A stretch of 33,595 nucleotides of DNA from an uncultured Ilumatobacter sp. Lineage in GTDB: Bacteria; Actinomycetota; Acidimicrobiia; Acidimicrobiales; Ilumatobacteraceae. Made by a program: the position numbers and the translations under genes. Below, one piece after another: positions 1-33,595 of the stretch; position 1 is the stretch's first letter; each line of letters opens with the position of its first letter. The stretch covers positions 1-33,595 of the forward strand of contig CALFRK010000134.1 of NCBI GenBank assembly GCA_937919625.1, read 5' to 3'. The notes under the pieces are model-generated. The model was not told the DNA's origin. It ran no database searches and saw only the letters and a program-made list of their open reading frames with translations.

Positions 1-70
1 CATGGTCCGGCGCAACATGGTCCGGCGCAACATGGTCCGGTGCAACATGGTCCGGCGCAACATGGTCCGG
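1..70. repeat. 15-bp tandem repeat at window edge
   Basis: Four full copies and one 10-base partial copy of the unit CATGGTCCGGCGCAA run from the first base; the third copy has T for C at its eleventh base. The unit length is a multiple of three, so the array could be coding: the plus strand would read His-Gly-Pro-Ala-Gln repeats and the minus strand Met-Leu-Arg-Arg-Thr repeats. The array probably continues beyond the left edge, so the true copy number is unknown. Confidence 0.9.
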
Positions 71-210
71 TCTCGGCTGGTCGGGAGACTTCTGGTCATG
101 AACTTGACCCCGAACACCACCGGCATCGTTTCGCCGCGATAGCTGCGCTGCTCGCCTTTACTCCAGGCCCGCCGGGATCGGCAGCCAAGCGCGGCAACGG
201 CCACACCCAC
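1..210 (-). CDS. Possible partial gene: short hydrophobic N-terminus and Arg-rich repeat tail
   Basis: A minus-strand frame is open from a stop near 265 to the window edge. From a GTG at 210 it would encode a short hydrophobic start (GVAVAALG), a basic middle part and, across the 15-bp repeats, tandem MLRRT pentapeptides. Third-position GC is high, as in the neighbouring real genes, and the frame is divergent from the GGDEF-EAL gene at 317, which is a sensible arrangement. There is no good ribosome binding site at the proposed start and I recognise no family. The opposite frame (His-Gly-Pro-Ala-Gln repeats, stop at 261) is also open, so this may be a non-coding repeat. Low confidence. Confidence 0.22.
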   Translation of the reverse strand, partial: MGVAVAALGCRSRRAWSKGEQRSYRGETMPVVFGVKFMTRSLPTSRDRTMLRRTMLHRTMLRRTMLRRTM

Positions 211-302
211 GAAGACACCGACGACTCGTCCGGCTCCACCTGGTGCTGCAACCCGGTCTGATCGCCCTCAACATGGCAGCATTTCTGACCGATACGATCA
301 GG

Positions 303-310
303 AAGGAGGT
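303..310 (+). promoter_or_regulatory. Strong ribosome binding site of the GGDEF-EAL gene
   Basis: AAGGAGGT lies 6 bases before the ATG at 317. It is close to the full anti-Shine-Dalgarno complement and fixes the start of the gene. Such strong sites are uncommon in this window. Confidence 0.85.
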
Positions 311-316
311 GGCGAC

Positions 317-2953
317 ATGCCAACGGTCCGCACTACTGACGATCGACAGAGTGTCCTCGGCCGCATACACGCATCGGTGCGTGTGCTCGTGTACGCCGCC
401 ATCCTGGCCGCGATCGGCGCCGGCCTGTTCTTCCTCACGCCATCGTGGACCACCGTTCCGGACCGTGCGTGGTCGCTGCCGTTCTTCGCACTCGTGATCG
501 CCTTCGGACTGACCGAAGCAACCGCGCTCCACGTCGAGATCCGCAAAGAATCACACTCGCTCTCGCTCGCCTGCATCCCGTTGATGTTCGGGCTGCTGTA
601 CACGAGCCCGGCGCTGGTCCTCGTTGCGTACGTGCTGGGCGGGACCACCACATTGCTGTGGATCCGCAAATCCGACCTCATCAAGGTGATCTGGAACACA
701 TGCCTGTTCATCGCCCAGGTGGGTCTGGCGGGCCTACTGGTTCACGCCGTGCTAGGCGAACGTCTGCCAGAACGCCCAGTCGAATGGCTTGTTCCACTTG
801 GTGCGGTGGTCGCCGCCGAACTTCTCAGCCTGGTCGCGGTTCCGCTCGTAATCATGGCCGTCGACGGCCAGTTCAGACCAAACCTGTTCGCCAGCGTGGG
901 CCGATCACAGATTCTGGCGGTGCTCGCCGGCACGTTCGCCGTTACAGCGTTGTCGGCATCGCTGGCGAGCCCCTACATGGCGATTTTCGCCTTCGTGCCG
1001 CTCGTCGGCGTCGGCTGGTTGTTGCGCAGCAGTGGAGAGCTCTCCCAAGACTTCAGGGACCTGCAACAGCTGCTGACCTTTACACACGCGCTTGCCAATC
1101 AACGCGGGGCCCGAACCCTGGACATCGGTCTTGTCGAGTTGGTCCAGATCATGCGGTCGCGGTCCGCCGGTCTGGCCGTGGTCGGTAAACGCGACGGCGA
1201 CCAACACAATTCGACGATTCGAATGCTTGTCGACGACACGTTCGTGGACCTTGATCCCGAGCCACTAAGCGGAATGCTGATCGATCTGCCCGAGGGCAGC
1301 GCCGTCACTGAGCTCAACCTCGACGACGCTCGGGATGGCGCCCGCCAAATCCTCGAGCGGCTCGGATCGAACAACGTCATTGCCGTGCGGGTGCTCAGCG
1401 AAGTCGACGCCGAGGCGGTGCTGTTCGTTTGCGATCGACTCGGCATGCGAGACAACTTTGTCGTCGACGAGCTTCGGTTGTTCGGGTCCCTGGCCAAAAC
1501 ATTGAGCGGACGTCTCTCCAACGACTACTTGGTCGGGCGATTGGAGAACCAGGCGCACACCGATGCGCTCACAGGGCTGGCCAACAGATTGAGCTTCGAG
1601 ATTGGCTTGACCGCCAACCTTGCCAGAACAGGTCAGCGCGGCGCTGTCATCATGATCGACCTCGATCGCTTCAAAGACGTCAACGACTCGCTCGGGCATG
1701 AGACCGGCGACCGCCTCCTCATCGAGATCGCCAACCGCCTGCGGTCCAACACGCTCGCCGCCGACATGGTGTCACGGTTTGGTGGCGACGAGTTTGCCGT
1801 CATGTTGGGCTGCGTCGACCCAAACTGCCCTGACGACCTGACCGAACGGGCCGACAACCTCCGCGACGCACTCACCGCCAAGGTCGAGCTCGAAGGCATC
1901 ATGTTCGAGGTCGGTGCCAGCGTCGGTGCCGCGTCTTGGCCCGCGCAAGGCACCGATAGCAGCACGCTGCTGCGCCGAGCCGACGCAGCCATGTACGAAG
2001 CAAAGCGCAATCAACTCGGTGTGGTCTGGTACCACCCCCGGCTCGAGGCTGATGCACCGCGTCGACTCGATCTGTACCTTTCCGTGGGCTCGGCGCTCGA
2101 GAAGGAGGACTTCTACGTCCACTTTCAGCCCAAGGTGTCGCTCGTCGACGGTCAAATCACGGGGGCTGAGGCGCTGGCGCGGTGGTCGCATCCCGTGTAC
2201 GGCACCATCTCCCCCGCCGAGTTCATCCCCTTGGTTGTTCAGGCGGGGCTGATCGGCAAGCTCACACGGCTGGTCGTCCAGCGTGCCACCGAGGCCGCCG
2301 CCACTTTCCGGGATGCCGGTCTCAGCATTCCAGTCGCCGTCAATCTCACACCACGCGATCTGCTCGATCCAACGCTCGTCGACGAAATCGCGCAGCAGCT
2401 CCGGACGACCGGCCTCGACCCCAGTTCGTTGACGGTGGAGATCACCGAGGATGCGATGGTGGTCGATTTCGACACGAGTGTCCTGACGTTGACCAAAATG
2501 CGAGATCTGGGCATACGCGTCGCGATCGACGACTTCGGTACTGGGCACGCATCGCTGCAACATCTACACCGGCTGCCGGTAGACGACCTGAAGATCGACG
2601 AGAGCTTCGTCAACCGAGTTAGCACCGACCCCAGCGCCGAGGCGATTGTGCGAGGGTCGATCAACTTGGCCCGCGATCTCGGACTCTGCGCGATTGCCGA
2701 GGGCATCGAGGACGCTCATACGCTTCGCACCGTCGCCCGAATGGGATGCCGCGAGATGCAAGGCCGGCTCGTGAGTCGACCGGTACCGCTCCACGAATTC
2801 GTCCAGTGGGAGCGCAGCTGGAATCCGAGCTGGTTGGTCGACAGCCTGGCCGAGCCCAACCCGAGACCCGATTCGGTGTCAGTGGCGATCCACGATGACC
2901 CGACCGCGCTCAGCTCTTCGCAGCCGCCCAGGTTGTTCCCCAGGCCACGTTGA
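317..2953 (+). CDS. Membrane-bound GGDEF-EAL cyclic-di-GMP enzyme
   Basis: Predicted to make and/or break the second messenger cyclic di-GMP. Residues about 23-236 are a run of hydrophobic segments (roughly 6-8 membrane helices), a sensory membrane module I cannot assign to a named family. Residues about 245-410 look GAF-like. The GGDEF domain (about 410-570) has an intact GGDEF at 489-493. The inhibitory I-site is missing: the RxxD position is LAAD. The EAL domain (about 585-840) keeps EALARW (618-623), NLTPRDL, EITED, DDFGTG, LKID, AEGIE and the terminal QGxLxSRP region, so phosphodiesterase activity looks possible. The start is set by a near-perfect ribosome binding site. The gene converges on polA and their coding ends overlap by 44 bases. 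Confidence 0.93.
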   Translation: MPTVRTTDDRQSVLGRIHASVRVLVYAAILAAIGAGLFFLTPSWTTVPDRAWSLPFFALVIAFGLTEATALHVEIRKESHSLSLACIPLMFGLLYTSPALVLVAYVLGGTTTLLWIRKSDLIKVIWNTCLFIAQVGLAGLLVHAVLGERLPERPVEWLVPLGAVVAAELLSLVAVPLVIMAVDGQFRPNLFASVGRSQILAVLAGTFAVTALSASLASPYMAIFAFVPLVGVGWLLRSSGELSQDFRDLQQLLTFTHALANQRGARTLDIGLVELVQIMRSRSAGLAVVGKRDGDQHNSTIRMLVDDTFVDLDPEPLSGMLIDLPEGSAVTELNLDDARDGARQILERLGSNNVIAVRVLSEVDAEAVLFVCDRLGMRDNFVVDELRLFGSLAKTLSGRLSNDYLVGRLENQAHTDALTGLANRLSFEIGLTANLARTGQRGAVIMIDLDRFKDVNDSLGHETGDRLLIEIANRLRSNTLAADMVSRFGGDEFAVMLGCVDPNCPDDLTERADNLRDALTAKVELEGIMFEVGASVGAASWPAQGTDSSTLLRRADAAMYEAKRNQLGVVWYHPRLEADAPRRLDLYLSVGSALEKEDFYVHFQPKVSLVDGQITGAEALARWSHPVYGTISPAEFIPLVVQAGLIGKLTRLVVQRATEAAATFRDAGLSIPVAVNLTPRDLLDPTLVDEIAQQLRTTGLDPSSLTVEITEDAMVVDFDTSVLTLTKMRDLGIRVAIDDFGTGHASLQHLHRLPVDDLKIDESFVNRVSTDPSAEAIVRGSINLARDLGLCAIAEGIEDAHTLRTVARMGCREMQGRLVSRPVPLHEFVQWERSWNPSWLVDSLAEPNPRPDSVSVAIHDDPTALSSSQPPRLFPRPR

Positions 2954-5579
2954 CCTCGAACGGCACATTGAGCTCGGCGGCACCCCTCATCAGGTCGATC
3001 ACGAGCTCACCGACTACATCGTGTTCGTCGGCGGGCACCTCGACGATGACCTCGTCGTGGACCTGCAACACGAGTTCGCTTTGGTAACCGCCTACCTCGA
3101 GTGCCTCATCGATGCGAATCAAGGCCACCTTGAAGATGTCGGCAGCCAGGCCTTGAATGCCAGCGTTCATTGCCTGCCGCTCGCCGGCCTGCCGGATCCG
3201 CCAGTTCGAGTTGAGTAGCTCAGGGATCGGGCGGCGGCGGCCGAACAACGTTTCGGTGTAGCCAAGCTTGCGTGCCTCCTGAACCGTGGACTCCATGTAC
3301 GCCTTGACGTTCGGGAACGCAACGAAATAGGCGTCGAGGATGACCGCCGCCTGATCGGTCGGGATTCCGAGCCGTTGTCCGAGACCATAGGCCTCCATGC
3401 CGTAGGCAAGGCCGTACGACACCATCTTCGCCTTCGAACGCTGCTCGAGCGTGACGTCGCCGGGATCGACCGAGAATACCCGCGCCGCCGTTGCGTTGTG
3501 AATGTCTTGTCCGGTGGTGAACGCCTCGATCAGACCAGGATCGGCTGCCAGATGGGCGATGCAGCGCAGCTCGATCTGGTTGTAGTCGGCGACCAGCAAC
3601 GACATGCCCTCGCTGGGCACGAACGCCGTGCGAAAAACGCGGCCCTCGTCGCTGCGAACGGGAATGTTGTGGAGGTTCGGCTGATCAGAACTGAGCCGGC
3701 CTGTACGCGCCACCGTCTGGTTGAACGTGGCGTGAATGCGACCGTCTTCGGCGACCTCGCTCAGCAGCCCTTCGCCATAGGTGCCGCGCAGCTTCTCGAC
3801 CTCGCGGTGACGCAGCAACGGCACGATGAACTCGGGCCACTGGTCCCTCAATTTCTCCAGCGTCTGAGCGTCGGTCGAATACCCCGACTTCGTCTTCTTG
3901 ACACCAACCGGGCTGAGTCCACGTTGTTCGAACAGCAGTGCCCGCAACTGAGTTGGCGAGTTCAGATTGAGATCGTCGCGTTCTGCCACCTGTCGAAGCT
4001 CGGTTCCGAGTGACTCGACTTCGGCGGTCAGCCTGTCGTTGATCGCCCGCAACGTGTCGGCATCGACGCCGACACCGACGTGCTCCATCTTGGCCAACAC
4101 TCGCACCAGCGGGTTCTCGATCGAGTGGTACAGATCGGACATGCCGAGGGCATGCAGGCTGGCCTCGATCGGACCGGCGATGTGATGGACCGCGAGAGCG
4201 TCGCGCCCCGCGCGTTCAGCATCGGTCACCGCGTTGCCTGTGAGGTCGAGTTGCCCAGCCGCCGCAGCGTCGTCGCCCGGTGGCGCAAACCCGGTGAACT
4301 TGAGCAACAGGTCGGCCAGTTCGTAGCGGGCTTCGGCCGGGTCGATGAGGTAGGCGGCGATCGCCGTGTCGAGCCGCAGCCCGCGCACATCGACATCAGC
4401 TTCCAGCAGCGACCTCATCAACGGCTTGACGTTGTGCCCGCGGACGTGGGCATGCCCGCCGATCGCTATGGCGACGGCGTCGTCGCGCATCAAGGCACCC
4501 GGAATCCAGGCGACGGCCGAGGTGCCGGGCTCGGTGACGATCGCCACTCCACGAAGGCTGCTGCGTCCTGGTTCGCGATCCCATGCCGCCGCGATATCGA
4601 GCACATCCAGGCTGGCGATCACCGCCGCCGCGGCCCCGGGATCATCGATGATCCCGACCTCGGCAACCAGTTCGTCACGAGCAGCGCTGGATGCGATGCC
4701 CGAGTTCGGACCGAGCACCTCGGCGAGGCGGTCGCCGAGGGCGCGAAACTCGAGGAAATCGAACAGGCGTTGCAGCTCATCGGGCTTGGGTTGGATCGCC
4801 AGCGAATCGAGATCGACCGACTCGATCGGGGCGTCGTGGCGAAGGATCATCAGTTCGAGGTTCTTGCGGGCCCGCGCCTCGTACTCGGTCAGATTCTGGC
4901 GAAGCTTGGGCGTCTGCTCGTCGACATGGGCAAAGATTCCGTTTAGACCGCCATAGGTATTTATCAGCTTGGCGGCGGTCTTTTCACCCACGCCAGGCAC
5001 GCCCGGCAGGTTGTCAGAGTTGTCGCCGCGCAGAGCCGCGTATTGCGGGTACAACGCCGGCGTGACACCCGTTCGTTGCTCGATGCCCGCTTCGTCGTAG
5101 AGGGCGTAGTCGCTGACTCCGCGCTTGTTGTACATCACCTTGACGTGCGGATCCTTGACGAGTTGGTAACTGTCGCGGTCGCCGGTGACGATCACGACAT
5201 CGTCACCGCGACGCACCAGCGTGGTGGCCAAGGTGGCGAGCAGGTCGTCGGCCTCCCAGCCAACGGCCTCGACCCACTGGATTCCAACGGCGTCTAGCAC
5301 CTCTCGCACGAGCCCCATCTGTTGACGCAGGATGTCGGGGGCAGCTTCACGCTGGGCCTTGTACATGGGTTCGGCCTCGTGACGAAAGGTTGGCTCGGGG
5401 CGATCGAAGGCGACGATTATGCCGTCAGGCTGTTGATCCTTGATGACATTGATCATCATCGAGGTAAACCCAAATACGGCGTTGGTGACCTGGCCGCTGG
5501 CTGTTGCCATGTCGGACGGCAGGGCGAAGAACGCCCGATAGGTCAAAGAGTTGCCGTCGACGAGGAGATACTTACCCAC
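2910..5579 (-). CDS. polA: DNA polymerase I
   Basis: 889 residues, from a GTG start. The N-terminal 5' nuclease domain (about 1-290) has VDGNSLTYRAFF, VAFDRPEPTFRHE, EADDLLA, TGDRDSYQL and GDNSDNLPGVPGVGEKTA. The middle domain (about 300-490) is a degenerate 3'-5' exonuclease: the DxE of the first exonuclease motif is absent (AIVTEPG), so proofreading is probably lost, as in Taq and mycobacterial Pol I. The polymerase domain has motif A DYNQIELR (Asp665), motif B with Tyr722 (SYGLAYG) where E. coli has Phe762, and motif C HDE at 841-843. Tyr at that site is known to relax discrimination against dideoxynucleotides and is usual in actinobacterial Pol I. The gene follows the ANTAR regulator by 22 bases, suggesting one transcript. 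It acts in Okazaki-fragment processing and repair synthesis. Confidence 0.97.
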   Translation of the reverse strand: MGKYLLVDGNSLTYRAFFALPSDMATASGQVTNAVFGFTSMMINVIKDQQPDGIIVAFDRPEPTFRHEAEPMYKAQREAAPDILRQQMGLVREVLDAVGIQWVEAVGWEADDLLATLATTLVRRGDDVVIVTGDRDSYQLVKDPHVKVMYNKRGVSDYALYDEAGIEQRTGVTPALYPQYAALRGDNSDNLPGVPGVGEKTAAKLINTYGGLNGIFAHVDEQTPKLRQNLTEYEARARKNLELMILRHDAPIESVDLDSLAIQPKPDELQRLFDFLEFRALGDRLAEVLGPNSGIASSAARDELVAEVGIIDDPGAAAAVIASLDVLDIAAAWDREPGRSSLRGVAIVTEPGTSAVAWIPGALMRDDAVAIAIGGHAHVRGHNVKPLMRSLLEADVDVRGLRLDTAIAAYLIDPAEARYELADLLLKFTGFAPPGDDAAAAGQLDLTGNAVTDAERAGRDALAVHHIAGPIEASLHALGMSDLYHSIENPLVRVLAKMEHVGVGVDADTLRAINDRLTAEVESLGTELRQVAERDDLNLNSPTQLRALLFEQRGLSPVGVKKTKSGYSTDAQTLEKLRDQWPEFIVPLLRHREVEKLRGTYGEGLLSEVAEDGRIHATFNQTVARTGRLSSDQPNLHNIPVRSDEGRVFRTAFVPSEGMSLLVADYNQIELRCIAHLAADPGLIEAFTTGQDIHNATAARVFSVDPGDVTLEQRSKAKMVSYGLAYGMEAYGLGQRLGIPTDQAAVILDAYFVAFPNVKAYMESTVQEARKLGYTETLFGRRRPIPELLNSNWRIRQAGERQAMNAGIQGLAADIFKVALIRIDEALEVGGYQSELVLQVHDEVIVEVPADEHDVVGELVIDLMRGAAELNVPFEVNVAWGTTWAAAKS

Positions 5580-5601
5580 GATGTCAGCTTGGCAGTTCGT
5601 G

Positions 5602-6180
5602 TTACGCAGGTCGCAACGAGCCGTCGAGAATCCGCTCAGCGACCTGGCGCATCTTGGTGCGCTCGCTCATCGCCGTGCGCTGGATGAAGCCGAAGGCATC
5701 ACCTTCCTTCATGTCGCACTCGTCTATCAACACGCCCTTTGCGCGGTCGATCATCTTGCGGGCGGCGAGTTGCTCACCCAACGCGTCGATCTCGCCCGTC
5801 AGGTTGCGCAGCTCGCGGAACCGGCCAATCGCGACCTCGATGGCGGGGATCAGATCACTCTTCTGGAATGGCTTGACAAGATAGGCCAGAGCGCCGGCAT
5901 CACGTGCCTGTTCGATGATCTCGCGCTGGCTGAAGGCGGTAAGGATCAACACGCCACACAGCTTTTCGCCAGTGATGATGGCAGCCGCCTCGAGACCGTC
6001 CATGCCCGGCATCTTGACGTCGAGCACAGCCAGGTCGGGCAACAAGGTGCGAACCAGCTCGACTGCCTCGTCACCGCGGCCGGTCTCACCGACCACCTGG
6101 TAGCCCTCTTCTTCAAGGGTCTCACGAAGGTCCATCCGGATGATGGCTTCGTCCTCGGCGATCACGACTCGCAGTGACAC
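5602..6180 (-). CDS. pdtaR: ANTAR-domain response regulator, PdtaR-like
   Basis: 192 residues. An N-terminal receiver domain has the acidic cluster AEDE, the phosphoacceptor Asp54 (AVLDVKMPG), Thr in LTAF and Lys in VKPF. It is followed by a C-terminal ANTAR RNA-binding domain (about 125-185) with the typical ARKMIDRAKGVLI and AFxxIQRTAM stretches. ANTAR proteins bind dual hexaloop hairpins in RNA and act as antiterminators. I placed the start at GTG 6180, with AAAGGA upstream, rather than at a farther upstream codon: the longer frame reads through a neighbouring gene and adds no domain. The gene lies directly before polA, and M. tuberculosis has its homologue (Rv1626) in the same neighbourhood. 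The partner kinase (PdtaS type) is not in this window. Confidence 0.92.
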   Translation of the reverse strand: MSLRVVIAEDEAIIRMDLRETLEEEGYQVVGETGRGDEAVELVRTLLPDLAVLDVKMPGMDGLEAAAIITGEKLCGVLILTAFSQREIIEQARDAGALAYLVKPFQKSDLIPAIEVAIGRFRELRNLTGEIDALGEQLAARKMIDRAKGVLIDECDMKEGDAFGFIQRTAMSERTKMRQVAERILDGSLRPA

Positions 6181-6268
6181 GTTGGGTCCTTTCCACACCC
6201 CAGCCGTTCTGGAGCAGCTCCATTCAATCAGACGGGGTGCCGCCTCGTTGGCCCTGCCGCTCGGCGAT

Positions 6269-6580
6269 TCATCCGTTGGTGGAGAGTTTGTCGAGCAGTT
6301 CGTCCTGGCGTCGTTCGAGCTCGGAGATCGAATCGACGACATGTTTACGGTGGCGACGCATCGCATCGGCATGCTTGCGAGCATCGTTGGCGTCATGAGC
6401 AGCGCCAGGCGTCTCGGACACGAGCGCCCGGATTGCCTGGTCGTCGGCGTCGCTGGCGAAGACGTCGAGTTGCTCGTCGATCTGAGCCAACTCGACACGC
6501 AACGACTTCAACCGTGCCGAGTTTTGTGTTAGCCGACGCTGCACGAGCCAAGAAACCACCGCTCCGATGCTACGAGCCAA
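6269..6580 (-). CDS. Small hypothetical coiled-coil protein
   Basis: 103 residues, starting at TTG 6580 (a GTG a few codons downstream is an alternative; neither has a clear ribosome binding site). A short hydrophobic N-terminus (IGAVVSWLV) is followed by a charged, heptad-like helical region with many Arg, Glu, Leu and Ala residues, so a coiled coil is likely. It lies between the tRNA gene and the ANTAR regulator on the same strand. I do not recognise a family. The 88 bases between its stop and the regulator's start hold that gene's ribosome binding site and a GGAGCAGCTCC palindrome, nothing more. Confidence 0.6.
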   Translation of the reverse strand: MARSIGAVVSWLVQRRLTQNSARLKSLRVELAQIDEQLDVFASDADDQAIRALVSETPGAAHDANDARKHADAMRRHRKHVVDSISELERRQDELLDKLSTNG

Positions 6581-6621
6581 TCAAACGCCGCGAGGTGCGA
6601 CTCGTCTGAAAGTTATGTGCG

Positions 6622-6694
6622 TGCCCCGGGTGGGATTCGAACCCACACTGGACGGTGTTTGAGACCGCTGCCTCTGCCGTTGGGCTACCGGGGC
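6622..6694 (-). tRNA. tRNA-Leu (anticodon CAA), short variable loop
   Basis: The 73-base gene folds as a cloverleaf. It has a 7-bp acceptor stem (GCCCCGG with CCGGGGC), a 3-bp D stem, an anticodon arm GCGGT-CTCAAAC-ACCGT, a 5-base variable region (CCAGT), a T arm GTGGG-TTCGAAT-CCCAC and discriminator A. CCA is not encoded. T33 and A37 flank the anticodon CAA, which reads UUG (Leu). Bacterial tRNA-Leu normally has a long class II variable arm, which is missing here. A promoter-like TAGCCT box lies at 6704-6709, nine bases before the 5' end. Confidence 0.9.
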
Positions 6695-6703
6695 GTGCGA
6701 GCG

Positions 6704-6709
6704 AGGCTA
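6704..6709 (-). promoter_or_regulatory. -10 box of the tRNA gene
   Basis: TAGCCT on the minus strand lies nine bases before the mature tRNA 5' end. GTGTTC stands 17 bases further upstream as a weak -35. Same hexamer as at fabD and glyS. Confidence 0.5.
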
Positions 6710-6827
6710 CCTGCACGGGTCGTCGGGAACACTGATCGCTCCGTGCCACCACACCGTAGCGATCACCTGCGCGGCAGTGCACAAGCGATCGATCACCGAG
6801 TCGACGCAGCACCAGAAACTTTTTGGT

Positions 6828-6839
6828 TACCCGCGGGTA
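6828..6839. promoter_or_regulatory. Perfect 12-bp palindrome upstream of fabD
   Basis: TACCCGCGGGTA is a perfect palindrome whose right end is 26 bases before the fabD -10 box, next to or overlapping the -35 position. It is a good candidate operator for a fatty-acid-synthesis regulator, since the fabD operon of actinobacteria is known to be controlled by FasR-type regulators. The assignment to any particular regulator is not supported by sequence alone. Confidence 0.4.
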
Positions 6840-6865
6840 GTGCGAGTGACCCTCGGAAATCCGTC

Positions 6866-6871
6866 TAGCCT
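6866..6871 (+). promoter_or_regulatory. -10 box for leaderless fabD transcript
   Basis: TAGCCT lies exactly seven bases before the fabD ATG at 6879, and no Shine-Dalgarno sequence is present. Transcription would start at or next to the A of the start codon. The rest of 6710-6865 shows no gene. Confidence 0.55.
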
Positions 6872-6878
6872 CGCCACA

Positions 6879-8048
6879 ATGCTCGCATTCACGTTCCCCG
6901 GACAGGGGTCGCAGCGGCCGGGAATGGGGCGCCCTTGGGTCGATCACGAAAGCTGGGAACTCGTCGCCGAGGCCAGCGACGTAGTCGGCCGCGACGTCGG
7001 TGCCCTACTGCTCGATGCTGATGCCAACGAGTTGAGAGACACACGAAACGCGCAGCTGGCCACATTCGTCTCGAGCCTGATGGTGCTCGATGCCGTCGAG
7101 CGGCTGGGGATCGAAGCCAGTTTCTGCGCCGGCCACAGTCTCGGCGAATACACGGCGCTGGCTGCCACGGGCGCCTTGGGGTTCGAGGAGGGCGTGGCGC
7201 TCGTCGTCGAGCGGGCGGCAGCGATGCACGATGCAGGCAACGCTCGCGAGGGCACGATGGCCGCCGTGCTGGGACTCGACGATGATCAGGTCGTCGTGGC
7301 GTGCAACCTGGCCGACGCAGAGGTGTGGGTCGCCAACTTCAACGCTCCTGGCCAGGTGGTGATCGCCGGTTCACGGGCCGGCGTCGAGGCGGCTGGCAAA
7401 CACGCCAAAGATCTCGGCGCCAAGCGGGTAATGGCACTCCAGGTCTCGGGTGCTTTCCACACGTCCTTCATGGCGCCCGCCCGCGAACGCCTGCGGGCGG
7501 CGATCGCCGTCGCCGACATCCGCGATGCTGAGATTCCTGTGGTGTCGAATGTCGACGCCAAACCCCACGATCGCGGCAACGAGTGGACCGCATTGTTGTC
7601 CGCCCAGCTGGCAAGTCCCGTTCGTTGGAAGCATGGCTTGCAGATGCTGTCGTCGCTGGGCGTCACCCAGTTTGCCGAACTCGGACCCGGCGGCGTACTC
7701 ACCGGTATGGCCAAGCGCAGTGTCGTTGGCGCCAGCACCGTGTCTGTCGCAACGCCTGACGACCTCGACAAGCTGGTCGAGTGGCTGCAGGGTCAGGCAG
7801 CACCCATACCTCATATCGAGGGCGAGCATCTCTTTGCAGTCGAGCGGCTGGTCGTGTCCCCGGCAGCCGGGATCTTCACCCCGATCAAGCTCGAATCGGG
7901 TGCACTGATCGAGGTTGGGTCTGTGATTGGTCACGTTGGCGAACACGAGGTTCGCTCTCCGTTTCATGGGATCCTGCAAAGTTTTATCGCCGTCGACACA
8001 GAACGCGTTACATCCCGACAACCGATCGCATGGCTGCGTACCGGCTGA
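6879..8048 (+). CDS. fabD: Malonyl-CoA:ACP transacylase with C-terminal lipoyl-like domain
   Basis: 389 residues, about 80 more than usual. Residues 1-300 are FabD, which moves malonyl from CoA to ACP for chain elongation: GQGSQ, active-site Ser87 in GHSLGEY, and His194 in SGAFHTSF. Residues about 322-388 form an added domain with the two-lobed pattern of a biotinyl/lipoyl barrel (SPAAGIFTPI..., SPFHGILQSFIA...). The hairpin turn that normally carries the modified Lys (MKM or DKA) is shortened to VGEHEV and has no Lys, so it cannot be biotinylated or lipoylated. The start at 6879 is chosen because the family begins at MLAFTFPGQG and a -10 box sits 7 bases ahead; an upstream frame adds 34 unrelated residues. 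First gene of the fabD-fabH-fabG unit. Confidence 0.93.
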   Translation: MLAFTFPGQGSQRPGMGRPWVDHESWELVAEASDVVGRDVGALLLDADANELRDTRNAQLATFVSSLMVLDAVERLGIEASFCAGHSLGEYTALAATGALGFEEGVALVVERAAAMHDAGNAREGTMAAVLGLDDDQVVVACNLADAEVWVANFNAPGQVVIAGSRAGVEAAGKHAKDLGAKRVMALQVSGAFHTSFMAPARERLRAAIAVADIRDAEIPVVSNVDAKPHDRGNEWTALLSAQLASPVRWKHGLQMLSSLGVTQFAELGPGGVLTGMAKRSVVGASTVSVATPDDLDKLVEWLQGQAAPIPHIEGEHLFAVERLVVSPAAGIFTPIKLESGALIEVGSVIGHVGEHEVRSPFHGILQSFIAVDTERVTSRQPIAWLRTG

Positions 8049-8070
8049 CGCCGACAACGGAGGAATTTTT

Positions 8071-9024
8071 ATGCCCGCAATTCGCCATGGTGCCAAAGGT
8101 GCCGTCATCTCCGGTTGGGGCACCGCCCTGCCCGAAAAGGTCGTCACCAACGAAGAACTGGCGGCCACGATGGACACGAGCGACGAATGGATCCGCTCGC
8201 GAACCGGCATCGAAGAGCGTCGCGTCGGCGGCAGCACTGTCGGATTGTCGGTCGAATCGGGCCGTCAGGCGCTCGAGATGGCGGGTCTCGATCCGTCCCG
8301 AATCGATGCACTGGTATTGGCGACCACCACCCCCGACAAGCAATGGGGTACGTCTGCGGCTGTCCAAAACGAGCTCGGTCTGTTCTGCGGTGCGTTCGAT
8401 GTCAATGCCGCTTGCACAGGATTCATGTACGGCCTTGTGACTGCGCACGGCCTGATCGCGATGGGCGCCGACCGGGTGTTGCTGATCGGCACCGACACCT
8501 TGTCGCGCATTACCGACTGGAACGATCGCGCGACTGCCCCGCTATTCGCCGATGGGTCGGGGGCGGTCGTGCTCGAGTCGGTCGATGGCCCCGGCCAGAT
8601 GCTTGGGTGGGATCTCGACGCCGATGGCTCGGCATTGTCGATCCTGCAGTCCGAGGTGGGGGGCACAATCAAGATGGAGGGCAAGGAAGTCTTCCGTCGC
8701 GCCGTTCGGATCATGGTCGATTCCGCGGAGAAATCGTTGGCCCACGCCGGTGTTCAGATTGACGATATCAAGCTGGTCGTCCCGCATCAGGCGAACATTC
8801 GCATCATTCGGGCCGCCTGTGATCGCCTCGGCATCTCGATCGACCGCGCCTCGGTCGTGATCCAGCGCACCGGCAATACGTCTTCGGCATCGATCCCCCT
8901 GGCCTTGGCCGATGCCCTCGACCGCGGCCGTATCGAGCACGGCGACCTGCTACTTCTGGTCGGCTTCGGCGGGGGAATGACCGCCGCCAGCTGCGTGCTG
9001 CGTTGGGGTGGTGGACTCGAATGA
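8071..9024 (+). CDS. fabH: Beta-ketoacyl-ACP synthase III
   Basis: 317 residues. It condenses an acyl-CoA primer with malonyl-ACP to begin fatty acid synthesis. The Cys-His-Asn triad is visible: Cys115 (NAACTGF), His239 (VPHQANIRI) and Asn269 (GNTSSASIP), with a C-terminal GFGGGMTAAS. The start at ATG 8071 is fixed by GGAGGA at 8059-8064; the frame continues upstream into fabD, but those residues do not belong. It follows fabD by 22 bases and overlaps fabG by 4. Confidence 0.97.
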   Translation: MPAIRHGAKGAVISGWGTALPEKVVTNEELAATMDTSDEWIRSRTGIEERRVGGSTVGLSVESGRQALEMAGLDPSRIDALVLATTTPDKQWGTSAAVQNELGLFCGAFDVNAACTGFMYGLVTAHGLIAMGADRVLLIGTDTLSRITDWNDRATAPLFADGSGAVVLESVDGPGQMLGWDLDADGSALSILQSEVGGTIKMEGKEVFRRAVRIMVDSAEKSLAHAGVQIDDIKLVVPHQANIRIIRAACDRLGISIDRASVVIQRTGNTSSASIPLALADALDRGRIEHGDLLLLVGFGGGMTAASCVLRWGGGLE

Positions 9025-9749
9025 GCATGGCGACAGCGGCGACGCCCCGGGTTGTGCTGATCACCGGTGGCTCGCGAGGCATCGGCCTCGCATGTGCCCA
9101 ACGTTTCAAGGCGCTCGGCGATCACGTCGCCGTCACATACAACTCGTCGCCGCCTCCGACCGGGTTCTTCGGCGTAAAATGTGACGTCACCAGCACCGAA
9201 CAGGTCGATGCCGCGTTTGCCGCTGTCGAAGCCGAATTCGGCGGTGCCGTCGAGGTGCTCGTGTCGAATGCAGGGGTGACCCGCGATGGTCTGCTGCTAC
9301 GAATGAGCGAGGACGACTTCGCCAGCGTGATCGATGCCAACCTCACGGCCGCGTACCGGGTCACCAAACGTGCCGCCCGCGGCATGCTCAAGGCACGTCG
9401 GGGTCGAATCGTGTTGATGTCGTCGGTCGTCGGCCTGCTCGGTGCCGCCGGCCAGGCCAACTATGCAGCGTCCAAGGCGGGGCTTGTTGGTCTCGCCCGC
9501 TCGCTCGCTCGCGAGCTCGGTTCACGCGGCATCACCGTCAATGTGGTGGCGCCCGGACCGGTCGAAACCGACATGACCGCCGCCCTCGGCGATGACCGCA
9601 TGGAGGCCATCGTTCAGGCCGTTCCGTTGGGGCGCGCCGCCACTCCTGACGAAATTGCCGGTGTCGTCAGCTTCCTCGCCTCCGCCGATGCCGCCTACAT
9701 CACCGGTGCCGTGATTCCCGTCGATGGCGGGCTCGGTATGGGGCACTGA
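9021..9749 (+). CDS. fabG: 3-oxoacyl-ACP reductase
   Basis: 242 residues, short-chain dehydrogenase family. It reduces beta-ketoacyl-ACP with NADPH. It has the cofactor motif TGGSRGIG, the SNAG motif, and the catalytic Ser135, Tyr148 and Lys152 (YAASK). The C-terminus is the usual ITGAVIPVDGGLGMGH. The start at 9021 overlaps the fabH stop (ATGA), so translation is probably coupled. The segment between the first two strands is a little short (NSSPPPTG), which may reflect the cofactor-specificity loop. Its position in the fab operon supports FabG over another reductase of this large family. Confidence 0.93.
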   Translation: MSMATAATPRVVLITGGSRGIGLACAQRFKALGDHVAVTYNSSPPPTGFFGVKCDVTSTEQVDAAFAAVEAEFGGAVEVLVSNAGVTRDGLLLRMSEDDFASVIDANLTAAYRVTKRAARGMLKARRGRIVLMSSVVGLLGAAGQANYAASKAGLVGLARSLARELGSRGITVNVVAPGPVETDMTAALGDDRMEAIVQAVPLGRAATPDEIAGVVSFLASADAAYITGAVIPVDGGLGMGH

Positions 9750-9769
9750 CCTCGCTCACACGTTCTTAC

Positions 9770-9787
9770 GGCGGTTGATCGACCGCC
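9770..9787. promoter_or_regulatory. 18-bp palindrome upstream of acpP
   Basis: GGCGGTTGATCGACCGCC has six-base perfect arms with a near-symmetric centre. It lies in the 105-base gap between fabG and acpP, upstream of a promoter-like TAGACT at 9816-9821. It could be an operator or a weak terminator hairpin for the fabD-H-G message; no T-run follows, which favours an operator. Confidence 0.35.
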
Positions 9788-9815
9788 AACACCACAATGA
9801 CCACCCGTCGATATC

Positions 9816-9821
9816 TAGACT
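9816..9821 (+). promoter_or_regulatory. Candidate -10 box of acpP
   Basis: TAGACT stands 33 bases before the TTG start of acpP and would give a leader of about 26 bases containing the AAGGAG ribosome binding site. It suggests acpP-fabF has its own promoter besides readthrough from fabG. Confidence 0.4.
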
Positions 9822-9854
9822 GGTCGTCGTTCCGTAGCTACAAGGAGACATCCG

Positions 9855-10091
9855 TTGGATCAAGAACTGTTCGCCCGCTTTCAAAAGTGCGCCATTGAGG
9901 TGCTCTCGGTCTCAGCCGACCAGGTCAAGCCCGACGCCAAGTTTGGTGACGATCTCGACGCCGACAGCCTCGACCTGGTCGAGCTCGTAATGGCGCTCGA
10001 GGAAGAGTTCGGCGTCGAAGTCCCCGAGGAAGAGCTCGAGGGCATCGAGACCGTCGGTCAGGCATACGAGCTGGTCACAGCGAAGCTCTGA
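9855..10091 (+). CDS. acpP: Acyl carrier protein
   Basis: 78 residues, very acidic. Carries the growing acyl chain on a 4'-phosphopantetheine arm attached to Ser38 in the DADSLDLVEL motif. The start is TTG at 9855, decided by AAGGAG at 9842-9847 seven bases upstream. Length and charge are typical of ACP. It lies 13 bases before fabF, the usual order. Confidence 0.97.
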   Translation: MDQELFARFQKCAIEVLSVSADQVKPDAKFGDDLDADSLDLVELVMALEEEFGVEVPEEELEGIETVGQAYELVTAKL

Positions 10092-10104
10092 GGATCTGAC
10101 CCCG

Positions 10105-11289
10105 ATGAAGGGAACCGGACGCCGCATAGCAATCACGGGCTTCGGCGTCGTTGCTCCGTGCGGGCTCGGCAAGGAAGCGTATTGGTCTGGCCTGTTGGGG
10201 CCAGGCCTAACCGGGGTTGGTCGGTCGATCGAAATTCAGGACTGGGACTCGTCGCCCTACTACGCCACTCCCAAGGATGCCCGCCGAGCCGACTTGAGCG
10301 AGCAATTCGCGGTCGCCGCCGCTACTGAGGCGATCGAGCAGGCTGGTAATCTGACGGCCGAGCGGGCACGGATCGGCACGATTTTCGGCACAGGTGTCGG
10401 CGGCATCCAGACGCTCGAAGATCAGATCGTCGTACGGCTCGACCGGGGCGAACGCCGCGTGTCACCTTTTCTTGTTCCGATGATGATGGCCAATGCCCCA
10501 GGCGCCGCTGTTTCTATGCGTTTCGGGCTCCAGGGTCCGAACGAAACGATTTGCACGGCGTGTGCAGCCGGAACACATGCACTCGTGTACGCCGCCAGGC
10601 TGATCGCTTGGGGTCTCGCAGATGCAGTCGTGGCCGGCGGCACCGAACGCGCCGGAACCGCAACCGCTTTGGCAAGTTTCGGCAACATGACCGCGCTTTC
10701 GTCAACGGGTACCAGCCGCCCGTTCGACACCGATCGCGACGGGTTCGTGATGGGCGAGGGCGCTGCCGTATTCGTGCTTGAAGAGTGGGACATGGCTGTC
10801 GCTCGCGGCGCCACCATCCTCGCCGAGATTCTGGGTGGCGGCAGCAATGCCGATGCGCATCACATAACGGCGCCCTCGCCCGGCGGCGTCGGTGCGATCG
10901 CCTGTATCAAGCTGGCACTCGACGACGCCGATCTCCAGCCCAGCGACATTAGGCAGGTCAACGCCCACGGCACGAGCACGCCCCTCAACGACGCCGCCGA
11001 GGCGGCTGCGCTGCGCGTCGTGTTCGGCGACCACTCGGTGCCGGTCGTGTCCACAAAGGGGGTCACCGGGCACGCCCTCGGTGCCGCCGGTGCACTCGAG
11101 GCCGCCGCCGTGCTGCTGTCGTTCGACAAGCGTCAAATCCCGCCCACCGCAAACACCAAGGTGCTCGACGACGGAGTCAACCTCGACGTGGTGATCGGCG
11201 GGGCACGCGACTGGCAGCCAGGGCCAACACTCTCGACCAATTTCGGCTTCGGCGGGCACAACGGCGCGATCATCATCGCCCCCGCTTGA
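10105..11289 (+). CDS. fabF: Beta-ketoacyl-ACP synthase II
   Basis: 394 residues. Elongating condensing enzyme of FAS-II. The Cys-His-His active site is present: Cys153 (TACAAGTHA), His288 (NAHGTSTPLND) and His323 (GVTGHALGAAG), with the C-terminal NFGFGGHNGA. GAGGATC lies ahead of the ATG as a modest ribosome binding site. CCCGC-TTGACA-GCGGG at the stop codon could form a small hairpin. FabF and FabB types are not easily separated by eye; FabF is the usual actinobacterial name. Confidence 0.95.
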   Translation: MKGTGRRIAITGFGVVAPCGLGKEAYWSGLLGPGLTGVGRSIEIQDWDSSPYYATPKDARRADLSEQFAVAAATEAIEQAGNLTAERARIGTIFGTGVGGIQTLEDQIVVRLDRGERRVSPFLVPMMMANAPGAAVSMRFGLQGPNETICTACAAGTHALVYAARLIAWGLADAVVAGGTERAGTATALASFGNMTALSSTGTSRPFDTDRDGFVMGEGAAVFVLEEWDMAVARGATILAEILGGGSNADAHHITAPSPGGVGAIACIKLALDDADLQPSDIRQVNAHGTSTPLNDAAEAAALRVVFGDHSVPVVSTKGVTGHALGAAGALEAAAVLLSFDKRQIPPTANTKVLDDGVNLDVVIGGARDWQPGPTLSTNFGFGGHNGAIIIAPA

Positions 11290-11430
11290 CAGCGGGCGAG
11301 ACCGTTACCAAACGTGCCCCGGAACCAAGCGGATAGGTCGCTGCGCTGCTTTTCGTTCCGCATGGTTCACTCGTAACGATTGGTCGCAGTTTGCCTATCG
11401 GCTCACGCTCGTGGCACGTTTTGTAACTTT
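11290..11430. other. Convergent gap between fabF and fabZ
   Basis: 141 bases with no gene. The only structure seen is a widely spaced inverted repeat, AAACGTGCC at 11310-11318 and GGCACGTTT at 11413-11421, followed on the plus strand by a T-rich stretch. It might be the stem of a large-loop terminator but is not convincing. Confidence 0.3.
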
Positions 11431-11847
11431 TCAGGCGTCGACGATGACAAACATCAACTCGCACTCGGTGGCGACCTTGCCGTCGAGCAGTGCCCGGCCC
11501 TTACCCTTGCCGGCCCGCGCTGACATCCGACCCATCTCACATTCGAGGATCAACTCGTCACCGGGACCGACCTGACGGCGAAACCGGGCGCGGTCGAGAC
11601 CACCGAACAGTGGCAGCCTGCCGGCGAACCGCTCGTCGTTGAGAACCGCGAGCGCGCCCACCTGGGCAATCGCCTCGCACATCAACACCCCTGGCAAGGT
11701 CGGGCGCTCTGGAAAGTGGCCAGAGAAGAACCACTCGTCGCCGGTCAGGCGCCACAGGCCGCGCGCTGACACGCCGGGATCGATCTCGAGGATCTCGTCG
11801 ACAAACAAGAACGGGGGTCGGTGGGGCAGCAGGTCTTCCGGGCGCAC
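11431..11847 (-). CDS. fabZ: 3-hydroxyacyl-ACP dehydratase
   Basis: 138 residues, hot-dog fold. It dehydrates beta-hydroxyacyl-ACP, the one FAS-II step missing from the plus-strand fab cluster next door. Seen: LLPHRPPFLFVDE at the N-terminus and the active-site stretch SGHFPERPTLPGVLMCEAIAQ with His44 and Glu58. I chose GTG 11847 because the family begins just there and a TACAGT box lies six bases upstream (leaderless pattern); a longer frame from 11955 adds 36 residues that do not resemble FabZ. No enoyl-ACP reductase gene is in the window. Confidence 0.9.
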   Translation of the reverse strand: MRPEDLLPHRPPFLFVDEILEIDPGVSARGLWRLTGDEWFFSGHFPERPTLPGVLMCEAIAQVGALAVLNDERFAGRLPLFGGLDRARFRRQVGPGDELILECEMGRMSARAGKGKGRALLDGKVATECELMFVIVDA

Positions 11848-11853
11848 GATGTC

Positions 11854-11859
11854 ACTGTA
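11854..11859 (-). promoter_or_regulatory. -10 box for leaderless fabZ
   Basis: TACAGT on the minus strand, six bases before the GTG start at 11847, with no Shine-Dalgarno sequence. Confidence 0.45.
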
Positions 11860-11970
11860 CGCGACTCGGCAATCCGAGGCGATTGTCACGCAGCGCGACT
11901 GTGGTGACACAAACGCGGGGCGAGACCAATACGGTCGGTTTCTGCATTTTTTCAAGAAATTGTTCGGAAA

Positions 11971-12002
11971 TTGGCAATCGAGGCCACTCAGAGTGCTAAT
12001 GT
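11971..12002 (+). promoter_or_regulatory. Promoter-like region with a CIRCE half-site
   Basis: TTGGCA (11971-11976) and GCTAAT (11995-12000), 18 bases apart, look like a sigma-A promoter pointing right. GAGTGCTAA at 11991-11999 equals the right arm of the HrcA/CIRCE operator; the left arm matches only 7 of 9 (TTGGCAATC, 11971-11979) and the spacer is 11, not 9. The same bases form a hairpin AGTGCT-AATGTC-AGCACT (11992-12009). Which reading is functional cannot be decided here. Confidence 0.35.
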
Positions 12003-12041
12003 CAGCACTGACCGTTTGTCCCAGGTCGGAAGGAGGCTCTC

Positions 12042-12065
12042 ATGCATTACGTTCGTCCGTACTGA
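12042..12065 (+). CDS. Seven-codon ORF behind a near-perfect ribosome binding site
   Basis: GGAAGGAGG at 12028-12036 stands five bases before ATG 12042, which opens a frame of only seven codons (MHYVRPY) ending in TGA. A ribosome binding site this strong is rare in this window. It may be a leader or regulatory peptide, the start of a frameshifted small gene, or chance. The +1 frame stays open to about 12219 but shows no recognisable domain. Confidence 0.3.
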   Translation: MHYVRPY

Positions 12066-12237
12066 CAAGAACACGTCTGGGGACCGATCCCGGGCTGCAA
12101 CACTGATCACGCTGGATGCCTCCGTGCGTGGAAGTGGAAGTGGTCCGGGATCGTCCATTGGCACGTCGCTCAACTCAGATTCGGCGTCCAACAGACATCA
12201 TCTACGAACCACCACATAATCATCTAGGTAGCTTCAC

Positions 12238-12363
12238 ACAGTTCCCAGTTCGACCAGGACAGCGAACAGACTGTAGATCGGGTTAGCACGATCAAGTCCC
12301 TCGGTGGGAAGTGGCCGGATCGGAAGGGAGGCCCGCTCGTTTGCGGGCCTCCCTTCGCGTTTT
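12238..12363 (+). ncRNA. Candidate structured small RNA ending in an intrinsic terminator
   Basis: A plus-strand stretch between two minus-strand genes with successive hairpins. They are ACAGT/ACTGT enclosing GTTCG/CGAAC (12238-12274), GATCG/CGATC (12276-12293), TCCC-TCGGT-GGGA (about 12297-12309), and the terminator stem at 12323-12356 followed by TTTT. A TAGCTT box at 12229-12234 could start it, or it may be the 3' part of a longer transcript from about 12007. It does not match tmRNA, RNase P, SRP or 6C RNA signatures that I know. The T-run on the plus strand only is the main argument for direction. Confidence 0.4.
12323..12363 (+). terminator. Strong rho-independent terminator
   Basis: A perfect 14-bp stem (GAAGGGAGGCCCGC / GCGGGCCTCCCTTC) with the hexaloop TCGTTT, then GCG and four T on the plus strand. 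It sits 41 bases beyond the trpA stop, so the stem could also stop the trp transcript, but on the minus strand no T-run follows the hairpin. Confidence 0.8.
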
Positions 12364-12403
12364 CGTGTTGATCGGCTGTGCTGATCGGACCGGCTCAGGC
12401 CGG

Positions 12404-13210
12404 TCAAGCGTCGATCGCCGACCGAACCTCTGCGACATACTCCCCGACGGCGTCGGGGCCCTGCTCCATCAGGCGACGCACGACCGAGGCGCCCTGAATC
12501 ACACCGTCGGCGACTCGCGTGGCTTCAAAGGCCTGCTTGGCATTAGACACACCGACACCGACCAGAACCGGCACATCGGTGATTGCCTTCAACCGCTGGG
12601 CAAGAGCCGTTGCCGTCGACGCCAACGAATCACGTTCACCAGTGACGCCAAGCAGACCGACCGAGTACAAGAAGCCCCTGGCGCGAGCGGCGACACGTGG
12701 GAGGCGCTCGTCGGGCGCCGTGGGCGCCGCCAGCATCACGGTTTCGACACCCTCGTGATCGGCGGACCGACACCATGGGCCTGATTCTTCGAGTGGCAGG
12801 TCGGGCAGGATGCAACCCGATATGCCGGCCTCGATCAGACGGTGAGCGAAACGTCGATGACCCTCGTGGTGCACGATGTTGTAATAGGTCATCACCAACA
12901 ACGGGATGTCGACATCGAGACCAGGTACCTCATCGAGGACCGAAGCCGGCGTCGAACCGAGTTCGAGCGACGCCTGCGATGCCTGCTGAATCACCGGCCC
13001 GTCCATCACCGGGTCGGAGAACGGCACGCCGATCTCGACCGCGTCGGCGCCGTTCGCAGCGGCAGCCCGGATCGCCTCTTGCCACCCCGGGTAACCACCG
13101 GTGATATAGGGCACGAGCAGCTTGCGGCCGGCAGCCCGTTTGGCACGAAACTCGGATTCGAGTCGGCCGGGCGGCAAGCCATGCGGTTCTCCATGGAATC
13201 CGAGGCTCAT
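12404..13210 (-). CDS. trpA: Tryptophan synthase alpha chain
   Basis: 268 residues, TIM barrel. It cleaves indole-3-glycerol phosphate to indole, which is channelled to TrpB. Seen: YITGGYP, catalytic Glu59 in [19 protein letters not shown], catalytic Asp in LPDLPLEES, and the phosphate-binding GVGVSN region. The ATG at 13210 overlaps the trpB stop (ATGA), the usual coupled arrangement. A longer frame upstream lies inside trpB and is discarded. Confidence 0.96.
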
Positions 13211-14400
13211 CCGACGATGTCCATCATCTGGGCGACGTCCTTGTCGCCGCGGCCGCTGAGGTTGACGATGACGGTCTGCCCCTGCATCGTCGACGCCTCC
13301 CTCGACAACCATGCGATCGCATGGGCCGACTCGAGCGCAGGGATGATGCCCTCTGTGCGGGCAAGCAGCTGAAACGCAACAACGACCTCGTGGTCGGTGA
13401 CATTGGGGTACTCGGCCCGCCCGATCGATGCCAGATAGGAATGCTCGGGACCAACTCCGGGATAGTCGAGACCCGCCGAGATCGACAACGCCTCCTCGAC
13501 CTGACCGTGCTCATCCTGCATCAGATAGCTGCGCATGCCGTGCACGACACCGGGCACGCCGTGCCTCACCGCTGCACCGCCGGCCGGCTCGACGCCGACA
13601 AGACGGGTGTCGGAGTCGACGAACCCGGAGAAGATTCCAATCGCGTTCGATCCTCCACCGACACAAGCGATCACCACATCGGGGTCTCCCCCGGTTGCCG
13701 CCCGACACTGTTCACGCGATTCGTCGCCGATCACTCGCTGGAACTGGCGGACCATCCAGGGGTAGGGATGCGGGCCCATCACCGAGCCAAGGCAGTAGTG
13801 CGTGTGGCCAACGCTGGAGACCCAGTCGCGCATGGCCTCGTTGACGGCGTCCTTGAGTGTCTTCGAGCCGCTGTGGACCGATTCGACCTCGGCGCCGAGC
13901 AGTTGCATCCTGAAAACGTTGAGCGCCTGCCGTTCGACGTCGACAGCACCCATGTAAACCTTGCACTCGAGCCCCATCAGGGCCGCAGCAGTTGCTGAGG
14001 CAACACCATGCTGCCCGGCGCCCGTTTCAGCGACAAGGCGAGTCTTGCCCATCCGCTTGGCCAGCAGCGCCTGACCGAGCACATTATTGATCTTGTGGGA
14101 TCCCGTGTGGTTGAGATCTTCGCGCTTGAAGAACACCCTTACGCCCAACTCTTCACTGAGCCGAAAACACTCGGTAAGCATCGACGGGCGGCCGGCATAG
14201 TCGCGCAGGATCGTGTCGAGCTCGGACCGAAACGTCGGGTCTGCCCATGCTTGACGAAAAGCAGCTTCGAGCTTTTGGCAGGCAGGCACGAGCGTCTCGG
14301 GCACGAACCGCCCACCGAACTCACCGAATCGGCCCGTATCCGAGGGCTCGGTCATCAGCGATTCGGGATCGACCTTGGGGGGAGGATCGATGTCGGTCAT
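13207..14400 (-). CDS. trpB: Tryptophan synthase beta chain
   Basis: 397 residues. PLP enzyme joining indole and serine. The PLP lysine is Lys103 in [22 protein letters not shown] binds the cofactor phosphate; the N-terminal [13 protein letters not shown] is typical. I start at ATG 14400, 22 bases after the trpF stop; an internal ATG at MTEPSDTG is an alternative, and neither has a clear ribosome binding site. The frame continues upstream into trpF, but those residues are not TrpB. Confidence 0.95.
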
Positions 14401-14422
14401 GTCAGTGTGATTGCCAGTTGAT

Positions 14423-15076
14423 TCATTCGTCGGCCCAGTCGTACGGAAGTTCGTCGGGGCCGAGATACGGAGCGGGTGACGCGGCGCGCGCATTGGCGAT
14501 GAACCTACGAACCAGTGTGGGGTCTTTGCGCCCCGGGGACGCCTCGACCCCGGAAGACACATCGACGCCCCACGGTTCGACGGCGGCGACGGCGTCGGCG
14601 ACGTTGTCGGGGTGCAGACCGCCAGCCAAGATCAGCCGCAGCCCCTCAGGCACCTCGGCTGCCAGATGCCAGTCGAACACTCTGCCCGAACCCGGGTTGG
14701 GCGCGTCGACAAGCACAAGATCGGTTCCGTATTTGTCGGCCGAGTGAAGATGCGGCGAGTCGGCGCCAAACGCCTTGATCACATATCGAATGCTGCGGGC
14801 GATCTCGGCCGTTTGCTCAGGTGTTTCGCGGCCGTGCAACTGAACGGCCTTGACACCTGACTTGTTGGCGATCTCGATCACTCGCGATGGGTGCTCGTCG
14901 CGGAAGACGGCGACGGTCAAGACCTCTGGCGGAAGTCGGCGGGTGATGTCGTAGACCGCTTGCGCGGCGACCTGTCGCGGCGATGGAGCGAACACGAACC
15001 CAACGGCATCGGCACCCATGGCGACCGCAAAGAGGGCGTCGTCCTCGTTGGTGATGCCACAGATCTTCACGAACAT
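14423..15076 (-). CDS. trpF: Phosphoribosylanthranilate isomerase
   Basis: 217 residues. Catalyses the Amadori rearrangement in tryptophan synthesis. It has KICGIT with catalytic Cys6, LHGRE, the catalytic Asp in [10 protein letters not shown] and the phosphate sites [10 protein letters not shown] and GVDVSSGVE. Many actinobacteria (Streptomyces, Mycobacterium) lack TrpF and use the dual-function PriA, so a dedicated TrpF is informative about lineage. TAGGAT lies nine bases before the ATG, and a long inverted repeat lies just upstream of that. Confidence 0.95.
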
Positions 15077-15096
15077 GTGGGCCCGATCCTACTACT

Positions 15097-15168
15097 CGGA
15101 CAGACACCAACACGCGATAAAAAGCACCAGCTAGACCCCCCTCATCGTGTCCGCATTGGTGTCGTCCG
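15097..15168. repeat. Long imperfect inverted repeat upstream of trpF
   Basis: Arms CGGACAGACACCAA (15097-15110) and TTGGTGTCGTCCG (15156-15168) are complementary over 13 positions with one extra base. An inner CACG/CGTG pair extends the stem. The element ends 6 bases from the trpF -10 box. It could be an operator, a cruciform, or a tiny mobile-element remnant. The rest of the 175-base gap (15077-15251) shows no gene. Confidence 0.6.
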
Positions 15169-15251
15169 ACCCGATCATCGCCGCCTCGCAGCGCAGCACG
15201 GTGCAATCGCGGATCAGCTTGCCAGGTGAAGGGCGTGCATACCCACGGGCA

Positions 15252-15731
15252 ATGATGGCCCACATGACCACAAAGGCCGACTTCAGTCCTGACGAATGGG
15301 ACTGCCTGCATCAACTGCCATGGATCGCAGGTGTCATCATTGTCCTTGCTGACCCAAGTTTGCGACAGGCCAGCGAGTTCAAGGCCATGACGAAAGCGAT
15401 CTCTGAACCCGGCCGCTATGGCGCCGCCGATGGTCTGATCGAGAGCCTCGTCACCGAAATGAAAGACAGCCCCGAGCACGACGACTTCGAATTCGACCGA
15501 AATGACGATGACGATGACGACCTGATCCACCAGATTGCGCGAGCAGCAAGGATGATCGACATCAGATGCGATCGCGGCGAAGCGCGGGGGCTTAAACAGT
15601 GGGTGCTCGACGTCGCCGTTTCCACTGCCGAGGCACACAAAGAAGGCGGCTTCTTGGGCATCGGGGCGACTAGCGTCAGCGATCCAGAGGTTGCTGCGCT
15701 AGCCCGTATTCGATCGATGCTCAGGTTGTGA
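15252..15731 (+). CDS. Hypothetical protein with an Asp-rich stretch
   Basis: 159 residues from ATG 15252 (ATG 15255 and 15264 are alternatives; none has a good ribosome binding site, and a longer frame from 15147 is less likely). Soluble and largely helical in appearance: FSPDEWDCLHQLPWIAGVIIVLADPS at the start split by Pro, a run of six Asp near the middle, and a C-terminal EGGFLGIGATSVSDPEVAAL stretch. It is the only plus-strand gene between trpF and trpC and separates them. I do not recognise the family. Its third-position GC resembles its neighbours, so it is probably a real gene. Confidence 0.7.
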   Translation: MMAHMTTKADFSPDEWDCLHQLPWIAGVIIVLADPSLRQASEFKAMTKAISEPGRYGAADGLIESLVTEMKDSPEHDDFEFDRNDDDDDDLIHQIARAARMIDIRCDRGEARGLKQWVLDVAVSTAEAHKEGGFLGIGATSVSDPEVAALARIRSMLRL

Positions 15732-15749
15732 CGGCGCAGCTCGACGCGG

Positions 15750-16523
15750 TCAGCCGATCAGTTCGACAACGGCCTGGGTCGGGTCGCTTGACGTAACGAG
15801 CGACTCGCCGACCAGTACCGCGTGAAAGCCAGCTTCGTGGAGCGCCCTGGCGTCTGCTCTGTGACGCACACCCGACTCGGCAACCTTGATGATTCCGTCG
15901 GGAATATTGCTACCGACTCGAAGTGCACGTTCGTGATCGACCTCGAACGTGACGAGATCGCGCTGATTGACGCCGATCAGGGTCGCCTCGGCCTCGAGCG
16001 CGACGTCCAATTCGGCCTCGTCGTGGATCTCGACCAGCACGTCGAGACCGAGTTCGATCGCCAGAGCATGCAGGTCATCGAGCACACCCGAGTCGAGGGC
16101 GGCGACGATCAGCAGCACACAATCGGCTCCCATGATGCGGGCGTCGACGATGTCGTTGGCAGACACGGTGAAGTCCTTGCGCAGCACTGGCAACGAGCAG
16201 GCCCCCCGCGATGCTTGCAGATCAGCGACAGATCCTCCGAAGAATTCGTGGTCGGTGAGCACCGACAGGCACGCCGCTCCCCCAGTTTCGTAGTGCTTGG
16301 CCAAGATTGCCGGATCGAGTTCGACGTTGAGATTTCCCTTTGACGGGGACCGACGCTTGATCTCACTGATTACGGCCAACTGATCGCGGTGCGCAAGCGC
16401 AGAACGAAAGCCCCGCGCTGGTTGGCATTTCATCGCCTGCGCAACCAGACGATCGAGTTGACGTTGATCGGCCGCCGCCTGGCGGCGATGCCAATCAAGA
16501 ATCTTGTCGAGATACGTGGTCAC
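15750..16523 (-). CDS. trpC: Indole-3-glycerol phosphate synthase
   Basis: 257 residues, TIM barrel, stand-alone (not fused to TrpF). It closes the indole ring. Seen in order: VISEIKRRSPSKG, LSVLTDHEFFGGS, LRKDFTV, CVLLIVAAL, LVEIHDEAEL, IGVNQRDL, VAESGV and VLVGESLV, all standard. The GTG at 16523 lies 16 bases after glyS, so it may be co-transcribed with glyS and not with trpFBA, which lie beyond the plus-strand hypothetical gene. Confidence 0.95.
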   Translation of the reverse strand: MTTYLDKILDWHRRQAAADQRQLDRLVAQAMKCQPARGFRSALAHRDQLAVISEIKRRSPSKGNLNVELDPAILAKHYETGGAACLSVLTDHEFFGGSVADLQASRGACSLPVLRKDFTVSANDIVDARIMGADCVLLIVAALDSGVLDDLHALAIELGLDVLVEIHDEAELDVALEAEATLIGVNQRDLVTFEVDHERALRVGSNIPDGIIKVAESGVRHRADARALHEAGFHAVLVGESLVTSSDPTQAVVELIG

Positions 16524-16539
16524 GGAAAGTAGATGTTTC

Positions 16540-17850
16540 TCAGAATCCGAGCCGGTCGGTGACAATTTGGACCAAGTCTTCAACGGGCACGCGAACCTGA
16601 TCCATGGTGTCACGATCGCGGATGGTCACGGCATTGTCGTCGAGCGAGTCAAAATCGACCGTGACACACAGCGGCGTACCGATCTCATCTTGTCGCCGGT
16701 ACCGGCGGCCGATCGCCTGCGTCTCGTCATAGTCGACCATGTATCGATCGCTGAGCAACTTGTGCACCTGGTGGGCGAGTGGTGTCAGAGTGTCTTTCTT
16801 CGACAGCGGCAGAACGGCGATCGTGTACGGGGCAAGACGCGGGTGCAGGCGAAGCACGGTGCGGGTCTCATCGTTGACGACCTCTTCGTCATAGGCGGCA
16901 AGCAGAAATGCGGCCATCGTGCGCGTGGCACCCGCCGCCGGTTCGATCACATACGGCACATAACGCTCGTTGGTTTGCTGATCGAAGTAGTCGAGCCGTT
17001 CGCCCGAGCGCTCGCTGTGGGCCTTGAGGTCGAAGTCGGTGCGTTGAGCGATGCCCTCGAGCTCGTCCCATCCCCAAGGGAACAAGAACTCCACGTCTGA
17101 CGTGCCGGTCGAATAGTGCGACAACTCGTCGTCACCATGGGCACGGAGCCGAAGCATGTCGGAGGGGATTCCGTGACGGACGTACCAGTCGAGCCTCTCG
17201 GCGCACCAGTACTCGTACCACTTGGGCCCGTCGGCGGGGGGCACGAAGAACTCCATCTCCATCTGCTCGAACTCGCGGGTCCGGAAGATCCAGTTCTGGG
17301 GAGTGATCTCGTTGCGAAAGCTCTTGCCAACCTGGGCGATTCCGAACGGCGGCTTCTTGCGGCTGGTCTGCAGCACCTGCCCGAAGTTGGTAAACATGCC
17401 CTGGGCCGTCTCGGGTCGCAGATAGGCGTCTGCGCCCGAATCAGCAAGGGGGCCGGCCTGTGTCTTGAACATCAGGTTGAACTGGCGCGCTTCGGTGAAT
17501 GAGCCAATCGCGCCACAGCTCGGGCACGTATTCGGATCGTCGAGCTTGTCCTCACGGAAACGGTTTTTGCAGTTGGTGCAATCAACGAGTGGATCGGTGA
17601 AGTTCGACAGGTGGCCGCTGGCCTCCCACACCTGGGGTGGGCTGAGGATCGCAGCATCGATCAGAACGACGTCGTGACGCTGCTGAACCATCGCACGCAC
17701 CCACGCGTCTTTGACATTGCGCAACATCAGCGAACCGAGCGGGCCGTAGTCGTAGGTGGATCGGAAACCGCCATAGATCTCGGCCGACGGATAGACGAAT
17801 CCGCGTCGCTTGCAGAGATTGACGATCTGGTCGAGCTCGGTAGCCGGCAT
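16540..17850 (-). CDS. glyS: Glycyl-tRNA synthetase, dimeric type
   Basis: 436 residues, class II synthetase of the alpha-2 (eukaryote/actinobacterial) kind. It has an N-terminal CKRRGFVYPSAEIYGG, a zinc-ribbon-like CTNC...CPSCG insert (about residues 90-115), motif 2 around FRNEITPQ and motif 3 GATRTMAAF, then a C-terminal anticodon-binding domain. TAGCCT lies nine bases before the ATG, a near-leaderless pattern. It is transcribed ahead of trpC. Confidence 0.96.
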   Translation of the reverse strand: MPATELDQIVNLCKRRGFVYPSAEIYGGFRSTYDYGPLGSLMLRNVKDAWVRAMVQQRHDVVLIDAAILSPPQVWEASGHLSNFTDPLVDCTNCKNRFREDKLDDPNTCPSCGAIGSFTEARQFNLMFKTQAGPLADSGADAYLRPETAQGMFTNFGQVLQTSRKKPPFGIAQVGKSFRNEITPQNWIFRTREFEQMEMEFFVPPADGPKWYEYWCAERLDWYVRHGIPSDMLRLRAHGDDELSHYSTGTSDVEFLFPWGWDELEGIAQRTDFDLKAHSERSGERLDYFDQQTNERYVPYVIEPAAGATRTMAAFLLAAYDEEVVNDETRTVLRLHPRLAPYTIAVLPLSKKDTLTPLAHQVHKLLSDRYMVDYDETQAIGRRYRRQDEIGTPLCVTVDFDSLDDNAVTIRDRDTMDQVRVPVEDLVQIVTDRLGF

Positions 17851-17889
17851 AGGCCCAACAGGCTATGAGCGTCGGTCGGTATTGACGTG

Positions 17890-18618
17890 TCAGTGACGCT
17901 CGAACATCGCTACCGCCTTGAGGCGCCGCTCGATGTGATGCTCGAGCGCCCGCGTGGCAAGTGCACCGACTTCGTGTGTGGCTGGCGATTCTTCGAGGGC
18001 GAGCGCTTGATTCAGCCGTCCGTCAAAGATGTCGCGCATGATGGCAAGTGCGGCCGCCGAGATCGGCCCACCGGACCGACAGGCACGGCACATCACACCG
18101 CCCTCGTTCAGATCGATCGATACGAGTTGTACGTCTGGCTCGGTTTCACCGCACCGGACGCACGCGTCGAGTTGAGGTTCGAGTCCCTCGGCCGAGAGCA
18201 GCTTCCAGTAGAACGCCGGAACATTGAGCGCAGCAGGACGCGCGGCGATCGTGCGCAACACACCGACCGCCATGCGGTACAACCGAGGGTTCGGCTCGCG
18301 TTCGAGGCCGAGCTGATCGACGGCTTCGATCGCCGCCATCCCCTGCGACGCCCGATCGAGCGACGAGAGCAGCGGCGCCAGCGTCTCGACCGATTCGGCC
18401 TGATTGACAATGTCGAGTTCGCGGCCCCGGTGCAACAGCAGGCGAACATGGCTCATCGGCTCGAGCCGGGCACCAAACTTTGACCTCGTCTTACGAACGC
18501 CCTTGGCGACCGCTCGAACCTTGCCGTTCTGCTCGGTCATGATCACGACGATCCGATCGGACTCGCGCAACTTGTAGGTGCGCAGCACCACGCCGACGTC
18601 GCGGTACAGCTCACTCAT
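17890..18618 (-). CDS. recO: DNA repair protein RecO
   Basis: 242 residues. Mediator of RecA loading in the RecFOR pathway. It has an N-terminal OB-fold (YRDVGVVLRTYKLRESDRIV...), then helices, and a zinc-finger-like CVRC...CRAC in the C-terminal half. The ATG at 18618 overlaps the stop of the UppS-like gene upstream by eight bases (ATGAGTGA), so the two are probably translated together. A longer frame upstream lies in the UppS-like gene. The recO-uppS neighbourhood is typical of actinobacteria. Confidence 0.94.
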   Translation of the reverse strand: MSELYRDVGVVLRTYKLRESDRIVVIMTEQNGKVRAVAKGVRKTRSKFGARLEPMSHVRLLLHRGRELDIVNQAESVETLAPLLSSLDRASQGMAAIEAVDQLGLEREPNPRLYRMAVGVLRTIAARPAALNVPAFYWKLLSAEGLEPQLDACVRCGETEPDVQLVSIDLNEGGVMCRACRSGGPISAAALAIMRDIFDGRLNQALALEESPATHEVGALATRALEHHIERRLKAVAMFERH

Positions 18619-19204
18619 CGTCGTCGAGACCGCCAAACCTGCGCCGCCGGCAGGAGAAGTCGGCGACTGCACCGGCGATATCGTCAGCACATAGATCGGT
18701 CCAGGAAACAGAAGCAAACACCAACTCGGCGTAGGCAAGTTCCCACACCAAAGACGGCGGTAACTGGGTCGGCGGACCGAGTACCACGACCAGATCGGGT
18801 TCCGAGTCGGCTGGTTCGTACAGGGCAGCCGATACCGACGCTTCGTTGACCTCGTCTCCTGGATCGAGCAGCTGCAAAGCCTCGGCGAATCGTTGACGTC
18901 CATCACCGCATGGATCGACGACGATGTCGCAACCATCGACCGAATAACGCCACTGCACCAGATCGGTGCCGGTGCCGCCACTCCCCTGCTGATATGCCCG
19001 AAGCGTCAGCCACGGCACGCCGAGATCGGCGCACAGCGTGCCGAGTTGATCGACCCGGCGCGACCACGCTTCGTTCGACATCGCACCCCACTCGCCCAAT
19101 GTGCCTCCGACGACCAGCACGTGGCGCAGCGACGAGTTCGATGGCTTCTTGATAGCGCCCGTTGCGCTGCTCTGCGGCGTCGGCGCCGACGAGGACTGCT
19201 TCAC
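18611..19204 (-). CDS. Degenerate UppS-family protein (NgBR/Nus1-like partner subunit)
   Basis: 197 residues from GTG 19204, with GGGAGA upstream. The order of surviving motifs shows the cis-prenyltransferase fold: HVLVVGGTLGEW (28-39) aligns with the HVAIIMDGNGRW of UppS but has Gly34 in place of the catalytic Asp. LTLRAYQ aligns with the strand before FSTENW, which is lost. The C-terminal part LVWELAYAELVFASVSWTDL...RRRRFGG (152-192) matches UppS closely, keeping Glu160 and the RxG motif. RTSGExR is absent (VVLGPPTQ). By itself it should be inactive. The retained and lost motifs are those of NgBR/Nus1, the non-catalytic partner in eukaryotic dehydrodolichyl diphosphate synthase. It occupies the usual uppS place before recO and is divergent from the gene at 19269. 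Confidence 0.82.
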   Translation of the reverse strand: MKQSSSAPTPQSSATGAIKKPSNSSLRHVLVVGGTLGEWGAMSNEAWSRRVDQLGTLCADLGVPWLTLRAYQQGSGGTGTDLVQWRYSVDGCDIVVDPCGDGRQRFAEALQLLDPGDEVNEASVSAALYEPADSEPDLVVVLGPPTQLPPSLVWELAYAELVFASVSWTDLCADDIAGAVADFSCRRRRFGGLDDDE

Positions 19205-19253
19205 TCGCCCATTCTCCCACGCCGGTGGCTGCCTAGGGCGCCTCCCCGAGCAC

Positions 19254-19259
19254 TACCGT
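19254..19259 (+). promoter_or_regulatory. -10 box of uppS
   Basis: TACCGT lies nine bases before the GTG at 19269. The 64-base gap 19205-19268 must hold the divergent promoters of both UppS-family genes. Confidence 0.4.
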
Positions 19260-19268
19260 GGTCGTTCT

Positions 19269-19982
19269 GTGAACATCGCCGTCACCAGCAACGGAACGAA
19301 CGGGGCAGATGCTCGGGCGATCGCGCCGCCGTTACACGTCGCCATCATCATGGATGGCAACGGACGGTGGGCGGCCAGCAGGGATCTACCCAGAACGGTC
19401 GGGCACACCGAAGGCGAAGAGAATCTCGCTCGGATCGTGCGCGTCGCGGTAACACGCAACGTCGGTTGGCTGACCGTGTTCGGGTTCTCAACCGAAAACT
19501 GGGTTCGGCCACGCGGCGAGGTCCGACACATTCTCGGTCTCCACGAAAAGCTGTTCGGGCGCGTCCGCGAGCTCAACGAACTGAACGTTCGGATCCAGTG
19601 GATCGGGCGACCATTCGATAGCGCCAGCGCTCGGACACCGAAGTATGTTCAGCGGGCGATTCGTAAGGCCATCAGCGACACATCGTCCAATACCGGCATG
19701 GTGCTGACCGTCGCCTTCGACTACGGCGGCCGTACCGAGCTGATGACCGCCGTGCGCGCCGCGCGCGCTGCCGGCTTGGCAATCACACCAGACACCATCG
19801 ACGCCAACCTGTACCTGCCAGAGTTGCCTACAGTCGACGTGATGGTGCGCACCAGCGGCGAGCAGCGGGTCTCTAACTTTCTGCTGTGGCAAGGCGCCGG
19901 GGCCAAGATGCACTTCGCCGACGCGGCGTGGCCTGATTTCGACGCCGACGACCTCGACGCCGCGATCGCTCTCGTTCGATGA
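19269..19982 (+). CDS. uppS: Cis-prenyltransferase catalytic-type subunit (UppS family)
   Basis: 237 residues. It condenses isopentenyl units to the long-chain polyprenyl diphosphate that becomes the cell-wall lipid carrier. It has HVAIIMDGNGRW with the catalytic Asp29, the GHTEG His, FSTENWVRP, FDYGGR and RTSGEQR (194-200). Two parts expected in a homodimeric UppS are missing. The AYAEL glutamate (Glu213 in E. coli) is Lys213 in WQGAGAKMHF, and the protein ends at ALVR with no C-terminal RRFGG motif. DHDDS, the catalytic subunit of the human heteromer, lacks the same two features. The divergent neighbour carries both. The GTG 19269 start is chosen from the family's N-terminus. Its stop overlaps the start of the DinG-like gene by four bases. 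Confidence 0.9.
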   Translation: MNIAVTSNGTNGADARAIAPPLHVAIIMDGNGRWAASRDLPRTVGHTEGEENLARIVRVAVTRNVGWLTVFGFSTENWVRPRGEVRHILGLHEKLFGRVRELNELNVRIQWIGRPFDSASARTPKYVQRAIRKAISDTSSNTGMVLTVAFDYGGRTELMTAVRAARAAGLAITPDTIDANLYLPELPTVDVMVRTSGEQRVSNFLLWQGAGAKMHFADAAWPDFDADDLDAAIALVR

Positions 19983-21880
19983 GCGACAGCCATTCGAGCG
20001 CTGCGGCGCTCGCAGCACTCGACGCCGTCACCGCCGCCCTGCCGGCTGCCGAGCAGCGTCCCGGGCAGCGCCAGATGGCGAAACAGGTGGCTGCCGCGAT
20101 CGAACAAGGCCGCCATCTCGTCGTGCAGGCTGGTACCGGTACGGGCAAGACACTCGCCTATCTGGTTCCGGCCATCGTGTCGGGCAAGCGAACGGTCGTT
20201 GCCACAGCCACCAAGGCGCTACAGGACCAGCTCGCAACCAAGGACCTCCCGTTCCTGACCGAGCAGCTGGGCCGGCAGGGCATCGAAGTCGAGTGGGCTG
20301 TTCTCAAGGGCCGCAGCAACTATCTGTGTTTGCAGCGGCTCAGAGAAACCAATAACCCTGCCCAGGCTCAGCTCGAACTCGACGAGATGTCGGCCACGAC
20401 CAAACTCGAGATCAAAAAGCTCGGCGAATGGGCGGTGGCCAGCGACACGGGCGATCAGGCCGAACTCGATTGGAACCCGAGCGACACCTCGTGGCGTGCC
20501 GTCAGCGTCGGTTCCGATGAGTGCCCAGGAGCCGACCGTTGCCCGATGGGCCACGAATGTTTCGCCGAACTTGCCAGACGGCGGGCGCAGGCCGCCAACG
20601 TGATCGTCGTCAATACCCACCTGTACGGGCTACACGTCGGCAGTGGTGGCGTCATTCTGCCCGAGCACGACGTGACCATCTTTGACGAGTCCCAGGTGCT
20701 CGAAGACACGATGAGCGACACGGTCGGCGTGCAGATCGCCCCTGGTCGATTTGTCACCGTCGGCTCGACCGTGCGGAGGTTTCTCGAGGATCCACAACTG
20801 GTCGGAGCGATCACCGATCTTGCGTCCGTCTTCCGCGACGCGCTGTCGCCGTTCACAGGGCAGCGCTTGACTGCACCATTGCCCGATCCGATCGTCGAGG
20901 CGCTACACGAAGCCCAGTTGCGGCTGACTCGAATCGGTGAGGCGGTGCAGAAAATCGAGACCGGAGTCGAGGATGCCCAACAGCGAAAGCTGCGCGCCCA
21001 ACGCATCATCACGCGCACGATGGAGTCGGTCGAGGCCGCGTTGGTCGCGAGCGACGGCACCGTTCCATTCGTCTCGGGCAGCCGCGACAACCCGCGACTC
21101 GAGATCGCACCGCTCGACGTAGGACCAACACTGGACGCCGGCGTCTGGCAACAGCACACGGCGATCCTGACCAGCGCCACAATTCCATCGTCGCTCAGCC
21201 GCCGGGTCGGCTTGCCGAAGACCAACACCACCGAGGTCGACGTCGGCAGTCCGTTCGACTACGACTCACAGGCAATGCTGTATTGCGCGATGCACCTTCC
21301 GCCCCCCAAGTCGCCCAAGTTCCGCCCCGCTGTGGCGGAAGAACTGATCGCCCTGATCGAGGCGGCGGGTGGTCGAACGCTGGCACTGTTCACCAGCTGG
21401 GCGGCGATGGACGACGCCGTCGAGGCCGTCCGCGGCAAGGTCTCGGTGCCGATTCTCACCCAACGCGATCTGCCCAAACCAGCACTTGTGAAGCAGTTCG
21501 CCGAATCGGTGGAGACCTGCCTGTTCGCCACGACCGGCATGTTTCAAGGTGTCGATGTTCCGGGCAGCACGCTGTCGCTGGTCGTCATCGACAAACTGCC
21601 ATTCCCGCGGCCTGATGATCCGTTGCTATCAGCCCGCCGCGAAAAACTCGGCCCGAACGCCTTCGCTGAGATCGACCTACCCCGCGCCGCCACGATGCTC
21701 GCCCAGGCATCGGGCCGGCTGATCCGCAATGCCACCGACCGCGGTGTGGTCGCAGTGCTCGACTCGCGCCTTGGCTCGGCCCGGTACCGATGGGAGATCG
21801 TCAAAGCACTGCCGCCGATGAAGCGCACGCGGGACCGCACCGAGGTCGAGACATTCCTCCGGAGCTTGCGCGACGAGTAG
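19979..21880 (+). CDS. DinG/XPD-family iron-sulfur helicase
   Basis: 633 residues, superfamily 2 DNA helicase. Walker A AGTGTGKT (about 51-58). Four cysteines that can hold a 4Fe-4S cluster: Cys117, Cys182, Cys188 and Cys194. Motif II reads IFDESQ (236-239) where the family usually has DEAH; the essential Asp-Glu is kept. The C-terminal motor has SATIPSSLSRRVG, ATTGMFQGVDVPG and the motif VI region QASGRLIRNATDRG. Actinobacterial homologues are usually called DinG-like or YoaA-like helicases and act in DNA repair and R-loop or fork processing. The ATG overlaps the uppS stop (ATGA). Confidence 0.92.
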   Translation: MSDSHSSAAALAALDAVTAALPAAEQRPGQRQMAKQVAAAIEQGRHLVVQAGTGTGKTLAYLVPAIVSGKRTVVATATKALQDQLATKDLPFLTEQLGRQGIEVEWAVLKGRSNYLCLQRLRETNNPAQAQLELDEMSATTKLEIKKLGEWAVASDTGDQAELDWNPSDTSWRAVSVGSDECPGADRCPMGHECFAELARRRAQAANVIVVNTHLYGLHVGSGGVILPEHDVTIFDESQVLEDTMSDTVGVQIAPGRFVTVGSTVRRFLEDPQLVGAITDLASVFRDALSPFTGQRLTAPLPDPIVEALHEAQLRLTRIGEAVQKIETGVEDAQQRKLRAQRIITRTMESVEAALVASDGTVPFVSGSRDNPRLEIAPLDVGPTLDAGVWQQHTAILTSATIPSSLSRRVGLPKTNTTEVDVGSPFDYDSQAMLYCAMHLPPPKSPKFRPAVAEELIALIEAAGGRTLALFTSWAAMDDAVEAVRGKVSVPILTQRDLPKPALVKQFAESVETCLFATTGMFQGVDVPGSTLSLVVIDKLPFPRPDDPLLSARREKLGPNAFAEIDLPRAATMLAQASGRLIRNATDRGVVAVLDSRLGSARYRWEIVKALPPMKRTRDRTEVETFLRSLRDE

Positions 21881-21887
21881 CCGGAGC

Positions 21888-21893
21888 TACGGT
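21888..21893 (+). promoter_or_regulatory. -10 box for leaderless enoyl-CoA hydratase
   Basis: TACGGT lies exactly seven bases before ATG 21901 in a 20-base gap after the helicase gene. No properly spaced Shine-Dalgarno sequence is present. Confidence 0.45.
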
Positions 21894-21900
21894 CGCTCGA

Positions 21901-22653
21901 ATGGGAGAACTCGTACGCCTCGACATCGCCAACGGTGTCGCCACCGTCACGCTCGACTCACAGCGAAACCGCAATGCCCTGTCGAAGCAGCTGATTACCG
22001 AGCTAAACGCTGCCATCCGTGCAGCCGGTGAAACCGGTAGTCGGGCGATCGTGCTGGATCATGTTGGCCCTGCCTTTTGCGCTGGCGCCGACCTGAAGCA
22101 ACGCTCGGATGACGGTGGCGCTCCGGACTCGCGGCCGTTCGTGCACGTGCTCGAACAGCTGATGGACTCGCCGGTGCCGACGATCGCCGCTGTGCATGGC
22201 GCTGTGCGGGCGGGTGGGATCGGCTTGATGGCGTCTTGCGATCTCGTCGTCGTGCATTCGTCGGTGACGTTTGCCCTCACCGAGGTTCGGATCGGCGTCG
22301 CCCCGGCGATCATCTCCGTACCGATTCTTCGCCGCGTACCACCTGGCAGAATTGCTGCGGCAATGCTCACCGGCGAGCAGTTCGATGCCCGTGAGGCGCG
22401 CTCGATTGGTCTGATCACACACGTCAGCGACGATGTCGATGCAACGGTCACCGCCCTGTGCGATGGAATCAAGGCCGGCGCCCCGCGGGCGGTCGCGGAG
22501 ACAAAACGTATGCTCCGCCATGTTCCGACGCTCGACCGCTCGACCGGATTCGCCGAGATGAGCGCACTCAGCGAAGAGCTGTTCGGTGGTCCTGACGCGG
22601 CGGAAGGCATGGCCGCATTCGTTCAGAAGCGCCCCCCGACGTGGCCGAGCTGA
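21901..22653 (+). CDS. Enoyl-CoA hydratase/isomerase family protein
   Basis: 250 residues, crotonase fold. The oxyanion-hole segments AFCAGADL and HGAVRAGGIGLMASCD are present, and a Glu lies in the FALTEVRIGV helix where crotonases place a catalytic acid. It probably hydrates a 2-enoyl-CoA in fatty-acid or branched-chain catabolism; the substrate cannot be told from sequence. The start at ATG 21901 follows the -10 box; an upstream in-frame extension overlaps the helicase and is unlikely. Confidence 0.88.
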   Translation: MGELVRLDIANGVATVTLDSQRNRNALSKQLITELNAAIRAAGETGSRAIVLDHVGPAFCAGADLKQRSDDGGAPDSRPFVHVLEQLMDSPVPTIAAVHGAVRAGGIGLMASCDLVVVHSSVTFALTEVRIGVAPAIISVPILRRVPPGRIAAAMLTGEQFDAREARSIGLITHVSDDVDATVTALCDGIKAGAPRAVAETKRMLRHVPTLDRSTGFAEMSALSEELFGGPDAAEGMAAFVQKRPPTWPS

Positions 22654-22671
22654 CCTAACGCCGAATGACTG

Positions 22672-23355
22672 TTAGGCCATCAGGCGATAGCCAATGCCGC
22701 GCACGGTAACGATCAACTTCGGTTCGTCGGGGTGGTCCTCGACCTTCAGTCGCAACCGGCGTACATGGGCATCGACCAGCCTCGAGTCGCCGAGGTACTC
22801 GTACCCCCACACCCGCTCGAGCAGCTGGTCACGAGACAACACGGCGCCAGCATGATCAGCGAACTCGCACAATAACCGGTACTCGGTCTTGGTAAGGCTC
22901 AGTTCGTCGTCTTTGAGCAACACGATGCCCTGCTCTCGACGCAACTCGACATCACCAAACTTGGCGGACTTCGACGCAGTGGTTACCTCGTGGAGGTGGA
23001 CACGTCGCAGCAACGCCCGAATTCGAGCCGCCAGTTCCTTCGGAACGACTGGTTTGGTGACATAGTCATCGGCGCCCGCCTCCAGCCCGGCGACCATGTC
23101 ATGGGTGTCGGTCTGGGCGGTGATGATGATGATCGGCACAATGCTGTCTGCCCGCATCGCGCGGCACACGTCGAAGCCCGACATATCAGGTAATCGCAGG
23201 TCGAGCAGCACGAGATCGACGTCGTGTTCGCCAAACACGCGTAGCCCCTCGGCGCCATCGACGGCCTCGTACACGGTGTAGCCCTCGTCTTCGAGAGCGA
23301 GTCGGAGAGCGAGGCGAATGCCGTCGTCGTCCTCGATGAAGAGCAGGGTATTCAC
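22672..23355 (-). CDS. OmpR-family response regulator, MtrA-like (module 1)
   Basis: 227 residues, the length of MtrA. The receiver has the acidic triad at 9-11, Asp52 (LVLLDLRLP), Thr in ITAQ and Lys in VTKP. The C-terminal winged helix has LTKTEYRLLCEFADHAGAVL, LLERVWGYEY, DAHVRRLRLKVE and VRGIGYRL. Starts at GTG 23355; a frame open to 23490 adds residues outside the family. It is divergent from its presumed kinase at 23639, unlike the usual mtrA-mtrB order. It resembles the second regulator at 31171 closely. Confidence 0.92.
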   Translation of the reverse strand: MNTLLFIEDDDGIRLALRLALEDEGYTVYEAVDGAEGLRVFGEHDVDLVLLDLRLPDMSGFDVCRAMRADSIVPIIIITAQTDTHDMVAGLEAGADDYVTKPVVPKELAARIRALLRRVHLHEVTTASKSAKFGDVELRREQGIVLLKDDELSLTKTEYRLLCEFADHAGAVLSRDQLLERVWGYEYLGDSRLVDAHVRRLRLKVEDHPDEPKLIVTVRGIGYRLMA

Positions 23356-23638
23356 GGTGACACAGTGTGCCACGAATCTCGTCATCTGGGAAAAAGCGCC
23401 GCTATCAGGTCGTTTGAGCTCCAATTGACATGATTTGTTACAGGAATCGCACACTCCCAGCGTGTTTCCGTCACACAGGGCGACGAACATAATGACTGTT
23501 CACGCTGCCCCGGTGGGGTGCCTTCCTCCCCCTGGCGCCTCACCGGCAACGGCGTTTTTCGGGTGAAGTCGGCGGCATCGCCGCTCGTCCTGACGGTTGA
23601 TCGGCGCAACACCGCCCGGCAGTGCCACACTATTGCCC
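23356..23638. promoter_or_regulatory. Divergent control region of two-component module 1
   Basis: 283 bases between the regulator and the kinase. A TTGACA hexamer stands at 23425-23430 and a CATAAT at 23490-23495, both readable on the plus strand. I see no convincing paired promoter, no repeat and no gene. Autoregulation by the response regulator would be expected here. Confidence 0.35.
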
Positions 23639-25036
23639 ATGGCCCGCCGTCGATCACTGCGTCTCAGCACCCGTGTGACGCTGTTCTTCGGCGCCATGGC
23701 ACTACTCGGCGGAATCGGCCTGACCGTCTCCACGTTTTTATTTGCCCGCAACTCACTTCTCGATCAGCGAATCAGCGCCGCCAAACTCGCGGCAATCGAC
23801 CATGCCACCGACCTGAACGACCTGCTCGCCACCGAGCCCGATTCGCGAACATTGGCACAGGCCGTTCAAGACCTCGACACCGAACAGTTCGGCTATGCCG
23901 CGCTCTTGACCAACCCTGAACTGGTGACCCGCCCTGTCAACGTGTTCTCCCGAAATGGGTACTCGATCAAGGACCTTCCCGAACAGCTCGTGGCGGCGGT
24001 ACGCAGCGGAGAATCAGGCCAACAGTTGTTCGCCGATGACGATGGCAACCCGTGGGTGGGTGTGGCGCTCAGCTTGCGTGCCCACGATGTCGGCTATATC
24101 GAGGCGTTTCCGCTCGACAGCACCGAACGAACCCTGCGCGTCTTGGCGTCGGCGCTGATCGTCGGAGCGATCCTGGCGACCCTGATCGCCACCTTCTTCG
24201 GCTGGTCGACAAGTCGCAGACTGTTGCGTCCGTTGTCACGTGTTGCCGATGCGGCCGGTGACATCGCCTCTGGAACTCTCGGAGCGCGGCTCGACGAGGA
24301 GACCGACCCCGACCTCAATCGCCTAGCCGGCTCGTTCAACGAGATGGCAGATGCCGTACAAGAACGGATCGAGCGCGAACAACGATTTGCTTCCGACGTC
24401 AGCCATGAGTTGCGCTCGCCGATCACTGCGCTCACGGCGGCTGTCGAAGTACTCGACGCACGGCGGGCGGACTTGCCCGACCGAACCCAGCAGGCGCTCG
24501 ATGTGGTCGTTAGCCAGATCCGTCGGTTCGACGACATGGTGATCGATCTGCTCGAACTGTCGCGGCTCGAAGCAGGCGCACATGATCTGCATCCCGAATC
24601 GGTCGACCTGGTCGAACTCGCCGACCGGGTGTCGCAGCGCTTTGGGTACGGCGATCTACCGATCGAGGTCCACCGACGGGCCAAACGGCGCGCTCTCGTC
24701 GACCGGGTCCGGTTCGAGCGAATTCTTGGCAACCTGCTCGACAACGCCACCAATCACGGTGGCGGACCGATTCGGATCTCGATCGAACCATCACCGGTCA
24801 AAAAGTCGGTTCTGCTGGCGGTCGAGGATGAGGGGCCCGGCGTCGCCGCCAGTGAACGTTCTCGTATCTTCGAACGCTTTGCCCGCGGCAGCGCTGCCCG
24901 CAACCGAATCGGGACCGGGTTAGGGCTTGCCCTGGTGTCCGAACATGCCACCGCCCTGGGCGGCCAAGCCTGGGTCGAGGATCGCCCCGGCGGCGGAGCT
25001 CGATTCGTCGTTCGACTGCCAACGGAGAACGCATGA
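23639..25036 (+). CDS. Sensor histidine kinase, MtrB-like (module 1)
   Basis: 465 residues. The first membrane helix (about 12-38) is followed by an extracytoplasmic domain of about 110 residues and a second helix (about 160-188). Then come a HAMP linker, an HisKA domain with phospho-His256 in FASDVSHELRSP, and an ATPase domain with the N box NLLDNATNHG, VEDEGPGV and GTGLGLAL. It presumably phosphorylates the divergent MtrA-like regulator. The start at ATG 23639 gives the positively charged tail expected before the first helix. It overlaps the downstream lipoprotein gene by four bases. Confidence 0.93.
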   Translation: MARRRSLRLSTRVTLFFGAMALLGGIGLTVSTFLFARNSLLDQRISAAKLAAIDHATDLNDLLATEPDSRTLAQAVQDLDTEQFGYAALLTNPELVTRPVNVFSRNGYSIKDLPEQLVAAVRSGESGQQLFADDDGNPWVGVALSLRAHDVGYIEAFPLDSTERTLRVLASALIVGAILATLIATFFGWSTSRRLLRPLSRVADAAGDIASGTLGARLDEETDPDLNRLAGSFNEMADAVQERIEREQRFASDVSHELRSPITALTAAVEVLDARRADLPDRTQQALDVVVSQIRRFDDMVIDLLELSRLEAGAHDLHPESVDLVELADRVSQRFGYGDLPIEVHRRAKRRALVDRVRFERILGNLLDNATNHGGGPIRISIEPSPVKKSVLLAVEDEGPGVAASERSRIFERFARGSAARNRIGTGLGLALVSEHATALGGQAWVEDRPGGGARFVVRLPTENA

Positions 25037-25875
25037 TGTCACCGACCAGCTTCCGAGCCCGCTTGTGTGCCGCCTTGCTGTTGCCGCTGGCGCTCGTGGC
25101 CTGCAGCCTGCCCACCGACGAGCGCGTCTCGCCATACAACCCTGCCGATCTGCCGGGCAATCTCACTAACACCACCACCACCACGACCACCACGACAACG
25201 ACCAGCACAACGGTGCCGCCCGTAACCGAGTCACTTCCCGGCGGCCAAACGACCACGACCAGTAGCACGACGACGATCGCGCCGCCGCTTACCTCTCCGG
25301 TCGTGATCTTCTACACGATCGGCTTCACCGATGAGGTACAAGCGATCCGCAGGGAGCTGATCGCGCCGGTGCCGATCCGTCTCGTGCTCGAGCAACTCGA
25401 ATCTCCGCTTTTCGACATTGGTCCGTACGGACTGCGCAGTTCGGTGCGTTCGGGCTTGATCCTGGGGGACGTCCTGCTCGAACGCGCAGTCGCGACAGTC
25501 GTCCTCGACCCGCTCGTGCTCGGACGGCTCTCGAACGACGAGCAGCGGCGGGCGATCGCACAGATCGTCCTGACGCTGACGTCGTTCGTAACGGCCGAGG
25601 AGGGAGCCATCGGCTTCGTACGGTTCGAAGTCGACGGCGACGGCTTCTCCGTTTTCGTACCGTCGCTTGGAGGCAACAGTGATCCTGGCGAGGCGCTGGC
25701 CTTTGTCGACTTCGCCAGCTGGGTAGTCGAAACATCGTTGTCATCTCCCACCACCACGACAACGAACCCGCCCAGCACCCCGATAACGACCCCGATCACA
25801 ACCACGAACACGAGCACCACGACAACGAGCACAACGACAACAGCACCCGCTGGCAGCACCATCCCTGGCGGCTGA
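25033..25875 (+). CDS. GerMN-domain lipoprotein, LpqB-like (module 1)
   Basis: 280 residues. A signal peptide ends in the lipobox LVAC (Cys24). Next come a Thr-rich linker with a long uninterrupted Thr run, a second Thr-rich stretch, a GerMN-like domain (about 90-235: VIFYTIGF..., IRLVLEQLESP..., GLRSSV...) and a C-terminal Thr/Pro-rich tail. It lies directly after the kinase, as LpqB follows MtrB in actinobacteria, where it modulates the kinase, but it lacks room for the large C-terminal propeller of LpqB. The Thr tracts suggest an extended, perhaps glycosylated wall-spanning linker. Ends four bases from the convergent era stop. Confidence 0.85.
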   Translation: MMSPTSFRARLCAALLLPLALVACSLPTDERVSPYNPADLPGNLTNTTTTTTTTTTTSTTVPPVTESLPGGQTTTTSSTTTIAPPLTSPVVIFYTIGFTDEVQAIRRELIAPVPIRLVLEQLESPLFDIGPYGLRSSVRSGLILGDVLLERAVATVVLDPLVLGRLSNDEQRRAIAQIVLTLTSFVTAEEGAIGFVRFEVDGDGFSVFVPSLGGNSDPGEALAFVDFASWVVETSLSSPTTTTTNPPSTPITTPITTTNTSTTTTSTTTTAPAGSTIPGG

Positions 25876-25879
25876 TCGA

Positions 25880-26746
25880 TTAATAACCCAGGCGTTCGAC
25901 GCGGTCGGGACGGCGTTGCCAGTCCTTGTCGACCTTCACCCGCAACTCGAGATAGACGCCCTCGGGCATCTGGGCACGGGCTCGGATGCCGACCTCTTTG
26001 AGCACACTGCCGTTCTTGCCTATCACCATGCCCTTCTGGCTGTCGCGCTCGACGATGATGTCGACCCGGATCCGTGGCCACTCCCACTCGGTGACGCGGG
26101 TCGCGATCGAATATGGCAACTCGTCACGTGTGACGGCGAGCAGTTGCTCTCGAACCAGCTCGGCGACGAATTGCTCCTGCGGCATGTCGCTCAGCTCGTC
26201 ATCTGGGAAGAACTTGTGGCCCTCCGGCAGGCGGCCGGTCAGATGCTCGACCATCGGACCGATCCCTTCCCCGGTCTTGGCGGACATCGGAAAGTACGCC
26301 TCTGCATCCAGCGCCCCAGCTGCGGAAAGCATCGCGATCACCTGATTGCCTGTTGCGATATCGGTCTTGTTGACGATCACGATCGCCCGTTGCATCTGCA
26401 GTTTCTCGGCGACCCAGCGGTCACCATTTCCAAATGGCATCGTGGCGTCGAGCACCAGGCACTGCACGTCGACGTCGACGGTGCTCTCGATGGCGGTGGC
26501 GTTGACGCGCTTGCCAAGCGCCGACACGGGCTTGTGTAGGCCGGGGGTATCGACGAACACGAGCTGCGCGTCCGGTCGCGTCAACACCCCCATGATGCGG
26601 TGCCGGGTGGTCTGTGGCTTGTCGGAGACGATGCTGACCTTCTGACCGCAGATGGCGTTGATCAGCGATGACTTGCCGACGTTCGGTCTGCCGACAAAGG
26701 TGATGAAACCCGAACGAAATGGCATTTCCGGCGCGGAATCAGACAT
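25880..26746 (-). CDS. era: GTPase Era
   Basis: 288 residues. Ribosome-assembly GTPase that binds the 3' end of 16S rRNA. It has G1 GRPNVGKS (19-26), the switch TTRHRIMG, G3 DTPGLH, G4 NKTD and G5 SAK, then a KH domain with VERDSQKGMVIGKNGSVLKEVG. The ATG at 26746 overlaps the stop of the small acyl-CoA-synthetase-like gene upstream by eight bases (ATGTCTGA). A longer frame upstream is unrelated. Confidence 0.96.
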   Translation of the reverse strand: MSDSAPEMPFRSGFITFVGRPNVGKSSLINAICGQKVSIVSDKPQTTRHRIMGVLTRPDAQLVFVDTPGLHKPVSALGKRVNATAIESTVDVDVQCLVLDATMPFGNGDRWVAEKLQMQRAIVIVNKTDIATGNQVIAMLSAAGALDAEAYFPMSAKTGEGIGPMVEHLTGRLPEGHKFFPDDELSDMPQEQFVAELVREQLLAVTRDELPYSIATRVTEWEWPRIRVDIIVERDSQKGMVIGKNGSVLKEVGIRARAQMPEGVYLELRVKVDKDWQRRPDRVERLGY

Positions 26747-27000
26747 CGCTGGCGTGCCCCGCCCAGAGTGGTTGCCGCAGCTCGCGTTTGAGAACCTTGC
26801 CAGCGCCGGTTTTGTGTGGTTCGTCCATCCAAGAGATCGAACGCGGCGCCTTGTGGCGGGCGAGGTGATCGCGGGCGCAGGTGACCCCGCCGTCATCGGT
26901 GAGCTTGCTGATGTTGCCGTCACGGCGATCGTTGGCGGCGACAAGTTTGTCGGGTTGGCTGGTGGCGTGGGCGGTCAACAGGTCAGTCATCGTCAGTATT
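26739..27000 (-). CDS. Mini-protein of acyl-CoA synthetase termini (internal deletion remnant)
   Basis: About 86 residues from ATG 27000. The first part (DLLTAHATSQPDKLVAA) looks like the N-terminus of an AMP-forming acyl-CoA synthetase. The last part (RDHLARHKAPRSISWMDE...TGAGKVLKREL) is the typical C-terminal subdomain with its catalytic Lys. The roughly 400 residues between, including all ATP- and substrate-binding motifs, are absent. So it is a gene with a large in-frame internal deletion or a small protein derived from one. The frame is intact and overlaps era by eight bases, as if still in an operon. It cannot be a working synthetase. It is divergent from the MaoC gene at 27037. Confidence 0.65.
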
Positions 27001-27036
27001 CGTATCACTTCAGACCTGGATGCCATGCTGGCGGAC

Positions 27037-27495
27037 ATGTCAGCACGCATCATCAATGGCGTCGACGAGTTGAAGAGCCTCGTCGGCGAACACCTCGGCT
27101 ATAGCCCATACGTCGACATCACCCAGGAGCAGGTCAATCTGTTCGCCGAGGCGACCGGCGACCATCAGTGGATCCATGTCGATCTCGAGAAGGCCAACGC
27201 CGGTCCGTTCGGCGGGCCGATCGCCCACGGATACCTGACGTTGTCGCTCGGACCAGCCCTGTACCCGCAGGTGGTCACCATCACGGGGTTTTCGATGGGC
27301 GTCAACTATGGCGCCAACAAGATTCGCTTCCCGTCGCCGGTGATGATCGGCTCGCGCCTGCGGCTCGGAGTCAAGCTGCTCGAAGTCACCGACATCCCAG
27401 GTGGCGCTCAGATGGTGCTGGAGTTCACGTTCGAGTGTGAGGGCGCTGCGAAGCCCAGCTGCGTCGCCGAAATCATCTTTCGTAGCTATCTCTAA
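27037..27495 (+). CDS. MaoC-like (R)-specific enoyl-CoA hydratase
   Basis: 152 residues, single hot-dog domain, very like mycobacterial Rv0130. The hydratase 2 motif FAEATGDHQWIHVD carries Asp42 and His47, and GGPIAHGYLTLSL follows. It hydrates trans-2-enoyl-CoA to the (R)-3-hydroxy form. I prefer ATG 27037; ATG 27025 is possible, and neither has a strong ribosome binding site. The nearby crotonase-type hydratase and the acyl-CoA-synthetase remnant suggest a lipid-metabolism neighbourhood. Confidence 0.9.
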   Translation: MSARIINGVDELKSLVGEHLGYSPYVDITQEQVNLFAEATGDHQWIHVDLEKANAGPFGGPIAHGYLTLSLGPALYPQVVTITGFSMGVNYGANKIRFPSPVMIGSRLRLGVKLLEVTDIPGGAQMVLEFTFECEGAAKPSCVAEIIFRSYL

Positions 27496-27522
27496 GACTT
27501 TCAGCAGCCTCCGAAGGGCGTT

Positions 27523-27542
27523 CGGTCGATGCAGGCCGACCG
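27523..27542. terminator. Possible hairpin between convergent genes
   Basis: CGGTCG and CGACCG, eight bases apart, in the 66-base gap between the MaoC and carbonic anhydrase stops. No T-run follows on either strand, so terminator function is uncertain. Confidence 0.3.
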
Positions 27543-27561
27543 TCGCGCCGCTCGCGATGCT

Positions 27562-28092
27562 TCAGCCTTCGAGCGTCACCTCGTTCAGCTGCCCGCTATC
27601 GACGTCGTAGACGAACCCGCGCACGTGCTCCTTGTGGGGAACGAATGGCGTCATGTCGAGACGTCGCATCGACTGGCGTGTGTCGGTGTAGGGGTCGCTG
27701 AACGATTCGAGTGCCCACCACGGCTTGATACCGAGCTCGGCCTCGAGCTCGGCCTTGAAGATGTCCTCGGTGACCCGTTGCAGCCCGCAGTCGGTGTGGT
27801 GCAACAGGATAATTTCGCGGGTACCGAGGTAGCGCTGCGAAAGGCACAGTGACCGGATCACATCATCCGTTATCACGCCGCCGGCATTGCGGATCACGTG
27901 TGCTTCGCCGTGGGCGAGCCCGAGCATCTCGAAGATGTCCATCCGCGAGTCCATGCATGCGACGATCGCCAGTTGGCGCCGGGGGGCGACCGGCAGGTGG
28001 TCGTCGGCGAACCTGGCTGCGTATTCGACATTGCGAGCAAGCATCTCGTCGGCGCTCGGCACGAACTGGCCGCTCGGCCGTGCCGCTGGCAT
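27562..28092 (-). CDS. Beta-carbonic anhydrase
   Basis: 176 residues. Interconverts carbon dioxide and bicarbonate. Zinc ligands and the Asp-Arg dyad are visible: Cys46, Asp48 and Arg50 in ACMDSRM, and His99/Cys102 in HHTDC. RNAGG is also present. It resembles the actinobacterial Rv1284-type enzyme in length and motifs. The ATG at 28092 overlaps the stop of the LLM gene by one base (TGATG), so the two are an operon. Bicarbonate supply for acyl-CoA carboxylation is a plausible role. Confidence 0.93.
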   Translation of the reverse strand: MPAARPSGQFVPSADEMLARNVEYAARFADDHLPVAPRRQLAIVACMDSRMDIFEMLGLAHGEAHVIRNAGGVITDDVIRSLCLSQRYLGTREIILLHHTDCGLQRVTEDIFKAELEAELGIKPWWALESFSDPYTDTRQSMRRLDMTPFVPHKEHVRGFVYDVDSGQLNEVTLEG

Positions 28093-29060
28093 CAGCGGAA
28101 CTCGGGCATGATCTCGGTGGCCAGCAGTTCGAGCGTCTCGGTGTCGGGATAGTCGCTGCACCACGGCACAAAGCCCCGGCACCCAAGTTCGACATAGGTG
28201 CTGATCTTCTCGGCGACCTGTTCTACAGTGCCGACGAGATTGTTAGCGCGCCACTCGTCGGCCGGCTGCCCCCACACCGCCAGCGAGCCGGCGGCCTGGA
28301 CCTCGGCCTCAGTGCGACGGATAAACACCTCAGGCGACCACGTCATCCGAATTTCGGCCGGGTCGCGACCGACGGCGGCGCAGTGCGCCCGCAGCACGTC
28401 TCGCTTGTGCGCCCACGTTTCGGCTGGACCACCAAAATTCGAGCAGTCACCGTGCTTGGCGACGACTCGAAGCGTGAGCTGCTCGCCACCTCCGCCAATC
28501 CAAATCGGTGGAGTCGGTTGCTGCAGCGGCTTCGGGTCGCAGTTCGCCCGTTTCATTTCGTAGTACTGCCCGGAGAACGTCGTTTCGGGCTCGGTCCACA
28601 TCGAGCGCACGATCTGCACCGTCTCCTCCAACATTCCGATCCGATCCTTCGGCCTGGGGAAGTCGAATCCATACGAGCGATACTCGTTTTCGTACCAGCC
28701 TGCGCCGATCCCCCATTCGAGGCGCCCACCAGAGATGACATCGATGTTGGACGTGACCTTGGCGAGCATGCCTGGATTGCGATAGCTGTTGCACCCGACC
28801 ATCTGACCGAGACGAATCGTCGACGTGAGCTGGCTGATCGCCGCCATCGTGGTCCAGCACTCGAACACCGCCTCCTGGGAGGGACGCGGCACATTGTGGA
28901 AATGGTCGTACACCCAGATCGAGTCGTAGCCAAGACGTTCCGCTAGCTGGGCCACTTCGACAGCCTTGTTCCACTTGGCGACGGCCCCGTCGACACCTGC
29001 CAGTTCCATCTTCCAACCCTGCGGAATGAAGGCACCGAACACAACACCTGGAGCGCTCAT
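28092..29060 (-). CDS. LLM-family F420-dependent oxidoreductase
   Basis: 322 residues, luciferase-like TIM barrel. Seen: FGAFIPQGW at the N-terminus, YDSIWVYDHFHNVP, TSTIRLGQMV and SGGRLEWGIGAGWYENEYRSYGFDFP, which is typical of the F420-binding branch in actinobacteria. The substrate cannot be told. TAGCGT lies eight bases before the ATG. First gene of an operon with carbonic anhydrase. Confidence 0.9.
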   Translation of the reverse strand: MSAPGVVFGAFIPQGWKMELAGVDGAVAKWNKAVEVAQLAERLGYDSIWVYDHFHNVPRPSQEAVFECWTTMAAISQLTSTIRLGQMVGCNSYRNPGMLAKVTSNIDVISGGRLEWGIGAGWYENEYRSYGFDFPRPKDRIGMLEETVQIVRSMWTEPETTFSGQYYEMKRANCDPKPLQQPTPPIWIGGGGEQLTLRVVAKHGDCSNFGGPAETWAHKRDVLRAHCAAVGRDPAEIRMTWSPEVFIRRTEAEVQAAGSLAVWGQPADEWRANNLVGTVEQVAEKISTYVELGCRGFVPWCSDYPDTETLELLATEIMPEFR

Positions 29061-29068
29061 AGACCTAC

Positions 29069-29074
29069 ACGCTA
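29069..29074 (-). promoter_or_regulatory. -10 box of the LLM-carbonic anhydrase operon
   Basis: TAGCGT on the minus strand, eight bases before ATG 29060. The remaining gap to 29203 holds only a 12-bp direct repeat. Confidence 0.4.
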
Positions 29075-29124
29075 CGTCACGACCTCAGCCCACCTCAACA
29101 CTGCGACGTTCGCTCTGGCCGTCA

Positions 29125-29148
29125 GCGATCCGACCAGCGATCCGACCA
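29125..29148. repeat. Two copies of a 12-bp direct repeat
   Basis: GCGATCCGACCA occurs twice in tandem, followed by a partial third copy (ATGATCCG). It lies between the LLM start and the mannosyltransferase stop. Function unknown; may be simple slippage. Confidence 0.6.
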
Positions 29149-29203
29149 ATGATCCGGGAGTACGAGATCAGCCCGATGACGACCGATTGACCGCGACCGC
29201 TGT

Positions 29204-29941
29204 TCAGCCGCCGCTGCGACGACGTTGCCGCCGACCTCGGCGGTCGGCCAACCACAACCGTCCGACCAGCAGCAGCGCCTCGTGCACGATCCCGCCCGAC
29301 AGCTTCGACTCGCCCGCGATTCGTTCGCTGAACGTGATCGGAAACTCGACGATCCGGCCACCGGCACGCACGAGCCGATGTGTCATCTCGACCTGAAACC
29401 CGTAGCCGTCGGCCCGCACAGTTTCGAAATCCATGCGCTGCAAAGCTGCCACCGAGTACGCCCGCATGCCCGCCGTGGCGTCGTTGACAGCCAGTCCGAG
29501 CACGCCGGCCGCATACCGGTTTCCCCACCGCGACAGAGCCTGACGGGTGGGCGGCCAATCGACCGTGCGACCACCCGGCACATATCGGCTGCCGATCGCC
29601 AGATCGGCGCCGTGCTCGATATTGGCGATCAGCGCCGGCAGCACAGCGGGGTCGTGTGACAGGTCGCCATCGATCTGAATACAGATCTCCGCCCCGCCCT
29701 CGATGGCAGCACCGAATCCGGCCCGATAGGCGGCACCGAGGCCGCCCTTGTGGGTCTGCTCCAACACCACGATGTTCCCCAAACGCTCGCCCGCCTGGCG
29801 GGCCAACGCGGCGGTGCCGTCAGGGCTGGAATCATCGACGATCAGCAGTTCGGCGTCGGGCAACGAGGTGCGAACGCGCTCGCACAGGGTGACGATGTTG
29901 TCCGCTTCGTTGTAGGTCGGAACGACGACTACCACACGCAC
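29204..29941 (-). CDS. Polyprenol-phosphate mannose synthase-like glycosyltransferase
   Basis: 245 residues, GT2 family, close to dolichol-phosphate mannosyltransferase and the synthase domain of Ppm1. It has VVVVPTYNEADNI (3-16), VDDSSPDGT (35-43), the metal-binding DGD at 91-93 (IQIDGDLSHD), GSRYVPGG, ATAGMRAY and GYGFQVEMTHRL...FPITFSERIAGESKLSG. No membrane helices are evident, as expected for the soluble or membrane-associated type. It would move mannose from GDP-mannose to a polyprenyl phosphate, the product line of the UppS pair in this window. GTG 29941 is chosen from the family N-terminus, with TAGAGT eight bases upstream. Confidence 0.88.
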   Translation of the reverse strand: MRVVVVVPTYNEADNIVTLCERVRTSLPDAELLIVDDSSPDGTAALARQAGERLGNIVVLEQTHKGGLGAAYRAGFGAAIEGGAEICIQIDGDLSHDPAVLPALIANIEHGADLAIGSRYVPGGRTVDWPPTRQALSRWGNRYAAGVLGLAVNDATAGMRAYSVAALQRMDFETVRADGYGFQVEMTHRLVRAGGRIVEFPITFSERIAGESKLSGGIVHEALLLVGRLWLADRRGRRQRRRSGG

Positions 29942-29949
29942 GGCCGAGA

Positions 29950-29955
29950 ACTCTA
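29950..29955 (-). promoter_or_regulatory. -10 box of the mannosyltransferase gene
   Basis: TAGAGT on the minus strand, eight bases before GTG 29941. With TAGGCT at 30002-30007 it defines a divergent promoter pair in a 72-base gap. Confidence 0.4.
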
Positions 29956-30001
29956 CGCACTCACGGGCCAGGCCGATAGGCAAGACGACAATTGACACAC
30001 C

Positions 30002-30007
30002 TAGGCT
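30002..30007 (+). promoter_or_regulatory. -10 box for leaderless small membrane protein
   Basis: TAGGCT lies six bases before GTG 30014 with no Shine-Dalgarno sequence, the clearest leaderless case on this side of the window. Confidence 0.5.
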
Positions 30008-30013
30008 GGCGGC

Positions 30014-30295
30014 GTGTCGGAGCCACGTCCCCTCTCGGCGATCCCGCCGGTAGCAGCCCGCGTCATCGCCTTCGTCGTGATCCTGCTCGGCGGACTGGCC
30101 GGCGGATTGATCGGATTCGCACTGGTCGACCTGCAATGTGACGGCGACTGCGCGGTGCCAAGGGGGATCGGCCTGCTGGTCGGTGCCGCGATGTCAGCTG
30201 GTGGGATGGCGATCGTCTCGGTACTGGCGCTGCGGGCAATGGGTGAGTGGCGTCAGATCTCCGACCGCGAGCGCGCTGGGCACGCCCCAGAATGA
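30014..30295 (+). CDS. Small two-helix membrane protein
   Basis: 93 residues from GTG 30014. Two hydrophobic segments, about 15-38 and 50-73, the first rich in Gly and resembling a glycine-zipper helix. Two Cys sit in the loop between them (LQCDGDCAVP) and could form a disulfide if it faces outward. The tail is charged. Overlaps the next gene by four bases (ATGA), so the two are co-translated. I do not recognise the family. Confidence 0.75.
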   Translation: MSEPRPLSAIPPVAARVIAFVVILLGGLAGGLIGFALVDLQCDGDCAVPRGIGLLVGAAMSAGGMAIVSVLALRAMGEWRQISDRERAGHAPE

Positions 30296-31134
30296 TCTCG
30301 CCGGCCGATCACACCCTCGCTGAACGATCCGAATTGCGTTCACTCGCCGAGCGGCTTGCGGCCGAGGCCGGTGCGATCGCCCTCGCCGGACGGCGCCAGG
30401 CCAACGATGCAGCCGGTCGACTCGGCAGCCACATCGGCGGCGACACGAAGTCGTCGCTGACCGATGTCGTTACCGAGTTCGACCGCGCCGCAGAGGCTCA
30501 TATCGTCGGCGAACTCCGGCGACTGCGTCCTGATGACGCGATCGTCGGCGAAGAAGGCACCGACGACGACGGCACGAGTGGATACGCCTGGTTTCTGGAT
30601 CCGATCGATGGCACCACCAACTTCGTCTACGACCAGCCGTCGTGGGCCTGTTCGATCGGCGTGGCCTTGCGCGGCGAGATGCAGGCCGGAGCCGTATTCG
30701 TCCCGCGATTGAACGAAATGTTCACGGCTGCTCTCGGTGCCGGCGCCACCCGCGACGGCCAGCCGATCTCGGTCAGCACGCAGACAGACCTCAGCCAGGC
30801 TCTGGTCGGCACCGGATTCGGGTACCGCTCCGAAACGCGCCGCCAGCAGGCCGTCTTCCTAACCGATCTGATCACACAGGTCCGAGACATCCGACGACTC
30901 GGTTCGGCTGCGGTCGATCTATGCATGGTCGCCTGTGGCCGGCTCGACGCCTACTACGAGCGGCACCTCAACTCTTGGGATGCGGCGGCAGGCGAGCTGA
31001 TCGCCCGCGAGGCCGGGGCGATCACGAGCGACTTCGCAGGCGCCGTAGCCCGTCCCGAGGAGATGCTGGCGGCCGCTCCGGGGGTGCACAACGCGCTGCA
31101 AACGGCGATTCGTTCTATCGGACTCGTCGATTGA
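30292..31134 (+). CDS. Inositol monophosphatase family phosphatase
   Basis: 280 residues. Magnesium-dependent sugar-phosphate phosphatase. It has GEEG for the first metal Glu, DPIDGTTNF (Asp103, Asp106) and WDAAAGELIAREAG (Trp229-Asp230), all in the expected order. The substrate may be inositol-1-phosphate, histidinol phosphate or a related compound; sequence does not decide. ATG 30292 overlaps the membrane-protein stop. Followed by 36 bases and the second two-component module. Confidence 0.92.
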   Translation: MISPADHTLAERSELRSLAERLAAEAGAIALAGRRQANDAAGRLGSHIGGDTKSSLTDVVTEFDRAAEAHIVGELRRLRPDDAIVGEEGTDDDGTSGYAWFLDPIDGTTNFVYDQPSWACSIGVALRGEMQAGAVFVPRLNEMFTAALGAGATRDGQPISVSTQTDLSQALVGTGFGYRSETRRQQAVFLTDLITQVRDIRRLGSAAVDLCMVACGRLDAYYERHLNSWDAAAGELIAREAGAITSDFAGAVARPEEMLAAAPGVHNALQTAIRSIGLVD

Positions 31135-31170
31135 TCGTCATTTGCCCTCCAATTGAGGCATCATGGAGTC

Positions 31171-31851
31171 GTGGGAACCAGAATCTTGGCCGTAGAGGAC
31201 GACGAGCGCATCCGTTCTGCTGTAAAACTCGCCCTTGAGGACGAGGGCTGGACCGTTGACGAGGCGGGTAGCGGCGAAGAAGCGATCGAACTGTTCGGCA
31301 GAGTCGCCCCCGACGTTGTGCTGATCGACATCATGCTGCCGGGTATCGACGGATTCGAGCTGTGCCGAACGATTCGGCGCACCAGCGACGTGCCGGTCGT
31401 GATGGTGACCGCCCGCAACGACACCCACGACATCGTCGCCGGGCTCGAAGCAGGCGCAGACGACTATCTGACAAAGCCGTTCGCCGCAAAAGAACTGTCG
31501 GCTCGTATCCGCGCCCTGCTGCGCCGCATCCGGCCCACGTCGCCGGCACATGCTCGAATGGTGTTTGGCGACCTCGAACTAATTCCCGAAGAGGGCAAGG
31601 TCTTACAGGGCGGCCACGAGGTGCACCTCACCAAGACCGAGTTCCGGCTGCTCTGCGAGTTGGCCGAGAATCCTGGCAAGGTGTTCAGCCGAGAAGCGCT
31701 ACTAGACAAGGTGTGGGGCTACGACTACTTCGGTGACGGCCGTCTCGTCGACGTCCACGTCCGTCGGCTGCGCACGAAGGTCGAGCAGGACCCTGCGAAC
31801 CCACGCCATGTCGTCACCGTGCGCGGACTCGGCTACCGCCTCCAGACGTGA
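31171..31851 (+). CDS. OmpR-family response regulator, MtrA-like (module 2)
   Basis: 226 residues. The receiver has acidic residues at 9-11, Asp53 (VVLIDIMLPG), Thr in VTAR and Lys in LTKP. The DNA-binding domain has LTKTEFRLLCELAENPGKVF, LLDKVWGYDYFGDGRLVDVHVRRLRTKVE and VRGLGYRL, closest to MtrA. GTG 31171 is the family start; the GGAG just before it is too close (four bases) to be ideal. Followed 28 bases later by its kinase, the normal MtrA-MtrB order. Confidence 0.93.
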   Translation: MGTRILAVEDDERIRSAVKLALEDEGWTVDEAGSGEEAIELFGRVAPDVVLIDIMLPGIDGFELCRTIRRTSDVPVVMVTARNDTHDIVAGLEAGADDYLTKPFAAKELSARIRALLRRIRPTSPAHARMVFGDLELIPEEGKVLQGGHEVHLTKTEFRLLCELAENPGKVFSREALLDKVWGYDYFGDGRLVDVHVRRLRTKVEQDPANPRHVVTVRGLGYRLQT

Positions 31852-31879
31852 CCCTGGGGCCTCCGGTGGACAACCTCAG

Positions 31880-33352
31880 ATGACCGTCGCCGCAGCCGGT
31901 CCGGCGTCACTCGACGACTTCTCGCCGGCATCATTTGGCAGTTCGACACGCCGAAAGTGGGGCCTGCGACGGCGGATTCTGTTGATATTCACGCTCGGCG
32001 CCCTGATGCTGTCGCTATTTCTCGCTTTCGTGACGTACGGGTTCGCCCGGTCGAGCGTGGTCCAACAGCGCGACAATGATGCTCGCACAGCCGCCCGTCG
32101 TAGCGCATCGATCGTCGTGGGAGCGCTACGAAGCAACCCAACCAACGCCCAACAGGCGATGACGCGACTCGTTGAAGACTTCGGTGTCCAGCGCCCTCTG
32201 ATTTGGTACAACGACCAGTGGGCGCCCGGACGCACCGGCTACGACTGGCCACAACTCCCACAGAAGCTGGTCGATCGTGTAATCGACGATGGCATCGCCT
32301 CGCGCATGGTCGTCACCGTCGAGGAGGAGCCGAACATCGTGGTCGGCTACCCACTCACTGCCAATGACGGGGCGTACTTCGAGTTCTTCAGTCTGGAGGA
32401 GGTAGATAACACGCTCCAGTCTGTCCGCCTTTCGCTCGTGCTGGGCACGATGATCACCACCGCCCTCGGTGTATTGGCGGGCTCGTTCGCCGCCAGGCGC
32501 GCCGTCCGGCCGGTCGGTGTTGCCGCCCAGGCCGCCAAGGCGATTGCCGGCGGCCGCCTCGACACCCGAATCGAGCCGACCGAGGACCCCGACTTGAGCG
32601 TGCTCGCCAACTCGTTCAACGACATGGCGGCCGCTCTTCAGAGTCGAATCGAACGCGACGCTCGGTTCGCCTCAGATGTCAGCCACGAACTGCGCTCGCC
32701 ATTGATGACGCTGTCGGCGTCAGTCGAGGTGATGGATGCCCGCCGCGATGAGATGCCCGAGCGGGCACGGGCGGCGCTCGATCTCCTCAAGAGTGATGTC
32801 GTACGCTTCCAGGGCCTTGTCGAGGACCTGCTCGAGATCAGCCGGTTTGACGCCGGCGCCGTGCGGCTCCACATGGAAGAGCTGATCGCCGCCGAGCTCA
32901 TACGCCAGGCGGTCGCTGTCAGCAGCATGCCCCACACACCTATCACCGTGTCGCCGCGAGCCGAGGTGGTGCTGATCAACGGCGACCGGCGACGCCTGGC
33001 GCGCGTGGTTGCCAACCTGATCGACAATGCCCGTCTTCATGGCGGCGGCGGGCCAGAGATATCGATTAGCGAGGTCGACCCGGCGGGCGAGCCGGTATCG
33101 GCGATTCAGATCGCGGTCGAGGACCACGGGGCGGGCGTGCCGGAGAGCGAACGAAGTTTGATTTTTGAACGTTTCGCGCGCGGCGGGGTGGCCGGCCGCA
33201 GGGCCTCCAGCGACGGTGCCGGGCTCGGACTGGCGCTCGTTGACGAACACGTGCGCCTTCATGATGGCCGTGTCTGGGTCGAAAGTCGGCTTGACGGCGA
33301 GCCGGGCGCCAGATTCGTGATCGAGTTGGCAGCTGAGGAGCTCGAGGCGTGA
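31880..33352 (+). CDS. Sensor histidine kinase, MtrB-like (module 2)
   Basis: 490 residues. An N-terminal cytoplasmic tail is followed by a membrane helix (about 32-58), an extracytoplasmic domain, a second helix (about 185-210), HAMP, HisKA with phospho-His269 in FASDVSHELRSP, and an ATPase domain with NLIDNARLHG, VEDHGAGV and GAGLGLAL. The catalytic core is strikingly like module 1 (same FASDVSHELRSP and IFERFARG stretches) while the sensor domains differ. The start at ATG 31880 leaves a weak GGTGGA ten bases upstream. Overlaps the following lipoprotein gene (GTGA). Confidence 0.92.
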   Translation: MTVAAAGPASLDDFSPASFGSSTRRKWGLRRRILLIFTLGALMLSLFLAFVTYGFARSSVVQQRDNDARTAARRSASIVVGALRSNPTNAQQAMTRLVEDFGVQRPLIWYNDQWAPGRTGYDWPQLPQKLVDRVIDDGIASRMVVTVEEEPNIVVGYPLTANDGAYFEFFSLEEVDNTLQSVRLSLVLGTMITTALGVLAGSFAARRAVRPVGVAAQAAKAIAGGRLDTRIEPTEDPDLSVLANSFNDMAAALQSRIERDARFASDVSHELRSPLMTLSASVEVMDARRDEMPERARAALDLLKSDVVRFQGLVEDLLEISRFDAGAVRLHMEELIAAELIRQAVAVSSMPHTPITVSPRAEVVLINGDRRRLARVVANLIDNARLHGGGGPEISISEVDPAGEPVSAIQIAVEDHGAGVPESERSLIFERFARGGVAGRRASSDGAGLGLALVDEHVRLHDGRVWVESRLDGEPGARFVIELAAEELEA

Positions 33353-33595
33353 GCCGGACCCATGCCACCCTGGCGCTGGCGCTGGCGATCATCATCAGCG
33401 CCTGCGGTATCCAAACCGACTCGGCGCCACGCGATCTTCCCGAAGACGAACGCAGCCTCGTGATCGCCGGCAGCTCCGCTGGGACCGATGCCTCGGGCGC
33501 CGACCGGATCTATCTTGTCGCCCCTGGCGAAGAGCGGTTGCTGCGGTCGGTGCCGCGAGATGCAGCGCTTCGCGAGGACTTGATCAAGATCCTTC
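33349..33595 (+). CDS. Partial lipoprotein, LpqB/GerMN-like (module 2)
   Basis: Starts at GTG 33349, overlapping the kinase stop by four bases, and runs off the right edge after 82 complete codons. A signal peptide with lipobox ISAC (Cys19) is followed by RDLPEDER and then a GerMN-like opening (RIYLVAPGEERLLRSVPRDA). Position and signal match the LpqB-like gene of module 1, without the long Thr tract. The rest is outside the window. Confidence 0.8.
   Translation, partial: MSRTHATLALALAIIISACGIQTDSAPRDLPEDERSLVIAGSSAGTDASGADRIYLVAPGEERLLRSVPRDAALREDLIKIL

Follow-up and report, generated by a model that had tools for sequence, protein, structure and literature searches.

In the window analysed here, a stretch of 33,595 nucleotides from an uncultured Ilumatobacter sp., a deletion of about 1.3 kb that kept the frame has taken out the middle of a FadD-like acyl-CoA synthetase gene, as comparison with intact genes of its congeners demonstrates, and has left an open reading frame of 83 codons that still overlaps the start of the GTPase gene era. 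We consider it probable that this pseudogene is still the first reading frame of the era message and feeds ribosomes to era by termination–reinitiation; the deletion is evident from the congeners, and the coupling is suggested by the anatomy of the locus. In the following, G000 denotes this Ilumatobacter genome and the other G numbers denote the genomes of relatives that were compared with it. The features concerned are:

25880..26746, minus strand: era GTPase, 288 aa, with its ATG inside ATGTCTGA
26739..26746, minus strand: ATGTCTGA, era start overlapping the remnant stop by 8 bases; the same in G006 with an intact parent
26739..26990, minus strand: FadD-like acyl-CoA synthetase remnant ORF, ATG at 26990, TGA at 26739, 83 codons
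26739..26897, minus strand: C-terminal piece, residues 32–83 and stop, the parent's last 52 residues (54 with the ambiguous Leu-Thr)
26898..26903, minus strand: junction codons CTC ACC (Leu-Thr), which fit either side
26904..26990, minus strand: N-terminal piece, remnant residues 1–29 equal to parent residues 1–29 in ungapped comparison with the G006, G007 and G008 parents
26999..27004, minus strand: TACGAA, promoter −10-like hexamer, 8 nt upstream of the remnant ATG (leaderless-type spacing)
27037..27495, plus strand: divergent gene that we take to be maoC-like from its sequence, the conserved second flank

An earlier sequence-only reading had proposed the in-frame collapse of an acyl-CoA synthetase to its two ends, and this is borne out by full-length congener genes at the same place. 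It had described an ORF at 26739–27000 with 86 residues and about 20 N-terminal residues left; the ORF is real, but its true extent is 26739–26990 on the minus strand, its translation gives 83 residues and the N-terminal piece is larger (about 29–31 residues). Residues 1–31 match the N-terminus of the G006 synthetase at an identity level of 65% and the last 48 residues match its C-terminus at 71%. The C-terminus also matches the NCBIfam long-chain fatty-acid–CoA ligase model NF004837 (E=1.2e-7), and a Pfam search with the 83 residues gave no match. The motif TSGTTGxPKG, which marks the AMP-binding core of AMP-forming (ANL) acyl-CoA synthetases, is found in the three intact congener genes and is missing from the remnant. 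The motif PKTGSGK, which is assigned to the C-terminal lysine region of these enzymes, reads HKTGAGK with both lysines kept; the proline and the serine, invariant in 26 intact copies, are gone. The catalytic lysine region, described before as intact, retains the string GKVLKREL but is altered just upstream at an invariant leucine, proline and serine (L>P, P>H, S>A).

Nine of the ten genus genomes searched (own included) gave a match to the remnant. In G006, G007 and G008 the gene adjoining era is an intact ORF of 519, 520 and 522 codons, respectively, with the divergent maoC on its other side, and a full-length synthetase upstream of era, which had been named as proof of the deletion, occurs in further genera of the family as well. 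These intact genes are longer than the remnant by 1308, 1311 and 1317 bp, each a multiple of three. Their best NCBIfam model is NF004837 with 433–434 bits against a cut-off of 476, a score too low to assign an exact subfamily. According to the ungapped alignment remnant residues 1–29 correspond to parent residues 1–29 and residues 30–83 to the parent's last 54, the Leu-Thr pair at the joint being assignable to either side. The breakpoint is thus uncertain by a few codons, since the right-hand side has drifted too far for a better placement, and an alignment of the junction to G130 with a gap of one codon can also be drawn. A clean microhomology could not be established there: in G006 the left side reads CTCACG and the right side CTAGCG, and a shared CTC is possible as many relatives have CTC on the right.

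The gene era itself was found with high similarity in eight of the ten genus genomes (own included), G003 and G004 giving only distant GTPase matches. Upstream of it these eight genomes have the synthetase (three genomes), the remnant (G000) or no gene at all (G001, G002, G005 and G009, where the maoC–era spacing is 57–119 nt by the matched era start). A full-length orthologue with at least 77% identity is present in six of ten genus genomes (G002, G003, G004, G006, G007 and G008), the G004 copy being reported with a single in-frame TAG; the copies of G002 and G003 are located elsewhere, and the G004 contig stops just past its own. These other contexts of the G002 and G003 orthologues are seen at L036 5397–6956 and L035 6840–8396, with L038 80–1648 in the same comparison, and the stretch TACGACATGGC immediately upstream of the synthetase start is common to G002, G003 and G004. 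Outside the genus the synthetase lies directly upstream of era in G130, G212, G220, G149, G082 and G061. As this order occurs in several genera, we infer an old arrangement that has been lost repeatedly. In the era tree G000 and G006 group together with 99% support. Residues unique to one genome are commoner in the era protein of G000 than in that of G006 (13 versus 5 of 285), and near the C-terminus GKNG is found here where the congeners seen have GKGG; these changes are too few to judge.

The surviving ends are themselves altered. Among the last 48 residues, 4 of 23 columns that are invariant in 26 intact family orthologues have changed (Y>H, L>P, P>H, S>A), whereas each intact orthologue, left out in turn, shows 0 or 1 such change. 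With residues 2–29 added the remnant breaks 6 of 29 invariant positions, versus 0–1 of 23–24 in each intact copy (27 rows, covering residues 2–29 and the last 48; the partial synthetases of G202, G189 and G061 were left out). When G000 is compared with both G006 and G007, the sites at which it alone differs number 18 of 83 in the remnant and, in five flanking proteins taken together, 51 of 1315 (Fisher p=2e-8); this flank count leaves out RR2, whose G007 match is a paralogue, and the proteins ECH, CA, LLM, GT, IMP and HK2 could not enter the three-way count for want of a G007 match in the stretch compared. Taken by itself, the ratio of sites unique to G000 to those unique to G006, 18:5 in the remnant versus 52:37 in the flanks with RR2 included, does not differ significantly (p=0.09).

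A comparison of dN/dS, proposed earlier as a check, points the same way with less force. In a branch codon model the G000 branch has an omega of 0.21 versus 0.04 in the background (p=0.04), and this value cannot be distinguished from 1 (p=0.18), whereas the branches of G006, G007 and G008 each reject omega 1 with p from 4e-4 to 2e-5. The test is weak because synonymous sites, and with them branch lengths, are saturated and because G006 as foreground also departs from the background, though downwards (omega 0.013, p=0.03). Owing to this saturation the claim of decay rests on the invariant columns and the site counts. What is left is an ORF of 83 codons without the adenylating core which, by sequence comparison, is decaying as a protein under relaxed constraint.

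Such decay at invariant sites makes a conserved small protein very unlikely. The idea of a new role for the product was raised earlier and is disfavoured by the six broken family-invariant positions; the retained open frame, promoter motif and start region would suit an 83-residue product kept as a new small protein, and yet the single-sequence structure prediction is featureless and without a confident fold (pLDDT 56, pTM 0.12, weak evidence when no alignment is used). A second example is also missing among the matches listed in a family search of 221 genomes (own included), 92 of which had matches at E<=1e-9, listed from at most 24 candidates scored per genome. This explanation is therefore very improbable, and the widespread occurrence of the same small gene, which would have made it a real small family, was not seen in this search. 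Among the matches listed only the own match spans residues 1–83, all others beginning at residue 19 or later. The list contains short open frames in G061 (65 aa), G189 (121 aa), G142 (173 aa) and G199:C130 (65 aa, 40% identity), of which the first two were examined and are cut by contig ends. A structured RNA found no support either: an Rfam search of 26500–27200 returned no structured RNA or riboswitch match, and folding is no stronger than that of shuffled sequences (z +1.27, with 90 of 100 shuffles folding at least equally well).

The same alterations bear on an assembly or binning error that hides an intact synthetase; an assembly error was the second objection raised in the earlier reading. 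The assembly consists of 185 contigs and is 98.73% complete and 3.05% contaminated, which leaves some room for such an error. Nevertheless, the misassembly of an intact gene would not be expected to alter residues shared by all 26 intact copies, so such a collapse is unlikely, and no orthologous middle was found elsewhere in the assembly; we regard an error of this kind as extremely improbable. A search for an orthologue elsewhere in the own genome found none, the best-scoring other match being 35% identical and the matches of higher identity (39–45%) being short pieces only. A second acyl-CoA synthetase on G000:C171 (about 1628–3204; L095 584–2160) is split by a frame change into open frames of 299 and 272 codons, and is either a pseudogene or a sequence error.

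It may be asked whether the open frame means anything. Only 2.3% of the single-base changes in the remnant create a stop, and after 20–30 random substitutions the chance of an open frame is 0.63–0.50 (substitutions only, indels lying outside the model). Openness is thus likely enough by chance and alone no proof of selection. Together with the strong protein-level decay this agrees with a plain pseudogene in passing, i.e. a deletion that was in frame by chance, a remnant that drifts with its frame unkept, and an era translated independently. Era without any upstream ORF in G001, G002, G005 and G009 fits this explanation too, and it has a real, if minor, chance of being correct. What speaks against it is found on the promoter side of the locus.

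The hexamer TACGAA has been retained from the parent, 8 nt upstream of the remnant ATG. The motif TGATACGAATA, which places the hexamer 7–8 nt before the ATG, stands upstream of the remnant as well as of the synthetases of G006, G007 and G008; in G001, where the maoC–era interval holds no gene, TGATACGAATA is found directly upstream of era, and the era motif of this genome is apparently the former synthetase promoter. TACGAA is no strict fit to TANNNT, the −10 motif of Mycobacterium tuberculosis, where 505 genes have a start site at most 5 bp from the start codon (PMC3898074). Across the genus TANNNT occurs 9 times at 6–8 nt before starts, versus 8 times over the other 37 offsets (p=1e-6), in a count over 306 candidate starts of 48 ORFs for which the offsets were picked after looking and orthologues, which are not independent, were included. 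Such spacing is what leaderless messages would leave.

In 11 of 17 family genomes, the near-identical pair G201 and G202 counted among the 11, a related motif (TANNNT or TAnRAA) is found 6–10 nt upstream of a possible start of era; seven control bins of 6 nt, reaching as far as 52 nt, gave 0, 1, 0, 0, 0, 0 and 0 of 17. It is absent from G000, G006, G007, G130, G061 and G009. In the first five of these the synthetase ORF or its remnant overlaps era or stops 1–18 nt before it, and in G008, G212, G220, G149 and G082, with the synthetase directly upstream at wider gaps, the era motif is present. Leaderless-type −10 motifs directly before era were observed in G001, G002 and G005, which have no synthetase here (L045 1453–1510, L041 1430–1504, L046 about 2349–2451).

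For the plain pseudogene this means that three of the four genomes without an upstream ORF carry a promoter-like motif immediately at era, G009 being the one in which none was found. In G000 there is not a single TA dinucleotide between the remnant ATG and the era ATG, which makes it very likely that the message begins at the remnant or ahead of it. Since no other promoter motif precedes era, a transcript shared by remnant and era is suggested, and this message most likely begins at the remnant, which would be translated first. The energies of pairing with the anti-SD tail are less one-sided. Upstream of era pairing reaches −6.2 kcal/mol, slightly better than the 25th percentile of the background (−5.7), so direct initiation on era is possible, and upstream of the remnant it is weak (−4.9 kcal/mol). 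The stretch GAGGTGAT upstream of the G006 synthetase pairs at −8.9 kcal/mol, beyond the 5th percentile (−8.4); this would suit a leadered message, although the stretch lies 13 nt from the ATG, and it speaks against a leaderless parent in G006, which makes a leader ORF slightly less likely and the plain pseudogene slightly more.

We still prefer translation of era by way of the remnant. The eight-base overlap between the two, noticed already from the sequence alone, is confirmed as ATGTCTGA at 26739–26746 and is present in G006 with its intact parent; since G006 is the sister of G000, the overlap is probably older than the deletion and its geometry was probably inherited. The proposal that the ORF was kept for translational coupling to era is hence matched by promoter and overlap anatomy, but the coupling itself is only suggested by them and the overlap is probably no novelty of the remnant. 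In the proposed sequence of events the era message would start at the remnant ATG, where ribosomes would load; having translated the 83 codons, they would terminate at the TGA in ATGTCTGA and begin anew on era. The stub would be tolerated, its frame perhaps protected, as leader ORF of a housekeeping gene, and its amino acids would drift. In its modest form this is an ordinary gene remnant that may persist because era translation passes through it. The bolder form, a dead gene turned into a leaderless leader ORF, a translational runway with selection acting on frame and ends and not on amino acids, is put forward tentatively and is rather unlikely.

As a kind, a deletion remnant is ordinary. 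With the FadD-like AMP-forming acyl-CoA synthetases (NF004837) this one shares both ends, the position between maoC and era and the promoter motif; it differs by the missing adenylate-forming core and the altered surroundings of the C-terminal lysine. Termination–reinitiation pairs resemble it in the stop/start overlap, and in Escherichia coli a short 3′ part of the upstream gene is enough: for two gene pairs the last 15 nt sufficed, as described in a coupling study (PMC10666635). That study emphasises the common overlaps of 4 and 1 bases and not 8, and here the upstream ORF is a dead gene. The leaderless transcripts of M. tuberculosis (PMC3898074) have a comparable −10-like hexamer close upstream of the ATG, but TACGAA deviates from strict TANNNT, and here the spacing of the motif suggests a leaderless message. 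In the open-access literature nothing was found on this locus or on a remnant kept for coupling.

The genus thus offers a natural series at one locus, namely promoter–synthetase–era (G006, G007, G008), promoter–remnant–era (G000) and promoter–era (G001). Its interest lies in these three architectures behind one promoter motif and in the possibility that a dead gene persists to serve as a runway for ribosomes. This series makes it testable how a housekeeping gene that overlaps a dispensable gene survives the loss of the latter, and whether in-frame remnants, perhaps annotated as small proteins, persist as leader ORFs.
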